Position numbers and translations under genes: made by a program
Shown: piece after piece, positions 1-64,000 of the stretch
How the letters are laid out: each line of letters begins with the position of its first letter
Numbering within the stretch: position 1 is the stretch's first letter
Source of the DNA: Lactobacillus gasseri ATCC 33323 = JCM 1131
Lineage (GTDB): Bacteria; Bacillota; Bacilli; Lactobacillales; Lactobacillaceae
Direction of reading: 5' to 3'
NCBI RefSeq assembly: GCF_000014425.1
Contig: NC_008530.1
Coordinates: 186,001 to 250,000, forward strand
DNA length: 64,000 nucleotides
The notes under the pieces: generated by a model
Seen by the model: only the letters and a program-made list of their open reading frames with translations
Databases searched by the model: none
What the model was told of the DNA's origin: nothing

Positions 1-1
1 C

Positions 2-1315
2 CATGATCAAAAATTCTTAAAGGCTACAGTTTTAGTTGGATTAGACCCAACCTTTACTGTTAAGGCACATATTATGATGCCAGAGGATCAAGCCTTTAAC
101 TTACTTTCATATATTTTGAACTTCCACTTCTTTGATGAAGAAGCAGAGAAAATTTACAAGAATTCTAAAGTATATGACGAAGGAGATATTTACTTCTACT
201 TCGATCCAAATACTCAAGATGAAGATTATCCTAAGGGATTCGGCGTCTTTGACGCACCACATAACTGTGCTGCAGTCTTCGGCTTACGCTACTTTGGAGA
301 ATTGAAGAAGGGTACTTTAACTCTTGCTTGGGCTATGGCTCACAGAAATGGTTATACTGCTTGTCACGGTGGTGAAAAGTCATTCCACTTTAAGGACAAG
401 GACGATAAGGTATTTGCCTTCTATGGCTTATCTGGTTCAGGTAAATCTACTTTGACTCATGAAATGTACGATGGTAAATATGACATCACTGTTTTACATG
501 ATGACGCATTTATTATTTCTCGTGAAGATGGTTCTTCAGTAGCATTGGAGCCTTCATACTTTGATAAGACTCACGATTATCCAGCAGGTCACCACGAGAC
601 TAAGTACTACACTACAATTATGAACTGTGCAGTTACTCAAGATGAAGATGGTAAGAAAGTTATTGTAACTGAAGACTTACGTAACAACAATGGTCGTGTT
701 ATTAAGACTCGTTACACTTCACCACATAGAGTTGACTACGAAGATGCACCAATTACTGCTCTATTCTGGATTATGAAGGATGGTTCATTACCACCAATCT
801 TAAAAGTTGATGATCCAGTTTTAGCAACAACAATGGGACTTACTTTGGCTACTAAGAGAACTAGTGCTGAAAACTTGCCAAAGGGCTTTGACATGAATAC
901 TTTGGTAATTGAACCATTCGCAGATCCATTCCGCGCATATCCAGTATCTGGCGATTATTCAGACTTCAAGGAATTATTCACTAAGCGTGGAGCTTCTTGT
1001 TACATCTTGAATACTGATGCCTTTATGGGTAAGGACATTCCAAAGGAAGTAACTAAGAAGTTAGTCGAGGATCTTGCTAACGGCAGTATCAAAGATAGTG
1101 ACTGGAAACCATTTGGTAACTTCAAGGGTGTATCTTACTTGCCAATTGAAGGTTATGAAGTTCATCTAGAAGATCCTGAATACCAAAAGACCTTAGCTAA
1201 GAGAATGCAAGACCGCTTAGACTGGTTGAATAAGTACGATGAAGAACATCCTACTCAACCAATCCAAGAAGAAGCTAAGAAGACTTTGGAAGGTATCATT
1301 AAAGAATTAAATTAG
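2..1315 (+). CDS. pckA: Phosphoenolpyruvate carboxykinase (ATP)-like, 5'-truncated by window edge
   Basis: The reading frame is open from base 2, so the gene starts upstream of the window; 437 residues are visible, and family members are about 530-600 residues long. The enzyme interconverts oxaloacetate + ATP and PEP + CO2 + ADP in the cytoplasm. A P-loop of the PEPCK type (GLSGSGKST) is encoded near 425-451, followed about 20 residues later by LHDDAF, which fits the second metal/nucleotide motif. The sequence is divergent from the Escherichia coli type, so the assignment rests on the kinase motifs and overall pattern. The methionine codon at 74 is internal. The gene ends at a hairpin shared with the convergent kup. 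Confidence 0.72.
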   Translation, partial: HDQKFLKATVLVGLDPTFTVKAHIMMPEDQAFNLLSYILNFHFFDEEAEKIYKNSKVYDEGDIYFYFDPNTQDEDYPKGFGVFDAPHNCAAVFGLRYFGELKKGTLTLAWAMAHRNGYTACHGGEKSFHFKDKDDKVFAFYGLSGSGKSTLTHEMYDGKYDITVLHDDAFIISREDGSSVALEPSYFDKTHDYPAGHHETKYYTTIMNCAVTQDEDGKKVIVTEDLRNNNGRVIKTRYTSPHRVDYEDAPITALFWIMKDGSLPPILKVDDPVLATTMGLTLATKRTSAENLPKGFDMNTLVIEPFADPFRAYPVSGDYSDFKELFTKRGASCYILNTDAFMGKDIPKEVTKKLVEDLANGSIKDSDWKPFGNFKGVSYLPIEGYEVHLEDPEYQKTLAKRMQDRLDWLNKYDEEHPTQPIQEEAKKTLEGIIKELN

Positions 1316-1357
1316 TTAATTGAAAAATCCCCTATCAATTTCTATATTAGAACATTG

Positions 1358-1388
1358 AAAAAGCGCATCCCATTGGGATGCGCTTTTT
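1358..1388. terminator. Bidirectional terminator between pckA and kup
   Basis: A 14-bp perfect stem (AAAAAGCGCATCCC with its complement) and a 3-base ATT loop is flanked by A and T runs, so it can stop transcripts from both converging genes. Its core recurs in the terminator at 19961. Confidence 0.88.
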
Positions 1389-1407
1389 GTATATCTATAT
1401 CTATTTA

Positions 1408-3456
1408 TTACTCTTTGAGTTCACCTTCAGCTTGAAGTTTCTTTTTGATATCTTCAAATTTCTTTGGTGCGATACGAGTAATATGTTGTCTTCGTTGATT
1501 TCCTAAGATTAATGGTACACGTTCAATAACTGTATCAGCATAATCTAAGCCAAACCAAGAAGCTGGATTAGAAGAAAGATTTTGAAGCCATACACGTGCT
1601 TCAACTAAGAATTTTTCATAACTTCTAAGTTGCGTTTGTGGACTAATTACATCATTAACGATAACGAATGAAAAATCACCAACATCTCTACCTGGAGTAG
1701 TGGTGTATTCTTGTGGTTGCGATTCAATCGTGCCATCTTTGATTAAATCGTGGACAATTTGACGTAAGTAAACATTAACTTTTTGTTGCTGTTTAAATCC
1801 TAAATATAGTTGAACATTAATTACGTTCTTTGTGCCATAGGTATTAACTGCATATTCAGCAGTAAAAGGTTCATTCGTTACATTTACGGTTACAAACCAA
1901 TAAGCATGAGCACGCTTAGGGCGTTTATCTAAAATTGAATACAGCATATCGCGCTTAATAAACTTGTTGTATTTAACTTTTGCCATGTAGACCAAGTTGG
2001 TTGCATATAGCGGAATACTTTCGTCATGGCTTAAATTGCTTAGCATAGTTGTAAATTCATCTAAACGGACATAAGCATTTTCAGCTTCACGTTTATCACG
2101 AATTTTATTGCCAAAATACCAAATATACATAATTGCCCCAATAAAGGCTGCAATAATTACCGTGACATAACCACCATGTAAGAATTTAGCTAAGCTGGAA
2201 ATCAAGAACATGGTTTCAATTGCACCAAATAAAAGTAAGAAGACTAGTCGCAGGCTCAAGTTAACCTTTCTAAGTGATAAGTATTCAAAGAGCAAAACTG
2301 TCGTCATGAGCATGGTTACGGTAATTGCTAAACCATAAGCTGCTTCCATGTGTTCAGAAGTTCTGAATAAGAAGACAATTCCGATGGTAGCAGCGCAAAG
2401 CATCTTATTAATTGACGGAATAAAAAGCTGTCCTTGTTCAGTAGAAGGGTAAATAATTTTCATTCTTGGTAAAAACTTTAAACCACTAGCTTCAGAAACT
2501 AAGGTGAAGGAACCAGTAATTAAAGCTTGCGAGGCAATAATTGCGGCTAGGGTAGCTAGAATTATTGCAAAGAACTTCCATTGACTTGGCAGAGCTTCAA
2601 AGAATGGGTTAAAGTCTGTCGCACCAGCATGATAATTAGGATTTTCTAAGATCCAAACGCCTTGACCGAGATAATTTAGGGCTAAACAAATAAAAACGTA
2701 AGGCCAAGAGCCCATAATATTACCTTTACCGACGTGTCCCACATCTGAATAAAGGGCTTCTGCACCAGTAGTAGCTAAGAATACTGCTCCTAGAATTAAA
2801 ACACCGACTTTATTAGCTGGACTAAATAAAATTTTTACTGCTAAAAGTGGATTGAGTGCTTCAAGTAAAGACCAGTCATGACTTAAGTTCATAATTCCAG
2901 TTAGTCCTAGGAAAGTAAACCAGACTAGCATGATTGGTCCAAAGGTCTTACCGATAATGCTTGTTCCCATTCTTTGGATAGAGAATAGGAAAAGCAAGAT
3001 GACAATAGTAATCATAATGACACTATTTTGATTTGGTACTGGAATATCGTTACCAAATTTCATGTTTTTAAGACCTTCAATAGCAGTTGTAACAGTAACT
3101 GCTGGTGTTAAAGTACCATCAGCTAGCAAAGCAGCTCCTCCAACTAAGGCAGGGATGACTAGCCATTTAGCCTTTTTTCTAACTAAAGCATAAAGTGAGA
3201 AAATTCCACCTTCGCCGTGGTTAGTTGCTTTAAGGGCAATTAAAACATATTTAACAGTTGTTAAAAGAGTAATCGTCCAAAGAATAAGCGAGATAGAACC
3301 AACAATATATTCGCGGCTAACATGAGCGATTCCACCATTTTCGTTTACGATTGCTTTCATAACATAAAGTGGACTTGTACCAATATCGCCGTAAACAATT
3401 CCAATCGAAACTAAAAGCCCCGCTAAGGTGACTTTTTTACGTAAATTACTATTCAT
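1408..3456 (-). CDS. kup: KUP-family potassium uptake permease
   Basis: This is a 682-residue integral membrane protein that imports K+ with protons. The N-terminus carries the family signature GIVYGDIGTSPLYV (about residues 19-32). Around 12 hydrophobic helices run to about residue 450, followed by a soluble C-terminal region of about 220 residues, which is the normal KUP architecture and length. The start is supported by the ribosome binding site AGAGGAAAG just upstream. The coding start is only about 47 bases beyond a strong hairpin (3503-3533), so either a short promoter lies between them or the hairpin is a leader element. It converges with pckA. Confidence 0.93.
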   Translation of the reverse strand: MNSNLRKKVTLAGLLVSIGIVYGDIGTSPLYVMKAIVNENGGIAHVSREYIVGSISLILWTITLLTTVKYVLIALKATNHGEGGIFSLYALVRKKAKWLVIPALVGGAALLADGTLTPAVTVTTAIEGLKNMKFGNDIPVPNQNSVIMITIVILLFLFSIQRMGTSIIGKTFGPIMLVWFTFLGLTGIMNLSHDWSLLEALNPLLAVKILFSPANKVGVLILGAVFLATTGAEALYSDVGHVGKGNIMGSWPYVFICLALNYLGQGVWILENPNYHAGATDFNPFFEALPSQWKFFAIILATLAAIIASQALITGSFTLVSEASGLKFLPRMKIIYPSTEQGQLFIPSINKMLCAATIGIVFLFRTSEHMEAAYGLAITVTMLMTTVLLFEYLSLRKVNLSLRLVFLLLFGAIETMFLISSLAKFLHGGYVTVIIAAFIGAIMYIWYFGNKIRDKREAENAYVRLDEFTTMLSNLSHDESIPLYATNLVYMAKVKYNKFIKRDMLYSILDKRPKRAHAYWFVTVNVTNEPFTAEYAVNTYGTKNVINVQLYLGFKQQQKVNVYLRQIVHDLIKDGTIESQPQEYTTTPGRDVGDFSFVIVNDVISPQTQLRSYEKFLVEARVWLQNLSSNPASWFGLDYADTVIERVPLILGNQRRQHITRIAPKKFEDIKKKLQAEGELKE

Positions 3457-3502
3457 AATAAGCTTTCCTCTAAAAAGTATTAAATAACATTTGAATAAAC
3501 AA

Positions 3503-3533
3503 AAAAGAATGTATTGTAATAATACATTCTTTT
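3503..3533 (-). terminator. Hairpin upstream of kup, terminator of the preceding gene or leader attenuator
   Basis: A 13-bp perfect stem (AAAAGAATGTATT / AATACATTCTTTT) with a 5-base loop has T runs on both strands. It follows the gene at 3598-4017 in the minus direction and lies directly before kup, so its role could be termination or attenuation. Confidence 0.75.
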
Positions 3534-3597
3534 TATTTTCGTTAGCACTATTTTGGCCCTTTAGAAACCAATATGCAAATAATAAATTGTGATTTTT

Positions 3598-4017
3598 TTA
3601 TGAAAGAGTTTGTTTGATTTCATTACGACGATCAGTGTACCATTTATCCCAATCTTCATAAGTCTTCATGTTTTGTGGGTCTACGCCAGTTTGCTTTTGA
3701 ATATTGTTAAGCATATCCATAAAGCGTTCTGCATGAATATTTAATACGTGCTTAACCAAGTTTTGACGGCTGAAGGCCATATTGTTAGTTAAGTAAGTGT
3801 TAATTTCAATAACATCATGATTACCATCGTAGACGTCCATAATTTCAAGATCACTTTCATCGAATTTTGAAATATAGAAGTTAGCAAATGTCTTTAAGTA
3901 ATCAGGTTGTTCTTTAAATTCAGTAGCCGGCATTTCTACACGATTTGCCTCTGGCATAACTACTTCAAATTCTTCTTTTTCTTGAGTTTCTTCGGTGTTC
4001 TTCTTGTCTTCAGTCAA
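3598..4017 (-). CDS. Uncharacterised acidic cytoplasmic protein (139 aa)
   Basis: I do not recognise the family. The first 35 residues are rich in Glu, Lys and Thr and look disordered. The rest (about 36-139) looks like a mixed, mostly helical domain with the conserved-looking stretches LKTFANFYISKFD and WDKWYTDRRNEIKQ. There is no signal peptide or membrane segment. The start is preceded by a clear AAGGAG site. The gene is probably transcribed with or after the lipoprotein gene at 4104, with an 86-base gap that contains only a weak AATTCAAT/ATTGAATT hairpin (4052-4077). Confidence 0.7.
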   Translation of the reverse strand: MTEDKKNTEETQEKEEFEVVMPEANRVEMPATEFKEQPDYLKTFANFYISKFDESDLEIMDVYDGNHDVIEINTYLTNNMAFSRQNLVKHVLNIHAERFMDMLNNIQKQTGVDPQNMKTYEDWDKWYTDRRNEIKQTLS

Positions 4018-4103
4018 AGTTAAGAGCTCCTTTACTGTCTAGCTGTACAAAAATTCAATATAATCTTACATTGAATTACAAGCAAAAGCAAATTTTGTCA
4101 GGT

Positions 4104-5144
4104 TTATTGAAAGTTTTCTACATCTTGCTTAGTGTATGAATCAATTGTAGTGTGACCGTTATTAGCAGCTGATCTCATGAAGTTAACTACTTTTTGGTCA
4201 GACCAAGAACTAGTGTCAACACCAAGTGAACTTAATTGGTTACGAGTTTGTGCGATTACTCGACCAGTAACTGTTTGACCATCAATCATCATGCCACTAT
4301 TTGAATTTGATGAAGAATTAGTATTTGAACTATTGTTAGCATTGCTATTTGAAGTGGTGGTATGGGATGATTGTTTACTTGCCGCAGAGTTGTTTTGAGT
4401 GTTAGCGGTATTTGAATTATTTTGGCTAGAGTTAGAACTAGTATTGGTATTACTATTATTAGATGAATTAGATTTTGAACTAGTAGATTTGTGTGAAGTA
4501 GTTGCTTCATCGTCATCATTAGCATCTAAATTCTCAGTATTAATATCGTCGTTAACATCTTCACCGTTTAATTTAGCATTAGCAACTTTACGTAAATGTT
4601 TTACATTTTTCTTTACTTTTTTGTAGTACTTACCATTAATGTAAGACAAGTCTAAAATTTGGTCACAAGATTCAACGGTTGCTTGATAATTACCATCACG
4701 ATAGCTTAATTTAGCTTGCTTGTATAAAGGATTGATATCGTGAGTGATATGGTCTTGTACCTTGTTAATGGTCTTATAAAGCTTAGTAGCTTGCTTAGTC
4801 ATTACAGAATAGCCATTGGTCTTGTTAGCTGCCTTGTCTAATTCACCTAAAGCATCTTTAAATTCATACTCTCTAATTTCTTCTTGAGCATCTTTCATAG
4901 CGCCTGCTTGGTCTGCATAGGCTTTTGACTCAGAAGTTGCTTTCACATCGTGAGCATCTTCAAATTTTTCTTCAGCTGCTTCATACTTTTGACTGGAAGC
5001 AGCATCTTTTCCTTGACTCATATAAGTGATGTACTTGTCTGAGCTGTTATTAGATGAACTGTTTGATGATGAATTAGAACATCCAACTGCAAAAAAGGTA
5101 ATAAAGAATGCCATAATGGCAACTCCGATTTTTGATCGTTTCAT
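4104..5144 (-). CDS. Surface lipoprotein with TPR-like region and Ser/Asn/Thr-rich linker
   Basis: A basic N-terminus and hydrophobic core lead to a lipobox (AVGC), with Cys22 as the predicted lipidated residue, so the protein should be anchored on the outer face of the membrane. Residues about 40-180 are helical and read like TPR repeats (for example SSQKYEAAEEKFEDA and YRDGNYQATVESC). Residues about 215-290 are almost entirely Ser, Asn and Thr, a flexible wall-spanning linker. A compact C-terminal module of about 55 residues begins near MMIDGQTV. The substrate or partner is unknown. A similar lipobox-linker-small-domain plan is seen in the protein at 31253-31873. The start is supported by an upstream AGGAGGAAG. 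Confidence 0.8.
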   Translation of the reverse strand: MKRSKIGVAIMAFFITFFAVGCSNSSSNSSSNNSSDKYITYMSQGKDAASSQKYEAAEEKFEDAHDVKATSESKAYADQAGAMKDAQEEIREYEFKDALGELDKAANKTNGYSVMTKQATKLYKTINKVQDHITHDINPLYKQAKLSYRDGNYQATVESCDQILDLSYINGKYYKKVKKNVKHLRKVANAKLNGEDVNDDINTENLDANDDDEATTSHKSTSSKSNSSNNSNTNTSSNSSQNNSNTANTQNNSAASKQSSHTTTSNSNANNSSNTNSSSNSNSGMMIDGQTVTGRVIAQTRNQLSSLGVDTSSWSDQKVVNFMRSAANNGHTTIDSYTKQDVENFQ

Positions 5145-5330
5145 TGTTTCTTCCTCCTATAAAAATGAATTTATCTTACTTAAATTATACCAAATTTCAC
5201 TAGTAAAAAATTGGTTGAAAAAGTTGGCACAATTCTTTGAGATAAATCGTTAGTAATAGTGTAAGGCAATTCACCGGTGATGACTTACAAAACATATTTA
5301 GTTACTAATTAGATTATTAGAGGTAGAAAA

Positions 5331-5540
5331 ATGGAATTTATTTTAAAAGATCAATCAGTTCAATTTACTTTTGCAGGTGAAAAATACAGCAATGGTAAGA
5401 AAAACAGAATTTTGAAGAACGTTAAAAAGCAAGCTAGTGCTGAAGAGGTAATGAAAGTCGGAAATGCCTTGTCTAAATTGCAAAAAGATGCTGGCATCAA
5501 AAGCGCTAGATTAATTTCTTATTCAGATATTCAAGCTTAA
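5331..5540 (+). CDS. DUF1659-like small protein
   Basis: This 69-residue protein matches the general pattern of DUF1659: an N-terminal strand pair, a conserved N-x-L-K-x-V-K region, then a helix (ASAEEVMKVGNALSKLQ). Function is unknown. It is followed 47 bases later by a DUF2922-like gene, a pairing common in Firmicutes, which supports both calls. The ribosome binding site AGAGGTAG lies 7 bases upstream of the ATG. Confidence 0.72.
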   Translation: MEFILKDQSVQFTFAGEKYSNGKKNRILKNVKKQASAEEVMKVGNALSKLQKDAGIKSARLISYSDIQA

Positions 5541-5587
5541 GAAATAAAAGAAAATAATATATAGAAGATTTTTAAGGAGAATTCAAA

Positions 5588-5827
5588 ATGACCACTACTA
5601 AGACTTTAAGACTTACATTTAAAAATGCTAAAAATAAGAAAGTGAACTTATCATTACCTGATGCAGCAGAAAATTTAACCGAAGAAGAGGTTAAAACTGC
5701 CATGAATGAAATCTGTGAAGCTAACTTGTTTGTCAAGGAAGAAGTTGATCAATATCAGGCTCCTTTATCTGCTCAATATGTTGAACGTACAGTTACTTCT
5801 GTGTTTGATGATAGTGAAAAGAACTAG
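5588..5827 (+). CDS. DUF2922-like small protein
   Basis: This 79-residue protein has the DUF2922 pattern: TLRLTFKNAKNKKVNLSLPDAAENLTEEEVKTAMNEI, i.e. a beta hairpin, a D/P-rich turn and a helix, with a Val/Phe-rich tail. It has no known function. An AAGGAG site precedes the ATG. It probably forms a two-gene operon with the DUF1659-like gene and is closed by the hairpin at 5880. Confidence 0.78.
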   Translation: MTTTKTLRLTFKNAKNKKVNLSLPDAAENLTEEEVKTAMNEICEANLFVKEEVDQYQAPLSAQYVERTVTSVFDDSEKN

Positions 5828-5879
5828 AACAATATTTTATGAGATAAGGATCTTAATTAAGTTATTAAATAAACTCTTG

Positions 5880-5909
5880 AAAGGTTAATGTTTCGGCATT
5901 GCCTTTTTT
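5880..5909 (+). terminator. Terminator after DUF2922-like gene
   Basis: An imperfect stem (AAAGG-TTAATG with CATTG-CCTTT, one bulge and a G-T pair) carries a TTTCGG loop and is followed by six T. Confidence 0.7.
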
Positions 5910-5967
5910 ATTTTGAGACGAAAGTATGTAATTTATGTTACTTTTTTATTTCAGAATGTCTGTTCGG

Positions 5968-5996
5968 TTGTATCTGACAACTTGCCACACTACAAT
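5968..5996 (+). promoter_or_regulatory. Promoter of the GH73 gene
   Basis: TTGTAT and TACAAT are separated by exactly 17 bases; the -10 lies about 35 bases upstream of the start codon at 6031. Confidence 0.6.
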
Positions 5997-6030
5997 AAAG
6001 GGTGTATGTAAATTGGAGGGAGTTTAAGCA

Positions 6031-7902
6031 ATGAAAAAAAGAACATTCACTGGTATTGCTACCGCGGCACTTATCACAACTGCCGGTATATCAGTTACCA
6101 ACAACCTTAAACCAGAAAATCCATTAAAAACTGGTGAAGGTACTGTTCAAGCTGCAACATATCAACAAGAATTTTTAAACAAAGCTATTCCAGCTGCTAC
6201 AACTGCATCATCTAAGTATGGTACTTATACTTCAGTTATGCTTGCTCAAGCAGCTGTTGAATCAGCTTGGGGTCAATCAGGTTTGGCACAAGCACCTAAT
6301 AATAACTTATTTGGTATTAAAGGCTCTTACAAGGGTCAATCAGTAAACATGAATACTGGCGAGTATGGCAGCAATGGTTATTACACTACTAACGCTGGAT
6401 TTAGAAAGTATCCATCATATACTGAGTCATTTGAAGATAATGGCTCTTTGTTACGTAACCAAATGGGTAACTACTACTCTGGTACTTGGGTAGAAAATTC
6501 AAATAATTATGCTCAAGCAACTCAAAATGGTTTACAAGGTAAGTATGCAACTGCGCCAAACTATGCTAAGACACTTAACAGCGTTATCGCAGCTAATGGA
6601 TTTGATAAGTACGATCCCGTTACCCAAGTTGTTAACGAAAACCGTACAGTTGCACAAACCACACCAATTATGAGTGCACCAGTTGACGCTAGTGTTGGTA
6701 CTCAAGTTGGTACTGCAAGAACTGGTCAAAATGTAAATGTTACTAAGTACATCACTTATAACAATGGTGTTAAGCGTGCATATATTGGTACTGGCTGGAT
6801 TAATGCACTTGCATTTAGCCCAATTACTACTAATACTACTGCAAACAATGCAGCTACTAACAAACAAGTTAGTCAAACAGTTAAAACGCCAGTAGCCCAA
6901 ACTCAACAAGCTAAGAGTCAAGCACCTGCAGCTCCAGTTAAAACTGCAACTGTAACGGTAAAAGCAAAGAGTGCAGCTGAAGTTAAAACTCCAGTCCAAA
7001 CCAACACTTTAAACGTTAAGACTGAAAATAAAGTAGCACAACCTGTAAAACAATTAGCTACTTCATTAGCTGTAGCTCCAGCTAAGAAAGAAGTTAAGAA
7101 GGAAGTTATTAAAGCTGAACCAGCTAAGACAACTCCTGTAAAGGCTGCGTCTACTAAAGTTGAAACTAAACAAATTAAACCTGCAACTCCAGCAGTTAAA
7201 ACTACTGATACAGTTAAAAAGGTTGAAACTCCAACAGTTAAACCAGTTGAGTCTGTAAAGAAGGAATCAACTCCAGTTGTTAAGACTGCTCCAGTTACTG
7301 TAACTAAAGAAGCTGCCAAGACCACTGAAGCTCCAGTAGTTAAACCTAAGAAAGTTGAAGTTAAGGAAGTTAAGACAACTCCAGTAACTACTAGTGCTAA
7401 AACTGTTGTCAAGCCTGTTCAAAGCTACCAAAATGTTGTTGCAAACAATAACTATGGTACTCAATGGATCAGTACTAATACTGCTCCTAAGGCTGCATCT
7501 ACTGTTTTAGTTAAGGTTACTAAGACTGTTGACGTTTTATCAGCACCAGATGGTCAAAAGTTAAATCAACAAGTTGAAGCTGGCTCAGAGTTCGTTGTTA
7601 TTGCTTCTAAATACTACAACGGTAACTTATATTACGAAATTAGCAACGGTAAATGGATTATGGCAAAATATACTACTCAAGAAGCACAAATTACTGCAAA
7701 ATCTGGTGTATTAACTATTAATTCTAAGCCAGATTACGGTGTGCCAGTATGGCGTGTGCCAGGTCAAGATCAAGTTTCAGGTAAATTCTTGAAAGATGGC
7801 TCAAGTTGGAGATACTTCCGTGTAGCTAATGTTCATGGACAAACTTGGTATGACCTTGGCGGAAATCAATGGGTATCTGCCAAGTCTGTATTAGTTCGTT
7901 AA
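6031..7902 (+). CDS. Secreted N-acetylglucosaminidase (GH73) with wall-binding modules
   Basis: A signal peptide of about 42 residues probably ends at VQA-AT. The GH73 glucosaminidase domain spans about 43-195 and holds the catalytic Glu77 in LAQAAVESAWGQSGLA; it cleaves peptidoglycan glycan strands. A small SH3/SLAP-like segment (about 200-265, ending GTGWINALAF) follows. Residues about 270-465 form a low-complexity Lys/Val/Pro/Thr/Ala linker, and about 490-623 carry two further beta-rich modules ending in the paired GKWIMAK and GNQWVSAK segments, which probably bind the wall or its polymers. An AGGGAG site supports the start. It lies in tandem with the GH25 gene downstream, so the two probably work together in cell separation or turnover. 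Confidence 0.85.
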   Translation: MKKRTFTGIATAALITTAGISVTNNLKPENPLKTGEGTVQAATYQQEFLNKAIPAATTASSKYGTYTSVMLAQAAVESAWGQSGLAQAPNNNLFGIKGSYKGQSVNMNTGEYGSNGYYTTNAGFRKYPSYTESFEDNGSLLRNQMGNYYSGTWVENSNNYAQATQNGLQGKYATAPNYAKTLNSVIAANGFDKYDPVTQVVNENRTVAQTTPIMSAPVDASVGTQVGTARTGQNVNVTKYITYNNGVKRAYIGTGWINALAFSPITTNTTANNAATNKQVSQTVKTPVAQTQQAKSQAPAAPVKTATVTVKAKSAAEVKTPVQTNTLNVKTENKVAQPVKQLATSLAVAPAKKEVKKEVIKAEPAKTTPVKAASTKVETKQIKPATPAVKTTDTVKKVETPTVKPVESVKKESTPVVKTAPVTVTKEAAKTTEAPVVKPKKVEVKEVKTTPVTTSAKTVVKPVQSYQNVVANNNYGTQWISTNTAPKAASTVLVKVTKTVDVLSAPDGQKLNQQVEAGSEFVVIASKYYNGNLYYEISNGKWIMAKYTTQEAQITAKSGVLTINSKPDYGVPVWRVPGQDQVSGKFLKDGSSWRYFRVANVHGQTWYDLGGNQWVSAKSVLVR

Positions 7903-7957
7903 TGTATAATTGGGATAGAATTTAATTCATTAAAATTTTTTGGAGGAGAAGTTTTTA

Positions 7958-9403
7958 ATGCGTTCAACAAATAAAAGATTTATTAGTGCCTTAGCTTGTG
8001 CTAGTGCTATGACAGCTTTAGCAATTGCCGATCCAATGGGTGTTACTAAGACTCATCAAGTAGTACAAGCTGCAACTGATAATGTACCTGCAAGATCTGC
8101 AGGTGTGGATGTTGCAAGCTGGCAAGGTACTAATTTGACTCAACAAGCTAAGTCAGGTGCTAAATTTACTGTAGTTAAAGTATCTGAAAGTACAAACTAC
8201 CAAAACCCTCATGCTCAAGGTCAAATTAATAGTGCTGAACAAAACAATATGATGCCAATGGGTTACCACTATGCTCACTTTGGTGCAGATAGCAACAGAG
8301 CTGTTCAAGAAGGTAACTATGCTGTTAGTTCAGCTCAACAAGCTGGTTTACCACAAGGTTCATATTTAGCAGCTGACTGGGAACAAGATGCTCATAACAA
8401 CACTAATGGTGGTCGTGAAGCAAGTGCTAATGCAATTACTAGCTTTATGGATACTGTTCACAATGGTGGTTATAACCCAATGCTTTATTCAAGTGAATGG
8501 TTATTAAAGGCTAAGGTTGATACTAATAAGGTTACTCAAAAGTATCCAAATTCATTGTGGGTAGCAGCTTATAAAACTATGGGCCGTCAAGATCAACCTG
8601 ATTATAACTACTTCCCATCAATGAGTAATGTTGCTATTTGGCAGTATACTCCAAACTGGCGTGGTCAAAACGTTGACGGAAATGTTAATGTACTTCCTCT
8701 TTCAAATAAGAGTAACAACGCTAACCAAGCTAATACCAACACTTTAAACGTTAATACTAATGGTCAAAGCAGTAGTCAAGCACCTGCAAATCCAGTTGTT
8801 AACACTTCTAATAAGGTAGTTGATACTAATTGGGTTAAGCAAGAAGGTACTTTCACTACCGGTGGCGCAATTAACTTGAGAACTGGTGCAAGTACTAATA
8901 GTAGTATCATTGCTCAACTTCCAGCAAACAGTGAAGTAAAGTATGATGCTTATAGTACTAAGGGTAACTATACATGGTTGAGACAACCACGTGCTAACAA
9001 CCAATATGGTTACTTAGTAGGACGTGCAAATGGACAAGATTGGGGTACTTTTAAAGTTGCTCCAGTTGCTAACCATGTAACAAAACCAACAACTAACACA
9101 GCTAAGCCAGCTCAAAATGTTAACAAGCCAAGTCAACCAGTACACGTAAATACAAATAATAATGTAAACAATAACTGGACTAAGCAAAATGGTGTATTTA
9201 TCACTGGTGGAGCAATTAACTTGAGAACTGGTGCCAGCACCAATAGTAAGGTAATTGCATTATTGCCAACAAACACTGAAATTAAGTACGATGCTTACCG
9301 TACTACAGGCCAATACACTTGGTTAAGACAACCACGTGCCAATGGTCAATATGGCTACTTAGTAGGTCGCTTAAACAACCAAGCATGGGGAACTTACAGA
9401 TAG
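7958..9403 (+). CDS. Secreted GH25 lysozyme-like muramidase with two C-terminal SH3-type repeats
   Basis: The start is set at ATG 7958 because the in-frame TTG at 7940 lies within the GGAGGAG ribosome binding site. A signal peptide (about 1-39) precedes a GH25 domain (about 46-255) with the family landmarks AGVDVASWQG (Asp51) and AADWEQD (Asp140, Glu142). Two near-identical modules of about 75 residues follow (about 290-365 and 405-481), each with GGAINLRTGAS and TWLRQPRAN, typical of wall-binding SH3 domains. It hydrolyses muramic acid-GlcNAc bonds of peptidoglycan. No terminator separates it from the GH73 gene, so co-transcription is possible, although a TATAAT-like box sits in the gap. Confidence 0.9.
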   Translation: MRSTNKRFISALACASAMTALAIADPMGVTKTHQVVQAATDNVPARSAGVDVASWQGTNLTQQAKSGAKFTVVKVSESTNYQNPHAQGQINSAEQNNMMPMGYHYAHFGADSNRAVQEGNYAVSSAQQAGLPQGSYLAADWEQDAHNNTNGGREASANAITSFMDTVHNGGYNPMLYSSEWLLKAKVDTNKVTQKYPNSLWVAAYKTMGRQDQPDYNYFPSMSNVAIWQYTPNWRGQNVDGNVNVLPLSNKSNNANQANTNTLNVNTNGQSSSQAPANPVVNTSNKVVDTNWVKQEGTFTTGGAINLRTGASTNSSIIAQLPANSEVKYDAYSTKGNYTWLRQPRANNQYGYLVGRANGQDWGTFKVAPVANHVTKPTTNTAKPAQNVNKPSQPVHVNTNNNVNNNWTKQNGVFITGGAINLRTGASTNSKVIALLPTNTEIKYDAYRTTGQYTWLRQPRANGQYGYLVGRLNNQAWGTYR

Positions 9404-9424
9404 TTTAAAAAAATGAATAATCTG

Positions 9425-9460
9425 AAAAGACATGATCCGAATAGGAATCATGTCTTTTTT
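9425..9460 (+). terminator. Terminator after GH25 gene
   Basis: The stem AAAAGACATGAT(-)CC / GGAATCATGTCTTTT has one bulge and is followed by a T run. Confidence 0.82.
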
Positions 9461-9501
9461 GTCTTATAATAAATTATGAAAAAAGTATGGAGGACATAGT
9501 T

Positions 9502-10317
9502 TTGATTTATACAGTAACTTTAGATCCTAGCGAAAGTGTAGTAGGTAAAGGAATTAATATTTCACTTGTTTTAAAGAAATTAGGTATTGAATCGATTGCA
9601 ACTGGTATTGTAAATCATAAAAACGTAGAGCAAGTTGCAGAAGAACTTGATAAAGCAGAGATTGAAAATCAATTTATTGAACAAAAACGTGGAATTAAAA
9701 TCACTGCTAAAAATCAGCAAAAGTTATTAGATTATCTGAAAGTCTTAAAAGCCGGTGACATTCTAGTTATTGCTGGTGGTTTTGCCAAGGGAATTGATCC
9801 AGTTTATTTAACTGATCTTGCTAAAGTAGCTGATAAAAAGGCAGCAGGCTTGGTAGTGGATGTTCCTTATGAAAACGTTCTTGATATCTTGCCAATGAAT
9901 CCTTTATTGATTAAGCCGAATGAAACGGAATTAAAACATTGGTTTGAAAAAGATAATCAAAAGGTAACTACGAAAGAATTAATTAATATGGCTCATGATT
10001 TAGTAGTTAAGGGTGCGCAGCATGTTCTTTTGTCTTTAGGCGCAAACGGCGCTGCAATTGTTAATATGATGGACGCTCTAATGGCACATGCACCAGAAAT
10101 TGAAGAAGTAGTTGATAGTACGGGTAGTGGAGATGCGCTTCTTGGTACTTTCCTTGCAGGGATGCTAAAGGGCTATATGCCGGTTAAAAATTTGTCAGAT
10201 GCAATTGCAGCAGGGAGCGATACAGCTCAAAGCGATTGGCTTACTGACTTTAGAACTACACCAGCACTTCAAAAGCAAGTCATTGCAAGACGTATTACTT
10301 TTGAAGAAGCAGAATAA
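9502..10317 (+). CDS. PfkB-family sugar-phosphate kinase homologue lacking the lid segment
   Basis: The TTG at 9502 is preferred because the in-frame ATG at 9487 overlaps the GGAGG site, and the family N-terminus MIYTVTLxPS begins exactly at the TTG. The 271-residue product has PfkB landmarks: GKGINIS near residue 16, IKPNETEL, and the anion-hole/catalytic motif STGSGDA with Asp211 as likely base. In 1-phosphofructokinase and tagatose-6-phosphate kinase about 25 residues separate the N-terminal strand from GGKGIN. Here only a few remain (DPSESVVGKGIN), so the lid strands that cover the sugar are missing. It may be a kinase with a different substrate, or inactive. It is a single-gene unit between two terminators. 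Confidence 0.75.
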   Translation: MIYTVTLDPSESVVGKGINISLVLKKLGIESIATGIVNHKNVEQVAEELDKAEIENQFIEQKRGIKITAKNQQKLLDYLKVLKAGDILVIAGGFAKGIDPVYLTDLAKVADKKAAGLVVDVPYENVLDILPMNPLLIKPNETELKHWFEKDNQKVTTKELINMAHDLVVKGAQHVLLSLGANGAAIVNMMDALMAHAPEIEEVVDSTGSGDALLGTFLAGMLKGYMPVKNLSDAIAAGSDTAQSDWLTDFRTTPALQKQVIARRITFEEAE

Positions 10318-10320
10318 AGA

Positions 10321-10355
10321 AAATAAGTTGGCTTGTTAGAGCCGACTTATTTTTT
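10321..10355 (+). terminator. Terminator after PfkB-like gene
   Basis: The 13-bp stem AAATAAGTTGGCT / AGCCGACTTATTT (one G-T type pair) has a six-base loop and is followed by T residues. Confidence 0.85.
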
Positions 10356-10406
10356 GATGCTTTTTTTAGTATAATGACAATAATTTTATAATAAGGGAGA
10401 AAAAAC

Positions 10407-12233
10407 GTGGACTTATCTCTATTTATTGTTAGTCTAGCTGCCCTAGTTATTCCGATTATTATGGCACGGTTTAAGATCAATGCTATTCCAACTGCCGTTG
10501 CTGAAATTGTAACTGGAATAATTTTAGGTAAGAGCTTATTAAATACAATTAAAATTACCAGTAGTGTATCACTTCTATCGAATTTAGGTGTGATATTACT
10601 GATGTTTCTTTCAGGAATGGAAATCAATTTTGATTTATTTAAGAAAAAAGATTTGCCTGATACTAAGCCAAGTAGTGTTAACCCAGCGCGTATAGCAGTT
10701 TTTTCCTTTGCCACGATAACAGTTATGGCGCTTATTTTAGCTGAGATATTAAAATTAATTGGACTCTTTAGCGATGTAATGCTGGCAATGATCATCTTCA
10801 TGACTGTAGCCTTAGGAGTGGTTATTGCAACCTTAAAAGAAAAAGAAATCTTATCTCGTCCAATTGGACAGACAATTTTACTAACAGCAGTTTTAGGAGA
10901 AGTAATACCACTACTACTTTTAACTGTCTATGCTTCAATTAATGGTGGTAATGCAGGAAAACTATGGTTGATCATTTTATTATTCCTCGTAGCGATTGTT
11001 TTACTGAAAAGATTTAAGCAGCCGTATCAATGGTTTAACAGAATATCTAAATCTACTACGCAATTAGATATTAGACTAGCCTTTTTCTTGATTTTCACTT
11101 TAGTAACGGTTGCTGAACGAGTAGGTGCTGAAAACATTCTTGGAGCTTTCTTAGCCGGAATGGTTATGAAATTACTTGAGCCAAGTGAAGCAACTATGGA
11201 CAAATTAACTTCTATTGGTTATGGATTTTTTATTCCAATTTTCTTTATTACAACTGGTGTTAAGCTAGATCTTAAGACTTTAATTACTAATCCGAATGCC
11301 TTAATGTTAATTCCGGTTTTGGTTTTATTTCTACTTTTGTCAAAGCTACCAATCTTTTTAGTCTATGTTCGTAGCTTTAATAAGCGCAATAGTATTGCAG
11401 GAACGTTTTTAATTATGACTACGATTACGATTGTGCTTCCAACTTTGGAAGTTGCTCGTAAACTGAATGCAATTACAGAAACTCAATCAGATGCCTTTAT
11501 TTTAGCAGCTGTTGTGGTATGTATTTTAGGACCGATTTTGTTTAATTCAATTTTTAAGTTGACTAAAGAAGATAAGATTAAACAAAGAGTTGTCATCATG
11601 GGAACAAATGTGATGACTGTACCGGTTGCACAAGAATTGCATGATAACTGGTATGATGTTCTTTTAGTAACTCATAAGAAAGAAAATTACGATACTTATA
11701 AGAGTAAAGTTGCTAATTTAAAATTAATTTCAAGTCTTGAAGAAACATGCTTAGAAAAAGCCGGTGCCTTTAATTGTGATATTTTGGTAGCTGGATTTAT
11801 TGAAGATGAATTGAATCGTAAAATTGCCCGGATGGCTAAAGAGCATGGCGTTCAAAGAGTAATTGCAAGTCAAGAGCGACCAAAACCAGAGACGATTAAG
11901 AACTTAACAAATGAAAAGATTGAGATCTACAATCTCTTTAATGTTCAAACTTCAGTTTTACGTGCTTTGATTGAATCGCCATCTATTTTAAGAATTCTAA
12001 CTGATACTAAGAATGGTCTTTTTGAAGTTACAGTTAGAAATCATAAATACGCTGGTCAAAAGTTGATGAATCTTGACTTTATTGAACAAATGACAGTAAG
12101 TCGAATTTGGAGAAATGGTACTTGGTTAGTACCGCATGGTAACACGATTATTGAAACTGGTGATCATTTGATCTTTACGGCTAAAGGCGAAGATGCAGAA
12201 AGAGTACGAGAAGAATTAGGAAGAAAAAATTAG
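10407..12233 (+). CDS. CPA2-family cation:proton antiporter with RCK-like C-terminus
   Basis: The start codon is GTG with an AAGGGAG site 10 bases upstream. Residues 1 to about 385 hold 11-13 hydrophobic helices of the Na+/H+ exchanger fold, including the family-like segment GAENILGAFLAGMVMKLL. The soluble region (about 392-608) resembles RCK_N plus RCK_C/TrkA-C domains of KefB/KefC-type proteins; the C-part includes TGDHLIFTAKG. The nucleotide-binding loop is degenerate: VVIMGTNVMTVPVA replaces the usual GxGxxG, so NAD(H) control is doubtful. The likely role is K+ or Na+ efflux coupled to proton entry, for pH or osmotic balance. The exact ion cannot be read from the sequence. Confidence 0.83.
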   Translation: MDLSLFIVSLAALVIPIIMARFKINAIPTAVAEIVTGIILGKSLLNTIKITSSVSLLSNLGVILLMFLSGMEINFDLFKKKDLPDTKPSSVNPARIAVFSFATITVMALILAEILKLIGLFSDVMLAMIIFMTVALGVVIATLKEKEILSRPIGQTILLTAVLGEVIPLLLLTVYASINGGNAGKLWLIILLFLVAIVLLKRFKQPYQWFNRISKSTTQLDIRLAFFLIFTLVTVAERVGAENILGAFLAGMVMKLLEPSEATMDKLTSIGYGFFIPIFFITTGVKLDLKTLITNPNALMLIPVLVLFLLLSKLPIFLVYVRSFNKRNSIAGTFLIMTTITIVLPTLEVARKLNAITETQSDAFILAAVVVCILGPILFNSIFKLTKEDKIKQRVVIMGTNVMTVPVAQELHDNWYDVLLVTHKKENYDTYKSKVANLKLISSLEETCLEKAGAFNCDILVAGFIEDELNRKIARMAKEHGVQRVIASQERPKPETIKNLTNEKIEIYNLFNVQTSVLRALIESPSILRILTDTKNGLFEVTVRNHKYAGQKLMNLDFIEQMTVSRIWRNGTWLVPHGNTIIETGDHLIFTAKGEDAERVREELGRKN

Positions 12234-12237
12234 CAAG

Positions 12238-12270
12238 AAAAAGGACAGGATTTTAATTCCTGTCCTTTTT
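12238..12270. terminator. Bidirectional terminator between convergent genes
   Basis: The perfect 13-bp stem AAAAAGGACAGGA / TCCTGTCCTTTTT with a TTTTAAT loop is usable by the antiporter gene and by the minus-strand oxidoreductase operon. Confidence 0.9.
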
Positions 12271-12271
12271 G

Positions 12272-13234
12272 TTAACGTTGACTTTTAGCTTCTTGTAAAA
12301 CAGCTAAGGTATTTAAACTATGGGTAAAAGCTTGATCAGCTTCTTTGAAATCATGTTGAGCAATGATTTTAGTAAATTCAATGAATTCAGCCACCATTCG
12401 GTGAGAGTACTTATTGTTGTTGATAACTTTAACTTCTTGTCCTTTTAATTGCATTCCAACTTTAGGCATTTCATTAGGGTGACCATAAATTATCAATGCG
12501 CCTTTTTCACCTTCAATGGTGCTGACATTCGGTGAAAAACTATCTTTAGCAGCGATTGAACTAGCTTGTTTATCAGGATAACTTAGGTGCAAGATGCCTG
12601 AAGTGTCGATATTTTTCTGCATTGTAGGGAAGTAATTGACAGCTTCTGGCTTGCCAAATAGTTTGATAATAATGTGCAAATTGTAAATTCCTAGATCCAT
12701 CAAAGCACCACCGTCTTTTTTCGGATCAAAAGCTGGCTGAATATCACCAGCTAGAAAGGCATCATAGCGACTAGAATACTGAGTGTAGTTAAGGTTAACT
12801 ACATGAATTGGAGCAATTTTATCTAAATTTTCTTCAATAAACTTAAAGTTTTCCAAATAAATGTTAGTTATGGCTTCAATAATGATGAGCTTCTTCTGAT
12901 CAGCAATTGCTTTTAATTCTCTTGCTTCATCAACAGTTGCGACAAAAGGCTTTTCGCAAATAACATTTTTACCTGCTTCAAGTGCAGCTTTTGAAATAGA
13001 AAAGTGAAAACTATTTGGTACTGCTACATAAACAGTATCAACGTTAGGATCATTAAATAAGTCATCATTATTATCGTATAATTTAGTGATCTGATATTCT
13101 TTTTGTAAATCTAGGCCAATTTGATGACTTCTCTTAGTAGTTGCAAGAGCTGTAAGTTCGAGATTGGGAATTTGATCAGCAATTGTTAGAAAATCATGGA
13201 CAATTTTTCCAGAACCAATAATACCTAATTTCAT
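12272..13234 (-). CDS. Gfo/Idh/MocA-family NAD(P)-dependent oxidoreductase
   Basis: This 320-residue protein has an N-terminal Rossmann fold with the GIIGSGKIV nucleotide loop (residues 4-12), the family Lys motif CEKPF (Lys95), and a C-terminal dimer/substrate domain with GGALMDLGIYNLH (Asp180, His187). Members oxidise or reduce sugars, inositols or related compounds; the substrate here is not evident. The ribosome binding site AAAGGAGAAA is strong. It is the last gene of a minus-strand set with the two genes upstream (gaps of 11 and 21 bases), which look unrelated to sugar chemistry. Confidence 0.88.
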   Translation of the reverse strand: MKLGIIGSGKIVHDFLTIADQIPNLELTALATTKRSHQIGLDLQKEYQITKLYDNNDDLFNDPNVDTVYVAVPNSFHFSISKAALEAGKNVICEKPFVATVDEARELKAIADQKKLIIIEAITNIYLENFKFIEENLDKIAPIHVVNLNYTQYSSRYDAFLAGDIQPAFDPKKDGGALMDLGIYNLHIIIKLFGKPEAVNYFPTMQKNIDTSGILHLSYPDKQASSIAAKDSFSPNVSTIEGEKGALIIYGHPNEMPKVGMQLKGQEVKVINNNKYSHRMVAEFIEFTKIIAQHDFKEADQAFTHSLNTLAVLQEAKSQR

Positions 13235-13245
13235 AAGTTTCTCCT

Positions 13246-14028
13246 TTAATTTGATTTAATATTTAGTTTTTTGGCATTTTTAGTAACCGAGGTTGGAATC
13301 TTTAATTTCTTAACCTGGTTAACATCATATAAGTGAAGTGATAAGGTGCCTTCTTTTTTACTATAGTAAGTAACTTTATAGTAAAGATCGGTTAGCTCTT
13401 TTTTGCGGTTAACTTTAACTCGCAGCTCAATGCTTTTTACATTACTTGACTGCGGGTCACTTGTAGAAGCTACTGAAGTAGCTTTTTGCATGCTTTTAAT
13501 GACGTCTTTATCATTGCCATGGTAAGAAATTACATAGCCACTAAAGCCATTAGATTTTAGTTTTAACTTTTTAAAAGCATCATCAGAGAATTGTTTAAAG
13601 TTGTGAGCTGTATAGAGCTTTTTGTAGCCAGAGTAAACCTCATTGAAGATCGCATTTTGCTTAATATAATTCCATGCTTCATCATTATCACGATGATAGA
13701 CGTATTGATCATTAGACCAGAGTTCAGAATTTGTATCTGATTTTGGGATACTTCTCATTGTGATGTGAATTGTGTTATTAGGACCAACGACATAGTTTGA
13801 GTACATTTTGCCTTTTGAATTGGTAGTTTTAACATCGACACGTGCTGTTTGAATTTCAGTATCTGCTGCTTTAGTTAAGGCAGCTTTAGGACTAGGCTTG
13901 CCAAGGGCAAAAGTAGCGCCCAAAATAATTACTACTAAAATAATAATGGCTAAAATTAAAGCGGCAATTTTGCCGCCTTGATTGTTAGGAAAAATAATCT
14001 TTTTATTTTTTGCTTTATTTTTCTGCAT
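13246..14028 (-). CDS. Single-pass membrane protein with extracytoplasmic domain, uncharacterised
   Basis: A basic cytoplasmic tail (about 1-18) is followed by one strong transmembrane helix (about 20-42), then about 215 residues that should lie outside the membrane. The outer domain is beta-rich and Lys/Ser-rich, with motifs such as NDQYVYHRDNDEAWNYIKQN. That resembles the layout of the neighbouring lipoprotein (its MWLTKKDMYLLLEQNKGHWIK), so the two are probably distant relatives and may act together at the surface. I cannot name a family with certainty. The start is preceded by AGAAAGATAA, a modest site. Confidence 0.7.
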   Translation of the reverse strand: MQKNKAKNKKIIFPNNQGGKIAALILAIIILVVIILGATFALGKPSPKAALTKAADTEIQTARVDVKTTNSKGKMYSNYVVGPNNTIHITMRSIPKSDTNSELWSNDQYVYHRDNDEAWNYIKQNAIFNEVYSGYKKLYTAHNFKQFSDDAFKKLKLKSNGFSGYVISYHGNDKDVIKSMQKATSVASTSDPQSSNVKSIELRVKVNRKKELTDLYYKVTYYSKKEGTLSLHLYDVNQVKKLKIPTSVTKNAKKLNIKSN

Positions 14029-14049
14029 TAGTTTATCTTTCTAAAATGA

Positions 14050-14877
14050 TTATTGTTTGTTTTGCTCAGCTTGAGCTTTCTTGATCTCTTCAGCGTCAAT
14101 CGCATTCTTCTGAATATCAGCAGGAACTGCTAAGTCAGCGTGCTGGCCGAGTTGATCATAAGTTAAGGTCCAAGTGAAGTTATATTTTCCACCAGCAATG
14201 TATTGTGCCTTGAAAGTCATAGATTCAACATTTTTTGTTGTAGGATCAATTAAATAAGTAACTTTTAAGTTCTGCACTTGGGCTGATTTAACTAGACGAG
14301 CTACTTGCATGTTTTGTGAACCTGGAGTATTCATAGCGTCAATAACAAGTGGATTGACCGCATTCCATAGATTAGAATCAGTCCCATTGAAACTGATGTC
14401 ATAGTTGCCATTTTTCTTTTGAACAGTAGCCTTTTTAGCAAGTGCTTTGTTGATCTTCTTAAAAGTTGCAGGATTAAATCTTTCTTTTACTTGGTCGGGA
14501 TCAAAAGTATTGGCATTAGCTGAGTTTTTGATCCAGTGTCCCTTATTTTGCTCTAAAAGAAGGTACATATCTTTTTTAGTTAACCACATTTGTTCTGTTT
14601 GTGATTTTTTCTTTTGAGTCAAAGTGTAAGTAAGATTAGTTACATCGCCTTTATCTTTAAAAAGACCTTCCGATTTTGACTTTTGGCTCATTTCATCAGA
14701 ATTAATTGTTTGAGTGAAGTGACCGTTAGCTAAGCTAGAATTAAACTTAGCATTAATTAGCGAACTTGCAGAAGGTTCAGGATTAGTTTTTGGTTTACTA
14801 TCTTTCTTTGAACAAGCTGTAGTTAAAGAAACTAAAATTACTCCCAATAAGAGCAGGAAGTTGAATTTTTTCTTCAT
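14050..14877 (-). CDS. Lipoprotein, DUF6612-like
   Basis: A signal peptide ends in a lipobox (LTTAC), with Cys22 the predicted lipid attachment site. The mature 250 residues follow the pattern of LppX/DUF6612-like lipoproteins: a short Lys/Ser/Pro tether, then a single domain of curved beta sheet with helices. The binding target is unknown. It heads the three-gene minus-strand set; the next gene starts 21 bases downstream. The start has a GGGGGAATA site upstream. Confidence 0.78.
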   Translation of the reverse strand: MKKKFNFLLLLGVILVSLTTACSKKDSKPKTNPEPSASSLINAKFNSSLANGHFTQTINSDEMSQKSKSEGLFKDKGDVTNLTYTLTQKKKSQTEQMWLTKKDMYLLLEQNKGHWIKNSANANTFDPDQVKERFNPATFKKINKALAKKATVQKKNGNYDISFNGTDSNLWNAVNPLVIDAMNTPGSQNMQVARLVKSAQVQNLKVTYLIDPTTKNVESMTFKAQYIAGGKYNFTWTLTYDQLGQHADLAVPADIQKNAIDAEEIKKAQAEQNKQ

Positions 14878-14960
14878 AAAAATATTCCCCCAATAAATGT
14901 ATCTATCGTATCCTATTTTACTCTATTTTCTGTTGAAAAAAGTATTATAAGAACTTAACT

Positions 14961-15383
14961 TTAGTGCTTTTTAAGGACATTTAAGATATTGCGCAATTTG
15001 CTGCCCTTAACTTGCAAATTTTTAACTGCTTGCGTTACTTCAATACAACCAATATATTTTCCATCTTCGTTATGAAGGCTATAAAAAGAAATATTTATTG
15101 GTTGCTCATCTTTAGTGATCATAATTGAAATATTTTTACGATTGCCTGCGTGCATTTGGTTTAAAACTTCTTTAACGTGTTTTTGGCTGTGGCCGGGATG
15201 CACCTCAAAAACAGTCTTACCAATATCTTTTTCGGTTCGCTTGAAGAGGCGATTCTTATTCATTGATGACCAGACAACGCGATCATTTTCATCTAAGACG
15301 TCCATTTCTTGTGGAATAGTTCTAAAGATTGCATTTAACTGTTCAAGTGAGAGATGACCACCGTCTAAATTAATATTATCCAT
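14961..15383 (-). CDS. Single PAS-domain protein (DUF438-like PAS)
   Basis: I place the start at the ATG at 15383 because GGAAGAA lies 7-8 bases before it; the longer in-frame TTG at 15407 has no site. The 140-residue product is essentially one PAS domain (about residues 15-125) with ELDxxDRVxWSS-like and GKTVFEVHPGHSQKHVKEVL segments, the latter typical of PAS domains linked to DUF438. There is no output domain, so it is probably a cytosolic ligand or redox sensor acting through a partner; the conserved His in VHPGHS could coordinate a cofactor such as haem (inference). It is divergent from gpmA. Confidence 0.78.
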   Translation of the reverse strand: MDNINLDGGHLSLEQLNAIFRTIPQEMDVLDENDRVVWSSMNKNRLFKRTEKDIGKTVFEVHPGHSQKHVKEVLNQMHAGNRKNISIMITKDEQPINISFYSLHNEDGKYIGCIEVTQAVKNLQVKGSKLRNILNVLKKH

Positions 15384-15542
15384 AGGTAATTCTTCCAATC
15401 TGTCCAAATTAATATATCTATTGTTATTTTAACATTAAAAAATTGTGGATTAATAAAGCTTTTTTTCGTAATTCCTATGAAAATTTCTCATAAGCGTGTA
15501 AAATAGTTAGTGAAACATTGAATTTTAAAGGAGATACAGTTC

Positions 15543-16235
15543 ATGTCGAAATTAGTTTTAATTCGTCACGGTCAAAGTGAATGGAACCTTTCTAACCAAT
15601 TTACTGGTTGGGTTGATGTAAACCTTTCAGAAAAAGGTGTTGAAGAAGCTAAGAAGGCTGGTCGTTTAATTAAGGAACACGGTCTTGAATTTGATCAAGC
15701 TTACACTTCATTATTAACTCGTGCTATCAAGACTTTGCACTACGCACTTGAAGAAAGTGACCAACTTTGGATTCCAGAAACTAAGACTTGGAGATTAAAT
15801 GAACGTCATTACGGTGCTCTTCAAGGTTTAAACAAGAAGGCTACTGCTGAAAAATACGGTGACGAACAAGTTCACATTTGGCGTCGTTCATACGATGTTT
15901 TGCCACCAGCTATTGATGATGACAACGAATTTAGTCAAGCACATGACCGTCGTTACGCAAACTTGGATCCACACATCGTTCCTAAGGCAGAAAACTTACA
16001 CGTATGTCTTGATCGTGTAATGCCATTCTGGGAAGATCACATTGCTCCAGATTTACTTGACGGCAAGAACGTTATTATTGCTGCACATGGTAACTCACTT
16101 CGTGCTTTAACTAAGTACATTGAAAACATCTCAGATGATGACATCATGAACTTAGAAATGAAGACTGGTGAACCAGTTGTTTACACATTTGACGACAAGT
16201 TAGATGTTGTTAACAAAGAAAAGCTTGACGACTAA
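15543..16235 (+). CDS. gpmA: 2,3-bisphosphoglycerate-dependent phosphoglycerate mutase
   Basis: This is the 230-residue glycolytic enzyme interconverting 3- and 2-phosphoglycerate in the cytoplasm. The phosphohistidine motif [10 protein letters not shown] (His9) and the downstream [10 protein letters not shown] histidine are present, and the length is normal. Codon choice is strongly biased (CGT, GGT, AAC, GAA), as expected for a highly expressed glycolytic gene. AAAGGAGATA lies before the ATG. It is monocistronic, closed by the hairpin at 16255. Confidence 0.97.
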
Positions 16236-16254
16236 TTTTTAGTTATTGAGTATT

Positions 16255-16284
16255 AAAGCTCTGACGAAAGTCAGAGCTTTTTTT
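16255..16284 (+). terminator. Terminator of gpmA
   Basis: The perfect 11-bp stem AAAGCTCTGAC / GTCAGAGCTTT has a stable GAAA tetraloop and is followed by T residues. Confidence 0.93.
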
Positions 16285-16291
16285 GTAAATC

Positions 16292-16318
16292 AAAAAACCT
16301 CCTAAACAGGAGGCTTTT
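16292..16318 (-). terminator. Terminator of rpsN
   Basis: Read on the minus strand, AAAAG-CCTCCT-GTTT-AGGAGG is followed by six T. It faces the gpmA terminator. Confidence 0.75.
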
Positions 16319-16381
16319 AAGTATGACTATTATGTTTGTGTATTTAAGTTTTGCTTTAAATAAGAGCTAGTCTTATAATTT

Positions 16382-16639
16382 TTACCAACTAGCTTTACGC
16401 ACGCCAGGAAGTTGTCCTTTATGTGCTAGTTCCTTGAAGCGTAAACGTGACATACCAAACTTACGCATATAACCATGTGGTCTACCATCGTGTAGATCAC
16501 GGTTGTGGTAGTGAGTTGGGTGAGCATCAAGTGGCAGTTTTGCTAGTGCTTCGATGTCACCAGCTTCTTTTAATTCGTAGTATTTTTTGATTAATTCGCG
16601 CTGCTTAGCAGCCTTAACAATTTTGGATTTTTTTGCCAT
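16382..16639 (-). CDS. rpsN: Ribosomal protein S14, zinc-independent (C-minus) type
   Basis: This 85-residue protein is homologous to 30S subunit protein S14, ending in [11 protein letters not shown] with the conserved [14 protein letters not shown]. It contains no cysteine at all, so it is the paralogue without the zinc ribbon that substitutes when zinc is scarce. The longer N-terminal part ([20 protein letters not shown]) also fits this form. In Bacillus the equivalent gene is under Zur; I do not see a clear Zur box in the 175-base upstream gap. It stands alone outside a ribosomal operon. Confidence 0.93.
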
Positions 16640-16814
16640 ATATCTTTCCTTTCGAATATAGAATTTGAATGTGATAAAGATTAACTATAATAATTTGAGC
16701 TAACTTAAAGTAAGCATATTGTATTAAATTATTAATAATTTGTCAAAAAGAAAGTATTTTAAAAAGAATTAGTTTAAAATAAGTAATGATTGATTAAAGA
16801 AGGGAAAAGAAGCC

Positions 16815-17252
16815 GTGGGTATTTTTAAAAGAATACTTCATAATGAAGACTTGCGACAGCTGATTATTTATGTATTAATTGGTGTGTTAGGATTAGGTGT
16901 TGATTTTGGAATTTTCGCACTCCTTACCCATTTTAAGATGCAAGTCGAAGTAGCTAATTTTATTTCATCATCTTGTGGGTTAATCAATAACTTCTTCTGG
17001 AATAGTTTTCTTAACTTTAAGGTTCACGATAAGTTATTAATAAGATTCGTTTCTTACTATTTAGTTGGACAAATTACGACTTTATTTACCACATTATGTT
17101 TATTTATTTTCGTAACTCAGCTAGGCTATAACCAACTAATTGTTAAGGCCGTTTCAACATTTATCGCTACCTTAATTCAATTTGTAATTAATAAATTACT
17201 TACATTTAGAAAAATAAAAACTACTAAGTCAAAAGTAGACATTAGAAAGTAA
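16815..17252 (+). CDS. GtrA-family membrane protein
   Basis: The start codon is GTG with AGAAGGGAAAAG upstream. The 145-residue product has four transmembrane helices (about 16-35, 42-62, 76-96, 103-128) and the GtrA pattern VLIGVLGLGVDFGIFALL with a conserved NFFWNSFLNFK segment. Members help move undecaprenyl-phosphate-linked sugars across the membrane for wall polymer glycosylation. The adjacent GT2 gene, 19 bases downstream, is the matching lipid-phosphate glycosyltransferase, so the pair likely forms a glycosylation module. Confidence 0.85.
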   Translation: MGIFKRILHNEDLRQLIIYVLIGVLGLGVDFGIFALLTHFKMQVEVANFISSSCGLINNFFWNSFLNFKVHDKLLIRFVSYYLVGQITTLFTTLCLFIFVTQLGYNQLIVKAVSTFIATLIQFVINKLLTFRKIKTTKSKVDIRK

Positions 17253-17271
17253 TCAGAAAGCCTGTTAAAGT

Positions 17272-18204
17272 ATGAAAAAATTATCAATTATTGTTCCTTG
17301 TTACAATGAAGAGGAATCTGTACCACTTTTTTATCCAGCTGTGAATAAAGTAATGGATACAATTCCAGATTTAGAGCCAGAATATTGGTTTATTAATGAT
17401 GGTTCCAAAGATAATACACTTAAAGAAATTAAAGAATTACGCAAAAAAGATCCAGAACATGTTCACTTTGTTTCTTTTTCAAGAAACTTTGGTAAGGAGT
17501 CCGCACTTTATGCCGGACTTCAAGCTGCAACTGGAGACTATGTAGTCGTAATGGATGTTGACTTACAAGATCCACCTAAGTTTTTGCCGCAAATGTATGA
17601 TTTGATCAAGACGGGAGAATATGACTGTATTGGAACTCGTCGGGTTGACCGTACAGGGGAAGCTAAGTTTAAGTCTTTCCTAAGTGATATGTTCTATAAG
17701 GTTGTTAATAAGATTTCTGATACTGAAATTGTACCAGGCGCCCGTGACTACCGAATGATGACTCGTCAGATGGTAAATGCAGTTTTGGATATGCCTGAAT
17801 ACAACCGTTTTTCAAAAGGAATCTTCTCTTGGGTTGGATTTAAGACTAAGTATTTAGACTACCACAATGTTGAACGTGTAGCTGGCGAAAGTGATTGGAA
17901 CACTTGGAAATTATTCAAATACGCGATGGACGGAATTGCGGACTTTTCACAAGCGCCACTTAACTTAGCCGTTTGGATTGGTACTGGCTCATTTGTATTA
18001 TCAATTATTGGCTTGATCATTGTAATTATTCGCAGAGCACTCTACCCTGGTTCAAGCATCTTTGGCTGGGCTTCAATGGTATGCATTATTTTGCTACTGG
18101 GTGGTCTGCAACTACTCTGCATTGGTATTTTGGGTAAATACATTGGTAGGGTATATATTCAAGTTAAGAATCGACCGATTTATATTATTAAAGAGAAAAA
18201 ATAA
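17272..18204 (+). CDS. GT2 polyprenyl-phosphate glycosyltransferase (GtrB/DPM1-like)
   Basis: The 310-residue protein has a GT-A domain (about 1-225) with SIIVPCYNEEESV at the N-terminus, NDGS, and the metal-binding DVD in VMDVDLQDPP (Asp95, Asp97), followed by two C-terminal transmembrane helices (about 232-256 and 265-290). Such enzymes transfer a hexose from a nucleotide sugar to undecaprenyl phosphate on the cytoplasmic face; the partner GtrA just upstream would flip the product. The sugar used and the acceptor polymer (teichoic acid or other) are not evident. It ends at a strong terminator. Confidence 0.88.
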   Translation: MKKLSIIVPCYNEEESVPLFYPAVNKVMDTIPDLEPEYWFINDGSKDNTLKEIKELRKKDPEHVHFVSFSRNFGKESALYAGLQAATGDYVVVMDVDLQDPPKFLPQMYDLIKTGEYDCIGTRRVDRTGEAKFKSFLSDMFYKVVNKISDTEIVPGARDYRMMTRQMVNAVLDMPEYNRFSKGIFSWVGFKTKYLDYHNVERVAGESDWNTWKLFKYAMDGIADFSQAPLNLAVWIGTGSFVLSIIGLIIVIIRRALYPGSSIFGWASMVCIILLLGGLQLLCIGILGKYIGRVYIQVKNRPIYIIKEKK

Positions 18205-18211
18205 ACATTGC

Positions 18212-18252
18212 AAAAAGTTTCGGAATTATCACATAAATTCCGAAACTTTTTT
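18212..18252 (+). terminator. Terminator after GT2 gene
   Basis: The 15- to 16-bp perfect stem AAAAAGTTTCGGAATT / AATTCCGAAACTTTTT has a short loop and a T run. Confidence 0.92.
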
Positions 18253-18306
18253 TATGAGATTATAAATTTGAAAAGTGAGATAATCTTAGCGAGGGAGAAT
18301 TTTAGA

Positions 18307-19020
18307 ATGAAAAAAATTAGTCAAAATACATGGATAAAAATTGCTTTATCTATTCTGGGAGTTTTGGCTGCAATTTTGGTTTATGTACCTAACTATGCAG
18401 CAGTTGATCAGGGGCTTAAGGGTAGATGTGCAATTTTCTTTATTATTGCAGTGGTCTTGCTTTGGCTACCAATGGAGTTAAAAAGCAGTATTTTTGCGCT
18501 TAATTTCTATTATGAATTAGGATTAATTTTAATTATTGTCTTTTTGATGACTAATCAAATGGCAATGAATTTCACTATTGGTCTAGTTATTGCTTTACTA
18601 TTATTAACCTGGGTCGGGATGGTAATTTTTAAAAATAATCTCGTAATGAAACAAAAGAATAGCGAATTGTTAATTATTAGATTAGTGATGATGCTAGTTT
18701 TAGCATATTTGGCTTATATTAGTGGCTTTGCGGCACTAATGGGTGCTGAAATTTTTACTGTACAAGGCCAAACTTGGCTACTTATTTTAGGTTTTGTACT
18801 TTGTGTCTACTATCTTGTTTTAGCAGGGAGTATTTGGCAGCCCTGGTTTAGAAGGTGGACTTCTTGGATCATGATTTTAGCGGCAGTTGTACTGCACATG
18901 ATCTTTGCAAGTGCAACTTCATTAAATGTTATCTTTTTGCCAATAATTGGTGAAATAATTATGCTAATTTTGGTCTGGCGTAGCAATCGGATCTTAATGA
19001 AAAAGAAAATGATTTCATAA
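18307..19020 (+). CDS. Uncharacterised polytopic membrane protein (237 aa)
   Basis: The ATG at 18307 is chosen because AGGGAGAA lies 9 bases upstream; a longer in-frame start would place the beginning of the protein inside the terminator hairpin at 18212. After a short basic start the protein is almost wholly hydrophobic, with about eight predicted helices. There are no charged active-site motifs and no soluble domain. I do not recognise the family. It stands between terminators, so it is probably a single-gene unit. Confidence 0.72.
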   Translation: MKKISQNTWIKIALSILGVLAAILVYVPNYAAVDQGLKGRCAIFFIIAVVLLWLPMELKSSIFALNFYYELGLILIIVFLMTNQMAMNFTIGLVIALLLLTWVGMVIFKNNLVMKQKNSELLIIRLVMMLVLAYLAYISGFAALMGAEIFTVQGQTWLLILGFVLCVYYLVLAGSIWQPWFRRWTSWIMILAAVVLHMIFASATSLNVIFLPIIGEIIMLILVWRSNRILMKKKMIS

Positions 19021-19027
19021 TTGACTC

Positions 19028-19056
19028 TTGCCAGACGGTATTAATCCTGATAGAAT
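19028..19056 (+). promoter_or_regulatory. Promoter of the GRP sugar uptake gene
   Basis: TTGCCA and TAGAAT are separated by 17 bases, with the -10 about 35 bases before the ATG at 19092. Confidence 0.55.
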
Positions 19057-19091
19057 AAATTGTTTAAAAGTTTAGGGAGAGATACAAAATT

Positions 19092-19955
19092 ATGAAATAT
19101 GTTTATTTGTTTTTACCAGCAATTGGCTGGGGACTGATGCCCTTAGTTATTGCTAGTGTGAAAAATAGTACAGTTTATAATCAAATTGTGGGTACAGTTG
19201 CGGCTTCATTTATTTTTGGTGCAGTTGTAATGGCAATTATGCATCCAGCAATGAGTTGGTCACTATTTTTGCTTTCTGCATTAGGTGGTGCTTGCTGGGT
19301 AATTGGTCAAGTTGGTCAATATATTTCTTATGAAAAAATTGGTGTTTCAGAAACAATGCCAATTTCAACTGGTTTGCAGTTGATCGGTGTGCCTCTTGTA
19401 GGTGTGCTTGCTTTTGGCGAATGGGCTAGTCCACAAGCTAAGCTTTATGGCTTTATTGGTATTTTAGTATTAATTATTGGAGTTGTTTTAACTTCATTGA
19501 CTGATCGGGGAACAAGCGAAGGCAACAAGTCTAATCAGATAAGCACAATTATTTTGCTTGTGTTAACTTCACTTGGCTACATTACTTCAAGTTCAATTCC
19601 AAAGGCTTTACATGGAAGTAGTATTTCAATCTTCTTTGGTCAAACCTTCGGTATGCTTGTAGCTGTGTTTATCTATACGCTTGTTACTAAAAATTTACAT
19701 GTTTGGAAAGAAAAATCTACTGTTCAAAGTGGTGGAGCAGGTATTCTATATGCAATTGCTGCATTAGCTTACATTCTTTCTGTTCAAGATAACGGAGTTA
19801 ACATGGCTTTTGTTATTTCACAACTTTGCGTAGTTATCTCTACTTTAGGTGGCTTAGTTTTCTTACACGAAAAGAAAACTCGCAACGGTTTAATTTTTAC
19901 CATTGCAGGCCTAGTATTAATTATTGGCGGTGCAATGTTAACTACATTATTCTAG
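19092..19955 (+). CDS. GRP-family sugar uptake protein (glucose/ribose porter type)
   Basis: This 287-residue, 10-helix membrane protein belongs to the drug/metabolite superfamily branch that contains GlcU and RbsU. The N-terminus YLFLPAIGWGLMPLVIASV and the segment ISTGLQLIGVPLVGVLAFGEWAS match the family. It likely imports a monosaccharide (glucose or ribose) with protons, without phosphorylation. It is monocistronic; an aldose mutarotase-like gene follows after a 280-base gap, which fits free-sugar metabolism. Confidence 0.85.
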   Translation: MKYVYLFLPAIGWGLMPLVIASVKNSTVYNQIVGTVAASFIFGAVVMAIMHPAMSWSLFLLSALGGACWVIGQVGQYISYEKIGVSETMPISTGLQLIGVPLVGVLAFGEWASPQAKLYGFIGILVLIIGVVLTSLTDRGTSEGNKSNQISTIILLVLTSLGYITSSSIPKALHGSSISIFFGQTFGMLVAVFIYTLVTKNLHVWKEKSTVQSGGAGILYAIAALAYILSVQDNGVNMAFVISQLCVVISTLGGLVFLHEKKTRNGLIFTIAGLVLIIGGAMLTTLF

Positions 19956-19960
19956 GTATG

Positions 19961-19992
19961 AAAGAAGGCATCCCATTGGGATGCCTTCTTTG
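19961..19992 (+). terminator. Terminator after GRP gene
   Basis: The 14-bp perfect stem AAAGAAGGCATCCC with its complement has an ATT loop. The central 17 bases (19968-19984) are identical to those in the pckA/kup terminator (1365-1381). Confidence 0.9.
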
Positions 19993-20025
19993 TATCAACT
20001 TGTCCTAATTCTTAAATCATTTTTA

Positions 20026-20055
20026 GTATTAGAACACCTTTCATTGTATTAGAAC
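20026..20055 (+). repeat. Two direct copies of GTATTAGAAC spaced 20 bp
   Basis: Identical 10-mers at 20026-20035 and 20046-20055 lie in the 280-base gap before the mutarotase gene, exactly two helical turns apart. Function unknown; they could be protein-binding half sites. Confidence 0.6.
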
Positions 20056-20169
20056 TAAATTAAAAGTCAAGCTAAATACAACAGTGTTTAACTTATTATA
20101 ACATTTAAGAATTAATAACAAGTGTAGAGATACGGAATTCAGTAATAATCTATATGTTATCGCTTGCAG

Positions 20170-20198
20170 TTGACATATTGAGTATGGCGTGATATTTT
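20170..20198 (+). promoter_or_regulatory. Promoter of the mutarotase-like gene
   Basis: A consensus TTGACA (20170-20175) is followed after 17 bases by TATTTT (20193-20198), about 40 bases before the start codon. Confidence 0.7.
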
Positions 20199-20237
20199 CA
20201 GAATAGGATCAGTCGAAATTGTTTAGGAGGACAATTG

Positions 20238-21119
20238 ATGGTAACAATTGAAAACAACCAGTTAAAGGTTGAAATTAATGAAGTCGGCGCCCAGCTTACT
20301 CATGTAGTTGATAAGGCTACTAATGCCGACTACATTTGGAATGGGAGTGAATGGGAGAGACATGCTCCAATTCTTTTTCCAGCGATCGGAAGATCAAATG
20401 ATAATAAATATATTTTAAATGGAAAAACATATGAAATGAAACAACACGGCTTTGCTCGTGACTATCCATGGACAGTTGTCGATAAGGGAGACGACCGAGT
20501 AAGTTTAACTCTAACCGAAAATGATGAAACTTTAGCTGTTTATCCATTTCGTTTTAGCTTGATGGCTACATATACATTAGAAGCTAATCAATTAAAAGTA
20601 GAATTTTTAGTTAAAAACAATTCAAAAGAAACAATGCCTTTTGGATTAGGATTCCACCCTGGGTTCAATGTCCCAGTAGCTGGCGATGAGCTAGAATTTT
20701 CTGACTATGAAATTAATTTAAGCCCAGAAGTAACAGAATTGACTCAATTTCAAATTGATCCAATTCCATTTAGAAATGGTAAAGTTATTCCTGTACCTAA
20801 TGCACAAAAGAGTACTTTACCATTGTCATATGCTGAATTTGATGATGGGCTGATCATTATTAATAATCCTGGCTTAACTGGAATTGAACTATCTAGTGCG
20901 AAGTCTGACCACAAGATTTCTTTAACTTTAGAAGATTTTCCATATGTGGCACTCTGGGCTATGACAGATCCAGAAGCTAAGTTTTTATGTATGGAACCTT
21001 TTGCTGGCTTACCAGACATTAAGAGCAATGAATTAACTGACTGGATGGAAAAAGAAGGTAATAACTTCCTGGCACCAGATGAAAGTTCACATTTTTCAAC
21101 TACAATTACTTTAGAATAA
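20238..21119 (+). CDS. Aldose 1-epimerase-like (galactose mutarotase superfamily) protein
   Basis: ATG 20238 lies 7 bases after AGGAGG, so the in-frame TTG at 20235 is rejected. The 293-residue protein has the LacX/YeaD-like epimerase fold with likely catalytic residues in KQHGFARDYPW (His70) and GFHPGFNVP. It would interconvert anomers of an aldose or an aldose phosphate in the cytoplasm. It has its own promoter and terminator and follows a GRP sugar importer, so it may process the free sugar taken up. Confidence 0.85.
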   Translation: MVTIENNQLKVEINEVGAQLTHVVDKATNADYIWNGSEWERHAPILFPAIGRSNDNKYILNGKTYEMKQHGFARDYPWTVVDKGDDRVSLTLTENDETLAVYPFRFSLMATYTLEANQLKVEFLVKNNSKETMPFGLGFHPGFNVPVAGDELEFSDYEINLSPEVTELTQFQIDPIPFRNGKVIPVPNAQKSTLPLSYAEFDDGLIIINNPGLTGIELSSAKSDHKISLTLEDFPYVALWAMTDPEAKFLCMEPFAGLPDIKSNELTDWMEKEGNNFLAPDESSHFSTTITLE

Positions 21120-21123
21120 ATAT

Positions 21124-21160
21124 GAAAAGAGGGAAGCGAGAGATGTTTCTCTCTTTTTTA
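21124..21160 (+). terminator. Terminator after mutarotase-like gene
   Basis: The stem AAAAGAGGGAA / TTTCTCTCTTTT (one mismatch) is followed by T residues. Confidence 0.72.
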
Positions 21161-21209
21161 CTAATTGATTAAGATTTGGCATAATAAAGTTTTCAGATTG
21201 TAATTTTGC

Positions 21210-21215
21210 TATAAT
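21210..21215 (+). promoter_or_regulatory. -10 box of the LCP-plsY-LtaS-like operon
   Basis: A perfect TATAAT lies 35 bases before the LCP start; the -35 region is not well conserved. Confidence 0.5.
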
Positions 21216-21249
21216 ATCCTTGTTTTAAGAAAGTTTGAGAAAGAATATT

Positions 21250-22359
21250 ATGGATAATAAGCCCAAAGAACCTGTTCTCTCAAGAGTTGAGCTGAACAAA
21301 GAAAAACATAGTAAGAAAAAGCCAATCCGTATTATCATTGCGGTAGTTTTAGTGTTGGTTTTAGGACTTGGTGCCTACGCAGGATCTGTCTATTTTAAAG
21401 CTAAGAATGCTTTTGATAAAACCTATGATCCTAAGAATGCCGTAAAGCAAGATAGTTTTTCTGGCAAAGAGCCATTTAATATTTTGTTATTAGGGACAGA
21501 TACAGGCGCTTTTGGTAGAAAAGAAGTTCGTGGAAATTCGGATACGATGATTATAGTAACCGTTAATCCAGCTAAAAAGAAACTTTCTTTGATGTCGATT
21601 CCGCGTGATACGATGGCAAGAATGATCGGGACAGAGAGCTTTAGCGTCCACAAGATTAATGCAGCTTATAACATTGGTGGAGCTAAGATGGCGATGCAGA
21701 CTACTAGTAAAGTCCTTAATGTTCCGATAAAGTATTATATTTCAATGAATATGGGTGGTATGCGTAAGATTGTTGACGGCGTTGGCGGTGTTACTGTGAC
21801 GCCTCCTCTTACCTTTACCTATGATGGCTATACTTTTACTAAAGGTAAAAAAGTTCACTTAAATGGTAGTCAAGCTTTGGCTTATTCAAGGATGCGCTAC
21901 GATGATCCCAAGGGAGACTATGGTAGGCAGCTACGTCAACGTGAAGTTATTATGTCAGTTTTAGAGCATGCTATGTCATTTAGCACTTTAAAGAACTTAG
22001 ATTCAATTTTAGGCTCAGTTTCTACTAGTTTAAGGACTAATTTAACTTTTGATTCAATGGTGAAGATTAGTAAGAACTATCGTAAATGTACCCAAAACAT
22101 GTCTAGCGACTACTTGCACGGAGTAGGAGCAATGATTGGGGATGCATCATATCAAGTAATGTCTGACAAAGAATTACAACGAACTTCTAATATTGTGAGA
22201 AATGATCTGGGTCTAGATTCAATGAATATTGATAATAATGAAACTTATCAAAATTCAATGAATTCTCAATTTGATTGGACCAGTGGTGATTCTAATCAGG
22301 TATACTACGTATATGATCCTTATACGGATGAATTATGGAACGGAGATCGTGCTTATTAA
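21250..22359 (+). CDS. LytR-CpsA-Psr (LCP) family wall-polymer ligase
   Basis: The ATG at 21250 follows GAGAAAG; an upstream TTG at 21235 is less likely. A basic N-terminal tail (1-27) and one transmembrane helix (about 28-50) place the LCP domain (about 70-300) outside. It holds the hallmarks LLLGTDTGAFGRKEVRGNSDTM, SIPRDT and HKINAAYNIGG, the Arg/Asp residues that bind polyprenyl pyrophosphate. Family members attach teichoic acids or capsule to peptidoglycan. The stop overlaps the plsY start (TAATG), so translation is coupled, tying wall-polymer attachment to lipid and lipoteichoic acid synthesis. Confidence 0.92.
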   Translation: MDNKPKEPVLSRVELNKEKHSKKKPIRIIIAVVLVLVLGLGAYAGSVYFKAKNAFDKTYDPKNAVKQDSFSGKEPFNILLLGTDTGAFGRKEVRGNSDTMIIVTVNPAKKKLSLMSIPRDTMARMIGTESFSVHKINAAYNIGGAKMAMQTTSKVLNVPIKYYISMNMGGMRKIVDGVGGVTVTPPLTFTYDGYTFTKGKKVHLNGSQALAYSRMRYDDPKGDYGRQLRQREVIMSVLEHAMSFSTLKNLDSILGSVSTSLRTNLTFDSMVKISKNYRKCTQNMSSDYLHGVGAMIGDASYQVMSDKELQRTSNIVRNDLGLDSMNIDNNETYQNSMNSQFDWTSGDSNQVYYVYDPYTDELWNGDRAY

Positions 22360-22979
22360 TGAATGAATTGATTTCACTAGTAATAGGATATTTCCTCGGA
22401 AATATCCTTTTTGCTATGATTGTCGCAAAAATATTTTTACATAAAGATCCAACTAAGTATGGTTCAGGTAATCCTGGCACAGCTAATATTGGCGCAGTTT
22501 TTGGTAAAAAGTGGGGTATTCTCACTTGTATCGGAGATTTAGCTAAGACTTTGGCAGCGTTGTTAATTGTTTACTCTCTTTATCATGGTAATCGTTTAGA
22601 TTTGTCTTTTGCCGGTCTTGGCGTAGTCTTAGGGCATTCATTTCCGTTCTGGAATCACTTCAAGGGTGGTAAAGGAGTGGCAGTTACTGCATTATGGCTT
22701 GTCTTTTTCGATTGGCGAGCTGGCTTAATTGCTTTATTGTTTGGCTTGTTTTTAGTGATTATTATGAAAAATCTTACAATTCCGCCACTTGTCTATATGT
22801 TGGGTTTCAGTATTTTTACTTGGCTTAACTTTGGTTGGGAACAAGGATTAATCTTTTTAATTGCTACTTTAATTATGATTTTTCAATTTAGAAAAGACAT
22901 TGTTGACTTCTTTACCGGACACGGTAAGCGAGTGGATGTTTTGGTAACAATTAAGAAAAAGTTAGGGATATACAAATGA
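22359..22979 (+). CDS. plsY: Acyl-phosphate:glycerol-3-phosphate acyltransferase
   Basis: I use the ATG at 22359, which shares one base with the LCP stop; the longer start at 22335 would add eight polar residues before the first membrane helix. The 206-residue protein has the PlsY motifs KYGSGNPGTANI, GHSFPFWNHFKGGKGVA and five or so transmembrane helices. It makes lysophosphatidic acid from acyl-phosphate and glycerol-3-phosphate at the inner membrane face, the first step of phospholipid synthesis. It overlaps the next gene by four bases (ATGA), so three genes are translationally coupled. Confidence 0.93.
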   Translation: MNELISLVIGYFLGNILFAMIVAKIFLHKDPTKYGSGNPGTANIGAVFGKKWGILTCIGDLAKTLAALLIVYSLYHGNRLDLSFAGLGVVLGHSFPFWNHFKGGKGVAVTALWLVFFDWRAGLIALLFGLFLVIIMKNLTIPPLVYMLGFSIFTWLNFGWEQGLIFLIATLIMIFQFRKDIVDFFTGHGKRVDVLVTIKKKLGIYK

Positions 22980-25924
22980 AATCAGCGTTAAGAAAAACAA
23001 TCCAGTGGATCTTACTTTTATGTTTATTGCTGGGAATATTAATTCAAGCCTTAGGCTTTTGGAACTATAATCCAACTTCAGTTTCTACTAAAACGCGAAT
23101 TGGCATGGTAATCAGTCTGATTCAATTGATAGTGGTTGTCTGGTATGGGATGAGCTACGGCAGTAAGGAGTATAGCTTTAAAGAGGTAGTTAAGAACTGG
23201 CTTGAAGGTGTCATTACTCTGATTATTTTCTATTTAGTATTTGTTATTTCATTGCCGCAATTGTTCTCCGCCTGGAACTTATGGGGAGTCTTTTTCCCAG
23301 TTTTAACAAGTACGTCAGCTTTATTTAGCGGAATTATTATCTCTTTATTCTTTCAGCCTTTTATTTTTCGACTACAAGAAAGATTAAATACTAAGCAAAA
23401 TGTGTTGTTATTAACTACCATTACACTTTTAATTTTTACTTTAAGTGCTGGAAATTCGCTTTTAACTAGCTATAGTATTTTTGGCTTGTACTTAGTTTTG
23501 CCTTTTGCCTGGGGAATGTTGATTTCTAAAATTAAGGTATCTAAGAAAGTACTTTTTGGCCTGGTAGTAGCAACGATTATTTTGCTACCAGCAGTTTACT
23601 ATCTTACGATTAAATTAATGCCGATTCAGACGCCACAAGGATTTATCTTTTCTCAGATGAATATGTCTTGGAATACTAGTCTTTTAATGGCCCCATCATC
23701 ACCGTTGATGATTTTATTTGTGGTTACTGGAGCATTATTATTTAGAAGTTCAATGCTAGGAGCATCTCACAGAGTATTTTCAATTTTAATTCCAGCAATT
23801 ATTTTTGGGACTACCTCTTATGGGATGAGCTTGTGGAAGGAAAAGCTGCAATTGTTGCTTGCACCCGTAAGTAAGAAAGTTACTGTCTTATTGATTCTTT
23901 CTTTATTAGTTGCAAGCTTTATTATTAATTTCATTTTCGTTAAGTTTATTCTGTCAAATAAGTGCGTTCAGAGATTCTTAAATAAGTTTGATGAGAATAA
24001 TCTGGATGGTCTTGTTAAACTTTTAGAAGCGGGATTGGGCTTTTTAAAGAAACATAGCAGATCAATTATCTTATTTGCATTCCTGATATTCTTAAGTATC
24101 GTCGGTTTTTATACTGTTCGAGATATTCAATCTGCAAGTGATTTTTGGGTTGCTTTAGTCTTTATTTTTACTAGCAAATTTGGCACTTTAGTTTTATCGT
24201 CGATCTTCTTATTTGCAATTTATGAGATCTTTTATGTAATTACTACTAGGTTCTGGGTATCCGCAAGCATTCCAACTGTTTTGGCTTTAGGAATTGCAAT
24301 TGCAGATGGAATCAAGATGGATTTAAGAGAAGAGCCAGTTTATCCCAATGAAATTAGTGAGATCGTTAATTGGAAGACACTAATTCCAATGATTGGTGTG
24401 CAAACCTTAATTTATATTTTAGTGGGCATTGCACTCTTAGTTGCTGTTATTGTCTATCTTGAATTAAAGCACCCATATAACTTAAAGAGAGAGAAAAAGA
24501 GCTGGGTTGCTTTAATTGGAAGTCTCTTAATCTTAATTACACCGGTGTGGTTTAATGATGAAGATTCAGTGATTTACTATATTTCAAAAGGCTTTGATAA
24601 TAACCCTGATTTTAGAAATCCACCAGATAGTACAGCTAATAACGGTGCAGTTTTAACGTTTTTAGACTTTATTAAAGTTCCAATTATGGATAAGCCAGCT
24701 GGTTATTCAGAACATGCGATTAAAGAAATCACTAAGAAGTATCAAAAAGAAGCAATTGCTATTAACAAGACAAGGAAAAATAAGTTGTCGGATCAAACAA
24801 TTGTCTTTAATTTGAGTGAAAGCTTTGTAGATCCAAAAGAATTTCCAGGTGTTAAAGTTTCTAACAATGTTAGAGATCCGATGGAGTATATCCGTAGCTT
24901 AATGACTCAAACGACCTCTGGTAAAATGCTTAGTGCTGGATATGGTGGCGGAACTGGAAATATGGAATATGAGTCTTTAACTGGCTTTAATATGGGTAAC
25001 TTTTCTAGTGCCTTAACGCCATATACTCAAGTAACTTCGCACTATGAATTCTACCCAACAATTGGGATGAATTTCCCTTATAGTAGTGCAATCCATCCAT
25101 TTAAGGGTACGTATTACGGCCGAATTGATAATTACCGCCGGTTTAAGTTCAATAAGTTTGCTTATTTGGGTTCTAAATATAAGATCTATGATCAAAAGTC
25201 ACTTGGTACCAGTCCATATCTTTCTGATGAAACAGCCTATCAAAATGGTTTAAGACAGATCAAGAGTAGAAAAGGCGGTCAATTTATTAACCTTATCTCA
25301 ATGCAAAACCATATGCCCTATGGCGATTATTATTCACCAAATGAATATAAGGATAATGTCAGTGGCTCTTCTCTTGCAGATGATAACGTTAAAACTAGTT
25401 TTGCGGCATATACGAAGGGGGTTGAATATACTGATAAGGCAGTTAAGGAATTTATTGCACAAATTGATAAGCTTAATAAACCTGTCACGCTAGTCTTTTA
25501 TGGGGACCACTACCCATCAATTATTGATCAATCGCTTTTAGCTAAATATCCTTTAAAGATGCATTCAACTACTTACTTTATCTATTCAAATAAGTATGCG
25601 CGTGAACATGGGGCTAAGAGTAAAATCGTGCCAGATAAGTACGTTGCAACTAGTTCCTTTATTCCGATGGCTTTAGAGCAAACTAATGCTAAAGTTACTG
25701 CCTATCAAGCTTTACTTACTCGGATCTACAAAGATCTTCCTGCAATGACAATTAACTATAGTAGCAGTGACGGTTTTGAACTAGTTGATCAAAATGGTAA
25801 GAAAGTTTCTGAAAAGAAATTAACTAAAAAGCAAAAAGAATTATTGAAAGACTACAAACTGATTCAATATGATATGTCAGCTGGTAAGGGTTACACTTTA
25901 GATGTTAAAGGCTTTTATAAATAA
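22976..25924 (+). CDS. Large LtaS-like phosphoglycerol transferase with extra N-terminal membrane module
   Basis: The 982-residue protein ends in an extracellular sulfatase-fold domain (about 600-930) of the LtaS/MdoB type. The likely nucleophile is Thr660 in GYGGGTGNMEYE, and YGDHYP (Asp844, His845) is the distal metal site. Upstream of it lie about 15 hydrophobic helices. The last five (about 360-520) fit the usual LtaS membrane part; the first ten or so (about 8-325) are extra. This extra part resembles a membrane O-acyltransferase-like module, but that is inference. The common length for LtaS is about 650. It probably transfers phosphoglycerol to a lipid or wall polymer. It overlaps plsY. 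Confidence 0.83.
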   Translation: MKSALRKTIQWILLLCLLLGILIQALGFWNYNPTSVSTKTRIGMVISLIQLIVVVWYGMSYGSKEYSFKEVVKNWLEGVITLIIFYLVFVISLPQLFSAWNLWGVFFPVLTSTSALFSGIIISLFFQPFIFRLQERLNTKQNVLLLTTITLLIFTLSAGNSLLTSYSIFGLYLVLPFAWGMLISKIKVSKKVLFGLVVATIILLPAVYYLTIKLMPIQTPQGFIFSQMNMSWNTSLLMAPSSPLMILFVVTGALLFRSSMLGASHRVFSILIPAIIFGTTSYGMSLWKEKLQLLLAPVSKKVTVLLILSLLVASFIINFIFVKFILSNKCVQRFLNKFDENNLDGLVKLLEAGLGFLKKHSRSIILFAFLIFLSIVGFYTVRDIQSASDFWVALVFIFTSKFGTLVLSSIFLFAIYEIFYVITTRFWVSASIPTVLALGIAIADGIKMDLREEPVYPNEISEIVNWKTLIPMIGVQTLIYILVGIALLVAVIVYLELKHPYNLKREKKSWVALIGSLLILITPVWFNDEDSVIYYISKGFDNNPDFRNPPDSTANNGAVLTFLDFIKVPIMDKPAGYSEHAIKEITKKYQKEAIAINKTRKNKLSDQTIVFNLSESFVDPKEFPGVKVSNNVRDPMEYIRSLMTQTTSGKMLSAGYGGGTGNMEYESLTGFNMGNFSSALTPYTQVTSHYEFYPTIGMNFPYSSAIHPFKGTYYGRIDNYRRFKFNKFAYLGSKYKIYDQKSLGTSPYLSDETAYQNGLRQIKSRKGGQFINLISMQNHMPYGDYYSPNEYKDNVSGSSLADDNVKTSFAAYTKGVEYTDKAVKEFIAQIDKLNKPVTLVFYGDHYPSIIDQSLLAKYPLKMHSTTYFIYSNKYAREHGAKSKIVPDKYVATSSFIPMALEQTNAKVTAYQALLTRIYKDLPAMTINYSSSDGFELVDQNGKKVSEKKLTKKQKELLKDYKLIQYDMSAGKGYTLDVKGFYK

Positions 25925-25928
25925 GCAG

Positions 25929-25957
25929 TTGACTAAATAGCTATTCTCCCTTATTAT
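25929..25957 (+). promoter_or_regulatory. Promoter of the tyrS leader
   Basis: TTGACT and TATTAT are separated by 17 bases, just before the T-box leader. Confidence 0.75.
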
Positions 25958-25967
25958 CATAGGTAAA

Positions 25968-26168
25968 TATAAAGTAGCAACTTGATTCAGTGTTCAGAGA
26001 ACTAGCGGTTAGTGTGAGCTAGGCAGGTCAAACTTGCGAAGTACAATAATGGGGTTGTTTCCTTATCAACTGTCTCAAGGCGCATTAAGCGTGAACGTGG
26101 GTGGTACCACGGCTAATGAAGTAATTTAGTCGTCCCTAGATTTCGAAAGAAGTCTAGGGACGTTTTTT
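25968..26168 (+). promoter_or_regulatory. T-box riboswitch (tyrosine) controlling tyrS
   Basis: The leader shows Stem I elements (TTCAGAGAACTAG through GAGCTAG), a likely Tyr specifier codon TAC at 26042-26044, and the T-box core GGTGGTACCACGG (about 26100-26112). It ends in a terminator, CGTCCCTAGA (26131-26140) pairing with TCTAGGGACG (26153-26162), followed by T's. The TGGT bulge would pair with the ACCA end of uncharged tRNA-Tyr. Uncharged tRNA-Tyr is expected to favour antitermination and raise tyrS expression. Confidence 0.93.
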
Positions 26169-26184
26169 GTTAGGAGAAATTATT

Positions 26185-27447
26185 ATGGCAAAATTTGACA
26201 TTTTAGAAGATTTAAAATGGCGCGGTGCTATTAACCAAGAAACCGATGAAGAAGGGTTACGTAAGTACTTAGCAGAGCATGATGATTTAGCTCTTTACTG
26301 CGGAACTGATCCAACTGGAGATTCTCTTCATATTGGACACTTAATTCCATTTATGATTTTAAAAAGATTCCAAATGGCTGGCTACCATCCAGTAATTTTG
26401 ATTGGTGGAGGAACTGGTTCAATTGGTGACCCATCAGGTAGAAAGACCGAACGTGTTCTTCAAACTGCTGAACAAGTTAAGCACAATGAAGAAAAATTGA
26501 CTACTCAAATGAAGAAGTTATTCGGTACTGAAAACTTTGAAATTAAAAACAATGCTGAATGGCTTGGAAAACTTAATTTGATCGATTTCCTACGTGACTA
26601 TGGTAAATTTTTCCAAGTTAATAACATGATTAACAAGGATGTTGTTGCAAGCCGTTTAGAGAACGGTATTTCATTTACTGAATTCAGTTACCAAATTTTG
26701 CAAGCAATTGATTTCTACCATTTGAACAAAGATAACGGTGTTCAACTTCAAATTGGTGGTTCTGATCAATGGGGCAATATTACTGCTGGTATCGATTTAA
26801 TCCACAAGCTTGAAGGTCAAGAGCGTCCAGCATTTGGTTTAACTATTCCATTGATGCTTAAGGCCGATGGGACTAAGTTTGGTAAATCTGCTGGTGGTGC
26901 TGTTTGGCTTGATCCTGAAAAGACCAGTCCTTACGAATTCTACCAATTCTGGATTAACCAAGATGATCGGGACGTTGTTAAGTACCTTAAATACTTTACT
27001 TTCTTATCTCGTGAAGAAATTGAAGACTTGGCTGAAAAGACTGAAAAAGAACCTTGGAAGCGAGCAGCTCAAAAGAGATTAGCTGAAGAAGTAACTAAGT
27101 TTGTTCATGGTGAAGAAGGCTTGAAAGAAGCTCAAATGATTACTGAAGCATTATTCTCAGGTAACGTTAAGAGCTTGTCTGTACCTCAAATTGAACAAGC
27201 TTTGAAGAATGCACCGAGTGCTGAAGCAACTCATGAAGCTAAGAATATTGTTGAATTCTTGGTTGAAACTAAGATTGAACCATCTAAGCGTCAAGCACGT
27301 GAAGATGTTAAGAACGGTGCTATTTACGTAAATGGTGAACGTCAAAATGATATTGACTTCATTATTGAACCTGATAATGATTTTGATGGTAAGTACGTAA
27401 TTATCCGTAAGGGTAAGAGAAAGTACACTCTAGTTAAAATTAAATAG
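26185..27447 (+). CDS. tyrS: Tyrosyl-tRNA synthetase
   Basis: ATG 26185 is chosen since AGGAGA at 26172-26177 precedes it; a TTG at 26167 lies in the terminator T run. The 420-residue class I enzyme has the HIGH motif (SLHIGHLIP, residues 49-52), the KMSKS-equivalent KFGKS in DGTKFGKSAGG, and a C-terminal S4 RNA-binding domain (about 350-420, RQAREDVKNGAIYVNGE). It charges tRNA-Tyr. It is regulated by the T-box upstream and closed by the hairpin at 27454. Confidence 0.97.
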   Translation: MAKFDILEDLKWRGAINQETDEEGLRKYLAEHDDLALYCGTDPTGDSLHIGHLIPFMILKRFQMAGYHPVILIGGGTGSIGDPSGRKTERVLQTAEQVKHNEEKLTTQMKKLFGTENFEIKNNAEWLGKLNLIDFLRDYGKFFQVNNMINKDVVASRLENGISFTEFSYQILQAIDFYHLNKDNGVQLQIGGSDQWGNITAGIDLIHKLEGQERPAFGLTIPLMLKADGTKFGKSAGGAVWLDPEKTSPYEFYQFWINQDDRDVVKYLKYFTFLSREEIEDLAEKTEKEPWKRAAQKRLAEEVTKFVHGEEGLKEAQMITEALFSGNVKSLSVPQIEQALKNAPSAEATHEAKNIVEFLVETKIEPSKRQAREDVKNGAIYVNGERQNDIDFIIEPDNDFDGKYVIIRKGKRKYTLVKIK

Positions 27448-27453
27448 TTAGTG

Positions 27454-27499
27454 AAAAAAGAAGACGAGGGATCGCTAGAAAGCATTCCTCGTCTTTTTT
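27454..27499 (+). terminator. Terminator of tyrS
   Basis: The stem AAGACGAGG (27461-27469) / CCTCGTCTT (27487-27495) has a long loop and a T run. Confidence 0.85.
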
Positions 27500-27501
27500 G
27501 T

Positions 27502-27507
27502 TATAAT
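27502..27507 (+). promoter_or_regulatory. -10 box for tRNA-Thr
   Basis: TATAAT lies 23 bases before the tRNA 5' end; the -35 falls in the tyrS terminator and is not recognisable. Confidence 0.45.
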
Positions 27508-27529
27508 TAGGTGTAGATTAAATGTGTTT

Positions 27530-27602
27530 GCCGTTTTAGCTCAGGAGGTAGAGCACCGCCGTGGTAAGGAGGAGGTCCCCAGTTCAAATCTGGGAAACGG
27601 CT
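27530..27602 (+). tRNA. tRNA-Thr (anticodon GGT)
   Basis: A full cloverleaf of 73 bases can be drawn: acceptor GCCGTTT/AAACGGC, D stem GCTC/GAGC, anticodon loop GTGGTAA giving GGT, T stem CCCAG/CTGGG with TTCAAAT loop, and discriminator T. The 3' CCA is not encoded. The anticodon stem CCGCC/GGAGG has a G-A mismatch at its middle pair (29-41), which is unusual; the other four pairs are G-C. Confidence 0.85.
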
Positions 27603-27729
27603 TAGTTATTAAATAAGCTTAGGTTAGCAGAAGTTTTTTTTGATGGATGATGCATTAAGGGATGGTCAAAACGACTATCCCTTTTTATAATGGAGATAAA
27701 ACATTGTGATTTATGAAAGAAGAATTAAT

Positions 27730-29043
27730 ATGGCACATGAACTTACGCTAGATGAAATTGCAAAATTTCAACAAGATTATCAACGAAACAAGCAAAATAA
27801 AATCGCTGAATTAGCTGTTGTGAATAACGGTGTGCAAAAAGTAAGCTTTAACAGTGAAGGAATTCGTGATTTAAATCGGACCTTCTCAATTGAAATCCCA
27901 ACTGATAACGTAACTGATCAAAAGCAATCAGGCCGTTGCTGGTTGTTTGCGGCATTGAACGTTTTACGTCACAAGTTTGCTAAGCAATATCATGCAAAGA
28001 ACTTTACTTTTTCACAAAGTTATCTCTTCTTCTGGGATCGAATTGAAAGAGCAAATATTTTCTTTAATCATATCTTAGAAACTGCGGATAAGCCTGTGGA
28101 TGATCGAACTGTGCATTTTTATTTGCAAGCTCCAGATACAGATGGTGGACAATGGCATATGGCCATTTCTTTGATTAGAAAATATGGTTTAGTACCAACT
28201 TATGCACAAGATGAGAGTTTTACTGCCAACAATACAGCAGCATTTAACCAAGCTCTGAACATGAAATTACGTGAAGACGGACTAGTTTTACGTAAACTTG
28301 CACAAGCAGGCAAAAATGATGAAGTAGAACAAAAGCGTCAAGAATTTTTAAGTGAAGTTTATCGCATGGCTGTGATTGCTTTTGGACAACCTGTGCAAAA
28401 GTTTGATTTGGAATTTAAAGATGATGACGGTAATTACAAATTAGATCAAAATCTTAGTCCATTAGACTTTTTCCACAATTATTTTGAAGATGATTTGGAT
28501 GATTATGTTGTTCTCTTTAACGCGCCAGACCATGAATATGATAAGCTTTACGCTTTCCCATTTGAAGATAATGTTGAAGGCGGTAGTCCAATTAGATTTT
28601 TAAATACAAATATTGAAAATCTTAAGGAAGCTGCTATTAAGCAATTAAAAGATGGTGAAACAATCTGGTTTGGTTGTGATGTAGGCAAGCAAAGCGACCG
28701 TCAAAAGGGTATTTTAGCTGCTGATTTGTATGAAACTGATACTATTTTTAATATTGAAACTAAGTTAAGCAAAAAAGAACGTCTTGAAACCGGTGCAAGT
28801 GGATCAACACATGCGATGACCCTTGTTGGTGTAGACGTAGTTGATGGTAAACCTCGTCAATGGAAAGTTGAAAATTCTTGGGGAACAAAAGTTGGTGAAA
28901 AGGGCTACTTTGTTATGGATGATAAGTGGTTTAACGAATACCTCTTTAAGGTTGTAGTAAAGAAGCAATACTTACCAGCAAAATTAGTAAAGATTGCTGA
29001 AGGTAAAGCAACACCAGTTCCTTGCTGGGATTCGATGGCTTAA
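27730..29043 (+). CDS. pepC: C1-family (bleomycin hydrolase type) aminopeptidase
   Basis: The ATG at 27730 gives MAHELTLDEI, matching the start of the paralogue at 31088 (MSHELTLQEI); the GTG at 27706 would add eight residues. The 437-residue cytoplasmic thiol peptidase has catalytic Cys70 in QSGRCWLFAALN, the His in STHAMTLVGVD and the Asn in VENSWGT. It trims amino acids from peptide N-termini, important for an organism that lives on imported peptides. It may be the PepC, PepE or PepG variant; motifs do not settle which. An HD-domain gene follows after 16 bases. Confidence 0.92.
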   Translation: MAHELTLDEIAKFQQDYQRNKQNKIAELAVVNNGVQKVSFNSEGIRDLNRTFSIEIPTDNVTDQKQSGRCWLFAALNVLRHKFAKQYHAKNFTFSQSYLFFWDRIERANIFFNHILETADKPVDDRTVHFYLQAPDTDGGQWHMAISLIRKYGLVPTYAQDESFTANNTAAFNQALNMKLREDGLVLRKLAQAGKNDEVEQKRQEFLSEVYRMAVIAFGQPVQKFDLEFKDDDGNYKLDQNLSPLDFFHNYFEDDLDDYVVLFNAPDHEYDKLYAFPFEDNVEGGSPIRFLNTNIENLKEAAIKQLKDGETIWFGCDVGKQSDRQKGILAADLYETDTIFNIETKLSKKERLETGASGSTHAMTLVGVDVVDGKPRQWKVENSWGTKVGEKGYFVMDDKWFNEYLFKVVVKKQYLPAKLVKIAEGKATPVPCWDSMA

Positions 29044-29059
29044 TTGTGGTGATAAATAG

Positions 29060-29713
29060 ATGGATATTGAATTAGTTAAGCAATTTACCAGGGTTCATTT
29101 AAAAGGTGAAAAAACAGGTCATGATTATTATCATGGGCAGAGAGTAGCAAACTTAGCTACAAAAATGTATTTAAGCGATTATCCTAATGCACATGAGGAT
29201 AGCCGAGTTGTTGCTATTATTCAGACTGGTAGTTATTTACACGATACAATTGACGAAAAGATTTGCGAAAATCCAAGCAAGGTAATTGCAGAAATTGAAG
29301 AGCTACTACCTAAAGTTGGATTTACTGAATTAGAAGTACAAGATATTTTATTTACGATTCAGCACATGTCTTTTTCTGACAATATTGAACACCACTACAA
29401 GTTGCCTCTCAGTGGACAATATGTGCAAGATGCAGACCGAATCGAAAGTTTGGGTGCAATTGGAATCGCACGAGCATTTACTTATGGTGGAAAGCATGGA
29501 AATAAAATCTATGATCCAGAGATTAAGCCTGAAAAGTTAGTAAGTCATGATCAATATCGTAATCATGATGAAACAACAATTAATCACTTCTATGAGAAAT
29601 TATTTGATTTAGAGGGATTGATGAATACTCCTGCTGCTAAGAAAGAAGCACATCGAAGAACTGAATATATGCGTGAATTCGTTCAAGAATTTATGGACGA
29701 ATGGAATGTGTAA
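29060..29713 (+). CDS. HD-domain phosphohydrolase, uncharacterised
   Basis: This 217-residue protein has an HD fold of the YedJ/PpnN-neighbour type: HDYYHGQRVA (His21, His25), the metal pair HD at 61-62 in GSYLHDTID, and DADRIESLGAIGIARAF as the downstream Asp motif. Such proteins cleave phosphate from nucleotides or similar compounds using a metal ion; the substrate is unknown. It is probably co-transcribed with the aminopeptidase upstream and ends at the terminator shared with the convergent paralogue. Confidence 0.85.
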   Translation: MDIELVKQFTRVHLKGEKTGHDYYHGQRVANLATKMYLSDYPNAHEDSRVVAIIQTGSYLHDTIDEKICENPSKVIAEIEELLPKVGFTELEVQDILFTIQHMSFSDNIEHHYKLPLSGQYVQDADRIESLGAIGIARAFTYGGKHGNKIYDPEIKPEKLVSHDQYRNHDETTINHFYEKLFDLEGLMNTPAAKKEAHRRTEYMREFVQEFMDEWNV

Positions 29714-29716
29714 TAG

Positions 29717-29757
29717 AAAAGCGCCTTGTATCAAAAATGATACAAAGCGCTTTTTTT
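29717..29757. terminator. Bidirectional terminator between HD gene and pepC paralogue
   Basis: AAAAGCGCcTTGTATCA and TGATACAAaGCGCTTTT form a 17-position stem with one mismatch and a short A loop, with T runs on both strands. Confidence 0.88.
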
Positions 29758-29777
29758 ATCAATATATTTTATTTTTA

Positions 29778-31088
29778 CTAAGCAAGTGAATCCCAAGCTG
29801 GAAGTGGAGTAGGTTTGCTTTCTGCGAGTTTCTTTTGATCGTCAGTTAAGAATTCTTTTCTAACAACTACTTCATAAACAAACTCATCAAACCACTTATC
29901 GCTCATTGTGAAGTAACCTTTACGGCCTGACTTTTCACTCCATGAGTTTTCAACTTTCCACTTACGGATTTCTCCCTTATCTAAGTCGACACCAACTAGG
30001 GTCATTGCGTGACTGACTTCACCTTCGCCAGTAGCCAATCTTTCAGCCTTAGTCATGTAAGTATCAACATCAAATAATTCGTCGGTCTTGTACAATTCAG
30101 TATCTAAGTAGCCAGTCTTACGGTCCATTTCCTTTAAGACGTCGTTACCGAACCAAACACTTTCGCCGTCTTTCAATTGCTTGACTGCAGCTTCTTTTAA
30201 GTATTCGATTGGAACATTTAAGAAAGTAATAGGAAGACCTCCATTAACGTTATCTTCGAATGGAAGTGAGTAAAGCTTGCCATATTCGTGATCAGGTGCG
30301 TTAGTCAAGCAAACATAATCATCGAAGTTAATATCCCAATACTTATTGAAGAATTCAACTGGTGTTAAGTTTTTATCTAAGTGCAATTTTTTATCGTCGT
30401 CGCGGTATTCTAAGTCAAAAGTCTTAGGTGGTTCACCAACAGCAATTGCAGTCATCCGGTAAATTTCGCTTAAGAACTCTTTACGTTTCTTTTCAACTTC
30501 GTCGGTTTTACCTTCTTGAACTAATTTACGTAAAACTAAGGCATCTTTTCTTTCTTTACGAGCTAAGGCATCAGCTAAGCCAGCAGTGTGGTTAGTGTTA
30601 AAGCTTTCTGGCATTGCATTGGTTGGGACAACGCCGTACTTCTTAACTAGTGAAGCAGCCATTGCCCATTGACCACCATCTGAGCCTGCAAAGTTCATGT
30701 ATGCTTTAACAGTACGATCATCTAATGGCTTATCAGCGGAATCGATGATTGCATCGTAGAAGATATTTGCACGTTCAATTTTATCCCAGAAAAAGTTGTA
30801 TGCTTGGGATAAAGTAAAATTCTTAGCCTTATACTTTTTACCAAAGTCGTGACGTAAGGTGTTTAAAGTGGCAAATAACCAGCAACGTCCTGATTGCATT
30901 TGGTTAGTAACGTTATCAGTTTCTACTTCAACAGAAAAGACATCATTTAGACGGTTAGTAACTGCTGGATTAAAAGATGCTTCTAATACACCAGAGCGCA
31001 TTGCTGCGCGAGAAACAACTTCATTGCGTGAATTATCAAAATCATTACGGAATTGATCAATTTCTTGTAGAGTTAATTCGTGAGACAT
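29778..31088 (-). CDS. C1-family aminopeptidase paralogue (PepC/PepE/PepG type)
   Basis: This 436-residue protein is homologous along its full length to the product of 27730-29043, with catalytic Cys69 (QSGRCWLFATLN), His in VSHAMTLVGVD and Asn in VENSWSE. The residue after the WS pair differs from the usual G (VENSWSEKSG against VENSWGTKVG). It should be a cytoplasmic oligomeric aminopeptidase or endopeptidase with different specificity from its neighbour. The two genes are convergent with the HD gene between them, suggesting an old duplication. AGGAGTG lies upstream of the start. Confidence 0.92.
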   Translation of the reverse strand: MSHELTLQEIDQFRNDFDNSRNEVVSRAAMRSGVLEASFNPAVTNRLNDVFSVEVETDNVTNQMQSGRCWLFATLNTLRHDFGKKYKAKNFTLSQAYNFFWDKIERANIFYDAIIDSADKPLDDRTVKAYMNFAGSDGGQWAMAASLVKKYGVVPTNAMPESFNTNHTAGLADALARKERKDALVLRKLVQEGKTDEVEKKRKEFLSEIYRMTAIAVGEPPKTFDLEYRDDDKKLHLDKNLTPVEFFNKYWDINFDDYVCLTNAPDHEYGKLYSLPFEDNVNGGLPITFLNVPIEYLKEAAVKQLKDGESVWFGNDVLKEMDRKTGYLDTELYKTDELFDVDTYMTKAERLATGEGEVSHAMTLVGVDLDKGEIRKWKVENSWSEKSGRKGYFTMSDKWFDEFVYEVVVRKEFLTDDQKKLAESKPTPLPAWDSLA

Positions 31089-31252
31089 GTAATTTTACAC
31101 TCCTTTAATTTTTTTATCATGTTTTTCATTATCTTTACTATACAGCAAATGACGACTTAATACACTAATTTTATTGAATGAAAGTAGCTTTCATAAGTAT
31201 GACAAGGGACAATATGAAGTATAATATTGATAATAATATCGGAGGTAAGACT

Positions 31253-31873
31253 ATGAAAAAGAATATTTTTGTATCAGGCATTACCCTAATGACTATGCTT
31301 CTTGCTGTAGGTTGCAGTAATAGTGCAAATCAATCTAGTACTAATAACGAAGCAAAAAGTAGTAAGACAAGCCACAAGAAGAGTCATAAGGCTAAGAAAC
31401 ATACTACTAAGAAAGATAAGACCGATGTAGATACTGACGATTCAGAAACTACTAATTCAGATAAGAAGAACGATAAGAGTAGTGAAAGTTCAAGCAATAC
31501 TAACGGCAAAAAGACTAATAAGAACGAATCAACTAATTCTAATAATTCTTCTGATTCAACTGGCTCAAATAATTCGAATAATGCATCAAATTCGGCTGCA
31601 TCTAACAACCAAACTAATGGTAAGAGTCAAAACGCATCATCAGCTAATAACGCTTCAGATGCCATGTTTAACAAGATGGTTTCTGACACAATTAAAGAGC
31701 ACGGCTATTCAAGTAGTTATGGTCCAGACAACTTTACTTTAATTGATGGCGGCAATGGTCAATACTCTTTAGCTGAAAAGTCAACTGGAACAATTGTTGG
31801 TCATTATTCAGTCAAGAATGGTGAACTTTACAAGCAAGATATTCTTACTGGAAACGATGTTAAGGTTAAATAA
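31253..31873 (+). CDS. Small lipoprotein with charged Ser/Asn/Lys-rich linker
   Basis: ATG 31253 follows GGAGGTAAG; the frame is open further upstream but without a site. The 206-residue precursor has a lipobox (LAVGC, Cys21). Residues about 25-145 are low-complexity Lys/Ser/Asn/Thr/Asp, and a C-terminal domain of about 60 residues (from DAMFNKMVSDTIKEHGY) ends in NGELYKQDILTGNDVKVK. The family is not recognised. The stop codon overlaps the GreA-like start (TAATG), so a surface lipoprotein is translationally coupled to a transcription factor, an odd pairing. Confidence 0.78.
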   Translation: MKKNIFVSGITLMTMLLAVGCSNSANQSSTNNEAKSSKTSHKKSHKAKKHTTKKDKTDVDTDDSETTNSDKKNDKSSESSSNTNGKKTNKNESTNSNNSSDSTGSNNSNNASNSAASNNQTNGKSQNASSANNASDAMFNKMVSDTIKEHGYSSSYGPDNFTLIDGGNGQYSLAEKSTGTIVGHYSVKNGELYKQDILTGNDVKVK

Positions 31874-32334
31874 TGGTTTACTATCAAAAAATGACGCCAG
31901 AAGGCTATCAAGAAATTAAAGACGAGATAGCCCGTTTAAAAAAAGATCGACCACGTAGAATTAAAATTTTGCAAGAAGCTCGTAGTATGGGAGACTTGTC
32001 AGAAAATTCAGAATATACGACTGCTAAGATGGAATTAGGGCACTTGCAGAGTCGACTGCGTTATCTAGATAAACAATTAAGATATTCAGAAATTATTCAA
32101 AAAGATGAAAGTGGAACAATTGATTTAGGTTCAAATGTAAAATTGCTTTTTGAAGGTGATGACGATGCGGAAGAATATCGGATTGTCGGCAGAATGGAAG
32201 CAGACCTAGCTAAAGGAAAAATCTCTTTTGATTCTCCTTTAGGGCAGGCTTTAATGAAGCAAAAAGCTGGTGCAACAGTTACTGTTCAAGCACCAGCTGG
32301 AAGTTACGATGTAAAAATTATTGCAGTAAATTAA
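31873..32334 (+). CDS. GreA/GreB-family transcript cleavage factor (paralogue)
   Basis: This 153-residue protein has an N-terminal coiled-coil finger carrying the acidic tip GDLSENSEY (Asp41, Glu44), which reaches into the RNA polymerase channel to promote cleavage of backtracked RNA, and a C-terminal FKBP-like domain with SPLGQALMKQKAG. The sequence and its unusual place behind a lipoprotein gene suggest a second, accessory Gre factor rather than the main greA. The start overlaps the upstream stop by one base. It is closed by the hairpin at 32333. Confidence 0.88.
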   Translation: MVYYQKMTPEGYQEIKDEIARLKKDRPRRIKILQEARSMGDLSENSEYTTAKMELGHLQSRLRYLDKQLRYSEIIQKDESGTIDLGSNVKLLFEGDDDAEEYRIVGRMEADLAKGKISFDSPLGQALMKQKAGATVTVQAPAGSYDVKIIAVN

Positions 32335-32366
32335 AAAACACCTCGCTCATGCGGGGTGCTTTTTTA
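32333..32366. terminator. Bidirectional terminator between greA-like gene and hsp20
   Basis: AAAAAACACCTCGC and GCGGGGTGCTTTTTT pair around a TCAT loop, with T runs on both strands. Confidence 0.85.
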
Positions 32367-32379
32367 TAAGCAATCAAAT

Positions 32380-32811
32380 TTATTCAATTGTGATGGTGTT
32401 TTCTTTATCTTCTTCAGTTAACTTTGGCAAGGTAATCGTTAAAACGCCATCGATGTCTTTAGCAGAAATTTCTTTAGAATCAACATCAGGAATACGATAG
32501 CTTCTTTGAATGTGACCAACGCTTCTTTCACGGTGAATAAGGTTACCATTCTTGTCATCTAAGTTGTCAAATGAGTCGCGACTACCTGAAACATTCAAGA
32601 TACCATCTTTATAAGAAACCTTGATGTCCTTCTTGTCCATTCCTGGCATATCGACTTTAACGATATAGTCTTTGTCTGTTTCAGCTACATCAGATTGCAT
32701 AATGTTCTTAATTGAACTATCGTCAAAAAAGTCTTTTGGAAAACTAAACCAATCGCTTAATTGATCCATCATATTATCATTGTTACGATTTTTCATCATT
32801 TCGTTTGCCAT
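32380..32811 (-). CDS. Small heat-shock protein (Hsp20/alpha-crystallin family)
   Basis: The start is set at ATG 32811; the upstream in-frame ATG at 32829 forms part of the GGAAGGAAG site. The 143-residue holdase chaperone has an alpha-crystallin domain (about 40-135) with ETDKDYIVKVDMPGMDKKDIKVSY and GVLTITLPK near the end. It binds unfolding proteins during stress. A CIRCE element and a good promoter lie upstream, so HrcA repression is expected. Confidence 0.95.
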   Translation of the reverse strand: MANEMMKNRNNDNMMDQLSDWFSFPKDFFDDSSIKNIMQSDVAETDKDYIVKVDMPGMDKKDIKVSYKDGILNVSGSRDSFDNLDDKNGNLIHRERSVGHIQRSYRIPDVDSKEISAKDIDGVLTITLPKLTEEDKENTITIE

Positions 32812-32848
32812 AATAAAACTTCCTTCCATTACGCTCTCTACACTTTCT

Positions 32849-32876
32849 ATTGTAGTAGCTCAGAATAGAATGTAAA
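32849..32876 (-). promoter_or_regulatory. Promoter of hsp20
   Basis: On the minus strand TTTACA (32876-32871) and TACAAT (32854-32849) are separated by 16 bases. Confidence 0.6.
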
Positions 32877-32880
32877 ATAT

Positions 32881-32907
32881 TTAGCACTCTAATTGGTGAA
32901 GTGCTAA
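32881..32907 (-). promoter_or_regulatory. CIRCE element (HrcA operator)
   Basis: TTAGCACTC, nine bases, then AAGTGCTAA: the CIRCE inverted repeat with a single deviation (A for G at the first base of the right arm). It lies just upstream of the hsp20 -35 box. Confidence 0.9.
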
Positions 32908-32916
32908 TCCTAATGC

Positions 32917-32954
32917 AAAAAATAGGATTTAGAGTAATTCTAGATCCTATTTTT
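32917..32954 (-). terminator. Terminator of the GH1 gene at 32960
   Basis: AAAAATAGGAT and ATCCTATTTTT, with further pairing of TTAGA and TCTAG inside, carry T runs for minus-strand reading. Confidence 0.82.
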
Positions 32955-32959
32955 CGTGA

Positions 32960-34495
<1,536 letters not shown>

Positions 34496-34524
34496 TTATT
34501 TTTATTATAAAACGGTCTTTATTG

Positions 34525-34553
34525 TTGCAACCGTTTTCAATTAGTAGTATTAT
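34525..34553 (+). promoter_or_regulatory. Promoter with overlapping cre for the membrane protein-EIIC operon
   Basis: TTGCAA (34525-34530) and TATTAT (34548-34553) are 17 bases apart. TGCAACCGTTTTCA (34526-34539) matches 12 of 14 cre positions and covers the -35, so CcpA binding would block polymerase. Confidence 0.68.
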
Positions 34554-34605
34554 ACAGGTGTTGTCTGAATTGTTCAGGAACAATATTGAAAGGGCAGATA
34601 CAATA

Positions 34606-35103
34606 ATGACTAAAAAAGATCAGAGTTTAGAACAAAAGAAACATGATATGAGTGTGAGATCTATAAACTTTAGCCGCTATTTAATGATTCGTTATTTTTC
34701 TGCGGCGTTCTTATTCACTAATCTATTTTGGTTAGTTTTTGCAATTTGTTACAAAGATATTGTTGCTTCGATAATTTCGGGATTATTGTTTGTTTTATTA
34801 TTAGTAGCTTCAGTTGAGCAAGTAAGTAAATGGAATGTGAGAAATACTGACTTGAAGTTTACAAAACTTTATTATCAGCTGCAGCTAGTTGCAAATGTAA
34901 TCTTTGCTATAGGTTGCTATTTACCATTTGGAAAGGTTCTGTTTCCTTTTATGGCAACAAATGATGTCGCAAATGTAATTTTTACGATTTTAGTTGTTGG
35001 AATATTAGGTTCTATTTTGATTTTAAGAAGAATTAGCAACATTCAAAATGGGCGCGACAAATATGCACGAGCAATTAAGACATTTGAAAGTAATAGACAG
35101 TAG
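34606..35103 (+). CDS. Small four-helix membrane protein linked to PTS
   Basis: The ATG at 34606 follows AAAGGG; the frame extends to 34522 but would start inside the promoter. The 165-residue product has a polar N-terminus (1-25), four hydrophobic helices (about 27-48, 52-70, 89-108, 122-140) and a basic tail. I do not recognise the family. It lies 22 bases upstream of the EIIC gene under a cre-controlled promoter, so it may assist sugar uptake. Confidence 0.72.
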   Translation: MTKKDQSLEQKKHDMSVRSINFSRYLMIRYFSAAFLFTNLFWLVFAICYKDIVASIISGLLFVLLLVASVEQVSKWNVRNTDLKFTKLYYQLQLVANVIFAIGCYLPFGKVLFPFMATNDVANVIFTILVVGILGSILILRRISNIQNGRDKYARAIKTFESNRQ

Positions 35104-35125
35104 GACAAATTGAGGGGGATGTACT

Positions 35126-36478
35126 ATGTCTGACACTGCGCAACCATCATTTAAAGATAAAATGATGAAGATACTAGGCAAGTTCTCAGGTTCACGTTTT
35201 GTACGTGCAATTATGGGTGCTGGTTATTCGATTATTGCCTTTTCTATCATTGGATCAATGTTTTTGGTCTTAACAGTTTTGACTCAAGTTATTACTGCTA
35301 AAGGATTTGTAGATTTTTACAATAATACATTTGGACGTTTTAACAATATTTATACTGTTATTTACAACGCCACCATGGGTATTATCGCAATTTACTTTGC
35401 TGGATCATTTGCTTATAACTATGCAGATATTTACCGTAAAGAAGAGAATTTATTGCTTGATCCATTGAACGCAGTTTTCTTAACTTTAATGGGCTTATTC
35501 ATTACCGTTCCACAATTAGTATGGAAGGGTGGTAACACTGTCTTTGTTAACATTTTAAAGAAAGATAATGTTATTGCCGGTGGTTATGGCGTTTCTGGTT
35601 CTGGGTTAACTAGAATTGGTGCTACAGGTATCTTTACTGGTTTAATCGTTGCCTGGTTAACTGTTCAAATTTATCGTTTCTGTATTAAACACAATTGGCG
35701 AATTAAAATGCCAGCATCTGTTCCATCAGGTGTTGCTAACTCATTTACTGCTTTGATTCCTGGTTTTGTGATTGCGATTGTCATTGCTTTAATTGACGTT
35801 ATCTTAATTGTTCTTGGTACAGATATTTTCCAATTATTGTTTATTCCATTCTCATTTGTTTCAAACATTGCTAATACCTGGTGGGGAGTTTTGATTATCT
35901 TCTTCCTGATTCACTTCTTATGGTGGTTTGGTATTCACGGTGCGACTATTATTTCAAGTTTCTACCAAGCAATTGTTTTATCAAACATGGCTGCTAATGC
36001 TTCTGGTGCTCACTATGTATTTGCAGGTGAATTCGCAAACGCATTCGTAATTATGGGGGGATCAGGAGCTACCTTGGGTATGGCACTCTGGATGGCTTTT
36101 GCTTCTAGATCTAAACAATTACGAGAACTTGGTAAACTTGAAGCTGTTCCTGCTGTATTTAACATTAACGAACCTTTACTATTTGGTTTGCCAATTGTTT
36201 ATAACGTACGTTTATTTGTTCCATTCTTATTAGCACCTATGACTTGTTCAATGGTTGCTTATGCAGCTATTGCAACTCACTTAGTACCTAAGATTATTGT
36301 TCAACAACCATGGCCAATTCCTGTAGGTATTGGTGGTATGATGGCCACTGCTAGTTGGCAAGGTGCTGTTTTAGCTTTAGTCAATGCTATAGTTGCATTC
36401 TTAATTTGGTATCCATTCATTAAGCATTACGACAATGAATTGCTTAAGAAAGAGCAAGCTGGTGCTGAGAAAGCTTAA
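35126..36478 (+). CDS. PTS lactose/cellobiose-family transporter subunit EIIC
   Basis: This 450-residue membrane permease of the Lac family (CelB-like) has about ten helices and the substrate-site region IHGATIISSFYQA, followed by VFNINEPLLFGLPIVYN, a hallmark of this family. It takes up a beta-glucoside while it is phosphorylated by IIB. No IIA or IIB gene accompanies it, so it must borrow these, possibly from the set at 40068-41062. AGGGGGATG precedes the ATG. The GH1 gene on the opposite strand is the likely partner hydrolase. Confidence 0.92.
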   Translation: MSDTAQPSFKDKMMKILGKFSGSRFVRAIMGAGYSIIAFSIIGSMFLVLTVLTQVITAKGFVDFYNNTFGRFNNIYTVIYNATMGIIAIYFAGSFAYNYADIYRKEENLLLDPLNAVFLTLMGLFITVPQLVWKGGNTVFVNILKKDNVIAGGYGVSGSGLTRIGATGIFTGLIVAWLTVQIYRFCIKHNWRIKMPASVPSGVANSFTALIPGFVIAIVIALIDVILIVLGTDIFQLLFIPFSFVSNIANTWWGVLIIFFLIHFLWWFGIHGATIISSFYQAIVLSNMAANASGAHYVFAGEFANAFVIMGGSGATLGMALWMAFASRSKQLRELGKLEAVPAVFNINEPLLFGLPIVYNVRLFVPFLLAPMTCSMVAYAAIATHLVPKIIVQQPWPIPVGIGGMMATASWQGAVLALVNAIVAFLIWYPFIKHYDNELLKKEQAGAEKA

Positions 36479-36497
36479 TTATAAAATATAGACTTTG

Positions 36498-36535
36498 AAA
36501 ATTCTCATAGTTAAAATATAACTATGAGAATTTTT
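36498..36535 (+). terminator. Terminator after EIIC gene
   Basis: The perfect 15-bp stem AAAATTCTCATAGTT / AACTATGAGAATTTT is followed by T; some read-through into the GntR gene is possible. Confidence 0.9.
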
Positions 36536-36553
36536 CATTTAGGGATGTAAATA

Positions 36554-37252
36554 ATGAAGAAATATGAATTAGTTGCGGATAAAATAAAAGATTATATTAC
36601 TGAAAAGCAACTTCATCATGGTGATAAATTGCCAACTATAACTGACTTAATGAAGAAATATCAAGTCGGAAAATCAACTATTTTGCAGGCAATTACTTTA
36701 CTTACGCAGCGAGGGATTGTCTATAAGGTGCAAGGGTCAGGCGTCTTCGTTAGGCCTACCGGGCAAGATGGTTATATGTCTCTAACAGACAATGCTGGTT
36801 TTGCCCATGTATTAAAAAAGCCTACTACGGAAGTAATCGAGTTTTCGGAGAAGAAGGCACCTAAGCCAATCAGTGAACATCTTCATTCTAATGAAGAATG
36901 CTACTTTATTAAAAGATTGCGCAAACAAGATGGTAAGCCCTTTGTCTTAGAAGAGTCATATTATCGTAAAAGTATAATTCCCTTCATGAGTAAAGAAATC
37001 GCAGAAGGCTCAATTTTTGATTACATCCGAGAAGGACTAAAGAAAGAAATTCGGTTTTCTGATAAGTATATGCGTGTTAGAAAATTAACTGCTGACGAGG
37101 CAAAATACCTTGAATTAAAAGAAGGAGATCCTTGTTTAGAAGTCTATGATACCTTCTATTTAGCTAATGGAACTGCTTTTGATAGTTCTAAATTGGTTTA
37201 TAATTACAAAAACTCTAAATTTTACGATCAAAGTTCTGATGATATTATTTAA
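36554..37252 (+). CDS. GntR/HutC-family transcriptional regulator
   Basis: The 232-residue protein has a winged helix at about 1-70 (ITDLMKKYQVGKSTILQAITLLTQRGIVYKVQGSGVFV) and a UTRA effector domain at about 85-230 (CYFIKRLRKQDGKPFVLEESY). It probably senses a phosphorylated beta-glucoside and controls the adjacent GH1, membrane protein and EIIC genes. It starts 18 bases after the EIIC terminator, so it is probably made at low level by read-through or from a weak promoter there. Confidence 0.9.
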   Translation: MKKYELVADKIKDYITEKQLHHGDKLPTITDLMKKYQVGKSTILQAITLLTQRGIVYKVQGSGVFVRPTGQDGYMSLTDNAGFAHVLKKPTTEVIEFSEKKAPKPISEHLHSNEECYFIKRLRKQDGKPFVLEESYYRKSIIPFMSKEIAEGSIFDYIREGLKKEIRFSDKYMRVRKLTADEAKYLELKEGDPCLEVYDTFYLANGTAFDSSKLVYNYKNSKFYDQSSDDII

Positions 37253-37256
37253 CAAA

Positions 37257-37292
37257 AATAGCCCTAATCTCGAAATATTGAGACTAGGGCTA
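37257..37292. terminator. Bidirectional terminator
   Basis: AATAGCCCTAaTCTC and GAGAcTAGGGCTATT pair around an eight-base loop, serving the GntR gene and the convergent broken gene. Confidence 0.82.
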
Positions 37293-37295
37293 TTG

Positions 37296-37713
37296 TTATT
37301 TGGCGTAAGCTAACACATTATTCTTCATTTGCTTTAGTTGTTTTTTAGCACCTTGTTTTAACTGCCAGTTGTAAAACCAGGTACCAAGATTAGAATGTTT
37401 TTTTTCATCAAAACTAAGAACGTCTTCTTTAAAAGTGATCTGACAGCCACGATCATTGTCTTCTAAATAATAAGCAATTTTAACATCTAGCTTAGAAGAT
37501 TTAAAAATTGAAACGTATTTTTTACCGAATTCGTACTCAGTGATTTCGGCTTTCACGTTTCCTTGCTGATAGGTAGTTCCTGCAGCAATTTTGACAGGTA
37601 GATCATTATCACGCGTTCTTTTAATAGCTTGTAATAGCTTGCGTGAGCTGCATATTAAGGTAATTGAAGAAGTCTTTTGCTTTAAACTTGGCTTGGTCTG
37701 TAATTGTAATCAT
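37296..37713 (-). pseudogene. DUF3284-like gene, frameshifted by an exact 10-bp tandem duplication
   Basis: Reading from ATG 37713, the frame begins MITITDQAKFKAKDFFNYLN and stops after 31 codons, just past two adjacent copies of CAAGCTATTA (plus-strand copies 37622-37631 and 37632-37641). The second part, from about 37620 down to 37296, continues in another frame (KRTRDNDLPVKIAAG onward, ending KNNVLAYAK). Removing one 10-base copy joins both parts in one frame of 135 codons with no other stop. The product resembles the DUF3284 proteins found beside lactobacillus beta-glucoside PTS genes; role unknown. An 86-codon ORF beginning at GTG 37556 could still give a C-terminal fragment, but no good ribosome site precedes it. 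Confidence 0.85.
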
Positions 37714-37740
37714 TTTTTGTCTTTCTAACTCTTAACTTGT

Positions 37741-37779
37741 TAAAAAAATAGAGCCTAGAAAATGCTAGGTTCTATTTTT
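37741..37779 (-). terminator. Terminator of the GH1 gene at 37783
   Basis: AAAATAGAGCCTAG and CTAGGTTCTATTTT (one wobble pair) with an AAAATG loop and T runs. Confidence 0.82.
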
Positions 37780-37782
37780 ATT

Positions 37783-39340
<1,558 letters not shown>

Positions 39341-39342
39341 AC

Positions 39343-40068
39343 TTAAAAGCTGCTTGTCTCTACAACGACATAATTTCGTTCATCGTAGCGATTACGACTG
39401 GTTGAATATTCAACTGGTTGACCATTATTTAACCATACGATTTGCTCAAGCTCTAAAATTGGGTCATTTTTTTTAGCTTTAAGATATTTTTGATCCCAAT
39501 CGTCTGCTTTAACAGCCTTGATTTTACGATATGCAATGCCAAACTTAAGTTTCAAGTCTTGATGAAGATAATTGTAAATAGAATTGTGTAAGATATCTTC
39601 AGTTAAGTTAGGAACTAAGTGAACTGGCATAAAAGTGTGTTCAAGAATCAGTGGCTTTCCTTTAAGTCTTCTTAAACGCCGGATATTATAAACTGGGTCG
39701 CTAGACTTTAATTTGAGGTAATGTTGAATATTTTCATTGGGAAACTCAACATTAAATTCAATAATATCGCTAGTAACCTCATCTGATCCAAGTAGGTTAG
39801 CCAAGCCACTAAAGGCATTTGCTGGTGAATCAAATTTATCTTGAATTGGAACTGGACCTAAGACAAAAGTTCCTAAACCAGATTCTTTATAAACAAGACC
39901 CTTTCTTTGTAATCCATCTAAGGCTTTTTTGACAGTTAAACGGCTTACTTGTAATTCGTCTGCAAGTGTTTTTTGGTCAGGAAGGGGAGCTTGAGTTTTG
40001 TAGACTCCATCTTCAATTCTTTTTTGTAGAATTCGAGCAACTTTTAAGTATTTTGCTTCCGCAGTCAT
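39343..40068 (-). CDS. GntR/HutC-family transcriptional regulator
   Basis: The 241-residue protein has an N-terminal winged helix (KTLADELQVSRLTVKKALDGLQRKGLVYKESGLGTFV) and a C-terminal UTRA domain (about 95-238, PVYNIRRLRRLKGKPLILEHTFMP). It overlaps the IIA stop by one base, so it is made from the same message as IIB and IIA and probably acts as the local beta-glucoside-sensing repressor. Confidence 0.92.
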   Translation of the reverse strand: MTAEAKYLKVARILQKRIEDGVYKTQAPLPDQKTLADELQVSRLTVKKALDGLQRKGLVYKESGLGTFVLGPVPIQDKFDSPANAFSGLANLLGSDEVTSDIIEFNVEFPNENIQHYLKLKSSDPVYNIRRLRRLKGKPLILEHTFMPVHLVPNLTEDILHNSIYNYLHQDLKLKFGIAYRKIKAVKADDWDQKYLKAKKNDPILELEQIVWLNNGQPVEYSTSRNRYDERNYVVVETSSF

Positions 40069-40394
40069 TATTTTTCAGCCATTTTTTTGTAAACAGCTAC
40101 TACTTCTTTAGCTAAATCAATAAAGGTAATAGCTGTCATCAAGTGGTCTTGAGCGTGAACCATGTAAAGGTCAACTTTTACATGGTTACCTTGTGCTTCT
40201 TGAGTCAACATATCAGTTTGAACATTGTGAGCATTTACTAAGCCTTCATTTGCTTGCTTAATAAATTCATCAGCCTTGTCAAAGTCGCCTTTTTTAGCAG
40301 CTTGGATTGCTTGCATAGCAGCAGCTTTTGCATTACCTGCTTGCATAATAATTCCCATTACAACTTGCATGTTATCGCTATTTTCTTGTGCCAT
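40068..40394 (-). CDS. PTS lactose/cellobiose-family IIA component
   Basis: This 108-residue helical protein has the phosphoacceptor His80 in LYMVHAQDHLMTA. It takes phosphate from HPr and passes it to IIB. Its length and trimeric-bundle pattern (GNAKAAAMQAIQAAKKGDFDKAD) are typical. AGGAGAATTAA lies upstream. The IIB gene upstream is separated by the broken small gene and a long hairpin, which may lower IIA expression. Confidence 0.95.
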   Translation of the reverse strand: MAQENSDNMQVVMGIIMQAGNAKAAAMQAIQAAKKGDFDKADEFIKQANEGLVNAHNVQTDMLTQEAQGNHVKVDLYMVHAQDHLMTAITFIDLAKEVVAVYKKMAEK

Positions 40395-40429
40395 AATTTA
40401 ATTCTCCTAGATAGTATTTTTAAAATAAA

Positions 40430-40474
40430 AGATGCTCCTGACAATACTTTATTTTACTATGTCAGCGAGCATCT
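40430..40474 (-). terminator. Long hairpin between broken small gene and IIA
   Basis: AGATGCTC-CTGACA pairs with TGTCAG-C-GAGCATCT (14 bp, one bulge, 16-base loop). On the minus strand it is followed by TTTTATTTT, so it may be a partial terminator or a processing/stability element within the operon. Confidence 0.65.
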
Positions 40475-40482
40475 CCCATAAA

Positions 40483-40733
40483 TTATTTTTGTTTTAATTC
40501 TTGAATTCCTTGATCAATTGCTGCATCACAGTCAATTGGTAGTTGCAGCATCATTTTTCCGTCTAATTCAAGCCCCTTAGGAATCTGAATAATACCTGGG
40601 AAATGATAGCCGTGATGGGCTTTAGTTTCATTATCTATATAGATAATGAAACTTGTCCATCTGCGCTAACGCCAATTTTGAAGTGATGACCATCACGATC
40701 AAATTCATTAACAATTTTTATTTCGTCATTCAT
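40483..40733 (-). pseudogene. Small PTS-operon gene broken by a frameshift in a palindrome
   Basis: ATG 40733 lies five bases after the IIB stop. The frame reads MNDEIKIVNEFDRDGHHFKI then GVSADGQVSLSI and stops at TAG within the palindrome 40624-40653. A second frame then continues DNETKAHHGYHFPGIIQ and runs to a stop at 40483, ending QGIQELKQK. The two parts differ by one base, and an inserted T (ATATAT GAT) would join them into an 83-residue protein with no other stop. I do not recognise the family; it is a conserved-looking PTS-associated protein. Neither part has the normal length for a separate gene. Confidence 0.75.
40624..40653. repeat. 30-bp perfect palindrome
   Basis: The 15-base half AGTTTCATTATCTAT is followed directly by its exact reverse complement, with no loop. 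It lies inside the broken small gene at the point where the frame changes. Confidence 0.92.
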
Positions 40734-40738
40734 TTTGA

Positions 40739-41062
40739 CTATTTGTCGCCCATTAATTCTTGAGCAGTTTCAAGAACGTGTTCGCCATTCATCATGCCGT
40801 AGTCTTGCATGTTAATAACTGTTAATGGGATGCCTGCTGCATCAGTAATCTTCTTAACACTGTCTTCCATGTATTGAACTTGAGGCCCAAGCATCAATAT
40901 ATCTGGGTGTTCCTTGTCAATTTCGTCTTGAATACCTGATGCTGCAGTAGCAAAGATCTTGTAGTCCTTGCCTTTTTCTTTAGCTGCGTTTTGCATCTTG
41001 GATACTAATAATGAAGTTGACATTCCTGCTGAACAAGCAAGCATAATAGTTTTATCTGCCAT
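40739..41062 (-). CDS. PTS lactose/cellobiose-family IIB component
   Basis: This 107-residue protein has the phosphocysteine Cys10 in MLACSAGMSTSLL and the usual alpha/beta fold (DILMLGPQVQYM). It receives phosphate from IIA and gives it to the sugar bound in EIIC. It heads an operon IIB-(broken gene)-IIA-GntR under a strong promoter with cre. AAAGGAGAT lies upstream. Confidence 0.95.
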   Translation of the reverse strand: MADKTIMLACSAGMSTSLLVSKMQNAAKEKGKDYKIFATAASGIQDEIDKEHPDILMLGPQVQYMEDSVKKITDAAGIPLTVINMQDYGMMNGEHVLETAQELMGDK

Positions 41063-41148
41063 AATAATTATCTCCTTTGTAAATACAATTAAGTGTTTTT
41101 CAGTGTTTGAGTGTTGATCTATAAATTAAATGTATGCACTTTCATCAT

Positions 41149-41162
41149 TGAAAGCATTTACA
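41149..41162 (-). promoter_or_regulatory. cre site at the IIB promoter start
   Basis: TGAAAGCATTTACA matches 13 of 14 cre positions. On the minus strand it lies directly after the -10 box, across the expected transcription start. Confidence 0.75.
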
Positions 41163-41192
41163 TTATAGCACTATTTTAATGATAAGTGTCAA
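41162..41192 (-). promoter_or_regulatory. Promoter of the IIB-IIA-GntR operon
   Basis: On the minus strand TTGACA (41192-41187) and TATAAT (41167-41162) are both perfect, 19 bases apart, with TG one base before the -10 (extended -10). Confidence 0.75.
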
Positions 41193-41208
41193 TTAATAAC
41201 TGAAAAAA

Positions 41209-42639
41209 TTATTTACTTTCAGCCTCGTCTTTCTTGAGAGTAGCAGCTTCACGTTTAACAAGAATGTTGTCGTATTTCTTAGCAAATGGCCAGTAAATTA
41301 AGGTTGAAATTACTAAGGTACATGCTTGCCAAATTGCCATCTTCCAGCCGCCAATTAGGAAGCCAGAAATAACTGCTGGCATCGTCCATGGACAGGCAAA
41401 ACCATTTAGAGGAGGAACAATACCAGTTTTAATTACGAAGTAAGTTGAAATAGCAACTACAACTGGAGTTAAGAAGAATGGTATTGCAAGGAATGGATTC
41501 ATAACAATTGGTAAACCAAATAGGAATGGTTCGTTAATGTTAAAGATACCAGGAACTAATTCAACTTTACCAATTGAACGTAATTGTGCTGATTTAGCAG
41601 CAATTAAGATAAAGATAATTAAACCAATAGTAATCCCTGAACCAGTTAAGTTAATGAAGTTATTGTAGAATTCATTAGTAACAACGTGAGCACCATTAGC
41701 AATAGTTAACTTGCCGGCCTTGTATAATTGTGCATTATCAAATGAGTTTGCTTGAAGCATAGGACCAGCTAAGGATCCAACAATTAAACCACCATGGACA
41801 CCGAAGAACCAGAAGAATGGGACTAAGAATCCAATGGCAATTGCACCACCAAGTGAATCAGAGATACCTTGAAGTGGAATTTGAAGGGTTTGGTAGGTCC
41901 ATTGTAAGAAGTCTGAACCAGTGGTTAGCTTGAAGCCTGCGTAAATAAGCATAGTACCAATTAAGATCATTCCTGATGGAATCATAGCAGTAAATTGGTT
42001 AGAAACAGCTGCTGGAACTTGTTCAGGCAACTTAATAGTCCAGCCTTTTTTCATAATAGCTGAATAAATCCAGCCGACTAATAAACCAACAATAATTGCG
42101 GCGATCATACCGTCTCCGCCAAGCCAGGTAATATTAAATACGCCTGTAACTGGGGATTCTAAGAAACTTTGTAAAGCATGTGGTAACTTGTCAATATTTT
42201 CGGTTACAGCTTTAGCAGTCATTTGACCGTCGATACCTTTAGCCATGGCATTCTTTAATGGACTGTCAATAGTTAAAGTTTGAAGCATTAAGAATGATGC
42301 TAAAGAAGTAAGACCGGGAGCTAATGGCTCATAGCCTTCATTTTTAACATAAATATAGGCGATACCAACAGATGCCCACATAGCCATGATACTAAAAGTA
42401 GTAGTGTAGGCTTGGTTAAAGAATGCTCCCCAACCAGAAGCATTGATTGCATCAGCTACTGATTTGATTGGAATATTTCCTAGAATAAGGAAGATAGAAC
42501 CGATTAAGATAAATGGTAAAGTGTAAATCATACCATTTTGCAAGGCTTGGATGGCCTTGGTGTTAACAAATTTCATTACTGGGGGCAAGATGTGTTTATT
42601 AACGAAAACACTAAAGCCCGATTTTTTCTGTTCACTCAT
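41209..42639 (-). CDS. PTS lactose/cellobiose-family transporter subunit EIIC
   Basis: This 476-residue permease has about ten helices and the family hallmarks GVHGGLIVGSLAGPM and GIFNINEPFLFGLPIVMNP. It overlaps the GH1 gene stop by one base, so hydrolase and permease are co-translated. The IIB gene begins 146 bases downstream under its own promoter, so the three PTS parts are probably one system made from two transcripts. Confidence 0.94.
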   Translation of the reverse strand: MSEQKKSGFSVFVNKHILPPVMKFVNTKAIQALQNGMIYTLPFILIGSIFLILGNIPIKSVADAINASGWGAFFNQAYTTTFSIMAMWASVGIAYIYVKNEGYEPLAPGLTSLASFLMLQTLTIDSPLKNAMAKGIDGQMTAKAVTENIDKLPHALQSFLESPVTGVFNITWLGGDGMIAAIIVGLLVGWIYSAIMKKGWTIKLPEQVPAAVSNQFTAMIPSGMILIGTMLIYAGFKLTTGSDFLQWTYQTLQIPLQGISDSLGGAIAIGFLVPFFWFFGVHGGLIVGSLAGPMLQANSFDNAQLYKAGKLTIANGAHVVTNEFYNNFINLTGSGITIGLIIFILIAAKSAQLRSIGKVELVPGIFNINEPFLFGLPIVMNPFLAIPFFLTPVVVAISTYFVIKTGIVPPLNGFACPWTMPAVISGFLIGGWKMAIWQACTLVISTLIYWPFAKKYDNILVKREAATLKKDEAESK

Positions 42640-44018
42640 TATATTTCGTCTCCATTATTCTTTAATACTTTTTGGGACCAATAAAATGATTTCTTAGGAA
42701 CACGTTTTAAATCTTTTAAGTCATGGTTTGACCGGTTAACATAGACAGCGCCGTAACGCTTTTCCACATCGGCATGCGAACTTGGAATATCAATTAGTCC
42801 CCAGCCTAGATAACCAAGAACTTTGGCACCATCTAAAAACATTGCATCTTTCATTGCTTTGATATGTTCTTCATGGTAAGCAATTCGTTCATCATCTTCG
42901 ATCATATGCTCGCCGTCCCAAGTTTCTTTTAAGCCAATTCCGTTTTCGATTGGAAAGACTGGAATCTTGTAGTGGTTGTACATCGTCGTAATAGCGTTTC
43001 TAAAGCCAAGTGGATCAATCGTCCAGCCCCAAGCATTAGTCTTGAGATACTTGTTTTTAACACCGCCATAATTCATGTAACGGTTAGGTGCGATGTCTTC
43101 TGGAATTTTGTCAGCTGAGAGAGTCCAAGAAGAGTAGTAGCTGAAAGCTAAGAAATCAGCTTGGGCTTTTTTCATTTCTTCTTGATCTTCATCAGTGATA
43201 TCCCAATTAATATGGTGATCTTTTGCATATTGCATAACTTCTGGCGAGTAACCACGCCCAGTATCTGCATCATAAATATTAAAGTTCAAAAATTCTTGAG
43301 CTTGCTTAGCAGCCCAAACATCAGTGGCTTTTGATGTTTCTGGGTAAATTTGCTGGTAGGCAAGCATACCGCCAATTTTTACATCATCATATTTTTCATG
43401 AATGTAATTAGCCAGTCGAATGTGGCTAATCATTGTATGGTGAAAGATGGTGTACATGTCGTCTAAGGTTTTATCGCCTTTTTCATAGCCAGAAATATTG
43501 AATACTTCATCTTGGAAGTAGAGATTATGTTCATTAAAGACAATCCAGTATTTAACTCGGTCTGAAAAATGATCGATCATCTTTTTACCAAATCTGACAA
43601 AGGCATCGACAACATGTCTTGACATAAAGCCGTTATATTCTTTGGCTAAATGTAGTGGCATGTCGAAGTGATAAAGACAAATCATGGGTTCAATACCACG
43701 TTTGAGCATGGCATTAATCAATTTGTCGTAAAAATCGATTCCTTTAAGATTAAATTTTCCGTCTCCTTCAGGACAAACTCTTGACCAGGAAATTTGAATA
43801 CGATACATATTCATATTCATTTCTTTCATTAGGTCTAAATCTTCGTCATAACGGTGGTACTCATCAATTGCGGTGTGCCAATCTGTGGTGTTTTCTGTAG
43901 CAGGTCGTACATCGTAAACTGATAAGCCTTTACCATCCTCATTCCAGGCACCCTCAGTTTGCATACTTGAAACTGAATTGCCCCAGAAAAAGTCTTTAGG
44001 CATTTTCTGCTTATTCAT
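42639..44018 (-). CDS. 6-phospho-beta-glucosidase-like GH1 enzyme
   Basis: The start is ATG 44018, behind AGAGGGA; the TTG at 44036 overlaps a cre site. The 459-residue protein is GH1 but more distant from the other two in the window: the acid/base motif reads VFNEHN and the nucleophile motif FPIENGIG, both with the catalytic Glu kept. It probably cleaves a phosphorylated aryl- or alkyl-beta-glucoside imported by the EIIC gene that follows it. Confidence 0.9.
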   Translation of the reverse strand: MNKQKMPKDFFWGNSVSSMQTEGAWNEDGKGLSVYDVRPATENTTDWHTAIDEYHRYDEDLDLMKEMNMNMYRIQISWSRVCPEGDGKFNLKGIDFYDKLINAMLKRGIEPMICLYHFDMPLHLAKEYNGFMSRHVVDAFVRFGKKMIDHFSDRVKYWIVFNEHNLYFQDEVFNISGYEKGDKTLDDMYTIFHHTMISHIRLANYIHEKYDDVKIGGMLAYQQIYPETSKATDVWAAKQAQEFLNFNIYDADTGRGYSPEVMQYAKDHHINWDITDEDQEEMKKAQADFLAFSYYSSWTLSADKIPEDIAPNRYMNYGGVKNKYLKTNAWGWTIDPLGFRNAITTMYNHYKIPVFPIENGIGLKETWDGEHMIEDDERIAYHEEHIKAMKDAMFLDGAKVLGYLGWGLIDIPSSHADVEKRYGAVYVNRSNHDLKDLKRVPKKSFYWSQKVLKNNGDEI

Positions 44019-44031
44019 AATATTCCCTCTT

Positions 44032-44045
44032 TGCAATCGCTTACA
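44032..44045 (-). promoter_or_regulatory. cre site upstream of GH1-EIIC operon
   Basis: On the minus strand TGTAAGCGATTGCA matches 13 of 14 consensus positions, 13 bases before the start codon, overlapping the leader. Confidence 0.78.
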
Positions 44046-44133
44046 CGTTTTACGCGTATAAATATAAACTTATTTTATATAAAAGTAAAGCACTTTAATA
44101 TAAAAAATATATACTTTTGTAAAATTGGATAAC

Positions 44134-44168
44134 AAAAAAAGACCGAGATAGTATTCTCAGTCCTTTTT
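44134..44168 (-). terminator. Terminator of the ROK gene
   Basis: AAAAAGAC-c-GAGA and TCTC-a-GTCCTTTTT pair around a TAGTAT loop with T runs. Confidence 0.78.
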
Positions 44169-44220
44169 GTGATGCTTTCAAACACATTTATTTAATAATA
44201 AAAAAGTGTCTATATAAAAT

Positions 44221-45081
44221 TTAATGCTCTTTTTCAAAATCTGCAACAGCTCCACGCAAATTTGCTTCATTTTTTAAGGTACAGATGTCTAAAATTGGCT
44301 TAACAGTCGCAATATCTAATTTATTTCTTATTTTTGATATTTCATCATTAAGAAGAGGTATTAATTCTTGATTTTGAGAAATTCCGCCACCAATGATAAT
44401 TTTTTCTGGATCAAAACTATGTTGAATATTATAAATAGCAGTAGCTAAAGCATGGATCAGCTTGCCGCGTTCTTCCTGTGCAACTAAATCATCGGTGTCA
44501 GCAAGTTCAAACACTGTCTTTCCATCAAAATTTTTACCAGTTTTTTCATTATGGCGTTTAGCCATAGAAACAGGAGAAGCCAAGACACTAAGTTGCTGAC
44601 CATCAATAATCATAAAGCCAAACTCACCGCCGTATAGATGAGCACCATGCCAAATTTGGTTATTAATGATAACACTACCGCCGACTCCAGTTCCAATTAC
44701 TAAAAATGCCATACTGCGGCAATCTTTAGCTGACCCAGCAACTAATTCAGCTAGAGCTGCGCAATTTGCATCATTTTCAATACTTACTGGCAAACCAAAG
44801 CGTTTTTCTAATTCAGGCACAATTTTGAAATTGTGAATATAAGGTAGAGCACTAGCGCCTTCAATTACTCCAGTCTTTTTATTAACAGCGCCGGGTGAAG
44901 AAATAGCTACACCGTCAATTTTATTATTAGTTTTGATTTCATTAACTGCATCGCTTAGTTTATGATAAAAAGTTTCTAAATTATCAGGCGTATCGACAGT
45001 GAAGACCATCTTTAATTTTTTATTTATCCAAGTAGCGATTTTAATTGTTGTCCCGCCAATATCAATTGCGATTAAATTCAT
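44221..45081 (-). CDS. ROK-family sugar kinase (beta-glucoside kinase-like)
   Basis: ATG 45081 follows GAGAGGAAAT; the frame extends 27 codons further without a site. The 286-residue kinase has the ATP loop IAIDIGGTTIKIA (residues 4-16), GVAISSPGAV, NDANCAALAE with the catalytic Asp, and GTGVGGSVIINNQ. It lacks the CxCGxxGCxE zinc motif of glucokinases and NagC-type ROK proteins; after GGEFGFM comes a different segment. That pattern is known for beta-glucoside kinase BglK, and the beta-glucoside neighbours support it (inference). It would phosphorylate free disaccharides or glucose. Confidence 0.85.
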   Translation of the reverse strand: MNLIAIDIGGTTIKIATWINKKLKMVFTVDTPDNLETFYHKLSDAVNEIKTNNKIDGVAISSPGAVNKKTGVIEGASALPYIHNFKIVPELEKRFGLPVSIENDANCAALAELVAGSAKDCRSMAFLVIGTGVGGSVIINNQIWHGAHLYGGEFGFMIIDGQQLSVLASPVSMAKRHNEKTGKNFDGKTVFELADTDDLVAQEERGKLIHALATAIYNIQHSFDPEKIIIGGGISQNQELIPLLNDEISKIRNKLDIATVKPILDICTLKNEANLRGAVADFEKEH

Positions 45082-45226
45082 AATAAATATTTCCTCTCTT
45101 ATTCGAGTTACTTTCATGCTAATTATATATGAAGGCGATTTCAATAAGTATATATTTTTCATGTACTATAAATAACGTTAACTGCTTTGTTATAATAAAG
45201 GGAGTTGATATGAAAGGGAAGAAGCC

Positions 45227-45889
45227 ATGAATACGCCATCATCAAGGCAAGGAAATTTAACTAGATATGCTGTTTATTTGGTTCTTTATTTGATAGTAAT
45301 TGGAATAAAGAAATTAACATTATTAGATGATCAAGTAAATAAGATTGGATATTTTTTCTTTTTAATCTTTACGCTCTTTGCCTTATACTTTTACATTAGG
45401 CAATTCAATCGCGAACAACGATTCTTTGAAAAAAAGCCAAGTATGCCACTTTTAGCAGATTACAGTTTTCTTGTTGGTGTATCTATCTTGGTGATCTTAG
45501 GACGAATTTTTATTTCCTATCTTCAAGCCAAAGGAGCAGTTCCCTTGATGAATTTTCAGATAATTTATCAAAAGGGCGAAAGTAATCTTTTATTCTGGTT
45601 CTTTATTTTTTCAATCGGAATCTTAATCCCAGCGCTGCAAGTGTATTTAACAAGTGGTTTTTTCTTTAATTATGGCTTTAGGGCGCAAAATATGACTAGT
45701 GGAGTAGTGGGAATAATTTGCTCTGGTTTTTTCTTTGGTATTCTTAATTTTCAAGCGTCATTAGCTTTATTTGTGATCAACAGCCTTTACGGAATGCTGT
45801 TTGCCTGGTCATATTTATATTCGCAGCGCATTTTGATGCCAATTTATTTAGCAATTTTAAATGGAATTTTTATGGTGATCTTAGCATAA
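45227..45889 (+). CDS. CPBP-fold membrane protein without protease motifs
   Basis: The ATG follows GGGAAGAAG. The 220-residue protein has about six to seven helices. The last 90 residues follow the layout of CPBP (CAAX-type) intramembrane proteases, but the usual EExxxR, FxxxH and HxxxN/D motifs read VYLTSGFFFNYGFR, FFFGILN and YLAILN. The catalytic Glu pair and histidines are gone. It is probably a non-catalytic relative with a structural or binding role, or another membrane family of similar shape. Confidence 0.7.
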   Translation: MNTPSSRQGNLTRYAVYLVLYLIVIGIKKLTLLDDQVNKIGYFFFLIFTLFALYFYIRQFNREQRFFEKKPSMPLLADYSFLVGVSILVILGRIFISYLQAKGAVPLMNFQIIYQKGESNLLFWFFIFSIGILIPALQVYLTSGFFFNYGFRAQNMTSGVVGIICSGFFFGILNFQASLALFVINSLYGMLFAWSYLYSQRILMPIYLAILNGIFMVILA

Positions 45890-45924
45890 TAAAAAACGAG
45901 GGACAGAATGTTCCTCGTTTTTTT
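45890..45924. terminator. Terminator after CPBP-like gene and tRNA-Gly
   Basis: AAAAAACGAGG and CCTCGTTTTTT form an 11-bp stem with an 11-base loop and T runs on both strands. Confidence 0.85.
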
Positions 45925-45929
45925 ATATA

Positions 45930-46000
45930 AGCGGATAGCGTGAATCGAACCCGCATCTTCAGCTTGGGAAGCTGACATTTTACCATTAAACTATACCCGC
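45930..46000 (-). tRNA. tRNA-Gly (anticodon CCC)
   Basis: The minus strand folds into a 71-base cloverleaf: acceptor GCGGGTA/TATCCGC (one G-T pair), anticodon stem TCAGC/GCTGA with loop TTCCCAA giving CCC, T loop TTCGATT, and discriminator T as in bacterial glycine tRNAs. The CCA end is not encoded. Confidence 0.93.
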
Positions 46001-46027
46001 GTAAGCAAAATGATTATATCATTTTTG

Positions 46028-46639
46028 TTAACGATGTGGCAACTGATGCCGAGCTAAATTATATTCTGAACGATCAAGCAGAGAAGTGAAGTTTTGAAAA
46101 AGCCAGCGACGTAATTCTGATGGTTTTAAGACTAACGGCATGCGTTCATGAACGGGAAGAACAGTATTGTTAGCAACAGTTGTTACCATTGAAAAATCGT
46201 TGCCTTGATAAATGCCAGCGATTAAAGTCATTGGTTCTTCTATAGCAGTAAAAGATGAGTGCTCATGGTAAGTTTGATTATTTGAGGCAAGGTAAGTTTG
46301 TTTGCTGCTTTCCCAAAATTCACTGGCTAAGATAATGCAGCGCTGCCGAGCAAATGAGTTGTCCCACATTGACGGTTTTTCTTCGTAAAAACGTTCTACA
46401 CGGGCATTGTAGAGAACGCGATTCTTTTGAAAGGGACTCGGATAGCCCCATTTCTTTTCAACCAGTTTTAATTCATTGTTGCTGTAAAGCATTACTAGGG
46501 ATGAAGATTTAGGATAAATTTGTGTAGCAGCAGAAAATTTATCTTCGATATTTTTAGGTACAATCAGTGGTAATTTCAAGTCAGTTGTTAGGTAAGTCTT
46601 GATTTCTTTAAGAGATGGCATTGCAAAATGACTACACAT
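46028..46639 (-). CDS. SRAP (YedK/HMCES-type) abasic-site protein
   Basis: The 203-residue protein begins Met-Cys, so Cys2 becomes the N-terminal residue that links covalently to abasic sites in single-stranded DNA. Other family positions are present: NARVER (Asn78, Arg80), ASEFWE (Glu110 at the YedK Glu105 position) and VHERMPLVL (His164). It shields abasic sites during replication. It stands alone on the minus strand, next to the tRNA-Gly gene and divergent from trpS. It is somewhat shorter than E. coli YedK. Confidence 0.9.
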   Translation of the reverse strand: MCSHFAMPSLKEIKTYLTTDLKLPLIVPKNIEDKFSAATQIYPKSSSLVMLYSNNELKLVEKKWGYPSPFQKNRVLYNARVERFYEEKPSMWDNSFARQRCIILASEFWESSKQTYLASNNQTYHEHSSFTAIEEPMTLIAGIYQGNDFSMVTTVANNTVLPVHERMPLVLKPSELRRWLFQNFTSLLDRSEYNLARHQLPHR

Positions 46640-46703
46640 GATTTTTCACTCTTTCTATCTTTAGTTAATTATTTTAATTTCATTCTAACAACTTTTGAGT
46701 AAG

Positions 46704-46732
46704 TTTAAACGAATAAGGTTTTTTGCTAGAAT
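46704..46732 (+). promoter_or_regulatory. Probable promoter of trpS
   Basis: TTTAAA and TAGAAT are separated by 17 bases, 40 bases before the start codon. No T-box is present in this leader. Confidence 0.45.
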
Positions 46733-46772
46733 TGGAGGTAAAGCTAAAGATTAACAAATATTGGAGAAAATT

Positions 46773-47801
46773 ATGACGAAAGAAATTTTATTAACTGGAG
46801 ATAGACCAACTGGTAAGCTTCACATTGGTCACTATATTGGGTCCTTAAAAAACCGTGTTAAGCTGCAAAATGAAGGTAAATATGAACCTTACATTATGAT
46901 TGCGGATACGCAAGCCTTAACTGATAATGCAAGAGATCCTGAAAAAATCAAAAATAGTTTGATTCAAGTAGCTTTAGACTACTTAGCTGTTGGTTTAGAT
47001 CCTGAAAAATCTACTATTTATGTTCAATCGCAAATTCCCGCTCTTTTTGAGTTAACTGCATATTACATGGATTTAGTAACAGTTGCACGTCTAGAGAGAA
47101 ATCCAACCGTTAAAACTGAAATTAAGCAAAAGAACTTCAAGGATTCAATCCCTGTAGGATTTTTAAACTATCCAGTTTCTCAAGCAGCAGATATTACTGC
47201 TTTTAAAGCGACAGTAGTCCCAGTTGGGGATGACCAAGAACCAATGCTTGAACAAACTCGTGAAATTGTACGTACTTTTAACCGAGTTTATAACACTGAT
47301 ATCTTAGTTGAGCCCAAGGGCTACTTCCCGCCAAAGGGTCAAGGAAGACTTCCGGGATTAGATGGAAATGCCAAAATGTCTAAATCATTAGGAAATGCGA
47401 TCTATTTATCCGATGATGCAAAGACTGTGCAAAAGAAAGTAATGTCCATGTATACTGATCCAAATCACATCCATGTGGAAGATCCAGGTCAAGTTGAAGG
47501 TAACACTGTCTTTACTTATCTTGATGTATTTGCACCAGACAAGGATAAGGTTGCTGAACTTAAAGAACAATACCAAAAAGGTGGCCTAGGTGACGTTAAA
47601 ATTAAACGTTACTTAAATAAGGTTCTTGAAGAAGAGCTTGGACCAATCAGAGAACGTCGTGAAAAGTTTGCTCAAAATCCAGATGCTGTTTATGAAATGC
47701 TACTAGAAGGATCAAAGAAGGCAAATGAAGTTGCTAATCAGACTCTACAAGAAGTTAGAGAGGCAATTGGTTTAAATTATTTTGATAGATTAAATAAATA
47801 A
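46773..47801 (+). CDS. trpS: Tryptophanyl-tRNA synthetase
   Basis: ATG 46773 follows GGAGAAA; the TTG at 46761 overlaps that site. The 342-residue class I enzyme has HIGH in [11 protein letters not shown] and KMSKS in [11 protein letters not shown]. It charges tRNA-Trp. The comEB-like gene follows after 19 bases, so trpS, comEB and the TPM-like gene are probably one transcript. Confidence 0.97.
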
Positions 47802-47820
47802 TTTAAAGAGGGTAAGAACA

Positions 47821-48309
47821 ATGACAAGAGACAGGATTCCGTGGAAGCAATATTTTATGATGCAGGCTTTAGTTATTGCACAACGTTCTACCTGTGATCG
47901 TGCCTTAGTCGGAAGTGTATTAGTTAAAGATGACCGGATGATTGCGACCGGATATAACGGTAGTGTTTCAGGACAGCCTCATTGTGATGATGTTGGTCAT
48001 CTGATGGTTGATGGACATTGCGTAAGAACAATTCACTCTGAAATGAATGCCTTAATTCAATGCGCTAAAAATGGTATTTCAACTGAAGGTACTGAAATTT
48101 ACGTTACTTATTTTCCTTGCTTTAATTGCAGTAAGTGCTTAGTGCAAGCTGGTATTAAGAAAATCAACTATTATTATGATTATCATGATAATCCTTTAGC
48201 CTTGAAATTATTGCGTGAAAAGGGCGTTGCAATTGAACAAGTAACGCTTGATCATAAATATGTTCAAAGCTTAGCAGACAGGCTGGAGAAGGCTGACAAT
48301 GAAAAATAA
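47821..48309 (+). CDS. comEB: dCMP deaminase family protein (ComEB-like)
   Basis: The 162-residue zinc deaminase has the motifs HSEMNAL (His and catalytic Glu) and PCFNCSKC (zinc cysteines), plus the [13 protein letters not shown] and GYNGSVSG segments of deoxycytidylate deaminases. It converts dCMP to dUMP for thymidylate synthesis. It overlaps the next gene by 11 bases. Other comE genes are not next to it, so the name reflects homology only. Confidence 0.9.
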
Positions 48310-48886
48310 AGTCATTGGTTTAGTGGCACTATTAATTTGCATATTAACATTGACTGCTAGCACAAAATCTTTTGTTAGTGATCCGCAAGGACTATTTGAT
48401 AATCAGACGAAAGAACTTGTTAATCAAAAAAATGAGAGCTATCAAAAGACTAAAACTAAACCTGAAATTCGCCTTTTAAGCTTAAAAGACAGCAAGGATT
48501 TAAATCGAATTCAGCCATTAAAGAATCAGATAATTATTGCCGTTGCCCTTCAAAATAAAAAGAAAAATGTTCAAATTATTGTTGGTAAGAATTATCAAGA
48601 TCTTTTAACTCAAAATAAATGTGGCAACATTATTCGGTATGCAGGGAATAAATTAAGGAGCAAAAAAGCAGCTACTTTTAATTCTGGGATTCGACTAGTT
48701 TTTAATGCTTGCGCTACTTTGGTTGCTCAAAAAGATAAGCTGTCTTATGATAAAAATTCGTTAACACAAGATGAACTGCAAAAAATAGATCATCCACAAA
48801 GTGTAAACTTGGTTTGGGGATTAGTAATTGCAGCTTTAATAAGTTTTGGATTAGTTCTATTTAAAAGCTTTCGAAAAAAGAAGTAG
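48299..48886 (+). CDS. TPM-domain-like membrane-anchored protein
   Basis: A signal-like N-terminal helix (about 4-22) is followed by an extracellular domain of about 130 residues that begins [20 protein letters not shown], the usual opening of TPM (YgcG-type) domains, and a C-terminal transmembrane helix (about 168-188) with a basic tail. TPM proteins often sit in the envelope; function is unclear. The final Gly-rich tail of larger relatives is absent. It overlaps comEB, so translation is coupled. Confidence 0.72.
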
Positions 48887-48890
48887 GGAC

Positions 48891-48919
48891 TTGACTAATT
48901 CTTAGTTAGCCGTTAAAGT
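48891..48919 (+). promoter_or_regulatory. Probable promoter of the M-box leader
   Basis: TTGACT and TAAAGT are separated by 17 bases, about 30 bases before the aptamer begins. Confidence 0.5.
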
Positions 48920-48949
48920 ATCAATAGAAATTAAATATTAGAGCAAATA

Positions 48950-49158
48950 AACTGTTAGGTGAGACTCCTACGTGAACATATGCTGTCGCCCAGCAACATC
49001 CAGAGATGCCAACGGGTCAAACAGGGATCGTCGATATAAGGCCCTCCCCAGCCAGCTAGTTATTTTTAATAACCTTACGTCACGTAGTGTTAAAACTGAA
49101 CGACGAGTATAAAAATCGCTTGGATTTGAGCCGATGCAGTTTTTGCATCGGCCTTTTT
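48950..49158 (+). promoter_or_regulatory. M-box (ykoK-type) magnesium riboswitch with terminator
   Basis: Conserved M-box blocks appear in order: GTTAGGTGAGACTCCTACGT, GAACATATGCTGTCGCCCAG, ACATCCAGAGATGCCAACGG, GTCAAACAGGGATCGTCGAT and ATAAGGC. The leader ends with a perfect 9-bp hairpin GCCGATGCA / TGCATCGGC (49130-49152) and a T run. High Mg2+ should favour the terminator. It lies directly upstream of the half-length P-type ATPase gene and fills the 308-base gap. Confidence 0.93.
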
Positions 49159-49194
49159 GTTTGTTTGCTAGGTTCTTAAGAAAGGATGTTGAAG

Positions 49195-50184
49195 ATGTTC
49201 AAAATCAACACTTCCGGCACAAGAAATACTACAGACACCAAGCTGGTGCGCCGGATTGCATGCGAAGATAAGTTTGCGACGCTGCAACGATTAAAAACCT
49301 CAATTAGCGGCCTTCAAAGTAAAGATGCGAGGCAACGCTTAGCAAAGTACGGATCTAATGAAATAATAATTAAACATGATAAGACTAAACTTCACTATTT
49401 GTTAAAGGCTTTTGTAACTCCTTTTTCCCTCGTTCTGCTTTTTTTAGCAATTGTAGCAATTTTTTTAAATTCTTCTCAACGTACTCTTAACCTAAGTCCA
49501 GCAATTTTTGTTTTAGCAATTTTATTTATTTCAGTAATTTTAACTGCTATGCAAAATATTCGTATCAATACTAATATTCAAAACTTGATAAATCGAATTT
49601 CTAGAACAACTCAAGTAATGCGTGATTGTGAACCACAGAAACTTTTAACTCGTGATCTAACAATTGGTGATGTGGTACTACTTAAAGCTGGAGATATTGT
49701 TCCAGCGGACGTTAAATTACTCAAAAGTAATGATTTAGAATGTTCATTACTTGGTGAAGAAGATACTGTGAAAAAGAGAGCTACTAATTACACTGGCAAA
49801 AACAATAACTTAGATTACGCTAATATTTTATATGCAGGCACAATTATTCTTTCAGGTTCAGGAATTGGCGTTGTTTTTGCGACTGGTAAAGAAACTGTTT
49901 TTGGAAAAATAGCTCAAAATCTTTCTAAGATTAATCTAGAAAACAATCTTTTTAATTTTAGTATGAAAAAATTAACTAAAATCTTTTTGACATTAATCCT
50001 GATTATTGTTCCAGTTGTTTTGCTGATTAATGAAATAATACGTGGCAATTGGGAAAATGCTTTAATTTTCGCTATGGCAATTACTGTTGGTATAACGGCT
50101 GGAGTAATGCCGACAGCTATTGTAAATAATTTGGTAAAGGCCAATATCGATATGCCTAGGATTCGAGCGACATATGACAATTAA
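49195..50184 (+). CDS. Half-length MgtA-type P-type ATPase (TM1-4 and actuator domain only)
   Basis: ATG 49195 follows AAAGGA by eight bases; an ATG at 49186 lies too close. The 329-residue product aligns with the front of MgtA-type Mg2+ ATPases: cytoplasmic N-terminus (1-70), TM1-2 (about 72-91, 101-120), actuator domain (about 135-245) with GDVVLLKAGDIVPADVKLL and a TGES-position segment reading LGEE (187-190), then TM3-4 (about 261-280, 288-312). The M4 PEMLP motif is altered to AGVMP. It ends about 15 residues before the expected DKTGT phosphorylation site, and no continuation exists before metG. It therefore cannot be a complete pump. It is expressed behind an M-box and has its own terminator. 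Confidence 0.85.
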   Translation: MFKINTSGTRNTTDTKLVRRIACEDKFATLQRLKTSISGLQSKDARQRLAKYGSNEIIIKHDKTKLHYLLKAFVTPFSLVLLFLAIVAIFLNSSQRTLNLSPAIFVLAILFISVILTAMQNIRINTNIQNLINRISRTTQVMRDCEPQKLLTRDLTIGDVVLLKAGDIVPADVKLLKSNDLECSLLGEEDTVKKRATNYTGKNNNLDYANILYAGTIILSGSGIGVVFATGKETVFGKIAQNLSKINLENNLFNFSMKKLTKIFLTLILIIVPVVLLINEIIRGNWENALIFAMAITVGITAGVMPTAIVNNLVKANIDMPRIRATYDN

Positions 50185-50201
50185 TTATCTAAATGATTTG
50201 T

Positions 50202-50234
50202 AGGGATTCCGTATTTTACAGAATTCCTTTTTTT
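50202..50234 (+). terminator. Terminator of the half-length ATPase gene
   Basis: AGGGATTC and GAATTCCT (one G-T pair) with an 11-base loop and seven T, starting 18 bases after the stop. Confidence 0.72.
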
Positions 50235-50261
50235 AATGTACAAATTAAGTCCTACATGCTA

Positions 50262-50270
50262 TGTTATACT
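50262..50270 (+). promoter_or_regulatory. Extended -10 promoter of metG
   Basis: TG-T-TATACT is an extended -10 element 35 bases before the metG start; no good -35 is seen. Confidence 0.5.
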
Positions 50271-50304
50271 AGCAATTAAAAGACTTATGAGAGGAAGAAT
50301 AAAG

Positions 50305-52281
50305 ATGGCTGAAAAGAAAACTTTTTATATTACTACACCTATTTTCTATCCATCTGGAAAATTAACTATCGGTAATGCTTATACTGCGATTGCTGCTGAT
50401 GCAATGACGCGTTATAAAAAATCTCGTGGTTTTGATACCTTCTTTTTAACAGGTACTGATGAACATGGCTTGAAGATTGAACAAAAAGCTGAAGCACAAG
50501 GTATTAAACCTCAAGAGTTTGTGGACAAAATGGCAGCTTCTTATAAAGAGTTATGGAAGATGCTAGATGTTTCTTATGATCGTTTCATTAGAACAACTGA
50601 CGAAGACCACGTTAAGGCTGTGCAAAAGATTTTTGAAAAGCTGTTAAAGCAAGGCGATATTTACTTAGGTGAATATACTGGTTGGTATTCAGTTGAAGAT
50701 GAAGAATACTTTACTGAATCACAACTTGCTGAAGTTTATAGAGATGATGATGGTAACGTTATTGGCGGAAAAGCTCCATCTGGTCATGAAGTTCGTTTGG
50801 TTAAAGAGCCTTCATACTTCTTTAGAATGAGTAAATATGCTGATCGACTTTTACAGTATTATAAGGATCATCCTGACTTTATCTTGCCACACTCTCGTGA
50901 AAAGGAAATGGTTAATAACTTTATCAAGCCAGGTCTAGAAGACTTGTCAGTAACTCGTACAACAGTTGACTGGGGAATTCCTGTGCCTAGTGATCCTAAA
51001 CACGTTGTTTACGTTTGGATAGATGCTTTGTCAAACTATATTACTGCGCTTGGTTATGGCTCAGATGATGATTCATTATTTAAGAAATACTGGCCAGCTG
51101 ATGTTCATTTAGTAGGTAAGGAAATTGTTCGTTTCCACACAATTTATTGGCCAATTATGTTAATGGCATTAGACTTGCCACTTCCTAAGCAGATTTTTGG
51201 CCATGGCTGGGTCTTAATGAGGGACGGCAAGATGTCTAAGTCTAAAGGTAATGCTGTTTATCCAGAAATGATTGCTAAGCGTTACGGATTAGACGCACTT
51301 CGTTACTACTTGATGCGTGCAATTCCATTTGGTTCAGATGGTATCTTTACTCCTGAGGATTTCGTTGAGAGAGTTAACTTTGATTTGGCTAATGACTTAG
51401 GTAACTTGTTGAACAGAACTGTTTCAATGATTAACCAATATCAAGATGGTTACGTTGCACCAGTTGCAGCAGATCAAGATGAATTTGCTCAAGACTTGAT
51501 TAAGACAGCTAAGGAAACAATCGCTGAATATCAAAAGCAAATGGACGCTCTTCACTTCTCTCAAGCTTTAGACAGTGTTTGGAAGCTTATTTCTCGTGCA
51601 AATAAATATATTGATGAGACTACTCCTTGGACTTTGAATAAAGAAGGTAAGAGTGAAGAATTATCAAAAGTAATGTCTAACCTAGCTGAAAGTCTGCGTT
51701 TAGTTGCTATTTTAATTGCACCAGTAATGACTCAAAGCCCAGTTAAAATGTTTAACCAACTTGGTCTTGATTGGAATAAAGAAGCTCAAAAGAAACTTGA
51801 ATTTGGCGCTTTTGACTGGGACATTAAAGTAACTGAAAAACCAACTCCAATCTTCCCAAGACTTAAGAATGATGTTGAAGTTAAATACATTAAGGAAGAA
51901 ATGAAGAAGGCAAAGCCAAAGAAGAAGACTAGAAGCCAGCAAAAAGAAGAGAAACATATTACGATTGATGACTTTGACAAAGTAAAGATTCAAGTTGGCC
52001 AAATTTTATCAGTTGAACCGGTAAAGGGTTCAAGTAAGCTTTTAATGTTTAAGCTAGATTTTGGCGATGGAAATGAACGTCAAATTTTGAGTGGTATTCG
52101 TAAGTTTTATCCAGATGCAAGTGAATTGTTAGATAAAAAAGTACTAGCAGTAACTAACTTGAAGCCACGTAAGATGTTAGGTCATGAAAGTCAAGGTATG
52201 CTTTTATCTAGTGAAAAAGATGGCCAAGTCAAATTAGCTCTTGTAGGCGATGAACATGAAGTTGGGGCTGAATTAGGCTAA
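50305..52281 (+). CDS. metG: Methionyl-tRNA synthetase
   Basis: ATG 50305 follows AGAGGAAG; the frame extends upstream through the promoter and is not used. The 658-residue class I enzyme has GKLTIGNAYTAI at the HIGH position, KMSKS in DGKMSKSKGN, and a C-terminal tRNA-binding OB fold (about 555-658, VKIQVGQILSVEPVKGSSKLL). It charges initiator and elongator tRNA-Met. It starts a run of overlapping genes: tatD begins in its stop codon. Confidence 0.96.
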   Translation: MAEKKTFYITTPIFYPSGKLTIGNAYTAIAADAMTRYKKSRGFDTFFLTGTDEHGLKIEQKAEAQGIKPQEFVDKMAASYKELWKMLDVSYDRFIRTTDEDHVKAVQKIFEKLLKQGDIYLGEYTGWYSVEDEEYFTESQLAEVYRDDDGNVIGGKAPSGHEVRLVKEPSYFFRMSKYADRLLQYYKDHPDFILPHSREKEMVNNFIKPGLEDLSVTRTTVDWGIPVPSDPKHVVYVWIDALSNYITALGYGSDDDSLFKKYWPADVHLVGKEIVRFHTIYWPIMLMALDLPLPKQIFGHGWVLMRDGKMSKSKGNAVYPEMIAKRYGLDALRYYLMRAIPFGSDGIFTPEDFVERVNFDLANDLGNLLNRTVSMINQYQDGYVAPVAADQDEFAQDLIKTAKETIAEYQKQMDALHFSQALDSVWKLISRANKYIDETTPWTLNKEGKSEELSKVMSNLAESLRLVAILIAPVMTQSPVKMFNQLGLDWNKEAQKKLEFGAFDWDIKVTEKPTPIFPRLKNDVEVKYIKEEMKKAKPKKKTRSQQKEEKHITIDDFDKVKIQVGQILSVEPVKGSSKLLMFKLDFGDGNERQILSGIRKFYPDASELLDKKVLAVTNLKPRKMLGHESQGMLLSSEKDGQVKLALVGDEHEVGAELG

Positions 52282-53051
52282 TGGAGATTTTTGATTCACA
52301 TACGCACTTAAATGACGTGCCTTTTCGGGGAAAAGAAGAGATCTACCTTGATCGAGCTAAAGAATTAGGTGTAGTAAAAAGTGCAGTTGCAGGACAAGAC
52401 CCAGAATTTAATGAGCGTGCGATTGATCTAAGTCAAAGATTTGATAATTTATACGCTATTGTTGGTTACTGTCCTGATGTAGCTAAAGGCTATGATCAAA
52501 ATGCAGAAGATGTATTAGTAGAACAGCTTAAGAAGCCCAAAACTGTTGCTTTAGGAGAAATTGGACTAGATTATTACTGGGATGAATCGCCAAGAGATGT
52601 TCAGCGAAAAGTTTTTGCAAGGCAACTTGATTTAGCTCATAGCTTAAAGATGCCAGTAAATATTCATACTCGCGATGCTTTTGAAGATACATATCAAGTT
52701 TTGAAAAATAGTCATGTGGGTGAATATGGCGGGATTATTCATAATTTTAATGGTGATCCAGAATGGCTTAAAAAGTTTCTTGATTTAGGGATGATGGTTT
52801 CATTTTCTGGGGTAGTTTCATTTACAAAAGCAATTGACGTACATGCTTCTGCCAAAGTTGTGCCTTGGGATAAATTTTTAATTGAAACTGATGCCCCATA
52901 CTTAACGCCAAAACCATACCGCGGAAAGCAAAATGAAACAGGATATGTACGCTATGTTGCAGAGGCAATTGCTAAGTTGCGTGATGTATCGGTTGAAGAA
53001 GTGGCAAAGCACACATTTGAAAATACGATGAGGGCATATGGAATCAAATAA
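52281..53051 (+). CDS. tatD: TatD-family metal-dependent deoxyribonuclease
   Basis: The 256-residue TIM-barrel hydrolase has the metal motifs FDSHTHLND at the N-terminus, GEIGLDYYW, IHTRDA and IETDAPYLTP. It is a 3'-5' DNA exonuclease and possible D-amino-acyl-tRNA or RNA-processing factor. It overlaps metG by one base and rnmV by 14, the usual Firmicute arrangement. Confidence 0.93.
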   Translation: MEIFDSHTHLNDVPFRGKEEIYLDRAKELGVVKSAVAGQDPEFNERAIDLSQRFDNLYAIVGYCPDVAKGYDQNAEDVLVEQLKKPKTVALGEIGLDYYWDESPRDVQRKVFARQLDLAHSLKMPVNIHTRDAFEDTYQVLKNSHVGEYGGIIHNFNGDPEWLKKFLDLGMMVSFSGVVSFTKAIDVHASAKVVPWDKFLIETDAPYLTPKPYRGKQNETGYVRYVAEAIAKLRDVSVEEVAKHTFENTMRAYGIK

Positions 53052-53601
53052 TCAAAAACAGTTCAATGCAGTAGTAGTTGTTGAAGGACGAGACGATACC
53101 AAGAGATTAAAACAGTTCTTCCCAGGAATTGAAACTATTGAAACTAATGGCTCAGAAGTATCTGATCAAACTTTAGCAGAGATTAAGAAACTAGCAAAAA
53201 CAAGAGAAATAATCATCTTTACTGATCCAGACTACAATGGTGAAAGAATTAGAAGACTAGTGACTAATGCTGCGCCAAATGCTAAACAAGCTTTTATCAC
53301 TCGTAAAGAAGGAGAACCAACTAAGCGTGGAAACAGCTTAGGAGTTGAACATGCTTCAAAAGAAGCCCTTGTTCGTGCTTTAGGTGATTTGCACGAAATT
53401 CAAGCAGTAGAGAGTGATATTACTAAAGAAAAATACGATGATTTGGGTCTCGCAGTTAGTCCGGAAGCTCGTCTTTTACGTGAAAAAGTTGGAATTAAGT
53501 TAGGAATTGGATATGGAAATAGCAAGCAATTCTTAAAACGTTTGAAGATGTTTGGAATTACTTATGATGAATTAAAGAGGGCAGTTGAAGATGTCAAATA
53601 G
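53038..53601 (+). CDS. rnmV: Ribonuclease M5
   Basis: The 187-residue protein opens with a Toprim domain ([34 protein letters not shown]) and has the DUF4093-type tail with [19 protein letters not shown]. It matures 5S rRNA. GAGGG lies just before the ATG. It overlaps both neighbours. Confidence 0.95.
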
Positions 53602-54481
53602 TATGCCAATTGCTAGTCCAGTCCGGACTCAAGCGATTGTTAATCGCTACTTTATGCATGCAAAAAAGAATTTGGGGCAAAATTTCTTAGTAGATTTGGC
53701 CGCAATTAAAGGAATTGTTGAAGCAGCTGATATTCAATCAGGTGATCAAGTTATTGAAATTGGACCAGGTATTGGTTCTTTGACTGAGCAGCTTCTTTTA
53801 GCTGGAGCAAAGGTTTTAGCTTATGAAGTTGATCAAGATTTGCCTGAAATTTTGAAAAACGAATTACCACAAAAAATTGATGGTGAAGAGTTAAATAGTC
53901 GCTTTAAATTAGTCATGAAAGACGTATTAAAGGCAAACTTTACTAAAGATAGCGATGGTTTTCTTGACTTAAATAAGCCGGTTAAAATTGTGGCTAATCT
54001 ACCTTATTACATCACAACGCCGATCATTTTTAATTTAATTAAAAGTGATTTAGATTTCAGTAGCTTAACGTTGATGATGCAAAAAGAAGTGGCTGAACGT
54101 TTAGTTGCTATACCTAAGACTAAAGAATATGGTCCTTTAACCATTGCTGTTCAAAGCAGAATGAATGTAGAGTTAGCAGAAGAAGTTAAAAGTACTTCAT
54201 TTATGCCACGTCCAAAGGTTGACTCTGCAGTTGTTGTCTTGACACCACTTACTGAAAAACCAAATATTGACGATTATTCTTTCTTTGATCATGTTGTAAA
54301 AATGTGTTTTGCGCAGCGTCGTAAAACACTAGCTAACAACTTAAAATCCTTAGTCAGAGATAAAGATATGCGTGAAAAAATGATTAATGATTTAGGACTA
54401 GATCTTCGAGTTCGTCCGGAAGAATTAACGCTAAATCAATTTGTAGAGTTGGCACATCTTTTAAAAGATCAGCAAGCATAG
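53591..54481 (+). CDS. rsmA: 16S rRNA dimethyladenosine transferase (KsgA)
   Basis: ATG 53591 lies 10 bases after AAAGAGGG and is preferred to TTG 53585. The 296-residue methyltransferase has [11 protein letters not shown], the SAM loop [14 protein letters not shown] and the catalytic NLPYY. It dimethylates two adenosines near the 3' end of 16S rRNA in late 30S assembly; loss gives kasugamycin resistance. It overlaps rnmV by 11 bases. Confidence 0.96.
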
Positions 54482-54557
54482 AACGCTTACAATTTACAGA
54501 CTTGAAAAAATATTAATTTTTTGATAAAATAGTAACCAAGCAAAGGAGTGACGTCCA

Positions 54558-54797
54558 GTGCCAACAACACTAATGGCAATTAAACATAATTTGGATTCTC
54601 ATTTGGGCGAAAGCTTGGTAGTAGTAGCTCAAGCAGGAAGAAAGAAAGTAACACGCCGCAAAGGTAGATTAACTAAGACTTATCGTGCAGTGTTTGTAGT
54701 TGACCTTGATCAAGATCAAAACAACTTTGAACGAGTATCTTACAGTTACACGGATTTATTAACCAAGAACATTGAGCTTGAGTTTGATGAAATGTAA
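54558..54797 (+). CDS. veg: Veg protein
   Basis: The start codon is GTG, with AGGAG at 54544. This 79-residue basic beta-barrel-like protein (formerly DUF1021) matches Veg of Bacillus in size and in the segments MAIKHNLDSHLGESL and RRKGRLTKTYRAVFVV. In Bacillus it promotes biofilm gene expression; the mechanism is unclear. Its place between rsmA and purR matches other Firmicutes. Confidence 0.92.
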   Translation: MPTTLMAIKHNLDSHLGESLVVVAQAGRKKVTRRKGRLTKTYRAVFVVDLDQDQNNFERVSYSYTDLLTKNIELEFDEM

Positions 54798-54821
54798 GCG
54801 ACAATAGAATATATTACGAAC

Positions 54822-54863
54822 AATCACTAGTATTTTTCTTAAAATGCTAGTGATTTTTCTTTA
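54822..54863 (+). terminator. Terminator after veg
   Basis: AATCACTAG-ATTTT and AAAAT-CTAGTGATT pair around TCTT with small bulges, followed by TTTTCTTT. Confidence 0.8.
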
Positions 54864-54917
54864 GATAGAGTATATTTAAGTTTAGAAATTTAATTTAATG
54901 TTTAGGAAGGTAAAAGC

Positions 54918-55754
54918 ATGAAACGTTCAGAAAGATTAGTTGATATGGTTAAGTATCTTTTAGCTCGCCCTCATACTTTGATTGCATTGCCATTTTTTGC
55001 AGATCGTTATGGCGCAGCTAAATCTTCAATTTCAGAAGACTTGGCAATCTTGCGTCAAACTTTAGCTAACGATCAAAATGGCATTTTAGAAACTGTAGCA
55101 GGAGCTGCTGGTGGAGTGAGATACATTCCTTTTGTTGGAAAAAAAGAAGCTACTAACTATCTTCATGATTTGGCTGACCGTATCGAAGATCCTGATCGTA
55201 TTTTACCCGGTAATTTTGTTTACTTATCTGATATTTTAGGATCACCACAAGATTTGCAACAAATCGGACAATTAATTGCAACTAAATATGCTTATAGCAA
55301 TGTTGATTATGTAATGACAATTGAAACTAAAGGGATTGCTATCGCGCAGGCAGTTAGTCGCTTTTTAAATGTACCATTTGTGATGGTTAGAAGAAGACCT
55401 AAGATTACTGAAGGATCAACAATCTCAGTTAACTATGTTGCTTCGTCAAGTGAACGAGTTGAAAAAATGGAATTAGCTAAAAGATTACTTCCAGAAGGAA
55501 GCAATGTATTAATTGTCGATGACTTCATGAAGGGTGGCGGCACCTTAACTGGGATGGAAGAATTAGTTAAGGAATTTAAGGGAACAGTTGCTGGAATGTG
55601 CGTCCTTTGTGAAACAAAATACGCTTCGCAAAAGGTCGTAGATGATTATCAATCATTGATTAAGATTACTGAAGTTGACAGAACTAAAAAGTTAATTAAA
55701 GTGCGGCCAGGTAATTTCTTAGAGCAGACAGACTTCAATCGTTTTCCAAAATGA
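54918..55754 (+). CDS. purR: Purine operon repressor PurR (Gram-positive type)
   Basis: The 278-residue protein joins an N-terminal winged helix (about 1-72, LPFFADRYGAAKSSISEDLAILRQTL) to a phosphoribosyltransferase-like domain with the PRPP loop NVLIVDDFMKGGGTLTGM. It represses purine genes and is relieved by PRPP. The prs gene, which makes PRPP, lies two genes downstream. Confidence 0.95.
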   Translation: MKRSERLVDMVKYLLARPHTLIALPFFADRYGAAKSSISEDLAILRQTLANDQNGILETVAGAAGGVRYIPFVGKKEATNYLHDLADRIEDPDRILPGNFVYLSDILGSPQDLQQIGQLIATKYAYSNVDYVMTIETKGIAIAQAVSRFLNVPFVMVRRRPKITEGSTISVNYVASSSERVEKMELAKRLLPEGSNVLIVDDFMKGGGTLTGMEELVKEFKGTVAGMCVLCETKYASQKVVDDYQSLIKITEVDRTKKLIKVRPGNFLEQTDFNRFPK

Positions 55755-55801
55755 TATACTGATAGTTGTTTAAATATAAAAATTGAAGGGATATAAAACT
55801 A

Positions 55802-57187
55802 ATGAATAAGTATGTTGTTATCTTAGCTGCTGGAAAAGGTACCCGCATGAAGTCCCAACTTTACAAGGTATTACACAAGGTTTGCGGTAAAACTATGGTA
55901 GAGCATGTGGTGAATGCTGCTAAGGGCACTAATCCAGATAAGATTATTACTGTAGTTGGAAATGGTGCAGATAGCGTTAAAGATGTTTTAGCAGGTCAAT
56001 CAGACTTTGCGTTTCAAGAACAACAATTAGGTACTGGCGATGCTGTACTGGCAGCTAGTGATTTGTTAGAAAACTTAGATGGCTCAACTTTAGTTGCTAC
56101 TGGGGATACGCCATTATTTACTGCCGAAACTTTTAACAACTTATTTAAAAAGCATGAAGAAAGTGGAAATAGCGCAACTGTTTTAACTGCAAAAGCTCCA
56201 AACCCATTTGGTTACGGCCGCATTATTCGTGACGAAGATGGAAATGTTTTAAGAATCGTTGAACAAAAAGATGGTACGCCAGAAGAATTAGCTGTAGATG
56301 AAATTAATACTGGTGTCTTCTGTTTTGATAATAAAGAGTTATTTAAGGCTTTAAAACAAGTTGGCAACGACAACGCTCAGGGTGAATATTACTTAACTGA
56401 TGTTTTAGAAATTATGCGTAAAGCTGGTCATAAAGTTGGTGCATATGAAATGCCTGATTTTAGTGAAAGCCTAGGAGTTAATGATCGAATTGCCCTTGCT
56501 CAGGCCACTAAGATTATGCAAAGAAGAATTAATGAAGAACACATGAAAAATGGCGTTTCCTTTATTGATCCAGATACAGCATATATTGATAGTGACGTTA
56601 AAATTGGTAACGACACTGTTATTGAAGGAAACGTTGTTATTAAAGGAAACACTGAAATTGGTAGTGACTGCTATATCACTAATAGTTCAAGAATAGTTGA
56701 TTCTAAGATTGGTAATCATGTTACTATTACTTCTTCAACTCTTCAAGAAGCTCAAATGGATGATAATACTGATATTGGACCTAATTCTCACCTTCGTCCA
56801 AAGGCGGTTATTAGAAAAGGTGCTCATATCGGAAACTTTGTTGAGATCAAGAAGGCTGAAATTGGTGAAAATAGTAAAGTGGGACACTTAACCTATGTTG
56901 GGGATGCTACTTTAGGTAAAGACATTAATATTGGCTGTGGTACTATTTTCTCTAACTATGATGGTGTGAAGAAGTTCCATACTAACGTGGGCGATCATTC
57001 ATTTATTGGTGCTGGTGCTACAATTATCGCTCCAGTTAATATTGCTGATCATTCATTTGTTGCTGCTGATTCAACTATTACTAAAGACGTTGCACGCTAT
57101 GATATGGCAATTGCTAGAGGAAGACAAACTAATAAACCTGATTACTGGCATAAGTTACCACTCTCAAAAGATAAAGAATGGGAATAA
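55802..57187 (+). CDS. glmU: Bifunctional UDP-GlcNAc pyrophosphorylase / GlcN-1-P acetyltransferase
   Basis: The 461-residue enzyme has an N-terminal nucleotidyltransferase (about 1-230) with [11 protein letters not shown] and a C-terminal left-handed beta helix of hexapeptide repeats (about 250-440) with [22 protein letters not shown] and the acetyltransferase His in the [13 protein letters not shown] region. It makes UDP-GlcNAc for peptidoglycan and teichoic acids. Confidence 0.96.
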
Positions 57188-57189
57188 AT

Positions 57190-57222
57190 TAAAAGAAGTT
57201 GTTAAACACAACTTCTTTTTTT
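57190..57222 (+). terminator. Terminator of glmU
   Basis: AAAAGAAGTTGT and ACAACTTCTTTT form a 12-bp perfect stem with a five-base loop. Confidence 0.9.
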
Positions 57223-57296
57223 GCTATTTACAAGCGTAAAGGGTATTTTTTTGCTATTATTAAGTATGGAATTGTAATTTTTCGGTGGAGGAAATT

Positions 57297-58268
57297 ATGT
57301 CTCAATTAGACAAAGAAATCAAAATTTTTGCGCTCAACTCTAATAAGCCTTTAGCAGAAAAAATTGCTGATAAGGTTGGAGTTAAGCTTGGTAAGTCTGA
57401 TGTTAAACGTTTCAGTGATGGTGAAATTCAAATTAACATCGATGAGTCAGTTCGTGGTAAAGATGTTTACTTGGTACAGTCAACTTCAGCTCCAGTAAAT
57501 GATAATTTAATGGAATTATTGATCATGATTGATGCTGTTAAACGTGCATCAGCTAGAAGTGTAAATTTAGTTATGCCTTACTACGGATATGCACGTCAAG
57601 ATCGAAAGACTCGCGCACGTGAACCAATTACAGCTAAGTTAGTAGCTGATATGTTGCAAAAGGCTGGTGCTGATCGAGTTCTTTCGCTTGATTTGCATGC
57701 CCCACAGATCCAAGGATTCTTTGATATTCCAGTTGATAACTTGATGGGTGCACCTCTTCTTGCTGACTACTTCTTGAGTCATGAATTAGAAAAAGATGCT
57801 GTCGTAGTTTCACCTGACCATGGTGGTGTAACTAGAGCAAGAAAATTAGCAGAATTTCTTAAGACTCCAATTGCCATTGTGGACAAGCGTCGTCCAAAGG
57901 CAAATGTTGCTGAAGTTATGAATATTATTGGTGATGTAAAAGGCAAACGTGCAATCATTATTGATGATATGATTGATACAGCAGGTACCATTACCTTAGC
58001 TTCTCAAGCTTTAATGGATGCTGGTGCAACTGAAGTTTATGCATCTGCAACTCATGCTGTTTTATCTGGTCCAGCAATTGAACGTTTGAATAATTCTCCT
58101 ATTAAGAAATTAATCTTAACTGACTCAATCAATCAACCTGAAGAAAAAGACTTGTCGAAGGCTGAAATTGTTTCTGTTGGGCCATTGATGGGTGAAGCAA
58201 TTAAATTGATTCAAGAACATAAACCAGTTAGTCCACTGTTTAATACTCGTTTTCAATCACATAACTAA
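57297..58268 (+). CDS. prs: Ribose-phosphate pyrophosphokinase
   Basis: ATG 57297 follows GGAGGAAA; a GTG at 57285 lies in that site. The 323-residue enzyme makes PRPP from ribose-5-phosphate and ATP. It has the [16 protein letters not shown] loop, the [14 protein letters not shown] flexible region and the PRPP-binding motif [18 protein letters not shown] feeds nucleotides, His and Trp and is the PurR effector. Confidence 0.96.
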
Positions 58269-58278
58269 ATGAATTATA

Positions 58279-58311
58279 AGGCGGTACCTATAGGTAGGTA
58301 TCGCTTTTTTA
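58279..58311 (+). terminator. Terminator of prs
   Basis: GCGGTACCTA and TAGGTATCGC (one wobble pair) with a four-base loop and T run. Confidence 0.85.
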
Positions 58312-58345
58312 GTACTTTAAAATAATAGTTTTAATTTTTAGGATC

Positions 58346-58359
58346 GCTAAGCGCTTACA
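58346..58359 (+). promoter_or_regulatory. cre-like site upstream of the LacI-family gene
   Basis: GCTAAGCGCTTACA matches 12 of 14 cre positions, about 60 bases before the start; either CcpA or the LacI-family protein itself may bind. Confidence 0.6.
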
Positions 58360-58420
58360 TTATTAGAATAATTAAGGTAATATTAAGTTATAAAGTTTTA
58401 AAAAAGGACTTAAAAGTATT

Positions 58421-59365
58421 ATGACTACTTTATCTGATGTAGCGAAAAAAGCTAGCGTGTCTAAGATGACGGTATCGCGCGTCATTAACCATCCTCAACA
58501 GGTTACGCCTGAATTAAGAAAAATTGTCGAACAGGCAATGGAACAATTAAATTATCATCCGAATTCAGTTGCAAGTGCCCTAGCCCACCACCGTACAAAT
58601 GTAGTTAAGCTAGTAATTCTGGAGGATATTGATACAACTGAACCCTATTACATGAATCTGCTTTTTGGAATTGCCAGTGGATTAGGTAAGAAGCACTATG
58701 CATTGCAGCTAGCAACCGATAGCGAGGTTAGCGGCGGCGATGGCTATATTATCACGGGTGGCAGAGCAAATGATGCAAAATGGTTAGACCAATTAAATAA
58801 ACCTTTTGTGTTATTTGGTGAAAATCGTTATGGTTATGATTTTATTGATACTGATAATAAATTAGGCGAACAAATTGCCACACAATATGCTCTAGATAAA
58901 AACTATCAGTCAATTGTTTTCATTGGAATTGATGAAAAAGAGCCTTTTGAATATTCAAGAGAAGCTGGATATATTAACACCTTGCAGAAGCATAATATGA
59001 TTCCTAAAATTTTTAGAATCCAAAATCATAGTAGTTTAGCTGAAAAGTTAATTATTAGTAATTGGAAAAAGTTTGCTCCTAACACTTGCTTTATTTGTGC
59101 AAGTGACCGAATTGCAGTTGGTGTTGTACGTGCTATTCAAAGAAAAAATGGAAATATTCCACGGGATTTTGGAATTATTGGCTTTGATGGAGTTTTCTTA
59201 GATCAGGTATCTAATCCTAAGCTAACGACTATTAAGCAAAATTTATTTAAGTTAGGTGAACTTTTAGCAGAAATGATTTTGCAAAAGATTCAACAAGGCG
59301 GAGCTCAGCAGGGCGAGGTTCTTATTGAACCTGAATTAATAAAAAGTGAATCTACTAGAAATTAA
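58421..59365 (+). CDS. LacI-family regulator of the maltodextrin locus (MalR-like)
   Basis: The 314-residue protein has a LacI helix-turn-helix (residues 3-25, TLSDVAKKASVSKMTVSRVI) with the hinge NYHPNSVASALA, and a periplasmic-binding-protein-like effector domain (ICASDRIAVGVVRAIQ, GIIGFDG). It probably binds the CCGG-centred palindromes at 59391 and 62917 and responds to maltose or a related sugar (inference from position). It lies upstream of the GH13 genes in the same direction. Confidence 0.87.
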   Translation: MTTLSDVAKKASVSKMTVSRVINHPQQVTPELRKIVEQAMEQLNYHPNSVASALAHHRTNVVKLVILEDIDTTEPYYMNLLFGIASGLGKKHYALQLATDSEVSGGDGYIITGGRANDAKWLDQLNKPFVLFGENRYGYDFIDTDNKLGEQIATQYALDKNYQSIVFIGIDEKEPFEYSREAGYINTLQKHNMIPKIFRIQNHSSLAEKLIISNWKKFAPNTCFICASDRIAVGVVRAIQRKNGNIPRDFGIIGFDGVFLDQVSNPKLTTIKQNLFKLGELLAEMILQKIQQGGAQQGEVLIEPELIKSESTRN

Positions 59366-59392
59366 GAAGCTACTGGTGAGCTTCTTTTTTTG
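59364..59392 (+). terminator. Terminator of the LacI-family gene
   Basis: AAGAAGCT and AGCTTCTT with a seven-base loop and a T run that abuts the operator at 59391. Confidence 0.82.
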
Positions 59393-59404
59393 ATACCGGT
59401 AACA
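59391..59404 (+). promoter_or_regulatory. CCGG-centred LacI-family operator 1
   Basis: TGATACCGGTAACA is nearly palindromic and identical to the site at 62917-62930, each upstream of a maltodextrin gene. Confidence 0.72.
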
Positions 59405-59416
59405 TTTAAATAACAT

Positions 59417-59430
59417 TGTAAGCGCTTAAA
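59417..59430 (+). promoter_or_regulatory. cre site of the GH13 operon
   Basis: TGTAAGCGCTTAAA matches 13 of 14 cre positions. It overlaps a possible -35 (TTGTAA, 59416-59421) paired with TAAAAT (59440-59445). Confidence 0.78.
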
Positions 59431-59468
59431 ATTATTGCTTAAAATAAGATTTATGGAGGAAGTTTATT

Positions 59469-61127
59469 ATGAGACATTGGTATGACCGAGCAATTATTTA
59501 TCAAATTTATCCTAAGTCCTTCCAGGATTCTAACGGTGATGGTATTGGCGACTTAAATGGTATTAGAAAAAGAATACCGTATTTGAAGGAACTAGGAGTT
59601 AATGCTGTCTGGCTGAATCCAGTCTTTGTTTCACCACAAGTTGATAATGGCTATGATGTATCAAACTATTTTGCCATTGACCCCAAAATGGGAACCATGG
59701 AAGATATGGATGACTTAATCAAAGAAATGCATGAAGCTGGAATTCATGTAATTATGGATTTTGTTTTAAACCATACTTCTGATCAACATCCGTGGTTTCA
59801 AGATGCAATTAAAAACCCTGATAGTATTTATCGAGACTACTATATTTTTGCTGGTAAAAATAATCAGAGACCAAATAATTGGGGAAGTTTTTTTGGAGGT
59901 AGTGTTTGGGAGAAAGATCCTGCTGGAACAGGGCAATTTTATTTTCATCTTTTTGATAAAAGAATGCCCGATTTGAACTGGAAAAATCCTGAAGTCAGAC
60001 ATGCAATGAGTGAAATTGCAAAATATTGGCTAGAAAAGGGAATTGACGGCTTGAGATTAGATGCCTTTATCCATATTGCTAAAGCAGATTTAAGGCAAAA
60101 TTTCCCAGTTAATAGTGAAAATGAAGAACCCGTGATAGCTGAGCCATTTTTTGCAAACTTACCACAAGTACAAAAATGGATGCGACCTTTCTGTGAGGAA
60201 ATAAAGCAAGATTATCCTGATGCACTATTGTTAGGAGAAGCAGCAAGCGCGAATGTTAATTTAGCAGTTGATTATACAAATAAAGATAATCACTTGATGG
60301 ATAGTGTAATTACATTTAGATACTTTACAGAGGATCAAAGTCAGATTGATCCTAGTTTTTCAGCTCAATACCAGCCGAAATCATTAGATTTAGTAAAATT
60401 TAAGCAAAATCAGGCTGTTTGGCAACAAACTTTAAGTGGTGTTTCTAAGCCAACCTTGTACTGGAATAATCATGATATGGCTAGAATAGCGACTAGAATT
60501 GCTAAAAATGATATTCAAGCTCGGAGCTTAGCCATGCTCATGTATTTACAAAATGGGTTGCCGATTATTTATTATGGCGAAGAACTCGGAATGAAAAATT
60601 TGGAGTTTGAAGACGCAACACAATTTGAAGATGAGACAGTTAAAGAATTTATTGAAAGCGCCAAAAAAGCTGGAAAAACTAGTCAAGAAGCATTACTAAT
60701 GGCAAGTAAAACCCATAAATTGCCAGCTAGAGGGCCAATGCCATGGAATAATGAAAAAAATAATGGCTTTAGTGATGGAAATCCTTGGCTTAAAGGAAAG
60801 AAAGTTGATTATGCTAATGCGGCTGATGAAATAGCAGATAACCATAGCATGTTTAATTTCTACAAAAAATTGATCGCCCTAAAGAAAGAAGCATTGTTTG
60901 AAGATGGTGGCTACTATTTATTACCAACGTCAAATGACAGCTATGTTTATGAGCGTAATTTAGAAGATCAAAAAGCATTAGTCGCTGTTTCTTTAAGTAA
61001 AGATCCTATTGAGCTTGACGTAGATCCTGAATTTAAGCAGGAAAAATTAGTAGCAGGCAACTATCAATTGAAAGATGGAAAATTAAAATTAGCTCCGTAT
61101 GCGGGAGTAGTATTAGAAAAAGACTAA
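59469..61127 (+). CDS. GH13 alpha-glucosidase / oligo-1,6-glucosidase
   Basis: The 552-residue cytoplasmic enzyme has GH13 regions: YQIYPKSFQDSNGDGIGDLNGI at the start, GLRLDAF (nucleophile Asp), LGEAAS (acid/base Glu) and NHDMARI (third Asp). The QIYPKSFxDSNGDGIGDL start and lack of extra N-terminal domain fit the oligo-1,6-glucosidase/MalL branch rather than alpha-amylase. It trims isomalto- and short malto-oligosaccharides. The next gene starts 10 bases after its stop. Confidence 0.92.
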   Translation: MRHWYDRAIIYQIYPKSFQDSNGDGIGDLNGIRKRIPYLKELGVNAVWLNPVFVSPQVDNGYDVSNYFAIDPKMGTMEDMDDLIKEMHEAGIHVIMDFVLNHTSDQHPWFQDAIKNPDSIYRDYYIFAGKNNQRPNNWGSFFGGSVWEKDPAGTGQFYFHLFDKRMPDLNWKNPEVRHAMSEIAKYWLEKGIDGLRLDAFIHIAKADLRQNFPVNSENEEPVIAEPFFANLPQVQKWMRPFCEEIKQDYPDALLLGEAASANVNLAVDYTNKDNHLMDSVITFRYFTEDQSQIDPSFSAQYQPKSLDLVKFKQNQAVWQQTLSGVSKPTLYWNNHDMARIATRIAKNDIQARSLAMLMYLQNGLPIIYYGEELGMKNLEFEDATQFEDETVKEFIESAKKAGKTSQEALLMASKTHKLPARGPMPWNNEKNNGFSDGNPWLKGKKVDYANAADEIADNHSMFNFYKKLIALKKEALFEDGGYYLLPTSNDSYVYERNLEDQKALVAVSLSKDPIELDVDPEFKQEKLVAGNYQLKDGKLKLAPYAGVVLEKD

Positions 61128-61137
61128 GGAGTAAAAT

Positions 61138-62862
61138 ATGCAACTAGCAGCTTTAAAACATAGAACTGAAAGTGAAGACTGTACAGTAATTGATCACTCA
61201 CACGTAAAAATTAGACTTCATACTGCTAAAGACGATGTAAAAAAAGTCTTTGTTCACTATATTGATAACTATTTGCCACCCGTAGATGCGGCAACGCTCG
61301 AAATGAAAAAGGCAGGTAGCGGTCAAGTAAACGATTATTGGACAGCCACTTTAACAGCACCGTATCACCGAATCAAGTATACTTTTGAAGTTATTGGTAA
61401 TGATGGTAGCCATATTATTTTTGGTGATCGTAGTATTGAAAAATTTAGTGATGAGAAATTAAGAGAAGATGGCTTATATTTTAAAGTGCCATATTTTCAT
61501 GATATTGATCGTATTAAAACTCCTGCTTGGCTCAAAGATGTTGTCTGGTATCAAATCTTTCCAGAGCGCTTTGCTAATGGAGATAAAAGTAATGATCCAG
61601 TTAACGTTAAGCCCTGGAATCCAGAAGATCATCCCGGCAGAGAAGATTTTTACGGCGGAGACTTGCAAGGAGTATTGGATCATTTAGATGATTTACAAAG
61701 GTTAGGGATTACCGGCTTGTATTTCTGCCCTATTTTTAAAGCAAGCTCTAATCACAAATATGACACCATTGATTATTTACAAGTTGATCCAGCTTTTGGC
61801 GATAAAGATTTATTTGCAAAAGTAGTGAATGAAGCTCACAAGCGCGGGATGAAAGTAATGTTAGATGCAGTTTTCAACCATCTTGGTGACCAATCAATGC
61901 AGTGGCAAGACGTGGTTAAAAATGGAGCCAAATCCCGCTTTAAAGATTGGTTTCATATTAATTCTTATCCTGTTGAACCTTATCGTGATCCAAGTAAGGG
62001 AGAAAAGAATCCGCCTTATGAAACCTTTGCTTTTGAAAAGCATATGCCCAAATTAAATACTGCTAATCCAGAAGTACAGGATTTCTTATTGGAAATTGCA
62101 ACTTATTGGGTAAAATATTTTGATATTGATGCTTGGCGCTTAGATGTAGCAAATGAAGTTGACCACCACTTTTGGAAGAGATTCCACGACGAATTAATTA
62201 AAATTAAGCCAGATTTCTATATTGTTGGAGAAATATGGCATTCAGCTCGTCCGTGGCTTCAAGGAGATCAATTTACAGGTGTAATGAACTATCCGTATAC
62301 TTTGCAAATTGAGGATCATTTTTTTAAGCATAAGTTAGATGGCAAGGAACTTAGCGAACACTTAACTGATCAATTAATGATGTATCCAGATATTGTTAAC
62401 CAAGCGATGATGAATATGCTTGATTCGCATGATACAGCTCGAATTTTGACTTTAGCAAACGGTAATCAAGATTTAGCTTTACAAGCTATAGCTTATGAGT
62501 TCGTTCAACCTGGGATACCATGTATTTATTATGGAACAGAAATGGGGATGAGCGGCGATAACGATCCTGATTGTCGTAAGCCAATGGATTGGGGTAAGTT
62601 AAATGGCCCAGTCTGGAAGAGGGTTTATGAATTGGTTAAATTCCGTTTAGACCATCAGGATACTTTAAATCAAGGCGATGTGAAGTTAACGGTAACAGAA
62701 AATGATCTACTAAAAGTTGAACGAACAGGAAAAGAAACAATAAATGCCTACTATAATACCAGTGATCATGATATCAAAATTGATAAAAAACCATCGCTTA
62801 GTCAAAATTATGAAGATGGTATTTTGGCGCCAGATGGCTTTTTGGTAGAAGTAAAAGCTTAA
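61138..62862 (+). CDS. GH13 neopullulanase / maltogenic amylase-type enzyme
   Basis: The 574-residue enzyme has an N-terminal CBM34-like domain (about 1-120) typical of cyclomaltodextrinase, neopullulanase and maltogenic amylase, then a GH13 barrel with VVWYQIFPERFANGDKSNDP, DAVFNHLGD, AWRLDVANE (nucleophile Asp), VGEIWH (acid/base Glu) and LDSHDTARIL. No signal peptide, so it works on imported dextrins. AGGAGTAAAAT precedes the ATG. Co-transcribed with the GH13 gene upstream. Confidence 0.93.
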   Translation: MQLAALKHRTESEDCTVIDHSHVKIRLHTAKDDVKKVFVHYIDNYLPPVDAATLEMKKAGSGQVNDYWTATLTAPYHRIKYTFEVIGNDGSHIIFGDRSIEKFSDEKLREDGLYFKVPYFHDIDRIKTPAWLKDVVWYQIFPERFANGDKSNDPVNVKPWNPEDHPGREDFYGGDLQGVLDHLDDLQRLGITGLYFCPIFKASSNHKYDTIDYLQVDPAFGDKDLFAKVVNEAHKRGMKVMLDAVFNHLGDQSMQWQDVVKNGAKSRFKDWFHINSYPVEPYRDPSKGEKNPPYETFAFEKHMPKLNTANPEVQDFLLEIATYWVKYFDIDAWRLDVANEVDHHFWKRFHDELIKIKPDFYIVGEIWHSARPWLQGDQFTGVMNYPYTLQIEDHFFKHKLDGKELSEHLTDQLMMYPDIVNQAMMNMLDSHDTARILTLANGNQDLALQAIAYEFVQPGIPCIYYGTEMGMSGDNDPDCRKPMDWGKLNGPVWKRVYELVKFRLDHQDTLNQGDVKLTVTENDLLKVERTGKETINAYYNTSDHDIKIDKKPSLSQNYEDGILAPDGFLVEVKA

Positions 62863-62874
62863 ATTTATGATAAG

Positions 62875-62905
62875 AAAAAGCAGCGATAAGAAGCTGCTTT
62901 TTTTC
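62875..62905 (+). terminator. Terminator of the GH13 pair
   Basis: AAAAGCAGC and GCTGCTTTT with an eight-base loop and T run. Confidence 0.85.
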
Positions 62906-62916
62906 TTATAATTTTT

Positions 62917-62930
62917 TGATACCGGTAACA
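62917..62930 (+). promoter_or_regulatory. CCGG-centred LacI-family operator 2
   Basis: TGATACCGGTAACA, identical in all 14 bases to 59391-59404 and preceded like it by a T run. Confidence 0.72.
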
Positions 62931-62944
62931 TGAAAATAATCATT

Positions 62945-62958
62945 GTGAAGCGCTTTCA
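62945..62958 (+). promoter_or_regulatory. cre-like site of the GH65 gene
   Basis: GTGAAGCGCTTTCA, 11 of 14 cre positions, with the central AAGCGCTT intact. It overlaps a possible -35 (TTGTGA) paired with GATAAT at 62966. Confidence 0.6.
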
Positions 62959-63015
62959 ATCAATGGATAATAGACTTGTAAACAAAAAACCTCACAGAAG
63001 TGATGGAGAATGATG

Positions 63016-64000
63016 ATGAAGAGAATTTTTGAAGTTGATCCTTGGAAAGTAACAACGCATGAATTTTCTAAGGAAGATAAAAGATTACAAGAAAGTATTA
63101 CCGCAATTGGTAATGATTATATGGGAATGAGAGGAAACTTTGAAGAAGGCTATTCTGGCGATACTCTTCAAGGTACCTATTTAGCAGGTGTTTGGTTCCC
63201 AGATAAAACTGTTGTTGGTTGGTGGAAGAATGGTTATCCAAAATACTTTGGTAAGACTCCTAATGCACCAAGCTTCATCGGAATTGGAATTACTGTTAAT
63301 GGTGAAAAGCTTGATTTAGCAAAAGTTAAATTTAGTGATTTTGAGTTATCACTTGATATGCATCAAGGCCTTCTCTCAAGAAGTTTTATCTATGAAGGAA
63401 AAGATGTCAAAGTTAAGTTTGAATTTGAACGTTTTCTTCATATTATTCAAAAAGAAGCAGCTCTAATTAAAGTTAAAGCAACTGTACTTGAAGGACATGC
63501 AAAAATTGATTTTGATTCAACTTTAGATGGAACAGTTGTTAACGAAGATAGTAATTATGATGAACGTTTCTGGATCCCACTTGGTGAAGATAAGGATAGA
63601 AGAACTATCCAAGTAAAAACTAAGCCAAATCCATATGAAGTTCCCCAATTTACGGTTTTACTTAAGCAAGCATTACGTCATAACGGGAAAGCACTTCAAG
63701 GTGAAGTAACAACTGACGAAGCTAAGTTAAGTGAAAAGCTTTCGGTTGAATTAGATCAAGGTCAAAGTTATGAGCTTGAAAAAGACGTTATTGTTGTGAC
63801 AAGTCGTGACATTGAAGAGAAAGATCAAGCTGATGTTGCTGAAGACTTCATGAAAAAGCTGCAAACTAAGAGCTTTGAAGAGAACTTAGCTGAGCATACA
63901 GCTACTTGGAAAAAGCGCTGGGAAACAAGTGATGTTGAAATTGATGGGGATGCAGCTGCTCAACAAGGTATCCGTTTCAATATTCTTCAATTGTTTATGA
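63016..64000 (+). CDS. malP: Maltose phosphorylase (GH65), 3'-truncated by window edge
   Basis: ATG 63016 lies seven bases after GGAG; an ATG also occurs at 63013. The frame is open to the window end, giving 328 of about 750 residues. The visible part is the N-terminal beta-sandwich of GH65 phosphorylases: VDPWKVTTHEFSKEDKRLQES, GNDYMGMRGNFEEGY and GTYLAGVWFPD. The catalytic part lies beyond the window. The enzyme splits maltose with phosphate into glucose and beta-glucose-1-phosphate. It has the same double-operator arrangement as the GH13 operon. Confidence 0.93.
   Translation, partial: MKRIFEVDPWKVTTHEFSKEDKRLQESITAIGNDYMGMRGNFEEGYSGDTLQGTYLAGVWFPDKTVVGWWKNGYPKYFGKTPNAPSFIGIGITVNGEKLDLAKVKFSDFELSLDMHQGLLSRSFIYEGKDVKVKFEFERFLHIIQKEAALIKVKATVLEGHAKIDFDSTLDGTVVNEDSNYDERFWIPLGEDKDRRTIQVKTKPNPYEVPQFTVLLKQALRHNGKALQGEVTTDEAKLSEKLSVELDQGQSYELEKDVIVVTSRDIEEKDQADVAEDFMKKLQTKSFEENLAEHTATWKKRWETSDVEIDGDAAAQQGIRFNILQLFM

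Follow-up and report, generated by a model that had tools for sequence, protein, structure and literature searches.

P-type ATPases are usually regarded as all-or-nothing machines, and a gene behind an M-box, the Mg2+ riboswitch, is controlled by a leader that opens at low Mg2+. For MgtA of E. coli, the available text of a structure paper (PMC10925321) describes an N-terminal tail that is poorly conserved, probably regulatory and in touch with TM2 and TM4 as well as with the A and P domains, and it leaves the role of this tail open. The same text places the contacts of the MgtA dimer in the N and P domains and names MgtS-type regulators, membrane-linked small proteins that affect MgtA stability. 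The available part of another paper reports MgtA dimers and tetramers that form via M7/M10 (PMC13174805). A literature search of openly licensed PMC papers found no paper on the half-sized relative of this pump that is described here.

The window analyzed is a stretch of 64,000 nucleotides from Lactobacillus gasseri ATCC 33323 (NC_008530.1, positions 186,001 to 250,000), whose genome of 1.89 Mb forms a single contig, and the gene of interest, referred to as the half, lies in its last quarter (Table 1). A preliminary description had reported an uninterrupted gene of 329 residues that covers TM1-4 and the actuator domain and stops about 15 residues before the DKTGT site. This is borne out: the frame is open, encoding 332 residues or, from the ATG at 49195, 329, and in an alignment with the intact paralogue the C-terminus lies 15 residues ahead of the DKTGT aspartate, a gap that the paralogue fills with MNSIQNFGSADILCT. 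The ATG at 49195 is the more likely start, and its spacing from the AAAGGA motif is better than that of the start at 49186. Specifically, Cation_ATPase_N and E1-E2_ATPase are the only Pfam domains in the protein, and among NCBIfam models it fits TIGR01524, that of Mg2+ P-type ATPases, best, with 182.1 bits over model positions 20-319 of 867, which is below the equivalog cut-off of 610.75. The actuator domain and the TM1-4 arrangement are present; the DKTGT phosphorylation site and the P and N domains are missing. The predicted fold, of moderate confidence with a mean pLDDT of only 68.5, contains four long helices positioned as TM1-4, and its structure matches are P-type pumps, MgtA included. 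Key motifs have changed within the remaining part: the TGES/NGES loop is lost, reading LGEED in G000, TNEGS or MDEDN in a second half type and TGQ in a third, and the TPEMLP ion site of TM4 is altered in all three types (G000 has TAGVMP and its close kin TAEVMP or MAEVMP; the second type has TSDAVP and the third VPEILS). Judged from its sequence, the half protein cannot form a phospho-enzyme.

Table 1 Features of the half-gene locus, in positions of the window
Feature	Position	Strand	Basis
M-box (Mg2+) riboswitch aptamer	48944..49115	+	Rfam RF00380, full model 1-169
Putative intrinsic terminator of the riboswitch expression platform	49130..49152	+	10-bp stem, 3-base loop, T tail
Probable ribosome-binding site AAAGGA for ATG 49195	49181..49186	+	Read directly; invariant in 10 leaders
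Half-MgtA gene (N-tail, TM1-2, actuator domain, TM3-4)	49186..50184	+	Open frame, 332 aa
First 55 codons, most conserved protein part with silent-site constraint	49186..49350	+	pS comparison, 7 half pairs
Probable terminator after the half gene	50202..50234	+	AGGGATTC-11-GAATTCCT and T run, read directly

The non-coding elements that had been described around the gene are mostly found as stated. The M-box scores 135.6 bits, well over the gathering score of 44 (E 2.2e-30), and the leader is nearly invariant across about 170 bases in ten aligned half leaders. The matching leader terminator is likewise present: read directly, all ten aligned leaders contain a hairpin with a T tail, which in G017 has a single mismatch; a terminator scan reported one hairpin against 1.0 expected in shuffled sequences, so chance alone could yield it. 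This terminator would provide Mg2+-dependent transcription control of the half gene. Behind the gene, a further hairpin begins 18 bases past the stop codon; its stem pairs 50202-50209 with 50221-50228 and is followed by T's, a reading made directly, as the terminator scan with its loop limit of 8 did not report it. The next gene is metG, with its ATG taken at 50305. The promoter that had been called intact does not stand out: the best upstream candidate, TTGACT-17-TAAAGT at 48891-48919, fits 9 of 12 positions, and five such matches occur where 5.9 are expected.

The distribution of the half was established in a sample of 75 genomes of the genus Lactobacillus, all searched for half and full-length copies. 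Halves of 331-346 residues with nearly the same C-terminal end occur in 11 of them (G000, G033, G069, G071, G020, G070, G059, G023, G022, G067 and G017), each preceded by an M-box. The neighborhood consists of trpS-comEB-TPM upstream and metG-tatD downstream, and the distance from the gene start to metG is 1115-1147 bases in the 11 half-bearing genomes, against 2.73-2.83 kb for the full-length gene in 44 of 54 genomes and 2.98-6.88 kb in the other ten; this comparison covers the 65 of 67 genomes with both genes on one contig and strand, which leaves aside G002 and G058. Since the halves sit where most other species have a full-length mgtA, the ancestral state of this site is a full-length mgtA. 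The preliminary description had taken a full-length gene at this place in close relatives as the mark of a recent truncated pseudogene; most other species do have such a gene, but when the genomes are ranked by the identity of their metG to that of the window, the first nine (96-98%) all carry the half and the next ones (90%) a full-length copy, which makes the truncation ancestral and not recent. A recent strain-level truncation is also ruled out by the occurrence of same-sized halves in 11 genomes and by their single clade.

In a tree of 80 rows that omits ten near-duplicates and two incomplete rows, the ten half rows form one clade (98/90, and 100% of 200 bootstrap trees) that adjoins the full-length copies of G038, G043 and G044. 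G008, in which the half is broken by two TAA codons, was placed in no group, and the tree program warned that the G067/G017 branch joining G008 may be a long-branch effect. The half of G017 is entirely contained in the L. hominis protein P0036. In the same genome, assigned to L. hominis by protein identity, the metG at locus L050 shares 98% identity with that of the window, against 93% for trpS and 84% for tatD, and it looks as if metG was horizontally replaced beside the half gene. Among database variants of the half, P0003-P0005 and P0007-P0011 carry small in-frame deletions, mostly in the TM1-TM2 region, and the shorter P0012 (261 aa, 39 members), P0013 (211 aa, 35) and P0142 (258 aa, 36) may be broken alleles or contig-edge fragments. 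Among the matches with E <= 1e-45 from 397 family genomes, none outside the genus is a half; distant halves could fail to reach this threshold.

Selection on the half gene is visible in pairwise comparisons. The dN/dS ratio lies at 0.09-0.18 in 8 of 12 half pairs (G000-G033 0.113, G000-G069 0.165, G000-G071 0.175, G033-G071 0.162, G022-G023 0.093, G022-G059 0.164, G020-G023 0.162 and G067-G017 0.120) and at 0-0.37 over all 12. G000-G020 gives 0.300 at a silent divergence of about 1, G069-G071 (0.368) and G023-G059 (0.274) have fewer than ten differences each, and G070-G059 shows two differences only, both silent. Fisher tests in five half pairs yield p values of 8e-8 to 9e-39. The ratios are thus well below 1, against the recent pseudogene for which the preliminary description had named values near 1 as a sign. 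Flanking genes show 0.00-0.11 compared with 0.09-0.30 for the better resolved half pairs; the half gene evolves faster than its neighbors, yet it is clearly constrained. The upstream TPM-domain gene (48299-48886) is fast as well, with a pN of 0.08-0.13 in five wider pairs, relative to the other flanking genes.

The remainder of the pump was sought with a C-terminal MgtA query, which found no gene for the missing half (P and N domains, TM5-10) in G000, G020 or G017, in agreement with the earlier claim that no second half is present. In G000, the only strong match is the intact MgtA encoded elsewhere (898 bits, 68%), followed by a match of 171 bits (31%); the best matches in G020 (175 bits, 31%) and G017 (178 bits, 30%) lie in open frames of about 900 residues. 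A split two-gene P-type ATPase is ruled out, as no separate C-terminal half gene was found in these three genomes. Intact MgtA with its own M-box is also present in 8 of the 11 half-bearing genomes. No MgtA was found in half-bearing G020, which is 100% complete on a single contig, or in half-bearing G017, which is 99% complete on 40, and the end branch of G020 in the tree (0.098) is not longer than the stem of its sister (0.18) and so gives no sign of relaxed selection where MgtA is missing. CorA is present in all ten genomes checked and MgtE in none of them, and CorA may carry basal Mg2+ uptake. The main CorA match of G000 (C1:10264-11124) contains one internal TAA, a second CorA match in that genome is open, and the best CorA match has no internal TAA in the other nine genomes. 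Two further P-type ATPase loci of G000, which like this CorA locus lie outside the window, are interrupted: the gene at C1:1664088-1666330 is split into frames of 377 and 530 residues (relatives 901-926), and the match at C1:820389-821201 runs through seven stops (open frames of relatives 759-779).

Where the protein is conserved was assessed by comparing 8 chosen half rows with 29 chosen intact rows in a 56-row alignment (A1), in which gaps were scored as not conserved, a rule that slightly depresses the N-tail value of the pumps. The N-terminal tail is the tightest part of the halves and the loosest of the intact pumps, at 0.81 versus 0.45 for residues 4-28 and 0.90 versus 0.59 for residues 29-60. 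The order is reversed in the membrane, where TM1, TM2, TM3 and TM4 score 0.64, 0.57, 0.62 and 0.68 in the halves and 0.77, 0.84, 0.86 and 0.94 in the pumps; TM4, the most conserved part of the pumps, is eroded in the halves. Within the actuator domain, residues 125-187 (0.74 versus 0.82) and 213-247 (0.81 versus 0.82) flank the catalytic-loop stretch 188-212 (0.56 versus 0.73), whose TGES loop is eroded. By this comparison, what the halves retain is the tail, and what they lose is the predicted ion and phosphate chemistry.

Silent sites, too, are constrained within the first 55 codons. Their pS is 0.03-0.21, compared with 0.09-0.65 in the remaining gene, which corresponds to ratios of 0.15-0.37 in seven half pairs that share genomes and are not independent; the contrast has p values of 0.0074 to 3e-8 in six pairs and is not significant in G022-G023 (p 0.19). 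In 26 control comparisons, comprising 7 of unlinked mgtA, 7 of linked full-length mgtA and 12 flanking-gene pairs, the ratio is 0.45-2.45; outside this set, one flanking pair, comEB in G000-G033, reaches the range of the halves (0.086 versus 0.283, ratio 0.30, on 3 of 35 sites). Unlinked mgtA in G000-G059 is likewise low over its first 30 codons, at 0.22, and the general 5'-end effect in controls is milder (metG 0.52-0.63, some mgtA pairs 0.45-0.72). Additionally, GC3 averages 0.42 (0.29-0.53) in the first 165 bases of the halves versus 0.21 in the rest. An overlapping RNA or DNA signal in these codons is possible, as is leader exchange between species by recombination. An overlapping ORF was rejected as the cause: across the first 171 bases, none of the alternative frames is free of stops in every one of the six halves checked, a reverse frame being open in G020 alone, and the window's listed ORFs are short. 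Strong RNA structure was not found either, with folding-energy z scores of 0.06, -0.08, -1.14 and -0.33 in four halves and an ordinary -0.40 for the leader plus 5' end, and little covariation is seen (2 of 49 pairs, with a covariation term of +0.8). Neither folding energy nor covariation thus supports RNA structure as the source of the constraint on silent sites.

The same locus carries a different kind of altered pump in 15 further genomes (G003, G004, G005, G010, G013, G015, G019, G026, G028, G036, G042, G058, G068, G072 and G073; loci L054-L058, L060-L068 and L109). These full-length copies of 886-896 residues lie beside metG/TPM, and an M-box precedes each of the 15. The NGES loop is altered in all 15 (DGDS, DGDP, DSDS, NGDF, NGNS, DGKF, DGEF or DGDY), with its glutamate retained in the DGEF of G019 and G058; GDGIND is changed in 15 of 15, and the TM6 aspartate has become asparagine in 12. 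DKTGT reads DKTGI in four copies and EKTGF, with glutamate for the phosphorylated aspartate, in G073. They are possible pseudo-pumps, and loss of pumping is only inferred, since the phosphorylated aspartate persists in 14 of the 15. Pairwise dN/dS among them is 0.02-0.10 in 8 of 10 pairs, with two not computable and most silent sites near saturation; by these ratios, the altered copies are under purifying selection. They form a clade separate from the halves (93/50, 92% of bootstrap trees).

Together, 26 of the 75 genomes have a half or an altered copy at this locus, and an intact mgtA elsewhere is present in 16 and lacking in 10 of these 26, one of the ten being G070, which is only 71% complete. 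By comparison, a second intact copy occurs in 2 of 41 genomes with an intact copy here, namely G063 (66% complete, with two metG) and G074 (whose second copy is distant), and in none of the other 39; the Fisher p value for this difference is 5e-7, with related genomes counted apart. G038, G043 and G045 were counted as intact though their TM6 motif has E for D, G031, G040, G047 and G060 could not be classified, and G008, G039, G046 and G049 have neither an intact nor an altered full copy here.

The half is very probably a functional protein kept under selection, as its M-box leader, intact frame, single clade, common site and end, and purifying selection all support a kept unit. The kept function proposed in the preliminary description therefore agrees with same-sized halves in 11 of 75 genomes, the M-box before each and dN/dS well below 1. 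An ordinary decaying pseudogene with a frame open by chance would be in line with the broken copy of G008, the quicker evolution relative to neighbors and the short database variants; it is largely refuted, and highly improbable, given the open frame of 11 genomes, the single old truncation, the kept leader, and the low ratios and Fisher p values of the half pairs. In the best explanation overall, which in its full form, with the half as a regulator, has about an even chance of being right, a pump gene was truncated and the retained half took on a new role. A normal Mg2+-importing P-type ATPase gene would have occupied the comEB-TPM/metG site, the ancestor of the half-bearing Lactobacillus species would have lost its 3' two thirds, and the rest would have been retained. 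Low Mg2+ would free the leader terminator, so that the half would be made in Mg2+-starved cells and anchored in the membrane by four helices, while its cytosolic N-terminal tail and actuator domain would bind and regulate a partner; this partner may be a membrane protein, a protease or a lipid, and it need not be MgtA. The odds that the half acts as such a regulator, through its tail and actuator domain, and not as a pore, MgtA partner or RNA are about even; among the functions that the preliminary description had suggested, a regulator fits best.

The other suggested functions lose ground. A regulatory partner or dominant-negative subunit of an intact MgtA encoded elsewhere could be co-induced with it in the eight half-bearing genomes whose MgtA has its own M-box; this is unlikely, since the half persists in G020 and G017, where no MgtA was found, and the published oligomer contacts, as far as the available texts describe them, involve the N and P domains or M7/M10, all absent from the half. 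The half is thus not simply an MgtA partner, and the earlier idea of a subunit of another ATPase is weakened as far as MgtA is concerned. An ion leak or channel module of TM1-4, modeled on S1T, a truncated isoform of SERCA1, and close to the channel-like module named earlier, would make use of the four predicted helices; these are among the less conserved parts of the halves and less conserved than in the pumps, and none of the three half types retains the TM4 site unaltered, so a pore is disfavored and appears improbable. That the selected unit is mainly RNA, with the M-box leader and the first ~55 codons as the regulatory part and the protein secondary, would suit the lowered silent divergence and raised GC3 of the 5' part, but the remaining codons are under strong amino-acid constraint, a comEB control reaches the same range, and folding energy and covariation are unremarkable; it is distinctly unlikely.

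With the regulator preferred, the halves and the altered full-length copies can be read together, in a tentative and rather doubtful joint proposal. The Mg2+ pump locus would have been made non-pumping twice in Lactobacillus, once by halving and once by active-site erosion. Mg2+-starved cells would, in this proposal, require a receptor or regulator in the membrane that depends on neither ATP hydrolysis nor MgtA; in the half, the tail and actuator would be the acting parts, and the first 55 codons would serve as an RNA signal as well.

A half without catalytic domains behind an M-box, retained from a time before at least 11 species diverged, suggests that tail, actuator and TM1-4 can function alone, and it offers a natural construct for probing the role of the MgtA N-terminal tail. 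Furthermore, 'Mg2+-transporting ATPase' annotations at this locus may name non-transporting proteins in the 26 genomes with a half or an altered copy. Among known systems, MgtS-type regulators are not known to derive from the pump and have fewer than 50 residues, whereas the half persists where no MgtA was found. S1T, according to the available text of PMC7760721, is like the half a truncated form of a P-type pump and is induced under stress; it is an isoform of an intact human gene, whereas the half is a separate bacterial gene for which a leak would be suggested by analogy only. The altered full-length MgtA copies share with the half the metG/TPM site, the M-box, altered catalytic motifs and purifying selection, but they differ in length, in keeping the phosphorylated aspartate in 14 of 15 cases and in forming their own clade. 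Closest in structure and sequence are the MgtA/MgtB-type pumps (TIGR01524), which have the same N-tail, TM1-4 and actuator fold, and whose intact Lactobacillus members likewise stand behind an M-box; unlike the half, these pumps possess the P and N domains, TM5-10, the TGES loop and the TPE motif of TM4.
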